Source: Linnemannia hyalina
Taxonomy: Eukaryota; Mortierellomycota; Mortierellomycetes; Mortierellales; Mortierellaceae
Assembly (NCBI GenBank): GCA_019671135.1
Contig: JAHRHY010000005.1
Coordinates: 186,001 to 250,000, forward strand
DNA length: 64,000 nucleotides
Direction of reading: 5' to 3'
In this document: positions 1-64,000 of the stretch, piece by piece
Numbering within the stretch: position 1 is the first letter of the stretch
Layout of the letters: every line of letters begins with the position of its first letter
Program-made: the position numbers and the translations under genes
The notes under the pieces: generated by a model
What the model was told of the DNA's origin: nothing
Databases searched by the model: none
The model's input: the letters and a program-made list of their open reading frames with translations, nothing else

Positions 1-7733
<7,733 letters not shown>

Positions 7734-8249
7734 GCCTTGCTTGCACCTTGTCCCTCTGTCCCCGTCCAGCTATTTGCTTCCCCTCTCTTTGTCAACCAAC
7801 AAGCGTATGTGGCGCACATGGTGACCATGTCGCGTTTGCAGGATTTTTAAAATAAAAAGATAATCACCTTCTCCTTGGCGGGAGCCCCATCTAGGTAAAG
7901 CACAGTGATGTCGGATATTGTGAGGGTTTTGATTATGCACCCTCGGTTTTGGAATATGTTATTGCCTGTCATAACCTTATTTCCCTAGAATGAGTGACCA
8001 GATTGTCCTTGGCCGAAACATTTTTCTTTTTTTTCGCGTTTTTTCGTGGTTGCCGCGAGTGGTTTACCACCTGTCGACGATCGATTGATGTTTGAGTTGG
8101 GACCGATAAGGAGAGAAGCAACCACAGCAAACAAAATACCAGTCGCTGGGATCCTATCTGTTCATCCTCCTCTTCTTTCCATTCTTCTTCATTCCTATCC
8201 ACCCACAGAAAAAAAATTACTAGTCCGTCCCAACCTACTCACTCTCAAC
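7734..8249. other. Intergenic: CHD 3' UTR and promoter of the next gene
   Basis: The first 120 bases hold the CHD 3' UTR with an AATAAA-like signal near 7850. A CT-rich leader (8160-8240) precedes the ATG at 8250. No further gene is seen. Confidence 0.5.
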
Positions 8250-9413
8250 ATGGCAGAGCACACAAACCCAAATGCGAACTACAACGTCGGAGGTGTAGGT
8301 GTCCCTAGCGCGCAGGTCGAGCTTATGGAGAACATTCAGTCACAGGTCCACCAACTCCTCCAGCAACAGCAACAACAACAGTCACTACCTGTCCAACAGC
8401 AGTACTCCCAACAGACACCTACTCGTGATCCTCTCCAGTTTGACCAGCAGTACCAACAGTCCTTCTACACCCAGCCTACTGACAATGGGGCTATTCAAAC
8501 CAACTCTGCAATGGTAGATGCAGATATGGCGGCGCCAGCTATCGTCCCCGCGAACACTAATGTGGTCGGAAATGGTTCGCCTGGATCCTCGGTCGGTGGT
8601 GTTGGTGTTCCCGGCGCCCGAGTTGAGACTCTTGACTTGATGCAGCCCCAGGCTTTTTACCAGCAGCAGCAGCAGCAGCAGGATCAAGCTATTCAGCAAC
8701 AACAACATGTCGCCAGCAATGCTGGTGCTCCAACTCAGCAGTCGCTCATTTCCGCTGCTTCGGCCACTAGTACCACCACTAAACCCGGAGAACCCGACAC
8801 CGTCCAACAAGCCTCTGCATCCCGCCCACCCGTCGGGCCCTTTGACCCCCCAGGAGAGGCCACAACCACAGAACCAGCAGTCCCTCCAACAATCTTCCTC
8901 CAACGTGAGGCATCTATGCGCCACGACCAACAAACGCCCGCCCAAACAACCACAACCTCTTTGTCCACAGAAGCCACCCCTCCTCACAAGATCCACGTCG
9001 CATCCTCAGCCGCAGTAGCAGCAGCCGCCGCCGCCCACGCAGCAGATGCATCCTCACGAGGCCGCCGTCGCTCGTCACTTGCAATCCTGGCCGACAAGAT
9101 TCGTTCCTCCACCTCACGATCCCGCTCCTCCACCTCGCGGTCCCGTTCCTCTTCACTTTCGTGCCGTCTCTCCCGGACCATTTCGCGTCACTCTTTCGAC
9201 GACGGCGCGGAGGAGGAATCTGTTGGAGGGCCTTATAGGGATGTCAAGATTGCTCAACAGGAGCATTTGGCAAAGTTGCGTGCTGAGCAGGAAAAGAACG
9301 GGATCACTCACAACGTCGACGGTCTTCCTATCCCCCCAGTACCCGAACGTCAACGCCGTCGGTCCAGTGTTAGTCATGTCCTTGGACTTGACAAACCTTT
9401 GCTCTCTCGCTAA
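8250..9413 (+). CDS. Q-rich intrinsically disordered protein, unknown function
   Basis: Single exon, 387 residues. I chose the ATG at 8250, preceded by CAAC at the end of a CT-rich leader; the frame is open further upstream but that part looks like leader. The protein has two copies of a module: GGVGVPxAxVE followed by a short linker and a polyglutamine run (residues about 12-50 and 110-155). Then come a Pro/Thr-rich middle, an Ala run near residue 255, a Ser/Arg-rich stretch (about 275-310) and a C-terminal RRRSSVSHVLG segment of the kind phosphorylated by basophilic kinases. There is no signal peptide, membrane segment or known domain. It converges on the Zn2Cys6 regulator downstream. I do not recognise the family. 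Confidence 0.75.
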   Translation: MAEHTNPNANYNVGGVGVPSAQVELMENIQSQVHQLLQQQQQQQSLPVQQQYSQQTPTRDPLQFDQQYQQSFYTQPTDNGAIQTNSAMVDADMAAPAIVPANTNVVGNGSPGSSVGGVGVPGARVETLDLMQPQAFYQQQQQQQDQAIQQQQHVASNAGAPTQQSLISAASATSTTTKPGEPDTVQQASASRPPVGPFDPPGEATTTEPAVPPTIFLQREASMRHDQQTPAQTTTTSLSTEATPPHKIHVASSAAVAAAAAAHAADASSRGRRRSSLAILADKIRSSTSRSRSSTSRSRSSSLSCRLSRTISRHSFDDGAEEESVGGPYRDVKIAQQEHLAKLRAEQEKNGITHNVDGLPIPPVPERQRRRSSVSHVLGLDKPLLSR

Positions 9414-9608
9414 AGAAAACATCAACGACGGGCATCAGCAACATAATCAATAACAGAAGTCAACAGCGACGGCAACTTTACCATAAGCCAACAAAAATGA
9501 CAAGCAAAAAAGGTCAAAGCGAACTAGGCATAGTGTGAAAGAATCAACCGTGACAGATTTATCAAAAAATATGCCCGAATTAAAGAAAGAAACAATTAAT
9601 GACTTGAT

Positions 9609-9706
9609 GTGGTGTGTGTGTGTGTGTGTGTGTGGATGTGGATGTGTGTGGATGTGTGTGTGTGGATGTGGATGTGTGTGGATGTGTGTGTGTGGATGTG
9701 GATGTG
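9609..9706. repeat. GT microsatellite grading into a perfect 30-bp higher-order repeat
   Basis: A (GT)n tract (about 9609-9630) runs into two exact 30-bp units (9631-9660, 9661-9690) plus 16 bases of a third. Each unit is made of GGATGT and GTGT blocks. It lies between the convergent 3' ends of the disordered-protein gene and the Zn2Cys6 gene, inside the 300-bp gap 9414-9713, which holds no gene. Confidence 0.9.
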
Positions 9707-9713
9707 ATGGAGC

Positions 9714-12700
9714 CTAGTATGGCTGTGATGGTTTGGATACCATTTGTGCGTTGTATTGCTGATAGGTTTGTGAAGGGTTCTGTTGCTGCTGCTGTTGGTA
9801 TTGATGTTGTTGGTGGCTCTGCTGATGTTGCTGATGTTGCTGATGTTGCTGATGTTGCTGATGTTGCTGATGTTGCTGAGGTGCTTGGAACTGAAAAAGT
9901 CCCTGCATGGGCGGCTGCATGACAGACCCATGCGCAGGATACTGAAGATGAGTAGCTTGCTGCACTAGTTGTTGTGGCTGCTGAACAAACGGCGCCAATC
10001 CAGCAGACGACGACGTCTCCACAAACGAATGCATCCCTACACTACCACCTCCATCACTAGCACTGCTACCATACCCTCCTAGCTGAGGATTCAGCGCTAA
10101 AGTCGTCAGAGACGGGTGGATAGTTCCAAGGTCCATTACGGGCAATTGTCTCATGAACCGCGTCGACATATACTCCTGCTGCTTATTCTGTAGATGCTGG
10201 TACTCGATCATCCCCTCCCGAGCTCCGACTCGCCCGTGGACGATCTCTGTTGGCCAGGGAGCGGTTCGACTTCCAAACGCGATATCCTGGTCTACGATCC
10301 ACTCGTTGTCTATAGGGATTCCCGTGGAAAAGAAGCCTTCTCCCCCTCCTCCTGCTGCTTTAGATGACGAGGATGATGATGGTAGTAATCCGGGATGCGA
10401 ATGGAGTGAAGGAGGAGGAAGGAAACCCGAAGGGGGAGTCCGACTGTGAGTTTCAAAGGTTGGTGGATAGTTATCTACGACCTCAGCATTCCAGTGTGGT
10501 GGAAGATGAGGAGGAGCATAGGTCGGCTGTCCTGAGTAGTCTGAGAGCGGTTTAAACGGCATCGATACACGTCTAAACGTCAAAGGAGGGGGCGGCTGGG
10601 CTGCAAAGGTCGCCGTCGATGCTGTAGTCCTGCCTTGCTCGTACAGGTTATACGACGATGAAGACGGCGATTCATTAGATATCGGGATCGCCGTTTGGCC
10701 GCTGCTGACATTACATGTATATACTCTCTGCAGGAGCTGATGCTCATGTCCTCGCAAGTGAGAGTGGGGTCCATGGTAGGGCGGCGGCAGCGTCGACATT
10801 GGTTTCTCGAGACTATAAGAGTCAATGAACTCCAGATCTGGTAGCAAGTGTGGCGGAGTGCCTAAGGGGTGAAGCGAGGTGGGAATCGGTAGTGGCTGAT
10901 GGCGGCTATTCTGCGCCGAGACCTGTAGCGGCAAAGGATGAAGTGGTGGTTGTGGCGGCGGCTGTGAAAAAGGTCCAGGCGGGACCATTATCGTCGTCGA
11001 TGTGACGGTGGGTGATGCTGCGCCTTGATGAGGAGCCACTGTTGAAGTTGCCAACCCTGATGTTGAGTCTGCCATCGCCATAGATTCCTCTGGTGCCGGT
11101 TGTGTTGTCGAGGTACCAGATATGAGCGGCCGCGGCAAGATCGGGCGAGAGAGCGGCGGCATTTTCTTCACCTTCTTGGACAGCCTCTTGGTGGTGCTGC
11201 CTGCTAAAGTAGTCGTTTCGCCTTGATCAGCCTCATCGTGATCAAACCCGATCCCTGAAGCGCGTCGAACAGAAGCTCCATCGCTGCGAGAATCACCAAA
11301 AGTTGTAGAGTTGTCCATGCTCGACGCTGTGGATCCTGGGGGCATAATCAAAGGCCACTCTTTAGTCAACGCTGTATTCGTATCGGAGCCGTCTTGATGG
11401 TTCGAGGTGTGATCGATGCGCACACTCTCCAAGGACACCGACATGGGCGAATGTCCTGCTCCAGATGGTGACGCCCTGTCCGATGGCGATTCGGACCCCG
11501 ATCTGTCCTGCGGTGTCGCGGCAGATGTCACTGTTGATGATTCGCTTTTGGCGTTGACTGTCACTTGGGCAGAATAGAGGTCTTGAAGGATTGCGTAGAG
11601 GCGAGCAGAGACTGTCCAGTGAGGGCTGGAGACTGTCAAAAAGTTGAGGTGGACGTTGAGGCAGCGTCTGGCGTTGGCTGCCAAGGCGTCATCCGATGAA
11701 AAAACGTTGGTTACATGGCTATTACAGACAGAACGTAGAAATAGGGTCTACGTGTCAGTACCCATCTAGTTTCATATTGTGAATAAATAACAGCATAGTC
11801 AAGGGAACTTACATAGCGGCCCCGGTGAATACTTGAAAGACAAAGAGGTGTCCTCGATACTTGATGTCAATCTCGTTAAACTGCTCGACAATCTCTGCGA
11901 TCTTTGTAGCGGCCTCTGCACACCGCACTCGCGACTGGTCAACAAACGACGTATCGACCACATTCTCCAATGCAAAGATCGGTCGGTGGAGCATAATGAC
12001 AGTCATGTAGGAGGTCAGGATAATATACGCAACATTCTCCTCCGACTCAACGAGCTCCTTGGTTGTCAATGGAACCTCCTCCCCAATGGTCTTGATCCAA
12101 GTCGACAGCCGTCCTTCTAGAACTGCAAACTCCGAGCTGGGGTCACTCGGACATTTGTCCGATTCGAGTGTGTTACCGTTGATGTAGTGCGACACCAGAA
12201 AAAGTAACTCAATCGGCTCAAAGAGATACTTGGCCGGTCCGTGGCCTCGAAGCCGTCGCGTCTCCTGCAGCTTGGTCAAGATCCTGGATGCAAATGGGTC
12301 TTTGGGCGTTGTCTCCGGCTGAGTCGATATGGTCTCCTGGATGTCACTGTCCTCCTCCTCCAACTCGCCAATGATCGCCGCCTCCAATTCCTGATGCCTT
12401 TCAACCCACCAATCTGGCCGATAGTCGGGGAGCTGAATGTTGTACAGCTTAACGTCCAGAATCGATGGTAGACCTACCGATGCTGCTGAAAAAATGTCGA
12501 TGTGGATCAGATTCCAAAATGTCCTGCACTTGGTTTCGAACTTGACCCTATCCGCCTCTAAAGTCGGAACGTCGCGCTGGTTGTGGAGGTAGAGCTCAAT
12601 TCCCATCCTGCTGGCCAGACCTCCAAAACGCCAACCTCTCGGCCCGCTCCATGCACTGTACTCGTAGAAAGAAAGGATGAAGAGGGCATGGAGGTTGCTG

Positions 12701-13669
12701 ATTGTCGCTTCGTCGATCAGGTCCATGATCTTTTCTCTCGTTTTTTCGGCGTACGGCTCTCCTGAGAGATATGGAGGCACTTGGACAATGTCGGGATGGT
12801 CAGAGAACCTGGCAGCGACGGCACAGATTGCATTAAGTAGAGACGGGTTGATCTTTCGCTCAGCATAGTCCTTGAGAAACTCCTTGGGGTCGAAGTTGTC
12901 AAAATCCTGGAAACAGTGCTCAAAAAAGACCTCGACCAGGTGGTCAGTGAGCTCTTTCCGCCACAGGTCACCCCGGGCTGAAGCAGGTCGTATGCTGGAT
13001 GCCTCAATGGATGGGGTGTGCCCCTCTTCGATCAGTCTACGCATTGGGTCATCGCTTTGGTTGGGGTTGCCAAAGTAAGAGTGATGGAGTGGGTAGAAGT
13101 TCCGGAGGGTGTTGAAGCGAGGCCGCAGGTTGCCATAGTGAGTCGGCTGTAGTGGGCCAATGTTCCGAGTCGGCTTTGGTTTCACGATCTGGCGACCGGA
13201 GGCATGGTCAATGGCGGCTTGGCGGGCCTCGGGGTCGAGTTCCTCGCGGGGGATGGGACCTCGCTTTTTGGAGTGGGTGAAGAATGTACAGAGGATGCCA
13301 GTTTTGGCACATTGGTGGCACCGTGGCTTTGCATTGTCTATCCAATTGATACCATGATGGCCAAGAGTGGAGCGGTATTGGTTAGCAAAGCTACAGGCCG
13401 GAACTCAACAGGTAAATTGCGTACCAAGGGAACTGGCTACTGCGAGTTGGTTTGCGGCTGTTTGTTGGCTTCGATTGGCAAGCAAGGTAAAGTAGAAACG
13501 GTGCCTTACCACACTTGGTCCTCTTTTGTCGGCAGTAGTCGCAGGCTTGAGTCGCCTTACGGCGCTTGCTCTCAGCATCGTCATTGTTGTTGTTGCTGTT
13601 GCTGTCGCTGAGGGCCAGAGGCGAGCCAGAGTGCTGAGGGTCTCGACTGCCGGCCGTAGTCGTTTGCAT
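9714..13669 (-). CDS. Zn2Cys6 fungal-specific transcription factor with polyQ/QH tail
   Basis: A nuclear DNA-binding regulator of 1,229 residues. Exons on the minus strand: 13669-13510, 13337-11813, 11718-9714. The first intron splits the zinc cluster: CDYCRQKRTKC ends exon 1 and CHQCAKTGILC opens exon 2, together giving the six cysteines in the binuclear cluster spacing. Exon 2 carries the fungal_trans (middle homology) domain; the second intron falls within its last part and joins to HVTNVFSSDD. Exon 3 is a long Ser/Pro/Gln-rich region ending in repeated QQH units (about 9810-9880) and oligo-Q, as in transcription activation regions. An in-frame ATG at 13795 would add 42 residues; I prefer 13669, closer to the cluster. 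Target genes cannot be told from sequence; the adjacent dehydrogenase is divergently transcribed and is a possible target. Confidence 0.88.
9820..9878. repeat. 9-bp coding tandem repeat (GCTGATGTT units)
   Basis: About six units of nine bases in a row, read on the minus strand as repeated Gln-Gln-His in the tail of the Zn2Cys6 factor. The period of nine keeps the frame when copy number changes. Confidence 0.9.
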
Positions 13670-14256
13670 CGGTCCCTTCTGCAGAATCAGCACTCGCGAC
13701 CGCAAATCGAATATGGGGCGTGAGAAGCAGGGAGGCAAGGGCAGCGTGGGACGTTTGGTGTGCACTGGCAGAGCGGGACTGGAATGCACACACACTAGGT
13801 TGGAGATGGCAATTGCATTTGGGCTTCACCTCAGTTACAGAGGTTGACCAAGGTGGGAGTAAAGTGAAGTGTGAGCGTGAGAAGAGAAGAGGAAGAAGCG
13901 AGGGGTGAAGAATGGCGGCGGGTGTGAAAGGAAAAGGAGCGTAAGAGTGAAGAGGACGATGGCACGCTTTGGGAGAGATCTCTGTTGGGCCAAGGGGACA
14001 AGGCTTGGAGGAGCACCCTTAATCGGATCCATTCAAATTGATCAACAGCCAATCAGCGACCCCTTTACATTGAAATATCACACATGAAATATCATCACTC
14101 AGACACAATCGACTCCTTTAATCACCCATCGTTATTCTTCTTTCTCCGTTCCTTTCCTTCTCTCAACCCAACTCGACTCACATCCCAACCTTCTCCCTCC
14201 CTCTCTCCCTTTCTATCCTCTTCTTCGACGTTCGACGTTCAGGACATATATCAACG
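13670..14256. promoter_or_regulatory. Shared divergent promoter region
   Basis: The 587 bases separate the Zn2Cys6 factor (leftward) from the dehydrogenase (rightward). A CT-rich leader at 14130-14250 runs up to the dehydrogenase ATG; the other side is A/G-rich as expected for a leftward CT-rich leader. No gene is seen between. Confidence 0.5.
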
Positions 14257-15718
14257 ATGCTGGAATCGATATACAACATCGACTTCTGGAAGACATACAT
14301 CCTCAAGCCCAATTTCTCAACGGACGACATTCCCGACCTCACCTCAAAGGTCGCCATCGTCACCGGAGGAAACGCAGGACTCGGTTACGAGACATCCCTC
14401 GCCCTCGCCGCAAAGGGCGCTCATGTCTTCCTCGCCTGCAGGAACAAGACAAAGGCCCTCGACGCAATCGAACGGCTCGAGCGGGAGCTTTCCGAGACCG
14501 CACCCCATCTCTACCCCAAACTCGACTTTCTCTACCTCGACCTTGCCGACCTCCGGTCCGTCGCAAAGACGGCGCAAAGGTTCCTCTCCAAGGGCCTCTC
14601 GCTCAATATCCTGGTCAACAATGCCGGCCTCGGACTGGTACCGCCTACTCTCAGCAAGGACGGTGTCGAGCTCGTTTTTGCCGTCAATCATTTGGGGTAA
14701 TTTGCCACAGGCACAGACACAGGCCAAAAGCACAAATAGGGTCTGTTGCATGATGCATGACATCCACCCCTCTTTATCTTTATTGTTGCTTTGCCCATGA
14801 CCACATACATTTAGACAGTTGTCTCTCTCACCCGATATCTTTAATGCTCCTAGCATCTTGCTTACCTTTACTTGTCACTCAACTCCACTTCAATTCATTA
14901 CGTTAGACACTTCCTGCTAACACAACTCTTGTTGCCAAAACTGATCGAGTCGCAACCGTCAAGGATCATCAACGTCAGGTAACTTGGCCCGCAAACAGGA
15001 GTACCAAGAAAGGGCGATGTCTTAAGCGAAAGAGCGGATGTATTTTAATTTGAGCTGCCCTCTCACCCTTTTTTCACACATGCACCCATGCCCTGAATTT
15101 CCCCCTACTTCCCTTGGTTAATGCAATCATAGTTCAATGGCTCACGAGTTCGAAGTACCCCTGGGAGGCATTCAATTCGGGACGCTGAGCCAAGCAGACG
15201 GAGAGTCACCACTTGTAAACTACAACCGATCCAAACTCGCCAATATCCTCTACACCAAGGCGCTTGCACGCCGGCTAACGAATGCAGGACACGACAGAGT
15301 CTTTGTGAATGCGGTTTATCCAGGATATTGTCTGACAGGAATCGACGGTGATTTGTCCCTTACTCAGGGGATGGTTATCTCCAAACTGCTCACACTGACA
15401 AGAGCATGGGCTGGACGCACTGCTGCCGACGGCGCGCTCAGTCAGCTCTACTGCTCTACGAGCCCAGAGATTGAAGAGAAGAGGCTATCAGGCCGTTACT
15501 TTATCCCCGATGCACATGAACTCCGTCCAAGTATGCCATGCCTCTTTCTTTTTCAGCTTACACATGATACATTACAGACACATGCTACTTCTAACTGACA
15601 CTGACCAACTGTTCTTTCATACTAAACAGGTCCATACGCAATGAACAAGGAATTACAGGAACGACTATACAAGTACTCGGAGGACTTTGTAGTCAAGCGA
15701 GGGCTGCTTACAACATAG
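14257..15718 (+). CDS. Short-chain dehydrogenase/reductase, retinol-dehydrogenase-like
   Basis: An NAD(P)-dependent oxidoreductase of 332 residues. Exons: 14257-14696, 14907-14978, 15133-15530, 15630-15718. Visible motifs are the Rossmann TGGNAGLG (residues about 36-43), the NNAG structural motif (about 127-130), and the catalytic YNRSK (Tyr-x3-Lys) in exon 3, with the active-site serine region IINVSS made by the exon 2/3 junction. Order and spacing fit the classical SDR fold of the RDH11-14/WWOX-like group, which reduce or oxidise retinoid, steroid or fatty aldehyde substrates; the fungal substrate is unknown. There is no clear N-terminal membrane anchor. The 72-nt second exon is small but its frame and the continuity of the fold support it. 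Confidence 0.9.
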
Positions 15719-16325
15719 CGCCTGTCGGTCTGGAGACAATAAAGGACATCATTTCATGTCAATTGACCGCCATTGTGCACAAGAGTATAGACCATCCAAC
15801 GGCGTGCGAAGGTTACGCTTACAGTATCACTAATAACAATGGCGAGCTATTCTTGCCTCTATCACACAAAGAATCCCACGACATGTCGATAGCGTAGGAT
15901 CAATGTTTGGTGCGACCTTCGTTAGGCTACCTAGACATCAGATGGGACAAACGTCAGCCAGTCTCTTCTTTTATTTGGGTCCTTATCCGTGTGTGTGTCG
16001 TGCCACTGCCAGCAAGAAAAGAAGATTTGTTATTATTGTGTCATTGACCTCTTGCAATAGCGCAATCACCGTCTCTTTTTGTGCTTGTCCAAACAAAGTG
16101 CAGTCTCCTGTTGGGTGTGCGCCATTCCCGTACCCATTCGCAATTTTTTGTGTTTGTAAGCTGCACCAAAATGTCGCTCGTGCGCGATGCAGCTGAGTAA
16201 TTCCTTGCTTTGTCATATAAAAGGGCACGAATTCCCCTCACTTTTCCAGTACAAAGCAACATACAATCCCACAACCCAGTAGCCATCCCCTTCTACAACA
16301 ACAACTACCACTACAACAAGCAACA
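15719..16325. promoter_or_regulatory. Intergenic with TATA box for the GST gene
   Basis: CATATAAAAGG at 16214-16224 lies about 105 bases before the GST ATG, followed by an A/C-rich leader full of CAACA repeats. No gene is seen in the rest. Confidence 0.6.
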
Positions 16326-17187
16326 ATGACCGCCCCCAAGCTCACCCTCTACAACACCTACTACTGCCCCTACGCTGCCCGCGCCGTCCTGGCCCTTGCC
16401 GAAACTAAACAGGAGCATGAAGTCGTCGAAATCGATTTGAGCGTGCCACGCCCTGACTGGTATTTGAAGGACATCAACCCCTACGGCCAAGTCCCTGCCC
16501 TCAAGATCGGTGAGGACCACATCATCCTTGAGTCCCTCATTGTCGCCGAGTACATTGCTGACCTTCACCCCGAGTCTGGGTAAGCATTTTTGGCATACAT
16601 CCATACAACCAGCATGTGAATGACTCGACCATGTTAAACACTAATTTTTTTTGTTGCCTCGTTCACTTCAACTTACCGAACAAATCTGTCGTCTCCATCT
16701 GCCTTTTCTGAACTCTAATAGCCTTATCCCCAAGGATCCCCTCCAGCTGGCCCAATCCAGATACTTGATCCACCACTGGGGTGCTCGCACCCAGCCCGCT
16801 CTCTTCAAGGCCACCATTACCCTAGACGCCGCCGAGAACGCCAAGGCTCGTCAGGAAGTCTATACCGAGTTGGAGAAGGTCGATGTCTTGCTCCGCAACG
16901 TCGTCCGCACCCCCGAGGACAAGGAAGGTCCCTTCTTCTTGGGCGAAAAATTCACCTTTGCCGATCTCGCCCTGGCTTCCTTCTTGACCCGTCTCTTCCT
17001 CGTCGTCGCGTACCAGGAGGAGGGTGTTGAGCAGGAGTTTGAACAGGCCTTGAAGGACAACAAGAACCTCGAGCGCTTCCGTGAGTGGCGCGACGCCATC
17101 TCCCAGCGCCCTACTGTCCAGAAGGTCAGCGCTCCCAGGGAGATTCTTGTCAAGAACTATCGCAAGTTCCTCCCCAAGACCAACTAA
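16326..17187 (+). CDS. Glutathione S-transferase, omega-like (CPYA)
   Basis: A soluble glutathione-dependent enzyme of 239 residues in two exons (16326-16579, 16722-17187). The N-terminal thioredoxin-like domain has YCPYAARA near residue 13-20, placing a cysteine where omega-class and dehalogenase-like enzymes hold their catalytic residue, then QVPAL (the cis-Pro loop) and ESLIVAEYI, where the Glu-Ser pair contacts the gamma-glutamyl group. The all-alpha C-terminal domain includes the FTFADLALASFL helix typical of the family. Such enzymes act as thiol transferases, dehydroascorbate reductases or in detoxification. Its own TATA box suggests inducible expression. It ends only 96 bases from the convergent F-box gene. 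Confidence 0.92.
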
Positions 17188-17283
17188 GTCTTTTGTTATA
17201 TCTCCCCCTAAGGCACCAACCATTGTGTCGCTTGCATGAGCATGTACATATTTAAACATTAAAAATGAAAAGAGCATTTATTT

Positions 17284-19218
17284 CTAAAGGCCAAGGGATT
17301 GAGTCTCTATCTGTGTTGATGTTCTGTGAACAACTTGGATGTTGCGGGGTGAGTTCTTAAGCCATTCCATGGCATCAATCAAGCAGGGGCACTTGAGCGA
17401 GTTGTACACAATTGTGTTCAGGGCAGGAAAGGCGTGGTACAGGTACCGGATTTGCTGCGCTGTCAACACGACCTCGGACGTGTGGCCAAAGTACTTGTCA
17501 CGACGGTTGGCAGACTCGAGCGACAGTGTCCTAACAGACTCGAACAAGCCTAGTGGAAGGACTTCACGCAGATAATCCTCCTTTGTCACTTCACTGTTGT
17601 CGTCTCCTTGTATCGCTGTCGTCGATCCTGGCTCCTTCGCATATTGAATCGGCTCCATCTTCATCAGCCAGGGTACATGTACAGAGTTCATTCCCAGGAA
17701 CTCGAGGAAGGGCAACTTGGAGACCATGACCAGGAATACATAGTCGAACGTCCCTTCCCTGCCATGATGTCCGTGGATGTCTAGGTACCGAATCTGGTTG
17801 CATTCCCACCGGATTGCGGACGGAATCGTCTCTCGCTGTTGTCGAGCTCCAGACCGGACGGGATTCTCCGCGTCGATGACCATTTCATTGGTAAAAGCAA
17901 ACAAGAGATCATCGATCGAGATACTCTCAAGGGCCTCGCACTGTCCGATAAAGTTGGCCCAGGCCATGGCTGAAGACCCCTCGCACTTCAAGACGGAGAG
18001 ATGCTTTAGCCCTCTCTGCTTAAGGTTGGGCTGGATGTTCTGCAAATCCTGTGTGGTGATTCGACATTTTTCCAGTCTGATAGTCGACAGTTTTTCTAGC
18101 TGCCCTGCAGGGCTTTCCAGGTAGGTTGCAATGTGGGGCTGGGTGTAGGGTTGGCTCTGGTGGTAGTCCTGAAGGGAGATCAACCGGAGATCCGGGCAGA
18201 GTGTTGCCAGGTTGTCGATGTCAGCCGGAGCCGACTTTAGGTACAGTTGGTGCAGGTTGGGGGTTCGTTGGAGGATTCCGTGGACAAAGTTCCCTCCTGA
18301 AATCTGCTTGCCGTAGATACTGAACAGCTTCAAGACACGGAGACTCTGACACTTGAAGTCCTTGTTGTATGGCGGTAACTGGTCAGCATCAAACAGCTCT
18401 TCCCCCTTGGTCTCTACATTCGACGCCCTATCGTCCAGTCTCGGTGGGTGGGAGTGAGAGTGGCCGCCTGGTGTCGGTCCGCTGTTCCAGCTCCAAGGAA
18501 TCCAAGACGATGATGACGATGATGACAAGTGGGTCCCTACCCGTGACCCGAACCTCCGTGCGGGCACGGGGAGTGAGTTGGGGCTGCTAAAGCTGTTCTG
18601 GTACGCCTCGTCCCACTGCCTGATAGTATCGACGATTCGAATGGCAGATAGTTCGAGATACTCCAGACGAGGGCACGCCTCGAGGACGCGGTAAATCATT
18701 CCTGATTGGTACACAGGCGCGTATCGTCTGTTGTCCATCCCGATGAGTTGGAGCTTTGTCAGGTTTGCCAGGGCACCCTGGGCGACTGGGAACAAGAGAG
18801 CCTTTTGAGAAGGACCAAGTTCGCTGGGGTCTGGGAGCTGGATTGTCAGCCTCCGGAGGTTGGAGGCAGAGGCATAGAACTCAAAGAGGCTCGAGGGGTC
18901 GTTGAGGGTCTCGATTTCGAGGGTGGCGCCGGTCAAGGCGGTAAGGTGTCGAGCGATGGACTTGAGATCACTGTCGCGAAGGGAGAAGGTAATGAGGTCT
19001 CGGACGAGGTGTCCGCTGCGTTCGAGGTCCTGGTGTTCGAGACGGTTATAGCGGAAGGTCTCCCAGAGGAAGGGCGAGAACTGTTGGGACCATATTGTGC
19101 AGACCTGGGTGCACTTCCAGATGTCGGCGAGTGAGAGGTCAGCGCGGATTCGGTCGATGATCTCGGGCAGATCGAGTGGAGGCGGAGACAGCTGATGGAA
19201 GTACTTTGGGCGATTCAT
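17284..19218 (-). CDS. F-box/leucine-rich-repeat-like protein
   Basis: Single exon, 644 residues. The N-terminus carries an F-box pattern (LPEIIDRIRADLS then CTQVCTIWSQQFSPFLW, residues about 14-55) that would bind Skp1 and bring substrates to an SCF ubiquitin ligase. The rest shows irregular leucine-rich repeats (LRRLTIQL, LTKLQLIG, LEYLELSAI, LRVLKLFS, LRLISLQD, LKHLSVLKC). A disordered Ser/Gly/His insertion falls near residues 255-290. I chose the ATG at 19218, directly before the F-box; an upstream in-frame ATG at 19407 would add 63 residues of hydrophobic leader-like sequence and is less likely. Large LRR F-box families are common in Mortierella-like fungi; the substrate is unknown. Confidence 0.87.
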   Translation of the reverse strand: MNRPKYFHQLSPPPLDLPEIIDRIRADLSLADIWKCTQVCTIWSQQFSPFLWETFRYNRLEHQDLERSGHLVRDLITFSLRDSDLKSIARHLTALTGATLEIETLNDPSSLFEFYASASNLRRLTIQLPDPSELGPSQKALLFPVAQGALANLTKLQLIGMDNRRYAPVYQSGMIYRVLEACPRLEYLELSAIRIVDTIRQWDEAYQNSFSSPNSLPVPARRFGSRVGTHLSSSSSSSWIPWSWNSGPTPGGHSHSHPPRLDDRASNVETKGEELFDADQLPPYNKDFKCQSLRVLKLFSIYGKQISGGNFVHGILQRTPNLHQLYLKSAPADIDNLATLCPDLRLISLQDYHQSQPYTQPHIATYLESPAGQLEKLSTIRLEKCRITTQDLQNIQPNLKQRGLKHLSVLKCEGSSAMAWANFIGQCEALESISIDDLLFAFTNEMVIDAENPVRSGARQQRETIPSAIRWECNQIRYLDIHGHHGREGTFDYVFLVMVSKLPFLEFLGMNSVHVPWLMKMEPIQYAKEPGSTTAIQGDDNSEVTKEDYLREVLPLGLFESVRTLSLESANRRDKYFGHTSEVVLTAQQIRYLYHAFPALNTIVYNSLKCPCLIDAMEWLKNSPRNIQVVHRTSTQIETQSLGL

Positions 19219-19740
19219 TGTTTTTGATGGATGTTGGCTGGCTTGTGATGGATGTGTGAAGTGAAAAAGTAGAAGAGAAGGCAAGACGAAGCAGAAAAAG
19301 AAAGTGATAAAATAAGGTGAGACGAACAAGCTAACACGTTGAGGCAACTGATTGGGGACCACGGTGGTAAACAGCGACTTTATTAATGTGTCTTTGATGT
19401 GTGGCAAAAAAACAAACGTGGCAACAGGTTACGGCTACACGACCCCAGGACATACATTCACTATCACAAACACGACAGGATCAAAGGTGGAAGGAAGCAA
19501 GCTCGTTTTCGTGGCAAAAGAGGGGAGCGGGACTGAGAGGCGGAGTGGCGGTGGGTCTAGAACGGATTCGTGGTTCGGTCTCTACTTTACCCTTTCATCA
19601 TTACTTGCGCCCAATTGCACCAAACTCAATTCCACTACGAAATAATCATGTGCACCTTTTGCTTTTTTTTTTTCCTTTTTTTGAAGGACCTTTTACTCGT
19701 TTTCACTTTTCAACCTTCAGCACCTTTTCTCGCCCTCAGC
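19219..19740. promoter_or_regulatory. Divergent promoter of the F-box gene and the Cys/Q-rich gene
   Basis: No gene is seen. The right end is T/C-rich up to the ATG at 19741. Confidence 0.4.
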
Positions 19741-21128
19741 ATGGATGAAATACCATATGTGTGTAATGCCCACAAGATCGTTCAGGATTACAGCTTCATT
19801 CAGCAGAGTCAACAAACTCAACAAAGCCAACAAACTCAACAAAGTCAACAGAGTCAACAGAACCAACAAAGTCAACAAAGTCAACAGAGCCAACAGAGCC
19901 AACAGGGTCAACAACCCCATCCGAATGGCACCCGTCGATGGAGGCGAGAGGCTTGTAACTGCTTTAATTGCCCAGTTATGAACTACGACGATATCGACAG
20001 ACACCTCTGTGTCTACCACGAGACCTTCATGCGAGGCGACATCTTTCGAATGCGTTATCCGGACAGTCGCACTGCCCTTCTCACTAGTGACCATCCATCC
20101 GAGGTCCAGACGTTGCCCTCTCAGTGTCTCATTATCGATTACAATAAGTCAAGCTGGCATATCTTTGACAAATACGAGCTTAATGGTACGTGGCCTCCGT
20201 GACACCACCAACTACCTTGGACTTTTGGAAGAAAAAACGGGGGTTGTTATTGTGAACATTGCAAATCACTGCTAAGATCGCACTTATCCTTCCTCCCTCT
20301 AGAGTTGACCTGTGGCCTACCCGAGTCTATCAAAAGGAGTATCTTCCAGCACATCAGAGAATATTTTCTTTTCCTTGACAGCGACGACACCCACCGACCG
20401 ATAGAAGCGTTGATGGGGAGTCCATCCCTGTTTGCTGCCACATACCGCCAGAAGACGAGTCATGAAGGCTCGTACAATTCGTACAAGGCGAGGAGTTTTC
20501 AACAAGCATGCAGGCAGCCAGGATATCTCAATGTCAATCAATTCCAACCACTGGATGAGGCCATATCAGTCATGAGCAGGGAGGGTCAACAAGGTGGGTT
20601 ACTGAATGCGCTACTTTGATGAACCATGCCTTTTGATTTCTGTCGCTACGGTGTGCTTTCCGCTTACATTGTGACGTTACCTTGTACTGGCCCCAACTAA
20701 CAATAGTGGCGCGGAGCAGCCAAGCTGTGAAGGTGGGATACACACATGATCCCAGCGGGTTTTCCCCGATCATGTGTCCAGGAACCGAAGGGCAAAAAGT
20801 GTCATTCCCAGAGAAATCCCAGTGTGACTTCAGCGGGGCTATTCCGTACGTGGTGCTTTTGGCCGGCATCATGCATGAAATTATGGTCGCTCACCAATAC
20901 GATACTTGGTGTTCATGTAGATCCGACTACGGGAAAGGAGTGGTCCACAATCACATCTATTATTTTCAAGTCTTGCCTCAGACAAACACCAATAACAGCT
21001 ACAGCAACAGCAATGCACCGTTCGAGGAGGTGCATGGTATTCTAAGTCCAATCATCTATGAATGGATTAGCGCTCTTAGACTTATCGAATACCGTCTTCA
21101 CAACGAAGCTGTTTTCCACTCTCCTTAG
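19741..21128 (+). CDS. Unknown protein with S/Q repeats and a Cys-rich motif
   Basis: Three exons (19741-20185, 20303-20593, 20707-21128) give 385 residues. Residues about 21-60 are a low-complexity SQQ/TQQ/NQQ repeat. This is followed by a motif ACNCFNCP...HLCVYHETFMRGDIFRMRY, whose spaced Cys and His residues could bind a metal. Exons 2 and 3 encode a globular region with scattered cysteines (MCPGTEGQK, TWCSCRSDYGKG) and end in an acidic/aromatic tail. Introns have GTACGT/GTGGGT donors and TCTAG/AATAG acceptors. There is no signal peptide or membrane segment. An AATAAA follows at about 21149. I do not recognise the family; the neighbouring decayed copy of exon 1 shows that it is duplicating locally. 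Confidence 0.72.
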
Positions 21129-21245
21129 TTATGCTACGCTGTCTTTTCAATAAACGCCTTATTTCGCATGAGCCTCCTCTTGTGCAATATCTAATTTATA
21201 TGCACCCACTCACCCTAGAACCATTAACAACGGCATGTACTTTTC

Positions 21246-21553
21246 ATCTTACTCCCGTCGCCGACATGGCTGCAGTGCAAACAAAAGGGCACTCTCAATC
21301 AGTGCCGTAGCACCGACCCTTCTCAAGTGCATTGTCCCGACGTCAACATCAACCTCTGTCCTTATCATCAAACATACATGCAGGGTCGGGTGTTTCGGAT
21401 ACGTTACCAGGACTTCCAACTTGTTTTGATCGGCGAATCCAAGTCAAGGGCAGTATTCACAGAGCATGACGAGATGAAGAAATTGAATATTCATGGCCCA
21501 AAAGTGTTCTTGGAACATCGAAGCAGGAAGTCTGTTGTCCTCCGAAATTATGA
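21246..21553 (+). pseudogene. Decayed copy of exon 1 of the upstream Cys/Q-rich gene
   Basis: An open stretch reads QCKQKG...VHCPDVNINLCPYHQTYMQGRVFRIRYQDF and continues to YEFE. It is clearly related to the CNCFNCP...HLCVYHETFMRGDIFRMRY...YELN segment of the gene just upstream. Both copies stop being similar at the same codon, where a splice donor sits (AATG|GTACGT in the gene, GAGA|GTAAGT here), so the exon border is conserved. The Q repeat, a usable in-frame ATG and both downstream exons are missing. It is probably non-functional, though a new spliced gene cannot be excluded. Confidence 0.6.
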
Positions 21554-21753
21554 ATTCGAGAGTAAGTGGCCAAACCATCCTCTTTTCGCGCGTTGGTCGC
21601 TCACTTGCAGTATGGCAATTGTACAGTTTGCAAAAAAAAAAACCTCCCCCCGGTTGAGTGGACACAAACGTTGGAAGAAAGATGTCGAGGAGGGGTTAAA
21701 AGCAGAGGGTGGGGTGAAGGAGAGGACAACAAGACGCGATGTCTGAAAGGATA

Positions 21754-22081
21754 GCAGTTGAGGGTGTTCGTTGTCTTTTTGTATGCTTGTGCACAGACAG
21801 TGAGGTGAAGAGTATCAGCACGGTCAAAACATTTTAGTGCCGTTTTATGTGATCGGATGGGCAAGTGGTGATAAAAGGGAAGCAGTTAGTTTGTAGGAAG
21901 AATCCGTGTACGTCCACAATTTTCCTCTAGACAACAACATGGCTAACCCTACGGGCGAGCACTTGTTTTAAGTTGTTTCTCGTTAATCTGTTCCATGAAA
22001 TAGAGAGAAATAGGGTGCGCTCCATTGCACAAACCTGACAGGGTCTACCATGTATGAATTTGCAGACGTGTATGACTGGTC

Positions 22082-22125
<44 letters not shown>

Positions 22126-22383
22126 CCCAGAAAGAGGAAAAGAGGGTCAAGGGTTGTCGTTTTCCCTTCATGCGCTTAGCGTGCATTTGCTTTGTGCTCT
22201 CTTTTATCGGACCAACACATTTTTTGCAGGTTCGTTGCTTTATTAGGAATCCACGCTGCATTTTCTTTCTCACGCAAACACAACGGCACCACAACAACGA
22301 CATTTTTCCCTCTTCTTTTCTCTTCTCCACCCCCACACAACCACACTCACATCTACCCGCCTTCTTCACCAACAATAATAACG
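21754..22383. promoter_or_regulatory. Intergenic before the amidohydrolase gene, with a GT microsatellite
   Basis: The stretch contains an uninterrupted (GT)n at 22085-22123 (about 19 copies) and a C/A/T-rich leader at 22300-22383. No gene is seen. Confidence 0.6.
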
Positions 22384-24145
22384 ATGCAATTGAACCCCGG
22401 AAAGACCCTCCTTGAGGCGATCGACAAGGCTAACAGCGACCTGCGCGATCTTTCCCTCAAGATCCACAGCCACCCAGAACTGGGTTACAAGGAGTTCTAT
22501 GCCCACAAGACCGTGACGGATTTCATGGCCGAGCGAGGATTCCATGTTACTCGTCATGCCTGTGGGATTGAAACTGCTTTTGTAGCAGAATATATTCATC
22601 AGGGGAGTAACCCTGTGGACCCTTCGCCTCTTCGGTCTGTTGGTTTCTGTTCTGAGGTATTTACTGCTTGGTTGTGTTTGCAATCACCGCGTGAAATTGA
22701 TGGGAATATTTCGCTTCGCTTTTGCTAACCCAATGGTCTCCTTTTTTTTTGCGATGTGGAAAAGTACGATGCGTTGGCACTCGGTGGAAGCGGCGACAAG
22801 GTTGTCCTTGGGCAAGGATGTGGCCACAACTTGATCTGCACCGTAAGTAGCCTCCCACCGGATTCCCACTCCATAGGCCCTATCGCACTCCTTTTGTCTC
22901 CTTCGTGGTGTTCAAATAGTTCGCGTAACTAACATCCTTAGCAATATACGTTACCTCCCATTAGGCGGGAGTGACAGCAGCGTTAGGTGTAAAGGCTGCG
23001 ATGGAGAAGCACAACATTAGGGGCAGAGTGCGTCTCTTGGGCACCCCAGCAGAGGAGACATTAGGAGGCAAGCGGCCTATGTTGGAGAGGGGAGCGTTTG
23101 ATGGTTTGGACGCCTGTATGATGATCCATCCTGGTCAATTCGATGTTCTGTACCGTCAGCCTTTGGGTGTTGGGCGTCTTGAGATTGAGTACCGTGGCAA
23201 GGCTGCCCATGCCTCTGCTAGTCCCTGGGAAGGTAACCTTTGGAAGAAAGGGGGACGAGGGGAATGGGGAATGAATGTCTAGGTGTTGACCATGTTACAT
23301 TCTGATGACTAACTGACTGATCGCCTTACTTTTTCTTTCTTCTTTTAACCCTTTTCATGTTCAATTGATGCCGCGTAACAGGCATTAATGCGTTGGATGC
23401 AATTGCGATGGCGTACAATGCTATCGGCCAGCTCCGTCAACAGACCCTGCCAACGAACCGCATTCACTCCATCGTCACTAATGGCGGCCAGGCTGCCAAC
23501 AGTAAGTTGAAGGAAAATAATAACGGTTAACACCAGGATCGACTCAGGGGACACTCCACAGTCACATATACTCGATTTCTAATTGCACACACTAACCAAC
23601 GGTTTCGTTCAAATACATGTATCTAAATAGTCATCCCAGATGTCGCGTCAATGATCACGCAATACCGCGCAAACAAGAACGAAGACCTCAACAAACTGCA
23701 TGACCAACTCCTCGAGATCTTCGAGGCCGCCGCAGAGGCCACAGGATGCACCGTCACCGTCGAAAAGACAATGGAATACATGCCCCTCCACAACAACTCC
23801 ATCCTCTCTGACCGTTACGGAAAATACATGACATCCATGGGTGTCCACTACAACTCTCGTCAAGTCGACGAAACCACCCCTGCGGGATCGACTGATATGG
23901 GAAACGTCACCCATGCCCTGCCAGGGATCCATCCGGTTTTCAATATTGCGAGTTTGGAGGGGGTTCGGGAGCCGGGTCTGTCAACACATTCGTTGTTGTT
24001 TGCCGAGAGGTCTGGAACAGAATTGGCGCACAAGACGATGATCCGCGCGGCCAAGGCGCTTTCATTGACCGGGTTGGATGTCCTCTTGGATGGGGAGTTC
24101 ACCAAGCATGCTCGCGATGAGTTTGAGAAATCCAAGGAGCAGTAG
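22384..24145 (+). CDS. M20 family amidohydrolase, PM20D2/AbgB-like
   Basis: A zinc metallo-amidohydrolase of 417 residues. Exons: 22384-22656, 22765-22842, 22965-23232, 23382-23501, 23631-24145. Diagnostic segments are HSHPELGYKE near residue 30, SEYDAL made at the exon 1/2 junction, GCGHN at the end of exon 2 (metal ligand), TPAEE in exon 3 (general base Glu and ligand), and the dimerisation lid in exons 3-4 (GKAAHAS). The family hydrolyses amide bonds of N-acyl or dipeptide-like substrates; PM20D2 members cleave beta-alanyl-lysine-type dipeptides and AbgB cleaves p-aminobenzoyl-glutamate. The exact substrate is unknown. No signal peptide is present, so it is probably cytosolic. The segment after VAEY in exon 1 is unlike the family, which usually runs into a short Gly-rich turn. 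Confidence 0.9.
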
Positions 24146-27100
24146 GAACTCTACTGCTATTGTTGATGCTGTGTAGATAAGGAGGAGGAGCGTTTCCTGC
24201 AGAGCGAGAAAGGTATCGTTTGGGATCCCACAGTTATTCTCCGAGATATACATGTACTGTAGTCCTTGGAGAGCAATAAAAAATATTACTTTATCGATAC
24301 CGGAGATGAAGCCCCATTGCCCATGAACCGCCGTTTTGTTCCTGCACTTATATTTTTTTTTTTTTTTTGTTATTCACGGGAATTCAGGTGTGCATACATT
24401 GTTCTCGATGGACGCTCAGAAACTAATTTAAACACAAATGTCTGTGCCTCATTTGCTTGAGCGACATGAGCTGCCTATGTCTTTGCATTACACAACCGCG
24501 TCCAGTCTTAACAACCTACAGGTTCCCTGCAGATTCCATCTGCTTTCGTAGAGGCGTAAGGATAAGAATACAGGTGTCGACGGGATACCGATGCCATGAG
24601 AGCTCTTTATCTCATCTCTTGTGGTCACAAAGAGAAAGATTCGCAATAGGGACATGCATCGCCCAGTCGGAGCTGTATCCATGGTCGACGCCATTGGCGG
24701 GAGGTTGCAGGTCCTCGTACCTGTCATTATGAATGAGGTCCAGGCGGACGGACGGATGCGTCCGGAACACACATATTACGCCACTATCAAGTCCAGTCCA
24801 GTCCAGCCTCACAGTAAGAGTCTCCAGCCCAGTCCGCACCCACAGATAACAGACCAGATAAATGGACACTCCTTCCAGCTCCTCCTCCTCCGAGCAATTC
24901 ATCCAAAAGTGGGCGGACTTTTTTGTCGAGAGAGGAAAGAAAAGGGTTGCTGGAGTGGGACCGATTGGTTCCCATGAGCTTAATAGATTGCCTCTTTCCT
25001 TTCCTTCAACCATCACATTTTTCTTCCTCATGTCGAATCCCCGACCTCCAGAACTCCGTCCCCCTTCTCTTCACCCCTACCCACTCAAGGCGCCAAAATA
25101 ACAGACTTATTTCGTCAGGACTGGCTGTTTTGGCTTGGTCTCGAACCTTTGTCTACTTGAGTCTTCTGTGCAGATTGAGCGTACTGGATTAGAGGGCCGC
25201 TTCCTGAGAATGCTCATTGAAGGAAGGAGAGGGAAGAGCATAGGAAATAGTAGTCATGAGCAAGATCGGCAGTTTGAGATGCGATAGCAGCCAGACCAGG
25301 CCAGGACAAGGGCGCCAAGGGGTTTGCCGCTAGTCTCGCCTTTGATCCCAGAGAGTGCCCACTCGGATGTCTCCAAGCAGACCGCCTCTAGAATAAAGCA
25401 CCCACTTCCCTTTCCTCCCCCAATGTGGCTGATTCTCATGAAGAAGGGATTAATATGGGAATCAACTTCCTCACGTTTGTTTGTCTCACTGATATTTGTG
25501 TCTAAATTTGTATCTTGATGGTGCCTGAATAAAACCGGTATGAAAACAACACAAACGCATTCGTAATGTAATCAAGAAGAGAGTCGGGTACACACGAACA
25601 CACAGGTTAATTATAATTGCGTGTGGGAACGTGAACAGAGGGATAAGGAAAGAAAGGAAGAGACAGAGAGAGAGAGTCGAAAGTGCGGCAAAATGAACAA
25701 GGGAAACGACAAAGGAACAATAAAGCGTAGGGAGGGCGATTAGAATTCTATTGTTCATGAACCATAACGATAAGAAAAGAACATACAACACAGGCACCAA
25801 CAGTGTAACACTTAATTTACTCATTTGTTTGTCGCACAAAAGGGAAGACCCTTCTCTGCTCCCAGGGCAGGATACCCCCAACGCCTTTTTTGCCCTGATC
25901 TCGCCCTTTTCGGGCTACTTTCTCACAATCGTCGGTGGCGGGACTGGGTTGGCTAATTGCGAGAGAATAATGAGCCGCGGGATAGAAATAGCAAAGACAA
26001 TCTTCCTGGGGAAAAGAGATAGCAAAAGAGGAGTGCGGGGGTAGAGCAGGGATAGGGAGAGGGGATAGTATTAACCGTGGGAAGGTGACACTGGCCACAG
26101 CAATACTAGGAGCTACAGCGTGTAGGAATCGGCATTGACTGCCGTGAGGCATGATGGTAGAAAGCAAAAAGAACAGCCGCGTGACTGAAGAGGGTAAGGA
26201 GTGATGCAGTATGATGTGAATATGAATCAACAGCAGCGAGGAATAAGATATGTGTTCGGGTAGAGACATCCGTTGGTCAGCCATGCGACACAACGGATAA
26301 CGTATCCGTATATCTTTTCTTCGTCCCTTCAGAGCCTTCTTTATCCACGCTGCCAAAAGATGAAGAGAGATGGATCATCCATGACGCACATTAAGGACCT
26401 CTCTTTCCCTTCCCCCTCTCTCGCTTTTTACGATTTGATCGACAAATGGTGTATCGATCGCTTGAATTCATCCGTGTCCCCCATCGGCCACCGCCAACCA
26501 TTTTTGGAGGTTTGGAAATACAGCCAGCCGCCAGGCGGGGAAGAAAGAGAGTGTGAGTAGGAGACTGAGACATTGACAGACAGGATCAACCAAGCATAAG
26601 CCAGCTAAACCTCAGCTACCTCAGTCAACTTGGGGCCAGTAGAGAGCGATGGCGCTATCGACCTGCACATGACACTTGGGGGAGTTTCAGCGCAAGCCGG
26701 ATAAGAAAGAAAAGACCGCTAATGGAAGAGAAGAGAGATGAGAGAGGTTTTACTTGGCGCTGACTTTTTTTGGAGGAATTAAGGTCAAGCGATAGGTTCT
26801 CGTTCGGTCTTGGATTTGTGTTTTTTCATCCTCAGCTACAGCAGAAGCAGAACAAAAGAGCGAGGAGAAAAATGTGCGAATGCATATGAGGAAGAGTGAG
26901 AAAGGTAAAGAAGACGAAGGAAGAGAGAGAGCGAGCATGGCTGACGATCCGACTCGCTGAAATCGTCCCTGTGCGAATTACTTTGATCTCTCTTAGCTCC
27001 ATTTTGCCTTCTCTTCCTCCCATCCGCATGGATCTTCATTTTCTCTCATTTCCCTCATTTCTCTCGCGCTCTCTAACCCTCTCTAGCGCCGCAATATGAT

Positions 27101-27170
27101 CGCGATCTGATATCGTTGCCTTTTTAATAAATGTATCCCTTTCTCCTGGACTCAAAGAGACAAAGAGACA

Positions 27171-27243
27171 AACAAAACAAACAAACAAACAAACAAACAA
27201 ACAAACAAACAAACAAACAAACAAACAAACAAACAAACAAACA
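27171..27243. repeat. (ACAA)n microsatellite
   Basis: About 17 uninterrupted copies of the tetranucleotide within the gene-free stretch. Confidence 0.95.
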
Positions 27244-28814
27244 ATCGTCATACAGCAATTTTAACAAGCAGGGCTGCAGTAATAAAACAATGTGGAAGAG
27301 AGAGAGGAAAGACTATTTTGCCGCATGGACGGGAGCTGAATGTCCAACTCTCTTGAGCCCCCCCTTTTCAGGATTAGTACCATGAAGACAATGAGAAGGC
27401 TATTGTCCCAATCCAAATAGGCAATCATGTCCTCTTCTCTCTCCTTAAGTGTGAATGATTTCCCTATATTATTTTTAACTTGAATATGGGTCGCCTTTCC
27501 TTCGTTTCTTCTGTCAATGAGCCTTTCTTCTGTCTCTTCTTGGCTATGTAAAACGGCGTAGAAACGTGTAGTAATGGAAAAAGGTAGACATGTTTGGTGA
27601 CGAATACGGAAGAGCCCTGTCATCGTTTGTTTATTTGTTTGCTTGCTGTGTATCGTGGATGGGCACACAACACACACACACTGCGCAAATATTGTTTGCT
27701 CAACTCCACACACAATCGATATTAGGCTGCTATCCTGTACGCAATTGGAAGTATTTCATAAGCCAGTATACCGTACAATACAGGACGGACAGGGGCGGCC
27801 CTTGTACTACTCGTACTATGCGATATTAGTTGCAGGCCTAAAGGCGGACAAAATAAAACATAATACGAGACAGCATTGCATTGGATTTATTCTACAAGAA
27901 AAAGGGAAGGATTATGGTCAATAGTGGATAAAAATGACCACCCGATCAAAACAGACAAAAAAAAAGAAGAGAGAAACGAAACGGCTAAACAGGGGGTGTA
28001 GCTTGTCATGGTGACTTGATGGGAAAGAAGAAAGACAGGAGATAGGAGACTAGAGACAAGAGACAAGCGACAAGGAATAGATACTTGCATGGCATGGCCT
28101 TGTATCCGATTCGCTCCTGCTTGTTTTCATGAGATAGACCTTTTCTTCTTTTTTGCTAGCGTGGGCGTGAGAAGAGAAGCTAAGACAACAGAGTATGAGT
28201 GAATGGGATGAGATGCGTGCAGTGGCAGGATTGGGTCGATTGCCCGTTCTTCTTTTGCACGTTTAATGATCATGTTTAGCCCAAGGAGCCAAAAGAGAAA
28301 GAGAGAGAGTGGCGAATGGCAAGCGGCGAGATGGAACCCGATCCGGAATGGAGTGCAAGGGAAGAGAAGAGAGGGGAAGCAAGCATTGGACAGAAGGAAG
28401 GGTGACGAATGGACGAAGGAGCTGTCTTTCTCGGGTCTGTCTCCGTCTTGTCCAGCCAGTCATTTTCGAGGGTGTCTATTTTTTGTTTCTGAGGAAGGGC
28501 GAACAGGTCTTCTGCCTTCTGTATTCATTCACCCACAGTAATCCCCTTGCTTGGATTCAATTGTTATTTTTACATTACTCTAACAACAGTTCACCCGTTA
28601 GCCCTTTCTCCCTCTCTCTCTGTCGGAGTCTTGCCCCTTCCATATCCTCAGTCCACAAACACAAATTGGCCAAAGCAAACCCAAAAAGAAAAAAAAAGTT
28701 CATACATTACATATTTCAGTCGCAGCCATCATTGACCGTTGAGCACTTTCTCTCTTTCTCATCTTCTCTTCCACTCTTCCACTCTTACACCCTGACCCAT
28801 ACCCCCAGACAGGT

Positions 28815-29097
28815 CATATAAAAGGACCCCTGGCTCCCCTGCTTTATCGCCTTTTCTCTCTTTTTTTTTGTTTTTGTTTTCCCCTTCTCCTCGGTTATCC
28901 TACTTGTCCTTTGTCGATCCTCTTCCATCCTCTTCTCTCATCCTCACTCCGCCCTCCCCTTCACCCCCCCTTCCCTCCCGCTCTCTCTCCCTCCTTTCAC
29001 CTCCCATTCATACCCATCCCCCACTCATACCCTAAACACACACACACGACGCCTTCAATTCCCCAAGAACCCTAATACATACTCTTGTACATCCATC
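28815..29097 (+). promoter_or_regulatory. TATA box and CT-rich leader of the OPT gene
   Basis: CATATAAAAGG at 28815-28825 is followed by about 240 bases of almost pure pyrimidine and then CACACACA before the ATG. The layout matches a strong fungal core promoter with a long CT-rich 5' UTR. Confidence 0.6.
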
Positions 29098-31451
29098 ATG
29101 GAAAAAGAAGAGTACATTACCGAGCGCTTCGACGACGAAAAGGTCGAAGACATCTCGGCCGATTATGACCTCCAGGAGGAAGACGACTCACCCATCGAGG
29201 AAGTTCGTGTCACCATCCCCAGTACGTCTCTCGTTCTTTTCTTTTCTTTTTGCTCTCTTTTGCTTTGTTATGCTGCACAACATAACATAAACAAAACAAA
29301 TGAGCACAGTTGGATCGTGCACTCTGTCAACATCACTAACACATTGACCCACCCTCATCTCCTACAGACACTGATGACCCTTCAATGCCATGCAACACCT
29401 TCCGCATGTGGTTCCTCGGTCTCTTGTTCACTGCTGCCGTCTCCTTTGTCAACCAGTTCTTCTACCTCCGTCAAACCCAGATCTCGATCGGCTACTCTGT
29501 CGTCGCCCTGGTCTCTCTTCCCCTCGGCCACATGATGGCAAGGTTCCTTCCCACCCGCCAAATGAGCCTCTTTGGCTGGTCCTTCTCCCTCAACCCCGGT
29601 CCCTTCTCGATCAAAGAGCACATCTTGATCGGAACCATGACCGCCGTCAACACCTCGACTGCCTACGCCGTTGATATCGTCATCCTCCAGCACCTTTTCT
29701 ACGACGACAAGCAGCCCTTCATTGCCGGTCTTCTCCTCGTCTTCACCACTCAGGTCACCGGTTTCGCCCTTGCTGGTGCCCTCCGCAAATTCCTCATCCG
29801 TCCCGCCCATATGATTTGGCCCTCGACCCTCGTCACCGCCTCGCTCTTCCGCTCGCTCCACGCCAGCAGCAATGGCAGCGAAGACAATGGTCGCACTAGC
29901 CGCATGAGGTTCTTCTTGCTCGTCACCTTGGGCTCCTTCATCTACTACTGGCTCCCTGGCTACATCTTCCCTACTATCGGACTCCTCTCTTGGATCTGCT
30001 GGATCAACCCCGACAACGTTGTTCTCTCCCAATTGACCGGCTCGAACGGTCTCGGAATCGGAACCATTTCCCTCGACTGGTCCGCTGCTTCGTACTATGT
30101 CCAGCCCCTCGTCACCCCTTGGTTTGCCCAGGTCAACATCTTGATCGGTTTCATCCTCGTCGCTTGGGTCATGGTCCCTTGGGCCTACTACACCAACCTC
30201 TGGAACTCTAAGAACTACCCCATCCTCTCTGCTGGTTTGTTCTTGGAGGACGGTACACCCTATAACAAGTCCATGATCCTCGATAACAACGTCTTGTCGC
30301 CCGAGAAGTACCGCGAATACGGCCCCGTGCGCATGGATTCCTTCTTTGCCCTTACCTACGGAGTTGGTTTCGCCGGTTTGACGGCCACCGTTGTCCACGT
30401 TGTCCTCTACAATGGAAAGGAGATGGTTGCTCGCTGGAAGTCTGCCCGTGCCGAGAACGAGGATATCCACTCTCGCCTCATGCGCGTCTATCCCGAGGTC
30501 CCCGACTGGTGGTACATTTCCCTCTTTGTCATCTCGCTCGCCCTCTCGCTCTTCACCTGCCAGCAGTACAACTTTATGCCTTGGTGGGCCGTTCTCTTGG
30601 CCATGGCCATCGCCATCTTCTTTGTCCTCCCCGTCGGTATCGTCCAGGCCGTCACCAACCAGCAGCCCGGTCTCAACATTGTCACCGAGTACGTTATCGG
30701 TTACATGCTCCCCGGTCACGCCATCGCCAACGTCACCTTCAAGACCTACGGTTACATTGTCAACGTCCAGGCCCTGACCTTCACCGCCGATCTGAAGCTC
30801 GGTCACTACATGAAGATCCCCCCACGCATCATGTTCATGGCCCAGATCGTCTCCACCCTCATCTCCGGAGTCATCAACCTCGCGACCGCCACCTGGTTGA
30901 TCAACACCCGCCCCAACGTCTGCACCCCCGAGGGCAAACCTTTCACTTGCCGTTCCACCAACACCTTCTACTCGGCCTCCGTCATCTGGGGAGCCATCGG
31001 ACCCGCTCGTGTCTTTGGTAACGTCGACGGCGCTCTCTACTCGCCCGTCCAGTGGGGATTCCTCGTCGGAGCCATCCTCCCCGTCCCCTTCTGGCTCCTC
31101 TCCAAGAAGTTCCCCAACGTTACTTGGTTGAAGTACGTCCACTGGCCCGTGTTGCTGGCTGCCACCTCCAACATGCCCCCAGCCCTCCCTTACTTCTACA
31201 CCAACGGACTCTTCATCGGATTCGTCTTTGCCTTCCTCATCAGACGTTACAATTACGATTGGTGGGCCCGCTACAACTACCTCACCTCCGCAGCCTTGGA
31301 TACCGGTGTGGCCATTTGTGGTCTCGTTATCTTCTTTGCCATCCAATCCTGGGAAGGACCTGACTTCCCAGCCTGGTGGGGCAACCCTGCTGATGGAGTC
31401 ACCGATCACTGCCCTCATGGCGGTGCAAACTACTTCGGTCAAACTTATTAA
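29098..31451 (+). CDS. OPT-family oligopeptide transporter
   Basis: A plasma-membrane proton-coupled importer of small peptides (tetra- to pentapeptides or glutathione-like compounds). Exon 1 (29098-29221) codes for an acidic cytosolic head; exon 2 (29368-31451) codes for the rest, 735 residues in total. The junction makes TDDPSMPCNTFRMW, the segment that opens the first transmembrane helix in this family. Many hydrophobic helices follow, with family landmarks such as NQFFYLRQTQISIG, SLNPGPFSIKEH, NVVLSQLTGSNGLG and KLGHYMKIPPR. Length is in the normal 700-900 range. Codons in this gene are strongly C-ending, as in highly expressed genes of the same genome, and the CT-rich leader agrees with high expression. 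Confidence 0.95.
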
Positions 31452-31599
31452 GCCGCACACCTTCATATCCCATCGCATTTAACCCCGCATCCTTCACGAT
31501 CTATCTTACGATATAAAAAAATAATAAATTACAAACCAAAAAACAACAATAACCTGGATGCTCCATGGCGGTGTGTATGTGTATCTGGGTGAGACCGGG

Positions 31600-31780
31600 G
31601 GTCTTTCTTGGGTCGTCCCGCTGCTGCTTTGGTAGAGGGGATGTTTTCGCTGTTGGCGCGAAGGATGGGACTGACAGAAGATGCGGAGATGTTGAGCGCT
31701 TGTGAGACCTCCTTGGTTGTTGCTCCTGCAGCTACCATTCTCATTGCCTCGTTTGTGTTTTCTTGTGTTATGCGTGGCAT
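31600..31780 (-). pseudogene. N-terminal helix-turn-helix remnant of a Tc1/mariner-type transposase
   Basis: Read leftward from an ATG at 31780, the sequence has MPRITQENTNEAMRM, then AAGATTKEVSQALNIS (a helix-turn-helix) and ends in AAAGRPKK. This is the usual layout of the first DNA-binding half of Tc1-like transposases (PAIRED-like HTH then GRPK hook). After GRPKK the reading turns to low-complexity and no second HTH or DDE catalytic domain follows, so this is a fragment. It starts about 150 bases beyond the end of the OPT gene. Confidence 0.55.
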
Positions 31781-33117
31781 CCTCTGTGTGTGTTCTAGTG
31801 ACTGTGGGTGGTGGTTTGTGGTTATTTTTTGGGTTGAAGGAAAAGGGAATATATTGAAAGAAAAAAAAAATCGAACAAGTGATGATTCAAGGTTAACGAC
31901 ATAATATCTCGTGTAGTAAAAAGGGTAATTAAAATTTATGTTGGATAATGACGCCAGAGTTCGAGTCCTTCTGGCTCGCCTCCACAAGTAGTAGATTACC
32001 TCAGCCAGATCCGTCACTTATATCAACAACCCTGGGCTATCGGAATCGACCAGTTCTGGAAATGAGCTTAGCCTCCGCCAGGAGTATCGTCCTTCATCCT
32101 CAATCTTCATCCTCACTCAAGATTTCTGGGACCACGGCGGCTTAATGCCAATTTTTCGACATTATCCCTTGATTATGATGATGTCCCTTGATGTTGTTCC
32201 TTAATGTTGTCCCTTACAAGTGTGCCGCATACCCCTATCAAGAACCCTCACAGGAACACTCACGGAAACGCTTACAAGAGGACCTAGGCAATCTTCGAAT
32301 ACACCAGCATTTTGAAACCAGACTTTCGTAAGGCCATATAATTGACTTTCGCGATTATAAGTAAGGGATGGCGGTGTTTTTTCATAACTGACCTATTTTC
32401 TCTATCTAATATTTTCGTGAAAAAAAACTGATAGTCTCGCGTGACATTATCTCGCAGGCTCCAGCTATCGCTCATGTTTTCTTCCAACGTTCAAAGACAC
32501 CGCAGAAGTTCAATGGTGCTATCACTCTCCATATCTTGGTGATATTTTTTGTCGTACTCGCCTGCCTGCACGCACACCCACGACGCAATAAATTTTTTAA
32601 AAACAAAAAAAGTACTCGCCTGCACATTTGGATCGACATTTGCTCATCCTCAATTGGCCATCCAACTAGCTCAGAGGAGTTCAAATACTGGGGTAATGGT
32701 GCAGATTTTCTGAACAAGTTAGGACTCTAATTAACATCTCTCAAGTCAGAATCTAGTGGACTCTCACAGTCATTTGGTTGTAGTTGCCATTGAATCGCCC
32801 CTTTCCCTAGGTCGTCTCTTCCCTAGTCCTAGAACGCGATGCTAACCTTGCTATTCTTCTCCCCCTTCTCCCCCTCCTCCCCCCGTCTCTACCAATCATT
32901 GGCATCTTTCTACTTCGGAACGATCACATATTGTTAAACGTGAACCGTCTTTATTTTAGCGCCTCCAAAATAAAACAAAATTTTCCGTAGATCGCGACGC
33001 GTACACTGACCACACCCAGTGATGCGTCGAAAGTACTGGTGCGTTACTGATTTACCCCTTTGTAGTGCGTAATAAAAAGATCCCTCTCTTTCTTCTCACT
33101 GACACAGGAAACGCGCT
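31781..33117. other. Repeat-rich stretch without a gene
   Basis: No gene is seen. The stretch has CCCTTGAT/GTTGTCCC-type short direct repeats (32160-32215) and, near 32735-32850, segments (CAAGTCAGAAYCT, CTAGAACGCGAYG) that recur at 62405-62440. These mark dispersed repeat material. Confidence 0.45.
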
Positions 33118-33420
33118 ATGGAACATTCAACCCCTTTAAATAAAATAAAAATTCTTACAAACGAACAAAGCATCAGCAACGCGACCTCGAATTCTAATGA
33201 AGTAAGGATTGACATCGAAGGATCAAAAAGCAATGTCGCTTTGAATGCTTGGCTGCCACAAGCCAGTTGGCACTCGTGTATCAAACTATTCCCACCTCGT
33301 CAGCGATCACGTGATAATATCGCGATTCCTTTCAACATCCTCGCTATCCCTTGATCTTGATGGTTATCCCTTACTGTTGTCCCTTACTGTTGTCCTTTGA
33401 TGCTTTCCCCTTATTCTGTC
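33118..33420 (+). repeat. Dispersed repeat fragment with conserved coding-like core
   Basis: The segment 33208-33262 reads IDIEGSKSNVALNAWLPQA. It matches, at both DNA and peptide level, the reverse complement of about 62100-62170 (DIEGPKSNVAMNAWLPHA). A CCCTTGATCTTG/GTTGTCCC motif follows in both places. The open frame from 33118 to 33354 is short and lacks any known domain, so I treat it as a mobile or gene-family fragment rather than a gene. Confidence 0.5.
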
Positions 33421-33633
33421 CATTGGTCTTTACGTCTCTTGATCTTTTTACTTTCTCCCTTTGTCCCAGCACCTTCTTGTTCTTACAGTTTTTCGGGCCT
33501 TTTTCTTTCCTCAATCTTTCCTATTTAGCATCATTAATATTTTACGTTTGTTGTAAGACATTCTCTCTTTCAAACCCACACTTTACAAATTTCAACTCAT
33601 CAACTCTACATACCAAATCCTTCTCATTCAAAA

Positions 33634-34298
33634 ATGCAGCTCCAATATCTGTTCATTATCTGCGTTCTTGTTAGTTTCGCGGCCGCTGCTCCTATGTATG
33701 TAATCACCGTCAATGCCAAAGATCTTTCTCATAGAAATACTGTGGCATTGGAGATCAATAATGGAAGAGCATCCTAGATTCAAGGGATAATTATTAGTAT
33801 TACACACAAATGCAAATAACACCGACTACGATACGGCAGCTCTCAATAGGAACAGAAGAATTGTTGAGGTCATAACTAATATGTTTTTTCTCTGTTGTTT
33901 CTTTCTTGGCATTGTCGTCCCATCTCTAATAGACCGTAGGTTGATACACAGATCCCACAGCAGCTACTGTTATATGACTGTTGTCGGGTGGGGTACGGGT
34001 ATTGTTGAGGCTGTTACTAATATGTTTTCTCTCTTTTGCTTCTTGCTTGGTATTGTCGTTCCATCTCTAATAGCTTGTAAGTTGACACACAAATCCCACA
34101 GCAGCTACTGTGATATGACTGTTGTCGAGTGGGATACGGGTATTATTGAGGCCATAACTAATTTGTTTTCTTTCTGTTGCTTGGTACTGTCGTCTATCCC
34201 TAACAGCGAGTAAGTTGATACACAGATCCCACAGCAGCTACTGTGATATGACTGCTGTCGAGTGGGACAGGAGCCTGTCGTCTAACGTACCACTCTGA
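33634..34298 (+). CDS. Small secreted protein made of tandem repeat micro-exons
   Basis: A spliced model with exons 33634-33695, 33940-33998, 34074-34139 and 34207-34298 gives 92 residues in one frame with GT/AG borders. Exon 1 is a classical signal peptide: MQLQYLFIICVLVSFAAA with an AAA-AP cleavage site. Each later exon codes for one copy of a repeat of about 22 residues with core HRSHSSYCDMTVVEWDTG (variants in each exon); the last adds RSLSSNVPL before TGA. All three introns after exon 2 onward are in phase 1, so units can be added without a frame change. Introns 2 (75 nt) and 3 (67 nt) are themselves copies of each other. The ATG has A at -3 and a CT/CA-rich leader. The mature peptide would be about 73 residues with three cysteines, one per repeat. 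Function is unknown; size, export and tandem-unit build recall fungal secreted effector-like proteins, which is inference. Confidence 0.6.
33840..34265 (+). repeat. Tandem exon-intron unit, period 141 then 133 bp
   Basis: The marker CCCACAGCAGCTACTG begins near 33954, 34095 and 34228, giving periods of 141 and 133. Each unit has an exon-like part and an intron-like part containing ATTGTTGAGG, an ACTAAT branch-type sequence and a pyrimidine run to YAG. The intron part is also present as a fourth, 5'-most copy at 33858-33932, inside intron 1, where the GT of the donor is replaced by AA. Confidence 0.8.
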
Positions 34299-35018
34299 GT
34301 TGTCGATTTTATATGATTGGTCGTGAACCTTCTAATTTCCTATCAAGAAATGGGTGATGATCCAGACATAGGATTTTGTTAAACCCCCATTAAGGCGCGT
34401 TATGACAAAAGAGGGTCCTTTGAAAAATAAATATTTTTGTATGAAGGTAACCTCGGTAGAGTAGGTAGGTGAGGTGACTGATGAAATATTGTTGGGAATC
34501 TAGACGTGGGCTAAGCAGAATGACCTTTCTCAAGACGCGACGAGAGAGGACACGGAGGGGATAGAGATGAAAGAGGAGGGAATAGGTCATTGTGAAGAAT
34601 TTGCGTGTGAAGATGAATGAACAGGTGGAGTCTATGCAAGACGATTTACACCCATTCTCCTAGTAACAGAGGATGTGTGTGATATATTTTATTATGATCG
34701 AGAAAAACAAAACAAAACAATAAATGGAGGAAACTATAGGAGCTGGACCCCTACCTAGACCAAAAGAGGTAGCGAACCCTACGCTGCCTAGATTTCTTCT
34801 AGGGTACAAAAGTCAGAGAATGAAGAAGCATTGAACAGCATACAAAAGATGGGACAACTCTGTCGGTTGCTTTTTTGTTCTCTTTTCAAGAATGCTGTTG
34901 TTACTATTTTTATTTTGTATTTTTTATGGTATGTGTCAGCAAATACCGTTTCTGTTATCATTACTTCATCACCCCCTCTAATAAGTATAGAACCACAAGA
35001 GAATCCCACAACAAAGAC
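34299..35018. other. Intergenic, no gene seen
   Basis: It holds the 3' flank of the secreted-protein gene (AATAAA-like near 34428) and, at its right end, the 3' UTR of the leftward kelch gene. Confidence 0.4.
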
Positions 35019-37746
35019 TTAATGCTGGAAGTGCTGGTTGTGCTCAGGATGCATCTGCTGAGGAGAACCCAACCCAGGAATACCGCCATTCGAATAGTTG
35101 CTGTTGGCATATCCTGGAGGCATGGGCGCGTTACCCAACAGAGGCGACGCAAACGGGTCCTGGGAAGCGTTGGCTCCTGATCTTGATGCTGTTGGTGCAG
35201 GGTATGACACCTTTGGTGTCGCACCGCCAGAAGTAGGTGGCAAGATGTAGGGGCTCGCCACGGGGGAAGCGATACCGCCAGACGAGACGCTGGAACCGTG
35301 TGTGGGGGGTGGAGGGGAGAAGTATCCGGCAGAATGTCCAGAGGAGGCACCGGGAGGGCTGACGTATCCTTGATCGAGGGGCGAGGGGCTGTTGACGGCC
35401 AGGGCTTGCATGTTGGGCGAAGGGCTTTGCATATGGATTGCGCCGCCAGTATGGTCAAGGTAGACAGGTTGGACTGCAATCGTGCCATCGGGGAGGTGCT
35501 GCATCAAGTACTGGACGTTGCCTTGTGCCTGTCCACCCATCCCAGGGGAACCGCTAGCGTTATTCAAGAGCAACTCGTCCATTCCTGCATAGGCGCCATT
35601 ATGAATCATCCCGGGGGTCGAAAGAGCAGCCCGCGCGGCGTTAGGAGACACGCGTGGTGTGGCCTTCGAATCCCGACCTGCAGTATCGCCACCCTCGGGT
35701 CTGAGGGAGGCCAGATAAGCCTCCTTCTCCATCTCGGCCTCCTTGATCTCAATCTGCTTCTGGCGACGGCGGTAGAGGAAGAGTCCGATGATGAGGCCGA
35801 GGACGGCAATTGCGCCTATGATGATTCCGATGAGTGCTCCCGTGCTGAGTCCTGAGGAGGCGCCGTTGTTGCCACCACCGAGGGGATCACTGATGGCGGT
35901 TCCGTCTGCCTTGGGCGCGTACTCGCCCATCCACTTTGAGAGCATCACATCGTAGATTTGGATGTCTTTGACGTATGCCTGCTGGCCTCCCGTTGGTGTA
36001 CTCGACATGCCTAGTGTCAAAAGAAGAGACAAGGGAGGTTATATTAATATATAGTAAATAATCGCAAGGCTTGCAGAGAATAGAGAGAGGGACAATCAAC
36101 AGTCAAGAAAAGAAAAAAAGTACCTCCAAGGACAATCATGTTGGCACCGGCAATGTTACAAGTATGCCCATTTCTTGGTGAAGTCGGGTTGGTTGGAATG
36201 ATCCGGGTCCAAGTCATGGTAATCATATCCAACGACCACAAGTCCGACAGACTCGTCTTTGCATTCGCATCATACCCTCCAAACAACAACACCTTCTTCG
36301 AATCCGTCAAAACCGTACAATGGTCCTGACGAGGCTGCGGGTACGTGCCCAATGTCAACTGAATCCCATGTATAGGGGCGGCAGGGTTGGAGACATCGAT
36401 GTAGGGCAAGGACTGGAAGGACTGGTACCCGCGTTGACCGACTGACGAGGAGAAGCCTCCAAAGATAAAGATCTTGGAGTTGTAGAGGATGGCGGAGCCG
36501 GAACTGAATTGGTTCAGGGATGTGACGCCGGGGGCGGGGGTGAGGGGGAGGGAGGCTGTCCATTGGCCGTCCTTGTAGGCGTCGACTTCGTTGGTGCTGC
36601 TGCCATCTGCCAGGGAGCCGCCGAGGAAGTATGATATTCCAGTTGCTGAGTTTGTGATCAGGTCTGCGTTCTTGCGCCCTGTCCAGCTCGCCGCTTGTCT
36701 ATTCTCGCGAAAATGGATAGGTTAGTTGGGTGTGTGGGAGAAGTTAAGTAACAAATGCAAAAAGGGGCGGCGAATAAGGAGATATGCGTGTGTACATGGC
36801 GCAGGTGGGGCGGCGTGTCGGTGCTTGTTCGATCGATTTTTGAGGGTCGACTTGTGTCCTCCCCTCTGTGTCCTTCTGCGCATGTCTCTTTTATCGGGTG
36901 TCGAAGGTATGCTCTGATAAGGTGTGTCGACTACTTTTGCTTCTTCTCTGTTCTTCTGTGAATTCCAAGATAACGCACACGTTGTCGGGCATCGCCACAT
37001 AGCTCAACTCTTCTTTTTCTTCCTTTCATTCATCTTTTCACACACTCCTCCGGATCCACAATGATTGCGTTATCCTTGTTCCCGATACCAGTCCACCTCT
37101 CATGCATGCATACGTTAATCACATATTCCTTTTGCCTTCACCCTTCATCCCCTTGACAATAGGTAAGGGCTGGTGAAATAGGAAAGGTGGCAAAAAAACA
37201 ACAATAAAGACAGCAACAGTGTACTTACGCAGCAGGGGCATTGGAAGAAGACCACACTCCCGAAGAAATCGAATAACTGTACAAGAACGGTTTGGTGCCA
37301 TCTCCCCAGGGGGCTGTAACCAGCAGCGTCGAACCATCCGCACTCATGGCTGCAGAATGTCCGCTCACTTGGGGACCCATTCCAGAGGTAGCGTTCGCTT
37401 TCGACAAGTTGATCCACGCAGCTGAAGACTTTGGCCAGGATTTCGTCATATCGAGGGCAAAGAGGTCTGAAGAAAACGTCGCAGCTCCGGCTTGGTTGAG
37501 TTGTCCGCCCTGGTAGTAGATCATTTTTTTGTTGGATGCAGAGGCGACACCCAAGAAGGCTGCAGGGGCATCGATGGCGGGCGCTGTGGGTTGAGGGGTG
37601 GCGGTGCCCGTAGGGGTTGGGAGTGCTGTGGTGGGGAGTCCTGTTGCTGGGGGTTTGGATGTTTGGGCGGTTGTTGTGGAAATGAGGGCTGAGGAGAGAT
37701 AGAGGGAGAGGATGAGTCCCAACCGACTTGCGCTAACTGCGACCAT
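35019..37746 (-). CDS. Kelch-repeat beta-propeller protein with signal peptide and single TM segment (copy A)
   Basis: A cell-surface protein of 694 residues. Exons: 37746-37229, 36698-36124, 36010-35019. A signal peptide (MVAVSASRLGLILSLYLSSA) and a Pro/Thr-rich stalk lead into kelch blades, seen as paired glycines in IFIFGGF, VLLFGGY and MIVLGG with the downstream W residues. After the propeller comes one transmembrane helix (GALIGIIIGAIAVLGLIIGLF, near 35830-35770) with a stop-transfer RRRQK, and then a long Pro/Ser/Gln-rich cytosolic tail. The domain order suggests an anchored receptor or adhesin for sugar or matrix, which is inference. An in-frame ATG at 37905 lies 53 residues before the signal peptide and is less likely. 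It is a paralogue of the gene at 42430-44798. Confidence 0.85.
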
Positions 37747-40707
37747 GTTTGTGGTGGTGGTGGTGGTGGTGGTGTGGTGGTGGTTGCTGTTCTTTGTTTG
37801 CCTTTTCCTTGCTAGTGCCGATTGTGAATTAATAAAGCCGGATGGGAGGAAGGTGAAAATGGCGCCAGAAGAGGACTTGGAGAAGCGGACTAGTGCAGGT
37901 ACCACGTTGTTTCTAGTGGGAACAGTTTCAGTTGAAGAGAAAGAAGGAGGAGCGCGATTCTAGTTGTGAGGAAAGGAAGGTGACGACCGTTGAGGAGTGA
38001 AGGGAGGAGGAGGAGGCGTGAGGTGGCGAGAGGGGAGAGAGAGTGAGAGTGGAAGAAGGAGGGGAAATAAAAAAAGGGGGTGTGCGTGGTGGTTTGTTAG
38101 TCCGTTGGCGGAGGTATGTGAAGGGAGGGTATGGGTGAGTGAGTGAAGAGAGGAGAGAAGAGAGAAGAGAGAAGAGGGAGGAGTGTGAAGGGAGAGGTTC
38201 GGATGGGCGATGCTGGGCTGAGGGGCTGAGGAGAACAAGCGAGTGGGAGGAGGGGATAGAGAAGGATGAGTCCCGAGGAGAAGAAAGAAGGGAAAAGAGA
38301 CAAAAAGGAGGACGCAGGGCGGGAAGTACAAAAATGAGAAAAGGAGAAACAAGAAGCAATGGAGCTGTGGAATGGATGAACGAACCCAGCCTCCGATGAT
38401 GGGGAAGATGGAAGGAATCAGGGCGTGTATGCACTCACAAGAATAGTGATGAACAAGAAACAAGAGGAAGCGGGGCCAGAGCAGAGCTGCAAATAGAACC
38501 TTGCGGTTTTGGTTGAATGGGGGCAGCGGCGGAAGAAAGAAAAAGAGTGAGAGCACCAACCCTTCTGCCTGCATTTGAGCACACACACACAAGACATACA
38601 AAAACACAAACATGCACCCACGCACTTCCAAGAGACCAAGGAGTGTCCTTCCTCTCTCTCTCTCTCTCTCCCTCTTGGATATCCGTTCGTTCTTTTCAAT
38701 CGCGCCGCTGCAATGTCTATTTTTTTTTTTCGTTTTCTACCGCAGCTGTCGTCTTCATTGTTGCCACTGTCGCACTTTCTTCAACTCTGTCTCTTTCCTC
38801 AACCCTCTATCTCTTCTACCCCTGTCTCTCTTCATTGGTGGTGCCTGAAATCGGACCTTTCTTTTGACCGAAAAAACTCTAACCGTCAATAACAACCTTT
38901 CTTGATGACACACACAAATTGCCCACACTTATACACACGCGTAAACAACATGAACAAACAACAACTACAACCTCAAGGCAATCAAATGGGAACACAATCA
39001 CCAATGTTGCTCTCTCATTGCTATCAATCTCACAATTCTCGCGAAAATGAATTTGTTCAAGAAAAGACGTTGGATGGGGTTGTTCACCAGAGACGAACAA
39101 ATGAATAGCCAGCATGAGAGCCCTTTCAAAATTTTCTACTTGATATCTCGCCGCTTTTCAAGGTCTAGGCACGCCCCCGAACGCAACCACACAACAAACA
39201 TTGACGAGTACACAGGGTCCCGTCCCCAAACTCAACCTTTTTCCTTGTCATGCCGCTCTTCAACTCTCATTTCATCCTCATGCCGCCCTATCGGTCAACA
39301 AACAATCTTCCGAGTACTGTCCGCACCCCGATCAAAGCACTTAGGGCTGGTTATGTAATTGCACCTATTTTTCCATCTAGCTAACAAACCAATGAGCGCC
39401 ATTAAAGACCCTCGCTAACTCCTCTGGCTTGTGCGCAAAAGTTCAACATTCAACGTTCAACAATCTAACGTCAGTGGGACTCGCTGGACCATCAATCATC
39501 TTTATTTTCCTTCCCTTACAAAAGCATTCTTTTTTTGAAAAATAGGAGACAACGTTTTTTGGGTACACTGTACGACGATACACCCTCACAGATACCCTCT
39601 TGCACCCTGCGTTTTTTTTTCTACCGAAATATGCTGAGTATCATATGACCCGTAAAGAATTTTAACGACTACATCCCAACAATTGCACACTATCACCAAT
39701 GAGTCGATCGCTCCCTTTTTGTATCCGTCACCAAGGTCTGTCTTCTTTCGGACGCCAATGTGCAAGAGGTGTAAGAGGGTGCCACCTTTTCTTTTTGTCG
39801 TTGCCATTGTCATTACCACTGCTACTGTACCGAAATCCCAATGAAGCAATGTATCGATCGACTGAAATCTAAATCAAGGTGGACAATAGGCGAAGGGTGA
39901 ACCCTCTGGGGTTGAGCCGACCGTAGTTTCTCGCATTCCTCGAAGCGATAGTATATAGCATTATCGAACTGGATTCATGGATCAACCACGCCCGACCCCA
40001 TCCAGAGGTCGTATTCAGTACATCCAGTCATCCAGTACATCCAGTCATCTAGTACATCCAAAGGAATTACCGTATGTTGTTTGTCGTTGTTGACCCAGGG
40101 TCGTAAGGGTGTCGCTATGCTGGTAGTTGTTTTTCGATGAGCTGAAGGGTGCCGATTGGTATTGTTGCGTCGAAAACAAAACAACGAGAAAGAGACGTGG
40201 TTTACACTTGTATTGCTTTCCTTGCGAACTGCGTCTATTAGTCGTCTAAAGAGTCAATAGCCAGCAGGCGAGGCCGATGAGGCGGACAAGGATGTAGTCA
40301 AAAGGTGGAAGGATGGAGCGGAGTAAGACGAGATAGTGGCGAGAAAGGGAAAAAAGATGTGCAACATATCTAGTGGTGAAGTTTGAGTTCCACGTCCAAA
40401 GTATGGGCTCCAACGTGATCATGTATATATTGCACGACGTAGATCATGATTTTTTATTCACACGGCGTGAATGACCCTTTTCTTTTGACCCATGCAACCC
40501 CGGTAACCAAAGACAACGTTAAGCTCCCTCTCCCTCTCTCTCTTCAGGAACAAAGGAGAACATGTCCGGGAAGCTATGGTAGGATGGGCAACGAAGGAGC
40601 CCTTATGTCACCAACAGTGGCTTAGACAACAAAGGTAAAAAACGTCACCATTGCCCATTACCTATACTACACACCCTTGTCCTCAACAATACCTCGCACT
40701 GCACAAT
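37747..40707. other. Gene-free stretch between kelch copy A and the MULE-like gene
   Basis: The left end is the promoter and leader of the kelch gene. 38130-38200 is a GA-rich low-complexity tract, and 40020-40070 has a short tandem repeat of about 17 bases (ACATCCAGTCATCCAGT). I see no gene on either strand. Confidence 0.45.
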
Positions 40708-42114
40708 ATGGAGCCTGACTTGACACTTGTACCCGCTCTTCCCCTGCCTGTAACGATTGACAAAGAGACACAAGCAAAGATGATCGAGGAGGACCTCGAC
40801 ATCCGAGATCCTTTGACACGCGAATGCGTGGAACAAACTATCCTTGCTAGTTTTGAGCGGCTGGAGGTATGTGATAATTCAATTGGCAAATAATGCCTTT
40901 TTGTTGACTGTACAGTCTCCTCATAGAAGATTGTTTGTCTTCTTAGGCCTCGATTGCTGCGATGGGTGAGCCGCAACGTGACTTAGACAATGACCTGGAT
41001 GTGAAGCCCGACCCCGTCAAGCTGGAGCTGCTTAAGCTAGAGGAGCGCGTCTTTGAAGGAGGACGCGCTTCGTTTAGAGGTTAGTCAACTAATCGTTTTC
41101 TTGCAACATCCCTACCTTCTGTGTCAGTAATGATAGTGATATTTACCAACATATTTATCTGACTAACTATTAGCACTTGAATAAGACTGCAGGCGTCAAC
41201 CATGACGAAATCGTCCGTTTTCGAATTCGAGACCTTCTTGCCCGCGACGAGTATATCATTGCGGCCGCCAAGTGCTACGGTATTGCTCCAAATGACAGAA
41301 TTAAGGACATTATTGAGGCCGACTTGCATCGCGTTCAGTTCACCATCAAGCTTGACCGAGTTCCAAGCGTGGCGAGAGTATCATGCTCGCGTCATCAGGG
41401 CAGCGTTTGTTTTCCAGAGATATTACGTATCTAAGAGAAATGGGCTTCACATTATATACCTACTTCTGCCAATGCCATGGTCCAAAGCAAAAACGACAGG
41501 ACAGGATTCGTGGAGGTATCTCAGGCAAGGCTCATGCACCCCAGAAGGTTTCGATCAAGCGTTTTTGTCCCGCGAAGATCGTTGCTACTGAGACGCTGAA
41601 GGGTATCAAAGCGGGAACTCTGGTGATCGACCTCTACTACCATCACGCCCACGACCTTGCGAGTCTAGAGAATATCGGCACGCGACAGAGGTCGGACAGG
41701 ATCAAGGCAACCGTCAAAAGCCTGCTGTTGCAAGGTTCGTCCATCAAGAACGTTATGGAGAGGCTGAAAATGAAGTATGCCAGATTCATGGAGGTTATCA
41801 GGGGAAACGACCAGCGGCTCTCTCAAGATGACTTTGTCACGTACGAGGACGTGTACAACATCTGGTACAATATATACAATGAGATGACGCGGAAGGACCC
41901 AGACTTGGGTCTGTTGGCGTTAGCTCCCCAGGTAGACCAAGGGCAGCAGGACTTGCAACAGGACTTGCAGGAGGAGGAGGAGCCTGTCCCAGGGCATGGC
42001 CTTTCTTACTATCTCGATCGGATCATCAGTCTGGAGACCCTTCGAGACAAGAGCCAGACCATACCTCATGAGTCGCAACTTTGTGCACTGCTTGATAGAT
42101 TCCTTACCATCTAA
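40708..42114 (+). pseudogene. MULE/FAR1-like transposon-derived gene, frame-damaged and truncated
   Basis: Exons 40708-40866, 40947-41079 and from 41193 join in frame to give an acidic head and HDEIVRFRIRDLL. The reading then breaks: the frame from 41193 stops at 41434, while the frame that carries REMGFTLYTYFCQCHG and continues to the stop at 42114 opens only after 41352. No consensus intron bridges them. The downstream part has FCQCHGPKQK, then KRFCPAKIVAT, DLYYHHAHDL, LLLQGSSIKNVMERL and LSQDDFVTYEDVYNI, the Cys/His-spaced N-terminal DNA-binding type of MULE/FAR1-like transposases found in fungi and oomycetes. The DDE catalytic core that should follow is absent. Confidence 0.5.
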
Positions 42115-42429
42115 GAACCATCATTGCCTCGTAAAGAGGGTGGAGATCTTGGAAACAAAAGACAGCGGCAGTGTTACTAAAAATAATAATATTCAAGTCA
42201 AATATTATGTGCGATATGTGTGATTTTGAAGAGTACAACCTACAGTACAAAAAATATAGAATTACGGGTTTTCATGCTGTCACTGTGTAAAAAAATACTG
42301 CGAGGAGACAATATCTACCGAGAGAAACCAGGTTGAACTACAATCAGGGGATTCACTCACTACCAACAAAATACACACGCAAAAGAAGAGGATCTGATTT
42401 CATCAAATTTTTATCTTATTCTCAACCGT
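42115..42429. other. Intergenic, no gene seen
   Basis: An AT-rich 315-bp gap between the MULE-like remnant and the 3' end of the second kelch gene. Confidence 0.4.
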
Positions 42430-44798
42430 TCAATGGTAAGAAGAAGAGGGATCGACAAACGACATCTTATCGCCCGCACTCCTTACTCCCAATCCCTGAC
42501 CACTACCATGGCCAGCATGGTGGTAAGCAGAAGATCCCATTTCCTCGGGGACGTACGGCTGGGGGCTTGGGACGATAAGTGGCGGCGCGCTGTACATGTT
42601 ATTGATGATGTTGTTGTTGTTGTTGCTCAGATTATTGCCGGGGGTTCCAGAAGGGTAATCGAAAGGGTTCCGGTCATGACCGACGCCAGCTCCTCCTGCA
42701 CCCGCTCGTTCGTAATACTGGTTGGGCATAAACTGGCCATGCTGACTGTGCTGCATATGTTGCATGTGCATTTCTTGGTGGTGTTGGTAATTAGGGTTAT
42801 GGAAGGGGTCTTGACCACCTGGGTAATACCCTCCTCCTCCTCCTTGACCACCCTGCGAGTAATAATCCTGTTCATAACCACCCACAAGCCCACCATTCAA
42901 ATGCGCCGGGTACGGTTCAGAAGGTGGAGCCGGGAGAGGAGAACTCTCATCCTTCTTCCTCCGATCCTTCTCCAATTTCTCATCATCCTTCTTCCGCTGC
43001 TCCATCTCGATCAACAGCAACGTATCCGCCTTCCTCTGCTTACGACGTCGGTGTGAGTAGACCTGGAATCCAATCACGGCCAGAAATGCAAACCCGAAAA
43101 CAACCCCAAACCCAACAGCAACTCCATTAACTTTTCCTTTACTCCCATCCGTCGGGACTGAAGGTGGTGAAGGAGGACGAGGCGTGCCCGGTAACGCTGT
43201 GAACTGGGTGGACCAAGACCAAGCAGATGTCGAGAGGACGTAGATGGCTGGTGGTGGCGGAATGGGAGAGTCAGTGCCATTGGTGTTGAGAGCGAGAGGG
43301 GTCGCAGATGCAGGTGCGCCGTTGGTGTTGAATCCTAGTAGGGACAAGAGTTGGTTGCCAACCATGATGCATTGGTGGTCACGGACTGGTGGTGGAGTGA
43401 TAACACCCGCTGCAATTGTTGGCTGTGACCAGGTCCAGGTCGTAAGGTCTAGTGCAAAGATGTCGTTGGTGACCTTGTCGCTCGGTGCCAATGCGCCTCC
43501 AAACATGTACATTGTGTTTCCATCCGTCGCTATTATTAAGATGGAGAATTGATGGTGTTAATATATCTGAGGTTCATATGAATCCCATTTCATTGGCAAA
43601 AGTAATTTTGTCCGCATTCTCGAAAGGACTTACACAGAGCGACGCAGTGTCCGTATCGTGGTGTAGGAGTTCCATTAGGCGCTGCTGATATAGTTTTCTA
43701 TAATGAGGTCGAATATTTCACGCGTGTCAATGGAATTTGAAGCAGAAAGCGAACAGACAAGAGACTGTAACGCATTTCACATCGTCCCATCTGAAAGTGA
43801 CAACACTCATTCTTTTTTTAGCGCTTCATAGAACTTACCTGGCTAGTAACAGCTCCAGTCGCCATATCAACAACTGGCAGCGTCCCTAACGGCATCCCAG
43901 ACCCAACACCGGCATTCCCACCCTTGACAACCCCACCAATAACAACAGCCTTGCCCCCACCCGGTACAACCACCACCCTCGCCCCAACAACCGGTCCCAA
44001 ATTCGCATTCACATTCTGCCCGCCATTCCCTCCCTGCGGTGCAACATTCCACACAAACGAGCTTCCATCTACATCGCCGCTCTTATCGATAGAGATTAAG
44101 TCGGCTTCGGTGACGAGGCCGGTTAGACCGGATGCCAGGACTGAGGGAGTAGTGCTAGATTTTTGAGGGATCCAACCTCCGCCGATCACGACGCCGAGGG
44201 CGGCATTTGAGGTGCTGGGGATGGGTAATCCCGTTGTGGGGTTGACGGCGAGTGCGAACCCGGTCATAGTCCTGCCTGCTCCACTGATTCTTCCACCTTT
44301 GTTACCACTATTGCCGGCAGGCCCCGTATTCTGACTAACAGCCTTCTCAACCGCGCTCCAAGTCCCCTTGTCCATATCATACGCCATCATAAACCCCGCC
44401 CCGCCCGCATTCGCCGTATCCGCATTCCCCACCGTCAGAAACTTCTTTTGCCCGGGGACACAAGCACCAGAATGAAACCTCTGATACGGCGAGAAGTCCG
44501 AGGTAAGATTGGCCCAGACAGGGGTAGCGGAGGAAGGGCCAAAGGATTGAGATAGGTCGAGACGGAAGTGCTGGTTGGTCGGTTGGAGGTAGGTTGCGGT
44601 GGGCTCGTAGGTGACTCCGCCTTGGATGTGGAGAGCGGATGCAGTTTGGCAGATTGCGAATCCTCCGACGGGGTATGGAGCGATTGCGTTTGCGGTGGGG
44701 GATGAGATGAGGAGGAGGGAGAGGGACAGGGATGCGAGGAGTGGGAGGCGTTTTGGGTGTGTTCTCCTCCTGTGTGGTGGACGTTGGGAAGGAGGCAT
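42430..44798 (-). CDS. Kelch/galactose-oxidase-like beta-propeller protein with signal peptide and TM segment (copy B)
   Basis: 707 residues in three exons (44798-43839, 43697-43634, 43529-42430). The 64-nt middle exon is set by frame: it links VTSQ to KTISAAPNGTPTPRYGHCVAL and then STDGNTMYMFGG, a regular kelch blade. The N-terminus is Arg-rich and then hydrophobic (LPLLASLSLSLLLISSPTANA), a signal peptide with a long n-region. After the propeller, a Pro-rich linker precedes one TM helix (VAVGFGVVFGFAFLAVIGFQVY) with RRRK behind it, an E/K-rich coiled stretch and a Gly/Tyr/His/Asn-rich cytosolic tail. The architecture matches copy A, but the tails are unrelated in composition. The role is probably at the cell surface; the ligand is unknown. 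Confidence 0.85.
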
Positions 44799-45481
44799 AT
44801 TGAATGGTCTGTCTGCACCGGGCTGAATGTTAAATAGGGATTATGAGTTGAAGGTGGAGGGCTGATAGGCGAGAAATAGGTTGAGACCAGCTCCGGAAGA
44901 AAGAGAGGAGAGTATTAGAGGGTATAACTAAGAGATGGTGATGAAAGGAGTGGAGTGGGGAGAGGAGGGAGTCGAATGAGTGATGAGGGAAAAGGAAGAG
45001 GGAAAGAGGTAGAGGAATAGAGAAAGAGACAGAGAGAGTGAGAGAGGAACAGCCTGTGAGCGGCAAAGGAATAAATTAACTTGGCTGGCTAGCAAACAGG
45101 CTGGGGTTTCGTTTGTGCTCTCAACTCTCGAAAAAAGCAGACCACAAAAAAAAAAAAAAAACAAGAAATCAAATGTGCCACGAGGAACATGAAAAGGAGA
45201 ACACGGGCGAGGCCGATCGAATTACAGTTGTATTATTTACCCACAATTGCGGGTAGAGGAAGAAGGTGTTGACGGGAAGGGAGACTATCACAAACTTTCA
45301 ATTCAATCTGTGCCTGTTGTCGTGTCTCCATAGTCGTGGCTGTCGTCATAATCGGTAAACTGTTGTTGCTGGGTTTACATTCCTACTCCAATGATCGCAC
45401 CTACAAATAACATATTTTAATAGCATGGGGATGGATGGAGGGGTATATGGGTGAAAAAGGCTATGAAAGGGCTGTTGAGAA
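44799..45481. promoter_or_regulatory. Kelch copy B promoter and hydrolase 3' flank
   Basis: Leftward CT-rich leader material (GA-rich on this strand) covers 44860-45030. An A run is present near 45148. No gene is seen. Confidence 0.4.
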
Positions 45482-47646
45482 TTAAACGGTCCAGCCCCAT
45501 TCAACAATCTCATGGACCTGGAGCTTCTTGGCCGCATCGACTGGCGCAACATTGTCAAAGTGGTGTGTCAACCATTGGCCTGCAGAAATAACAGTGTACC
45601 ATGAACGGGGGGATGAGATCAGGTGGAAGCAGTGGTGGCCTCCTGGGATCTCCAGATATGTCATCGACGCATTGCTCTCTAATAGGTCACAGAGAATTGG
45701 TCCCGTTAGGATGTGTTCCTATTCCTGCCCCGAATGATTGATGAGAAAAGAGAGAAGCGGCTAGATAGTACTTACTGTTGCGGAACTCGTTGACAAAGGC
45801 GCGCGTATTTTGCACAGGTGTCAATGTATCAAGATCGCCGCTAAGAGGCAAAACAAACAAACAAGACAATGTAGACAGCCTATTAGAAACTCGTGAACAT
45901 ACTCGCGACATGTCAATTGAAGGGTACAAAACAAAGAGCTTACTGGACGATCATAAAGGGAACTCCTGCGCCACCCTTGATACGGAACCTGGGTGAATGC
46001 TCAGACAAGAACTTGATATCTACTCATTCCAGGCAGGAATGACAAACAGTCACAGTTAAACATGCATATTAGATCCAGCGATGAAAGAAGTCAGGATACA
46101 AGTCCGTGATACCAAAAAGATACGTACTGTCGGCAGAGTCGGGGGATCCTTCACGCTTAGCAACGTCCCTGATAAACCGTCCACGCCCATCATGGTTACA
46201 AATATTATTCATATCGACCAGATCCACAATAGCACTGAGCCCCAAACATCCTTGAACAGTCGTATCAACATCCTCGAATCCAGGCTGGTACTCAGGCTGA
46301 TTGGGGGTCAGGGCCAACATACAGGCCATATGGCCACCTGCAGAGTCGCCTGCGACAATGATGTTGTTGGGGTTGCCTCCAAATATCCGGATCTCGTCCT
46401 TGACCCAGCGCAAGGCCCGTTTGCAGTCCAGCAACTGAGTCGGGTATCCTGCCTTGGTGCTTAAACGGTAGCCCACCGCGACCACTATCCAGTCCTGCGA
46501 GATCATCTCTGTGAGAAGAGGTCCAATGATTTTCTTGCTTCCTGCTGTCCATTCCCCACCATGTATGTAAAACTATTTGGATATAAATAATGTTGAGTAA
46601 GAGTATGCTCTTGCATGAAGAGGTCCGTGGTTTCCTTGTTTTTCGTCACTTTACACAGTTGTTGAGAAGTCAAGAAAGACAACCTACCAGGACAGGCCTG
46701 TCGTCGCCTCCTTCGACTGTGTGGGGTTTGTAAATGTCCAGACTCATCTCTGCTGCCGACTCCCATCCGTCTGATTCCAGCACGCTTAGCTGTTCCTTTG
46801 GTGTCCAATATGGGACTATTGGATGTTAAAATGAAAGGGTGGTTAGTAATTTACATCCTTCTTGCTTGTTCCATTGAGTCCTTTGACGACAATAACAGCC
46901 CCTTCCTGACGTACTGTTCTCGTAGAGGGTGTAATCTCCCGACCAGAGGAATGGGTTCAACAACTGCTGCCAGAACCGGGCACTATCAAAATGAACCATC
47001 ATTTAAGAAAGAAAGTCGGTCAGAACAAAAATGGATCCCTTCCTTCGTTTCTATTCTCACGATGCATTTTTTTCATTCTTACAGCCCCTTCCCTTTGGCC
47101 TGTGCAAAAGTACAGGAAGGGAGAAGACTCACTTACGTGGTGGGACCAGGAAGTTCGATCCATTCCTTGCTCTCCTTGGCCAATTGATCCAGAAACTTTT
47201 GTCCGAGCGCCTGGACCTCGAATGATCGCCTAGATAGATACAGGAGTCCAACAGCCGTGATGATGTTTGTGTAGTAAAAGAACCGGACCAACAGCGACTC
47301 CTCTATTCGCATATAATTCATCACCAAGACACAGTAAAGGTAAGAAGCATGTCAGGCGGACAATGGTCATTCTCTTTATCAACTCAAAACATGCCCAGAA
47401 GAACGTACGGAAGGTGCCGGTGAGGTGGAGCCAGGTGTAGAAACATGCGTCGGTGCACATGATGGAAAGAGGCAGCTCCGAGAGCTGGTTGCTGAGGACA
47501 CAGAGGACGATGTTGATTTTGCGGTTACGGGTCGCGGCGCCAGTGATGGCGACCCAGGACAGGACGAGGGTGACAAAGGACGCCGCCGCATAGGAGACTG
47601 CCCAGGTGGACTTTGCCAGGTACATGCCCAGGTCTATCAGTGCCAT
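45482..47646 (-). CDS. Membrane-anchored alpha/beta hydrolase (esterase/lipase, HGG/GDSAGG type)
   Basis: 460 residues in eight exons: 47646-47409, 47302-47137, 46982-46915, 46815-46688, 46572-46128, 46019-45944, 45840-45776, 45678-45482. Two to three hydrophobic segments in exons 1-2 suggest anchoring in the ER or another membrane. The catalytic domain has the oxyanion motif YIHGGEW, nucleophile elbow GDSAGG, acid in HGDLDTLTP and base in PGGHHCFH, the complete Ser-Asp-His triad of carboxylesterase/HSL-like hydrolases. Proteins of this plan hydrolyse acyl esters such as steryl acetates, prenylcysteine methyl esters or lipids; the substrate is not clear. The small exons 3, 6 and 7 (68, 76 and 65 nt) are supported by continuity of the fold. 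Confidence 0.88.
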
Positions 47647-50643
47647 CGTGTATGTTCGATGTTGATATGCTCCGTTCTGTTGTTGCTTGTTCCTTGAGTG
47701 TTGGCTTGTGGTTGATAAGTGAAACCGAGTGTTTGTCAACGGTTGTTGTTCAATTTCTTTTCTCCGTTATGTGTGTATGTGTGTTGTCGATGAGTCCGGC
47801 TGCAAGGAAAGGAAAGATAAGGGAATAATGAAAGGAAGAGATATGCAAAGTGCCAATTGGACCCGATGGCCGATGCTCTGTGGTGACAGAATTATTCCTT
47901 GTTTTTTGTGGGGAAGGAAAGAAAGGGTGCCACGGACAACCCTTGATGCTTGTTTGTTTGATGAGCGAAGAGTTGATTCAGGAATGAATGTCGCCCTGAA
48001 GGTTGTCGTTATTGTTGCTGCTTGTTATCTGTTCCAAGAGTGTGTCCGGTATGAGTCCGTCAAGGAGGTATGGAGAAAGAACGGAGAAAAGAGAAAAGGG
48101 AAAAGTGTGAAGAAGAGAAGAAGGAAAGGGGGGAAGTAGAGAGATAAAGGAAAAATAAGGCGGCATACCATAATGAAAAACAAGGTTGGGTCGGTCGGCA
48201 TCATTCTCTCTGACTTTGGGGTAAATCATATACACGATTATGCTTCCTGAAAGTGAACGTGTCAATCCCACCCTCTTTGCTCACTTTCTCGTTGTGCCCT
48301 TTTGTTTGTACACCCCTATTCATAACGACCGCTTCCTTTCCCTTGCCCACAATGCTCTCTTATCCCTTCTTGTCCCTCACCACCACCCCCACACACACCA
48401 TTGCACATTCAATTAATCGTAGAAAGCCACTCTTCCCTTTGTCCACCCCAGCAGAAAATGAATACGGGCAAATAAAAAAAAGGTGAACCGGCGCACCACC
48501 TGTCAACTTGAACGAACGCCTCCCGCTTGGAACTCCTCCATCCGTCTGCCACTGACCGATCGGTCCCCTTTTTTTATTTTATTTTTTCCATTTTTTTATT
48601 TTTTTTTTGTTGGGTTAACGTGGTTCAATGAAGGGAAGGTTGGTTCGGTCTCTTTGGGCAATTACTGTTGACACCTTCGCACCCTGTCACCTTCCCCTCC
48701 TCCCTCCTCGTTCCTCACCTAGGAAACACAAACCGGTACTTTTCTGTTTGTCTACAAGGTGTATGTGTATGCAATGCGTTCGGCTCGTGTCATCAACAAA
48801 AAAAAGCCTTGGGTTCTTCCCTTCCTCCCCCCACTTTTTTCCCTCATTGTTTCCCGCCTCGTCTCGCACTGCTCCTTTTTGTGTCATCAAAAAAATCCTC
48901 CGGGTACTTTGCCTCAGCAAACGCAGACAAACAGTTCATAGTTTTGCATGATTTCCCTTTTTCGTTCCATTGCTATCCGTTCGCCCAACTATGGGCAAAA
49001 CATAAAAAATCTTTGGGGGATGAAAGAGACAGGGAGACAAACGCAGATATCCGGAGGATGAGGAGGAAGACGAGGGGGGAGAGGTGAAGGGAGTTCAACA
49101 ACAGTTTGGTTATCCGCTTGAGCAACTAGTGGTTCTTAGGAGAAGCAGAGGGCTCTTTGTCTCGCTACTGCTTCTGCCTCGGGCGGGTGGAGTGCCAACG
49201 CCCTCCAAAGGCTGCAAATGTGGGAGGAGAGAAGGAAAAATTGATGGGAACTTGGACGGAGGGTAGTTGCCGGACCTGGGGCCAATTGGCGGCGGCGAGG
49301 AGTACGAGCTGAATTATGGTACAACAACATGACTACATAGCGCCGGTCTTGTATTCCCCCTACTCTACCCCAAAGAAGCAAAAAAAAAGAACTCTTCTGT
49401 TTCTCCTCTTGAATCTGCAACTTTTCTTCTCCACAACAAACGCCAGTTGACATGCATATGTCTGTCTTATGTTCAGATGGGATATATCGAGTGATGGCGC
49501 ATAACTTCTTGGATTTATTTGGTGGCAAAAACTTCCTCTCCACCCCATCGTACCCCGATGCGATGCGCATTGTCCACTTTTTTTTTTTTTTCCTTCAGCA
49601 ACTTTAGCATGGCATAAACAACAACAAAACATGAGCGATATAGGATCTACTGACAAGCGAAAAGCACCTCCTTTTCTGGAAATATAATCTGTGGGCACCC
49701 AGACCAAGAGCGGTCGTACTGGGCTTCCCTTTCCTCCGATCACGCACAGAAAGAACGGGATCCCAAAGTCCATTTGTGAGTTTTGATCGAATGACTTTTT
49801 CCCAACGTGTTGAACAAAAGTAAAACTTTATTTTTAAGCCTCAGCAGGACAATAAAAAATGTTATGGCATTCAGCTTCCCGCTTTAGGGGTGTGGAAGGG
49901 CTTTCTGGTGCCGTCGATGGTCTGGGTTCCTTGTGGAAGTAAAGTCTGTTGAAAGGATAATGGGGTATAGTTGGGTGCTAGTCAATGGAGGAGATTCGAC
50001 GCTGGATGAATACGTATGTAATGGCATCCAGGTAGGAAGGTAACGAAGTGATTGCTAGCGGCTGGTGGTGCAACTAAAGTAGTTAAGGCAATAGAGCGAG
50101 AACAATCGCCGTAATGATGGTTAGTAGGTAGTAAGGTATTGGAGGGGTTCCGAGGGCGCCGATGGCCATTTTGCCTCTCAATTGCTTGCCCTTTGTGGTG
50201 CTTATAAAACAGAACTTGAAATATGGCATTGGGTGTCTACGACCAGTTCGCGTGGAATTACATGATACGACCTCTAGAAGAGGAAGATATGCAACCTGAC
50301 GCTGGTCTAAACCCACACCCTGCCTGTCAATGCTATATCAACATTGTTCATCTATTGCTCACTCGTTACTTCTTCCGACAACTCATTGTGGAAAGCCATG
50401 TCGATGGATTAAGGTGTAACTGAGCAATGGGTTAAAGAAGAAGAAAACCGTACGCACAGCCAGGAACACTTGCAATTTTGATCAACAGCCAAGAGGCAGT
50501 CACGTAAACAACAAAGGGCGATTCACTTTTTTTTGTGTGAGAAAGGAATCACCTTTCACCAACACGACCAAGACCTTCAAGGACAGGAACAACCGACTTA
50601 CCAAAGGCAACAGCAGGAAACAACAACCAAGCATACAAACATA
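47647..50643. other. Gene-free divergent stretch between hydrolase and BMT2 genes
   Basis: About 3 kb with several homopolymer T/A runs (48570-48610, 49576-49592) and no ORF that shows a domain or a credible spliced series. A 66-codon ORF at 50223-50423 starts with a fair ATG context but shows nothing recognisable. It probably contains both promoters. Confidence 0.4.
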
Positions 50644-51857
50644 ATGGCCGTCAAGAAACCAAAACGGTCGACCGCAAAGCGGAGGCGCATTCCCGTCACC
50701 GCATCACTCCCTCCCACAGCAACCCCTGCAACCACCTCACAGCACTCCCTCACACCAGCAGGATCCTCCTCTGCAGGCTCACTATCAGTCCTTATGGCAT
50801 TGACACCCTCAGGCGCTGAGACAACCTCATCCACATCCTCTCTCCTAACCATCAAATCCTCAAAAACCGTCGCCCGCAAGAAATCCTCCATGGCCACCGC
50901 ACAATTGATCCGGCGATACCATACTCTCAACAAGGAGCTCTCCCAATGCCTTGCTCGCATCGATGCTTCGACGAATTCTTCTCAGTCAGGAAATGGAGGT
51001 GGAGGCGGATATCAGAGATCGCAGGGACCGAGGTACACGGCACAACAAAAGGCGGATGATTTGGCGAGGATAGCGGCGATCCGGCAGGAGATGGATGACC
51101 TTGGAGGGCTAGACATGTACCAGAAAGCCTCGACTTTGGGACAGTCCAAGCAGCGTGGAGGCGATTCCAGCAAGTGGTTTATCCCCGTTATTGAGAGCTG
51201 TCATCCCCAGCTTGATAAAAAGGTAAAGGCTACAAATGGAGCCGTGACTTAATAGACACGACGCGCCCAATTACCAATAATTGAAGCGATTATTAACGCA
51301 TACGTTGGATATGGGAAACATAGGCGGGTAAGCCGTTAAGACTACTGGACATTGGAGCACTCTCACCCCACAACTACCAAAAATACAGCTCCTGGATCAA
51401 AGCAACACCCATCGACCTCAACCCCCAAGACCCGCTCATCACAAAAATGGACTTCCTCGAAATGCCCATCCCCACCACAAAAGATGACCTCTTCGACATC
51501 GTCAGCCTCTCCCTCGTCGTCAACTTTGTCGGCGACCCAACCCAACGCGGCGAGATCCTGCGCCATTCAACTCGATTCTTGGTACCCGGCACGGGACTTT
51601 TGTATCTGGTGCTTCCTCTGCCGTGCATTGACAACTCGCGGTATATGGACCATGAGCTGTTGGTCGAGATGATGGCTGCGTTGGGATACACGACGCTTGT
51701 GAGCCATCACCTTGCGAAAAAGTTGGCCTACTATGCCTTCCGACTGGATGTTGATGTTGCTCCTTCTTTCTCTGGAGACAAAGGGAGTAAAAAGGCGGCC
51801 AGTCAGCCGTTGTTTCCCAAGAAGATGCGTCATGATAAACCCAATCGTAACAAGTAA
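50644..51857 (+). CDS. BMT2: 25S rRNA adenine-N1 methyltransferase, Bmt2-like
   Basis: A nucleolar SAM-dependent enzyme of 370 residues that in yeast makes m1A in 25S rRNA. Exons are 50644-51222 and 51324-51857; the phase-0 junction gives KKAGKPLRLLDIGALSPHNY, the SAM-binding motif I region. PIDLNPQDP follows as the acidic-loop motif, then MDFLEMPIP and FDIVSLSLVVNFVGDPTQRGEILR, the segment most characteristic of Bmt2. The basic N-terminus (KKPKRSTAKRRR) is a likely nuclear/nucleolar signal. A disordered Ser/Thr-rich stretch (residues about 20-80) separates it from the Bmt2 N-terminal helical part (LIRRYHTLNKELSQ). I chose the ATG at 50644 just before the basic stretch; the open frame extends upstream. 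Confidence 0.9.
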
Positions 51858-53793
51858 GTCTGAACTTGCATTGTCTTCGTCTGGCTGTGAGAGAACGTTG
51901 TTTAATGCTTATTATGGAGATGTCTATTCAACTAACTAACCTACCTCGTCTCGTTTTTAACACCCCCTGTAGCTTCTGCATTGTCCTTGCATAGCATTGT
52001 TGAACGCCCGACACGTAATAAAAATCACCCAAGCAGGACGCAACCATGTCAGCCAGTTCATATATCAACTCTATCCACTACACACATACACACACTCTCT
52101 CTTCTTCTTCTTCTTCCTCCAACCCTTCACACATACGCATACCCATCTGCATGCAATGCTGCTTTGTTCTTTCAGGATCGAGAGTCGCAACCTCTCGTTC
52201 CATCTGGGCTTGAGGAATGCGGTTCCAGGCTATTCTTCCACACTCTCACAGCCTCTTTCTCAACTCTCTCTGTCTCGTTCCTAATCACGTACCTCCCCCA
52301 ATTTTTCAAGACTCCGACACAGAGAGGATCAGATTTTCATTCCTCTCCAATAATGCACATCTTGCGATTATCGCTTTTGCTTTGCATACAACAAAGAAAA
52401 AGGCATGGATGGACGGATGACCGGTCAATTGCTTCTTTGGCCCGGGGACTCATTGCGCCTCTACTGTCCCTCTGTGCAATATCTTTGTCCTCGGGATTGT
52501 GAAGAGAGGTTGAAGAAAAATGTGATTTCTTGTTTGTCGCAAAACAGACGTTAGAGATTATTAGGCGGGAGGGTAACGATTCCATGGGCCGATGGATTTG
52601 ATGGGTGGACGTCAACATACCCTGTCCTATTTTCCTGCCTAACTGTCAGTATTACAGTTGTTCACAACAAACTTGTCTCCTCTTGGCTTCGGACGAACCG
52701 TGAGAGGGATCAAAAAGGAGAGACCCTCAGCACTGAAGCTGGTACTCTTGGCCATCAACTAAAACTTGCAAAATCGACAAAAAGAAAGCGGACTCTGGGA
52801 AGTGTTCAAACAGACAATTGAATTGAATTGAATTGATTTTTTTTTTTTTTTTTTTTTTTGGGAGATCGTGCATTAGGCGAAGGAAAATAGACAGATGGGA
52901 ACAGAAGGTGAAGATGAAAGCCCATGCGCCGCCCCTGCACCTGGGCTCAATTTTATTTTCCGTTTTCTGTTCTGTTCATGAAAAGGTACTTGCAAGATAC
53001 AGTGGAGTTGGGTTGGGTTCAAGAGTAGTAATGATGGCAGGTAAAATAGTGGGGAATGAGGGGATGAAGGGGGACGGAAGAGGAGGACGAAGAAAAGTCA
53101 GGGGGTTGAACATCATCTTTTTGTACAACTGGTTAGTTGACGGACGATGGACATCAAGAAGAAAAAAAAAAAAGGTCGTCTCGTGTCAAGAGAAGTGAGA
53201 ATAGCACCTCACCTCTTTGCCGTTTTTGTTCGTCCCCTCTGGCTTCAGCTCAATTATTTTTGGGTGCGTGTGTACCTCTCTGGTTATCCATTCATTTCAC
53301 GAACGGACTGTGGGTGTTCGGGTCAGTCCATCACTGCAGAAAGGAAATGGAAAGCAGTGCAACACGACAAAAAGCTCTCTTTTTTTTTTACACAGTTCTG
53401 ATAAAGTAAACCCATTTAACTGCCAGAAGGAAGATGGGGAAGAAGGGAGGGAAGCGAGGGAAGAGATGAAAGAGGATCCGTTGCTGATAACCGCGACAAT
53501 TACTGGGTGATAAAAAGGACCAACCAACCCTTCGAGGCACACCAACAAAACAAACAAACAAACAAATAAATCTTTACTTCTTCATTCGACTCTTGTACCT
53601 CCTTCCATCCCCTCTGCGCCTTTCTCGTCCTTTATTTATTTTCCACGTTTGTTGGTTAACAGCGACTCATCCTTTGCTTTTCTTTGCATCTTTTTTTCAC
53701 AACCCCCTTTTTTTACGTTTCTCTCTTGTAATATCTGTCGTTTTGTCGTCATTTTTCACCCGCAAAACTAAAAAAATTACAAGGACGCCGAGT
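51858..53793. other. Gene-free stretch between BMT2 and monooxygenase genes
   Basis: No gene is seen. It contains (AATTG)4 followed by a T run of over 20 (52816-52859), an A run near 53160, and a CT-rich leader before the ATG at 53794. Confidence 0.4.
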
Positions 53794-56081
53794 ATGATGG
53801 CACCAAGACCGCACATCCGTGTGATCATTGTTGGAGCCGGTATCGGAGGTCTCATGCTGGGCATTCTCCTCCAGAGAATGGGCGTCACTTACCAGATCTT
53901 TGAGCGTGCGCCCAAAGTTAAGCCCTTAGGTAAATTATGGTCTTTCATCGTCTTTGAGGCAAAAGTACTTGCGTTCTGCTTCCTTCTGGCTAATTGACAC
54001 TTCTCTCTGGCGATACCTTCGTTGTGAACAGGCGCATTGATGTCGATTAACTCAAACATCTTGCCGGTGTTTGAACAGCTGGGCCTGCTGGAGCGGGTCG
54101 AGGCGATCTCGCTGTTGATCTACTACACGACTCTGTTCAACGGAAAGCTGGAGAAGATTGCAGAAGTCAACACCAAGGACCACAGAGAACGGTAAGAGAC
54201 AACCTTGAAGATGACAAGAACGTGGTCTGTGTGAGATGGATGGTGGGAGAACAAGTCTCGAGAAAGAGAAAATAAATCGTCATTCCCAACCCAAAAACTC
54301 AACCCGACAACGCTCACACCATGGCACCAAACATAAAACTTGTTCTTTGACCTTCTTTCGCATCAAAAACAAACATTGAAAACGCAACTAACCAAACCTT
54401 GACTCTTTTAAAAAACAACCTTAGAGCTGGATACGACTTTCTGGTTTTCTCTCGTCCTGAACTATACGACATCCTCTTGAGCGAGATCCCTTCGGGGCGC
54501 ATCTCGTTCAACAAGCGAGTGTTGAGCATGACAAAGACCATCAACGGAACCGAGATCAACTGCTCCGACAACTCTTCCTACGAAGCCGATATTATTGTGG
54601 GGGCCGACGGGGCATATAGCTCAATACGACAGAACATTTACAGGAAGATGTCTGAACTGGGAACACTGCCGGCGTCGGATAGTAAGGACATGGCAATGCC
54701 GTACGTATGTATGGTCGGAACGACTACTCCTCGGGACCCAGAGAGGTACCCAGAACTGAAGGACTCATATACTCATATCCACCATGTGATTGGCGATAGT
54801 ACACCATACAGCGTAAGTGCTTTGGACAGGACGACATGCATGGCTTTTGCTCTTTTGCCCTTTTCACTTCCAGCTTGCAATTTAGTCATGATTGAGCCTG
54901 GGATAGAAAGGGAGACAATACCATACCACAATTTGCTAATTTCCCCCGTTTCTCTCCCTATTCCTCCTTCAAATTTTTACGGAATAATACAGTGGACAGT
55001 GATCACGATCCCAGGCAACCGATTCTGTTGGAGCGTAATGAAACAGATCGCAGACCAAGACGAGGCGCGGGAACAGCGGTTCAGGAACTCGGAATGGGGG
55101 CCCGAAGCGAACGAAGAACTGATCGAGGCCGTCCACGCGTTCCCGGTCACCTTTGGAGGCACGTTGGGGGAGATCATTAATGCTACGCCCAAGGACCGGA
55201 TCTCGAAGGTTATGCTGGAGGAAAAGCTGTTTGATACTTGGTACCATGAGAATATTGTCTTGATTGGCGATGGTAAGTCGACTGGAGGCTGTTGTTTTTT
55301 TGAGAGAGGAAGAATGAAGATGTATGTTGCGAGGAGTACATTGAAAGTATTGACTACTAACAGAATGCTACATCGAACATACATGTGCTTCGGATTTTAC
55401 TTTGTTCAACAGCATGCCATAAGGTAACAACCACACTCAACTGGTTCAAACCCTTCAACCACGCACCTCACCATCCATGATAACCCTTTTTCTGACCTAC
55501 TCCTTCATCTCTATTTACCCGTAACCAGATGCTGCCAACATCAGGACAGGGAGCGATCAATGCGATGCAGGACGCGGTGATCCTGGCCAACTGTATCTAC
55601 GACCTCGAAGATGTCCGACCCGAGTCGCTGTCGGCAGCCTTCAAGTCCTACAAGCAGCAGCGGCACAGCGAGGCCAAGAAGCAGATCACCAACAGCAAAG
55701 TCAACGCCAAAATCTCTAGCGGCCAGGTACCCTTTTTTTCTCCGCCATTGATCACATCACTTCTGTCTCACTTATCTCAATCAGTCTCACTTCAAAACCT
55801 AACAAACTCATTTCTCTCTCTCATCGCTTGACTACTCTATATTTTCATCCTCTTCCTTGTAGACGAAGGTGGATAGGGCAGTACGCCATGTAGTCCTAAA
55901 CTACATCCCTCGCTCCCTGCAAGACCGGCAATTCACAAAAGATGCCGCCTACCGTCCTCAATGCACATTCATGCAACGAGTCCCCGACAAAGGTACCGTC
56001 CCCTCTCAACCTCAGCTTCCTTCTAGAAGATATGAGGCCGAAATGGAAGCCAACCGACGACACTTTTCTCCTCCCCTTTGA
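53794..56081 (+). CDS. FAD-dependent monooxygenase, salicylate-hydroxylase-like (copy 1)
   Basis: A flavoprotein aromatic hydroxylase-type enzyme of 463 residues. Exons: 53794-53929, 54032-54191, 54425-54812, 54993-55272, 55413-55423, 55529-55726, 55863-56081. Visible motifs are the dinucleotide-binding GAGIGGL (residues about 13-19), the DG motif in VGADGAYSSIR, and the GD motif in LIGD followed by MLPTSGQGAINAMQDA. These are the three signatures of the PHBH/salicylate hydroxylase class. The 11-nt exon 5 supplies ACHK between LIGD and MLPT, exactly matching AVHK in the downstream copy. The C-terminus TFMQRVPDKG is shared. The substrate is unknown. Alternative reading: without the micro-exon the gene would be broken, but all borders are GT/AG and in frame. 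Confidence 0.88.
55413..55423 (+). other. 11-nt micro-exon in monooxygenase copy 1
   Basis: Flanked by TTCAACAG and GTAACA. It restores the frame and the conserved H-K residues before MLPTSGQ. The corresponding bases in copy 2 lie inside one uninterrupted exon (near 58201). Confidence 0.7.
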
Positions 56082-56885
56082 TACCCCCTTTTCTTTTCGA
56101 ATTTTCTCTTCTCTCTACGTTGTTTTGAGCGTATTAGTTCTTAATGGCATCGATGTGCAAGCACAACTAATAAAAATAATAATATTGTTGTTGATTCTGG
56201 GTCTCGCTGTTGCTGTTGTTATTTGATGAAGAGGAGAGTAGAGCGAAATAGCTAATGTATGACAAAGTTCGCTGTTGGAAAATAAAACAGCAACAGGATT
56301 GGTACAGGCGGGAGGGAAGGGGAATGGGCACTTTGTTGTTTTCTTCTTGTTTTTGTTTTGATACTCCCGACGTGGATTGAACTTTGATGTTCTTTTGCGT
56401 TCATGCTTGGTTGATGGGCAAGTAGACTCGACAAAGAGAGAATGGCGGAATGAGCATATTTGCGAAAGGTCGAGGACAGGAAGCATTGCTCTCAAATTTT
56501 GGGCGTCCAAGAAAAATGGTTCATTCGCCCGTCATGACTGAACATCCACTCACCCAGCATTTCCTTCCTCACACAGGTACAGTACAACACAATGCAAGTG
56601 GGTTCGATGAGCGGAACCACAAAAAAAATGAAGAAAAGTGCTCACCATGCATCTTGTAACCTGTCAAGTCTGCACCCAGTCCATCAACAAGGAAGAGAAT
56701 GTTGTGATCACAGGATTAATCAATTCCACCCATTCTTTGGACCCACCCTCTTTTTTTGTGCCTTCGGAAAGAAGAGGATCGATTATCTTTCTGCTGTTCC
56801 TTCTTCTCTTCCTCCTTCTTTTCTTCTCTTCACCACTTTTTTCACTTTCCCCTGACCTTCCACACCAACACAGCAAGAACAAAGA
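56082..56885. promoter_or_regulatory. Intergenic between the tandem monooxygenases
   Basis: 800 bases with the 3' flank of copy 1 (AATAAAA near 56168 and 56281) and a CT-rich leader at 56790-56860 before copy 2. No gene is seen. Confidence 0.5.
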
Positions 56886-58748
56886 ATGACACTTCCTCCA
56901 AGGCCTCGCCCAACCGTGGTGATCGTGGGCGCCGGAATCGCCGGTCTGATGATGGGTATCCTCCTCGACAAGATGGATATCCCTTACACCATCCTTGAGC
57001 GTGCTCCCAAAGTCAAGCCCCTCGGTATTGTTCTCTTCCCGTTTTTTTCCACCTACGCTGTTGACATTGTCATGCTACATGTATATCTTTGTCATTTCTT
57101 CTAACAACATTTCATTTTACTCGAGTAGGTGCGTTGATGAGTTTCAATGGAAACATCTTGGCGCTGTTTGACCAGCTGGGAATGCTGGATGAAGCGATGA
57201 GCATCTCGTTTAAGATCCACAGTACCAACCTCTTTGATGAGAAGCTTACCAAGCTTGCTGAAGTCAACACCAGCGACCACCACGATCGGTAAGAAAAAAG
57301 ATGCGCACAGGGACAACTGAAGCGCACTCTCACACGTTCAACATCCCAGACAAACATAAACACAATCGCTCAACATCTAACCTTCTTTTTTTTGGATATG
57401 GTGCAAACGACAGCACGGGATACGACTTTATCGTCTTCTCACGCCCAGAACTGTACGAGATCATCCGGAAACGAGTCCCCGAGGAGAAAGTTCTGATGAA
57501 CAAAAAGGTCACCGCCATCAAAAAGACTTCCACCGGCGTTTCTGTCTCCTGCTCCGATAACACCACCTACGACGGACATATCCTTATCGGTGCCGATGGT
57601 GCCTACAGTACCGTTCGTCAGAAGTTGTATAGCGAGATGGAGGCTAAGGGAGTGCTTCCAAAGTCGGATGGGGAGGATTTGGCGATGCCTTATGTATGCA
57701 TGGTCGGAACTACGACCCCCCAGGATCCTAAGAAGTATCCGGAGCTCCAGGGACCTACCACGCATATTCACCATGTCATTGGAGATGGTTCTTCTTATAG
57801 CGTACGTTTGTTTGTACTCGTGAACTCTAACATCGTTCTTTTCTAACAACCACCAACACTTTTCTCTTTTATGACCTTACTAACCAATATCTTCTATATC
57901 ATTCCAATGGACATAGTGGACAGTGATCACAATCCCAGGAAACAGATTCTGCTGGAGCGTGATGCAGCAGATCACAGATCCCGAAGAAGCCAAAGCCCAA
58001 CGCTTCCGCAACTCGGAATGGGGTCCCGAAGCAACCGAGTCCATGATCGCCGCCGTCCGTGGCTTCCCCACAACTTTCGGTGGTGGCACCCTGGGCGACA
58101 TTCTCGACGTAACCCCCAAGGATGTGGTCTCGAAGGTCATGCTGGAAGAGAAGCTGTTTGACACTTGGCACCACGACAACGTTGTGTTGATTGGAGACGC
58201 TGTGCACAAAATGCTGCCTACCTCAGGACAGGGCGCGATCAATGCGATGCAGGATGCGGTGGTGTTGGCTAATTGCATTTATGATTTGGAGGATTTGAAG
58301 CCCGAGAGTTTGGACGCTGCGTTCGAGTCTTATAAGCAGCAACGTCATGGAGAGGCCAAGAAGCAGGTTAATAACAGTGCCGTCAACGCCAAAATCTCCA
58401 GCGGCCAGGTATGCGCACTGCTATCGTGCTTCATCCGTCCTGCCACTCTTTCTTTCGAATGTCAAGGAAAGAGATATGTTTACGACTCACTCACCACCTT
58501 TTTTTCTCCCTTCCTTTTCTCCCTCCTTTCTGCAGACGTTCCTTGACAGATGTGTGCGTCACGTAGTCCTGAACTGGATCCCCAAATCCCTCCAAGATCG
58601 CCAATTCACAAAGGACGCCGCCTACCGCCCTCAATGCACATTCCTCCCCCGCATTCCTGACATGGGTAGCGTTCCCTCCCTCCCGCAACTCCCTTCCAAA
58701 CGCTACCAGGCCGAGCAAGCTGCTGCCGCTAACTCTGCTGCTGTTTAG
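56886..58748 (+). CDS. FAD-dependent monooxygenase, salicylate-hydroxylase-like (copy 2)
   Basis: 463 residues in five exons: 56886-57024, 57129-57288, 57414-57801, 57917-58408, 58536-58748. It has GAGIAGL, GADGAYSTVR and LIGDAVHKMLPTSGQG, and is similar along its whole length to copy 1. Exons 1-3 have the same borders and exons 2 and 3 the same lengths (160 and 388 nt) as copy 1. Exon 4 here (492 nt) equals copy 1 exons 4+5+6 plus one codon. Same strand, 800 bases apart: a tandem duplication old enough for clear sequence divergence. Neither copy has a signal peptide or TM segment at its start, so both are probably cytosolic. Confidence 0.9.
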
Positions 58749-59136
58749 AAGATTGCTTTTGGCGGTGAAGTTTCGTAGATAGACGACTTTTTATATATAC
58801 ACATACATTTCATTACACGCGCAAAGATCATTTTCTTGTGCGTTGTTACATAGCTTTCATTCATACCTCATTCAGTGCCCTTAATAAATTGCAGAGGCGT
58901 TCAGTACAGTTCCGGCTGACTGCGCCCATCCAGGAGCCCATCGCATTGATTTTGATATGGAGGCGAAGTTAAATGGATAGGATGTTTTGGCGACAAGAGG
59001 CAACGTTGCTTGAGGATATAATTCACAATAACCGCAGTCATTATTGTGAGGCAAGGAGAAGGGGTAAGAACTTATAGACGTAGCGACTGTCTACAAGATT
59101 TTCATTTTTTAGTTGGTCTTCCATATCAAGAAACAA
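58749..59136. other. Intergenic, no gene seen
   Basis: 3' flank of monooxygenase copy 2 (AATAAA near 58883), then AT-rich sequence that was probably the promoter of the broken gene that follows. Confidence 0.4.
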
Positions 59137-59440
59137 ATGTTGTACATCGCTCTTACCAAGGCTTCACTTGACATCCTCACCGCTTCCTTGATATCTCTCC
59201 TAACCCAGAAGGTCGATGCCCATTCGTACGCCGACTGCATCGACTGGTGCTACAAGGACCCAAAGACTTTCCTCCTGGTCTTATAAGAACGTGCATGCTT
59301 CGACTATGCCCGTCGTTTCACCCTAAAGGCCAAGACTTTTGCTAAGCTTGACTCGGATGGTTTCAATCGCCTCGACCAGCAGTCGTACAAAAACTCCGAT
59401 CCTAACCACTCTCTGCCTTTCTCCGACGGTAAGACGGTAA
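59137..59440 (+). pseudogene. Broken gene for a small secreted protein (mature start HSYADCIDW)
   Basis: From the ATG at 59137 a leader with hydrophobic core (ASLISLLTQKVDA) runs into HSYADCIDWCYKDPK and then a stop at 59284. A second open stretch in another frame carries FDYARRFTLKAKTFAKLD and continues to about 59440. The two read as parts of one ancestral protein separated by frameshifts. After signal cleavage the mature protein would have started with His, as copper-dependent LPMO-type enzymes do; that link is only a suggestion from the N-terminus. No downstream exon is apparent. Confidence 0.5.
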
Positions 59441-59708
59441 GCAGGGTGAGGAACCTAGTGCAGATGAGAGAGTCAGAAAGAAACCCCGAGGGATAACCAG
59501 AGAAGAGAGGGACATCAAGGAAGTACGACGTCAAGGACAGTCAGCACAACGTCCGGAATGTAAAGGTTCAAGGGCCACACATTCTTACTTCATCTTTCGC
59601 TTTAAAAGAATCTAGTTTATTTCAATCTCTTCGTTCTAGGATTCTGCTCCATGCAAGGTGGCCTGGAAGACCATCATACATGGCCAAAGGTCTCTCCATA
59701 GACTGCTT

Positions 59709-60553
59709 TTAACAGGCGGGGATGGACTGGGCCTGAGCGCCACGGCAGTTAGCGGTGGTCTTGACCTGTGGAGATTCCTCTTTACCGTTCTTTTCAATGC
59801 CCTTGAACTCCTGGCAGACATGCTTGATACCGGTTCCGCACGATCCAGAGATGGTAGCGACATCACCGTAGTTGGAGTTGATACCGACAAGGTCTGCATT
59901 AACCCTGTTGGCCCTGACGTTCTGGACAATGACATTTCTTGGGCCACCGTTCTTGCTGCAGTTACCGCAGCTGCGGAAGAGCTTGCCGACGTTGACGACG
60001 GTGTAGTCCTTGATGGTGACCGTTCCTCTTCCGTTGTGTTGGACAACCTTGTCCTTGGCGTCCTGAGCTCCACCTCCTTGGATCAAGACGCTTCCGGTAC
60101 CCTTGATAGTGATGGCATCTAAATGAGAAAGTATCGATTATTGTGGTTAAGACAGTGGTCAGTGAATGAAAATGTGTGCAGTGATTTAGAATGTGTATAG
60201 AGAATGCAGAGAAGGAGAATGTTTGTACCTTCGCAGACTTTGCGGAACCAGACGTTCTTAAGAGTACAAGCACCCTCGCAATGAATTCCCTCAAGAGCGT
60301 TTCCTCCGATGATGACGTTGCTCAAAGTAGCACCATTCTTAAGGATAAAGACAGCGTTGGCAGACCCAGTGTCTTTGTCAGAGTTGCAAGGGCGTCCACG
60401 GTCGTACTCCTTGTTGCCAAAGTCCTTGACTCCAGTGATAACGCTTGGTGCGGGGAGGGAAACGATGCTGCCAGATCGAGTAGGGATGTTGAGCGTTTGC
60501 GCGGCGCAGACGGAGGCGAAGACAGCAGTGAGAGTGAGGGCTTGGAACTTCAT
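59709..60553 (-). CDS. Pectate lyase, PL3-like (left copy)
   Basis: A secreted enzyme of 244 residues that cleaves polygalacturonate by beta-elimination. Exons 60553-60229 and 60118-59709. A signal peptide (MKFQALTLTAVFASVCAA) is followed by motifs of the PL3 family: RPCNSDKDTGSANAVFIL, GGNALEGIHCEGACTL, WFRKVCEDAITIKG at the splice junction, VQHNGRGTVTIKDYTV and a Cys-rich FRSCGNCS. Length is normal for PL3. A TATA-type element (TATAAGTA on the coding strand) lies at 60684-60691. The gene and its promoter lie in the left arm of the large inverted repeat, and an apparently identical copy starts at 63825 in the other direction. Confidence 0.93.
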
Positions 60554-61910
60554 GTTGAAATGTTGTGTTCTGGAGGATAGATAGATTCTTGGTTGAGGGT
60601 TGGGTTGGGTGCGATACTGATGCTGTAGATGTGGAAGCTGAAGACTGAGTAGTGAAGAGAAAAATACCAGGGGATGAGTCCAGTACTTATACCTGTGAGG
60701 TAGCCCTGGTTCCCGTTGGAAACTGAAGATAGGAAAACATAAACATTGGATAGATAAAGAGACTCAGGGTGCTAGTGGGGCCCGTTGAATATATGTTTCA
60801 TGTTGTAATGCATAAATGCCGCGAGTTCATGATAGCCTTTGGGATCGGTAGTCTAGGAAATATGTCCTCGTGTAGATGTACATTCAATGGTCGCGTATCG
60901 GGATATAAATCACCCCGCATGCTCTTTTTTTTCCCGCGAGATTAAGTTTCGCTTTATGAGGATTACCAGGTAGGAGAGAGTGCTCCATCAATTCATCTAG
61001 CGCACAAACAGGTATTTGTCCGCACAACATTTCAGTGCGATTCGTTTCGCCTATGCAGGGCTTGACTGACTGACTTGTGTGTAACTTGGATATATCCTTC
61101 AGCGTTCACATCTCCATATCACACTGACAAACAGTCGACGAACAATCGACGCACACATAAATGGATGTGTTGCACCAATGCCAAGCGGTGCTTCATGATG
61201 GTGATCGCCAATATTAATTGGGACTACAAGCCTGTCGTCTGCGCAGACGTCTTGCTTGCTGGTTTGCAACGTGGTGCGTGTGACTAGCTTTACTTTTACT
61301 CCCATGGTGTACATTTATGAACATAAAGTCTATGGAATTCCAGGATTGGAGAGCAATGCAAGGGCAATGCAGGGTAATAGCCTGATAGGTCACAATTAAA
61401 AATTGACAACGTGTTGAACCAGTGATTTGTGTGTATTTTTTTTCTCGCGATATCTTATGACCCACGACGGTATCTTGGTACTTCTCACCGCCAGGCTTTC
61501 GCTTACCATTCCTGATAGGAGTATGTGACGCTCTTGCGATGGTTCATGCAGTAGATGTTGCGAGCGTAGTGTGAGGGCTGTTGCGAATCTAGACCCTTGA
61601 GGTGGAAATAGGCGTACGTCAATACAGGACGCTGGCTGCGTGCGACTTTTTTTACATACGTAAAGAGGGTCGTAAAAAAAGAAACAAGTCAAACCGTTTT
61701 CATCAGGGCACAAAAGATTAACGAATGAGGGAGTCATTTGGGACAGGAATGAGAGGGATGAACGGCACATTGAGAAGGTGGAGGCCAAAAAGATCAAGGG
61801 GATAAATCCAAAAAAAATGAGAGGGATTAATTTTTGCAGCATGGAAAGCATTATGCATTGGTTTCTTTAGCCGCTTTGTCGCTTTTTATGTGACGTGTAT
61901 CTTTTCTATG
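60378..61910. repeat. Left arm of a large inverted repeat (part visible in both arms)
   Basis: Every position x here corresponds to position 124378-x in 62468-64000 on the opposite strand, with no indel found. Long stretches checked (start of the lyase gene, its promoter, open frames of 151, 83, 71 and 70 codons) are identical. It includes the first 176 coding bases of the lyase and its whole upstream region. The arm may extend further left; the window ends before that can be tested. Outside the lyase gene I see no gene; a 151-codon frame at 61396-61851 (minus) has no recognisable domain. Confidence 0.93.
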
Positions 61911-62467
61911 TACTTTCCGCACTAAACAAATAGAGACATACCAGACAGCACGCGAACCCCAGTGTTGGGACAACACAAGAGGACATCAAGGGACAAGATC
62001 AAGGGACACGTAAAGAAAAAAATCAAGTAATGGAAAAGGATTAAGGAATGCTGGTATGGGGCCTAGATTCGTCTCAGAAACACACCAATGGCAAGAGTCA
62101 CAACAGGCATGTGGCAGCCAAGCGTTCATAGCGACGTTGCTTTTTGGTCCCTCGATGTCGGTTCTTCCTACCATACTGAAGCAGAATCCAGCAAGCGTTG
62201 GATTGTTCAACCACAATTAGGGGACAAGACCTGGAGTTTAGACCGTCGTGGGACAGGTTAGATTCACCTATTGATAAAATGCTGTTGCAATAGTAATATA
62301 ACTTAGCACAATAGGAACCGTTCATTCTGATAATTGGTATTTGGGCCTGCCTGAGCAGGCGATGGCCCGAAGCTATCATCCGTTGGGTTATGGCTGAACG
62401 CCTTCAAGTCAGAACCTGTGCTAGAACGCGACGTTTACCGCCTTTTCAATTTTTGGTTGAATACGAT
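61911..62467. repeat. 557-bp spacer of the inverted repeat, carrying dispersed repeat sequence
   Basis: Unique to the centre of the palindrome. 61970-62170, read on the minus strand, has the DIEGPKSNVAMNAWLPHA core and CCCTTGATCTTGTCCC motifs shared with 33208-33420. 62405-62440 has CAAGTCAGAACCT and CTAGAACGCGACG shared with 32735-32850. It therefore contains mobile or repetitive material. Confidence 0.6.
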
Positions 62468-63686
62468 CATGGAAAAGGTATACGTCACATAAAAAGCGAC
62501 AAAGCGGCTAAAGAAACCAATGCATAATGCTTTCCATGCTGCAAAAATTAATCCCTCTCATTTTTTTTGGATTTATCCCCTTGATCTTTTTGGCCTCCAC
62601 CTTCTCAATGTGCCGTTCATCCCTCTCATTCCTGTCCCAAATGACTCCCTCATTCGTTAATCTTTTGTGCCCTGATGAAAACGGTTTGACTTGTTTCTTT
62701 TTTTACGACCCTCTTTACGTATGTAAAAAAAGTCGCACGCAGCCAGCGTCCTGTATTGACGTACGCCTATTTCCACCTCAAGGGTCTAGATTCGCAACAG
62801 CCCTCACACTACGCTCGCAACATCTACTGCATGAACCATCGCAAGAGCGTCACATACTCCTATCAGGAATGGTAAGCGAAAGCCTGGCGGTGAGAAGTAC
62901 CAAGATACCGTCGTGGGTCATAAGATATCGCGAGAAAAAAAATACACACAAATCACTGGTTCAACACGTTGTCAATTTTTAATTGTGACCTATCAGGCTA
63001 TTACCCTGCATTGCCCTTGCATTGCTCTCCAATCCTGGAATTCCATAGACTTTATGTTCATAAATGTACACCATGGGAGTAAAAGTAAAGCTAGTCACAC
63101 GCACCACGTTGCAAACCAGCAAGCAAGACGTCTGCGCAGACGACAGGCTTGTAGTCCCAATTAATATTGGCGATCACCATCATGAAGCACCGCTTGGCAT
63201 TGGTGCAACACATCCATTTATGTGTGCGTCGATTGTTCGTCGACTGTTTGTCAGTGTGATATGGAGATGTGAACGCTGAAGGATATATCCAAGTTACACA
63301 CAAGTCAGTCAGTCAAGCCCTGCATAGGCGAAACGAATCGCACTGAAATGTTGTGCGGACAAATACCTGTTTGTGCGCTAGATGAATTGATGGAGCACTC
63401 TCTCCTACCTGGTAATCCTCATAAAGCGAAACTTAATCTCGCGGGAAAAAAAAGAGCATGCGGGGTGATTTATATCCCGATACGCGACCATTGAATGTAC
63501 ATCTACACGAGGACATATTTCCTAGACTACCGATCCCAAAGGCTATCATGAACTCGCGGCATTTATGCATTACAACATGAAACATATATTCAACGGGCCC
63601 CACTAGCACCCTGAGTCTCTTTATCTATCCAATGTTTATGTTTTCCTATCTTCAGTTTCCAACGGGAACCAGGGCTACCTCACAGG

Positions 63687-63694
63687 TATAAGTA
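63687..63694 (+). promoter_or_regulatory. TATA-type element of the right lyase copy
   Basis: TATAAGTA about 131 bases before the ATG at 63825, with a mirror copy at 60684-60691 for the left gene. The leader between is CA/CT-rich. Confidence 0.5.
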
Positions 63695-63824
63695 CTGGAC
63701 TCATCCCCTGGTATTTTTCTCTTCACTACTCAGTCTTCAGCTTCCACATCTACAGCATCAGTATCGCACCCAACCCAACCCTCAACCAAGAATCTATCTA
63801 TCCTCCAGAACACAACATTTCAAC

Positions 63825-64000
63825 ATGAAGTTCCAAGCCCTCACTCTCACTGCTGTCTTCGCCTCCGTCTGCGCCGCGCAAACGCTCAACATCCCTACTC
63901 GATCTGGCAGCATCGTTTCCCTCCCCGCACCAAGCGTTATCACTGGAGTCAAGGACTTTGGCAACAAGGAGTACGACCGTGGACGCCCTTGCAACTCTGA
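63825..64000 (+). CDS. Pectate lyase, PL3-like (right copy, 3'-partial)
   Basis: The first 58 codons plus two bases of a second lyase gene, starting with the same signal peptide and running to RGRPCNS at the window edge. Within view it is identical to the left copy. The two genes are transcribed away from each other from about 3.3 kb of largely palindromic DNA, so they share the same promoter sequence. Whether the second copy is intact beyond the window cannot be seen. Confidence 0.9.
   Translation, partial: MKFQALTLTAVFASVCAAQTLNIPTRSGSIVSLPAPSVITGVKDFGNKEYDRGRPCNS

Follow-up and report, generated by a model that had tools for sequence, protein, structure and literature searches.

Micro-exon genes (MEGs) of Schistosoma are described as encoding secreted proteins in which the signal peptide is kept and little else is conserved, and as being built from many short exons that are mostly multiples of three (PMC10526429). 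Most MEG exons measure 15 bp, within a range given as 6–81 bp in the text and 3–81 bp in the abstract of that source, with 10–20 such exons per gene and introns of up to 5 kb (PMC10526429). The bicycle genes of aphids are presented as fast-evolving putative effector genes with many small internal exons of the same phase (PMC9168663), and crystal structures are reported for two bicycle proteins (PMC13041983). Exons of a single nucleotide are reported from Fusarium CYP621A (PMC12940212) and from Arabidopsis (PMC4674806). According to the account of the Trichoderma Xlr2 micro-exon, no functional micro-exon was on record for filamentous fungi until Xlr2, and Schizosaccharomyces pombe had been the sole fungus in which micro-exons were tested (PMC11121469). 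The KEX2-processed repeat proteins (KEPs) of fungi are described as having been sought by three features, namely a signal peptide, repeats within the protein, and KEX2 sites separating those repeats (PMC6339444).

Here we describe a locus whose predicted architecture resembles that of these micro-exon genes. It lies in a window of 64,000 nucleotides (the whole stretch of DNA analysed, C44:186001-250000) within a genome of 51.5 Mb in 50 contigs, whose content, including a fungal-specific transcription factor domain and Bmt2, fits a fungus. The locus is flanked by long minus-strand open frames at 31532-32017 and 35022-36038. With a probability of about two in three, we read it as a gene for a tiny secreted peptide, composed of a signal-peptide exon, micro-exons of 3 nt and a short last exon (Table 1). 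The preliminary description of this DNA had also proposed a small, probably secreted product assembled from tandem exon units, and this outline appears right, while the exons themselves are drawn differently below.

Table 1. Features of the locus and of a neighbouring gene, in window coordinates; splice borders are predicted and marked by hyphens.
Feature	Position	Strand	Length (nt)	Remarks
Exon 1	33634-33695	+	62	phase-2 end; MQLQYLFIICVLVSFAAAAP, a likely signal peptide, plus AT; donor GTATGT at 33696
Intron 1	33696-33932	+	237	branch-like ACTAAT, A at 33879; acceptor is the first AG after it, at 53 nt
Tandem array	33860-34267	+		three units of about 141 nt, spaced 141 and 133 nt
Micro-exon 1 (ACC)	33933-33935	+	3	TAATAG-ACC-GTAGGT
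Intron 2	33936-34073	+	138	holds the first SHSSYC repeat of the preliminary description
Micro-exon 2 (CTT)	34074-34076	+	3	TAATAG-CTT-GTAAGT
Intron 3	34077-34206	+	130	holds the second SHSSYC repeat
Micro-exon 3 (CGA)	34207-34209	+	3	TAACAG-CGA-GTAAGT
Last intron (weak)	34210-34270	+	61	holds the third SHSSYC repeat; lacks a CTAAY branch site
Last exon	34271-34298	+		…G AGC CTG TCG TCT AAC GTA CCA CTC TGA; acceptor GACAG in register with TATTAG of C48
Micro-exon of a FAD-dependent monooxygenase gene	55413-55423	+	11	CATGCCATAAG; splices to …DACHKML…, compare …DAVHKML… in the unsplit paralogue

The tandem array (match identity 84%, TRF score 553) is real, as the preliminary description had stated, and sits 3' of the ATG at 33634. 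The same ATG had been taken as the start of a signal peptide, an assignment borne out by the hydrophobic N-terminus that it opens, with a Kyte-Doolittle mean of 2.99 over LFIICVLVSFAA; judged by this hydrophobicity, the leader is likely a signal peptide. A whole-genome DNA search yielded one other large match, C48:2250672-2252027, which carries seven units and is about 82% identical to the window over 33517-34267 and 34282-34756; these two are the complete loci known. Exon 1 differs between them by three synonymous and no non-synonymous substitutions. A kept leader, judged a signal peptide by its hydrophobicity, is found together with a variable predicted mature part, the combination that marks micro-exon genes. 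A third, short match on C13 (G000:C13:358393-358466, or L008 1394-1467, minus strand) corresponds to window positions 33622-33695, namely exon 1 with 12 nt upstream, and to the equivalent bases of C48, and the similarity ends at the exon-1 border in both comparisons. This piece has a stop codon in its leader and no GT beyond the border; it is possibly a retrocopy or a decayed copy, and if a retrocopy, it might derive from a third member. Past the exon-1 match, the phase-2 frame of the C13 relic stays open for a stretch.

The conservation of the 5' part also bears on the main rival that remains, namely an unspliced single-exon gene for a 47-residue secreted peptide (33634-33777) ending in …NNGRAS, with the array lying non-coding downstream, or an isoform of our preferred model that retains intron 1. 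This open reading frame and its stop are kept at both loci with 89% identity, including a run of 33 identical nucleotides (33745-33777) that contains the stop codon. However, past the signal peptide the differences number five non-synonymous to three synonymous, as opposed to none to three before it, although these numbers are small; the strong donor GTATGT marks the border of the signal peptide, exon 1 is all that the C13 relic retains, and the array is left unexplained. On balance, we regard the 47-residue frame as an unlikely account of the locus. A search of the protein collection with the 47-residue sequence returned no homologues.

The multi-exon reading is instead drawn from the units themselves. 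In all ten units of the two loci, a triplet lies exactly between the AG of TAA(T/C)AG and a donor-like GTAAGT (GTAGGT once). The window units carry the triplets ACC, CTT and CGA; those of C48 carry TCC, CCA, CGG, ACT, TGG, ACT and TGG, with C6 and C7 as recent duplicates, so that the two-unit ACT-TGG block is present twice. Across the ten units, the triplet is the most variable three-column window, with a mean pairwise difference of 0.73 as compared with 0.17 in the other columns and 0.46 in the next separate three-column window, and none of 200,000 random column triples was as variable. Taken singly, its columns take the first, second and joint fourth places, with another column at 0.67 between them; when C6 and C7 are dropped, the eight remaining units give 0.86, 0.71 and 0.68 as compared with 0.18 elsewhere, the value of 0.68 being tied with one other column. 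On a tree built from the other columns, the triplet requires 10 changes where 2.4 would be expected (Poisson p 2e-4, a post hoc value, the triplet having been chosen after inspection). An intron position that had simply escaped constraint should not outpace its surroundings about fourfold; diversifying selection on a codon flanked by conserved splice signals would be expected to produce this pattern. On the same tree, window unit 1 (ACC) groups with the first C48 unit (TCC), and read in phase 2 both triplets specify Ile (ATA/ATT), a synonymous difference.

This hypervariability weighs against the alternative that the micro-exons are mostly skipped or that the gene is decaying, such that exon 1 would join the last exon directly and the array would represent an expanding intron minisatellite. 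Exons of 3 nt are indeed hard to include and easily skipped, the frame stays open without any micro-exon at both loci, and the last intron of the window is the one without a branch site. Untranslated triplets should nevertheless diverge like the intron rather than about four times faster, and donor and acceptor are conserved in 10/10 units; we consider general skipping or decay improbable. A tandem non-coding RNA, structured or snoRNA-like, would likewise accommodate tandem, conserved units, but Rfam gave no match over 33300-34800 at E up to 1, four of the eight aligned units, when folded, gave z-scores of +2.4 to –1.6 with no consistent signal, and the invariant columns include the splice-like signals, leaving this reading with hardly any credibility.

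The placement of the putative splice signals is consistent with 3-nt exons, three of which are predicted in the window and seven in C48. The micro-exon acceptors are the first AG 45–53 nt after a CTAAY in 10/10 units, and when both strands are counted, 8 of the window's 8138 AGs are so placed, three of them being those of the array units (43 of 8138 at a wider spacing of 24–60 nt). As a yardstick, ten introns were placed by eye in two tandem FAD-dependent monooxygenase genes (53800-58750). These introns measure 102–233 nt, their donors include GTAAGT, GTAAGA and GTATTG, and 9/10 have a YTRAY candidate 24–60 nt from the acceptor; only 6/10 obey a strict first-AG-after-CTAAY rule (33–70 nt), so the rule is not a strict one in this genome. 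One of these genes contains an 11-nt micro-exon with an intron on either side (Table 1), whose counterpart region in the tandem paralogue is unsplit (58193-58218). Given this support from the paralogue, the genome very likely splices micro-exons, and the two regions may represent an intron gain or loss pair.

At the 5' and 3' ends, the two loci agree in frame and differ in the strength of the last intron. The homologue of intron 1 in C48 measures 233 nt, and an AAC codon lies 13 nt into the last exon at both loci in the same frame. The last intron of C48 spans 112 nt with ACTAAC 35 nt before the acceptor, whereas that of the window is 51 nt shorter and has five AGs ahead of the proposed acceptor. 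With these earlier AGs and without a CTAAY, the window copy may be impaired or may use another 3' end. Where the last exons begin, their divergence sits at the edge of an indel and weighs little as evidence.

The preliminary description had assembled the same region differently, as a signal peptide followed by three repeats of about 22 residues (SHSSYC…VEW), each on an exon of about 66 nt with acceptor TAATAG and donor GTATTG, all joined in one frame through phase-1 introns. The TAATAG/TAACAG acceptors are present and are common to both models, all three SHSSYC stretches of the window are open in the frame assigned to them, and GTATTG is acceptable as a donor here, since intron F2-1 of a FAD gene begins with it. 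However, the repeats need phase 1, and the strong exon-1 donor is in phase 2; when joined to repeat 1, it reads ATA CCG TAG and stops immediately. The signal-peptide frame holds eight GTs, of which GTTTCG at 33674 alone lies in phase 1, and its use would cut the signal peptide after 13 residues. Furthermore, 4/7 C48 units (C1, C3, C4 and C6) carry a stop or a frameshift in the SHSSYC frame, and over its first 60 nt the window unit pairs show synonymous to non-synonymous differences of 0:7, 1:6 and 1:4. As these differences are nearly all non-synonymous, that frame gives no sign of protein constraint. The model also leaves unexplained the conserved GTAAGT (GTAGGT in unit 1) located 3 nt past each acceptor, absent from that description, and the hypervariable triplet. 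On account of the phase clash and the broken C48 units, we set the 66-nt exons aside as quite improbable: the exon of each unit is most likely 3 nt, the introns are probably in phase 2, and the SHSSYC…VEW stretches most likely lie within introns. A continuous, unspliced repeat frame of 140 codons (33791-34213) was considered separately and rejected, because unit spacings of 133, 134, 140 and 142 nt across the arrays break the frame, and also because it has no scoring homologue (25 candidates in the protein collection, none at E <= 10).

Under the preferred 3-nt reading, joining exon 1, the three micro-exons and the last exon would yield MQLQYLFIICVLVSFAAAAPIPFESLSSNVPL from the window, and exon 1, seven micro-exons and the last exon at L007:3448-3469 (L007 being the sequence piece that contains the C48 locus) would yield MQLQYLFIICVLVSFAAAAPIPHGLGLGSRLPNL from C48. 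Both predicted products are stop-free and short, with a signal peptide and about 12–15 further residues, and the candidate mature peptides would be (P)IPHGLGLGSRLPNL or (P)IPFESLSSNVPL. Should micro-exons be included alternatively, the eight skip combinations of the window would give eight distinct products, and the 128 of C48 would give 80, all of them in frame and free of premature stops. Were an intron downstream of a micro-exon retained, the reading would run immediately into xxG TAA or TAG, and retention of intron 1 would lead into the 47-residue frame.

In the mechanism that we propose from these features, each unit of about 130–140 nt would supply a branch site, a T-rich stretch, the acceptor TAATAG and the donor GTAAGT, and the spliceosome would join the phase-2 exon 1 via the micro-exons to the short last exon. 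Because the exons are 3 nt long, duplication, loss or skipping of a unit would amount to one residue with the frame intact, whatever the intron length. The earlier proposal that unit number can change without a frame break is thus retained for duplication and skipping, but each added unit would contribute a single codon instead of a cysteine-bearing repeat of 22 residues. The ACT-TGG duplication of C48, which reads as LGLG within GLGLG of the predicted product, may illustrate this way of peptide growth. Signal peptide and splice signals are kept while the putative exonic triplets diverge fast, a pattern as for a peptide under diversifying selection, with antagonism, self/non-self recognition or host interaction as candidate functions. 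The units, the paralogue, the hypervariable triplets, the conserved splice-like signals, the agreement in frame and the likely micro-exon nearby are read from the sequence itself, and splicing as drawn here, secretion, alternative inclusion, selection and function are inferred. More tentatively, and with the odds somewhat against it, the locus could be a codon-cassette array, in which each variable position of the peptide lies on its own 3-nt exon within a duplicating intron unit, and gain, loss and skipping of units vary the peptide codon by codon, the triplet being subject to diversifying selection or targeted mutation. If the preferred 3-nt reading is right, the locus would be an extreme of micro-exon architecture, with hypervariable one-codon exons in tandem in a genome with fungal features, and would test how the spliceosome handles exons nearly without exonic sequence. 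It would also offer a frame-safe route for evolving peptide length and sequence, and would point to peptide genes of a kind that routine annotation and homology searches with proteins could be expected to overlook.

Compared with the systems described above, the likeness to Schistosoma MEGs and aphid bicycle genes is one of architecture as published, not of compared sequences. It is distinct from the MEGs described in that the predicted internal exons here are all 3 nt and lie in near-identical units of about 130–140 nt, and from the bicycle genes, described as having about 17 exons on average. Bicycle proteins are also much larger than the peptide proposed here. The published CYP621A, Arabidopsis and Xlr2 cases indicate that splicing can accommodate very small exons, also in fungi, but they are reported as single exons and not as tandem arrays of variable codons; among the titles and abstract openings of the top matches of a literature search, no fungal gene with 3-nt exons in a tandem array appeared. 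The locus would share with KEPs, as these are described, short secreted peptides and variable repeat number. The predicted products, however, contain no repeated cores beyond GLGLG in C48 and no KR or RR site for KEX2 in either product; in the SHSSYC frame, RR occurs in 1/10 units (window unit 1) and KR in 0/10. With neither KEP protein repeats nor KEX2 sites in the predicted products, we place the locus with the micro-exon genes, as a probable variant of their architecture by resemblance rather than by descent.

Neither the 47-residue sequence nor the 140-codon frame found a homologue in the protein collection, so no outside species confirms the gene; of the spliced products, that of C48 was searched, against its own genome. 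Further arrays were sought genome-wide with three strict three-unit patterns requiring GTAAG donors, each set against a backwards control. The pattern with gaps of 106–136 nt gave seven matches (five in C48, one in C25 and one in C13; control five), and in the C13 match, on inspection, no such gene was recognised. Gaps of 75–105 nt gave one match, in C25 (control six), and gaps of 44–74 nt gave 13 (control nine), of which, by letters alone, ten are one A-rich repeat, two a repeated pair in C33 and one lies in C49. The window's own units escape the three-unit pattern because one of their donors is GTAGGT. When up to three mismatches were allowed, a unit pattern of 21 bases recovered the ten known units and 26 weaker matches (control 82). 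No third micro-exon array was recognised in the genome with these GTAAG-donor patterns, which would overlook any array whose donors or exon sizes differ.

Two further elements were observed. The A-rich repeat, 'GTAAGACATAGAAAAAAA…', is dispersed in near-identical form at ten places, one in C5, eight in C13 (for example C13:556455-556599) and one in C33. Near the end of the window, a stretch of 509 nt (62065-62573) matches Rfam RF02543, the eukaryotic LSU rRNA, in its 3' part (260 bits, model positions 2390-3399) and may be a displaced rDNA fragment or relic.
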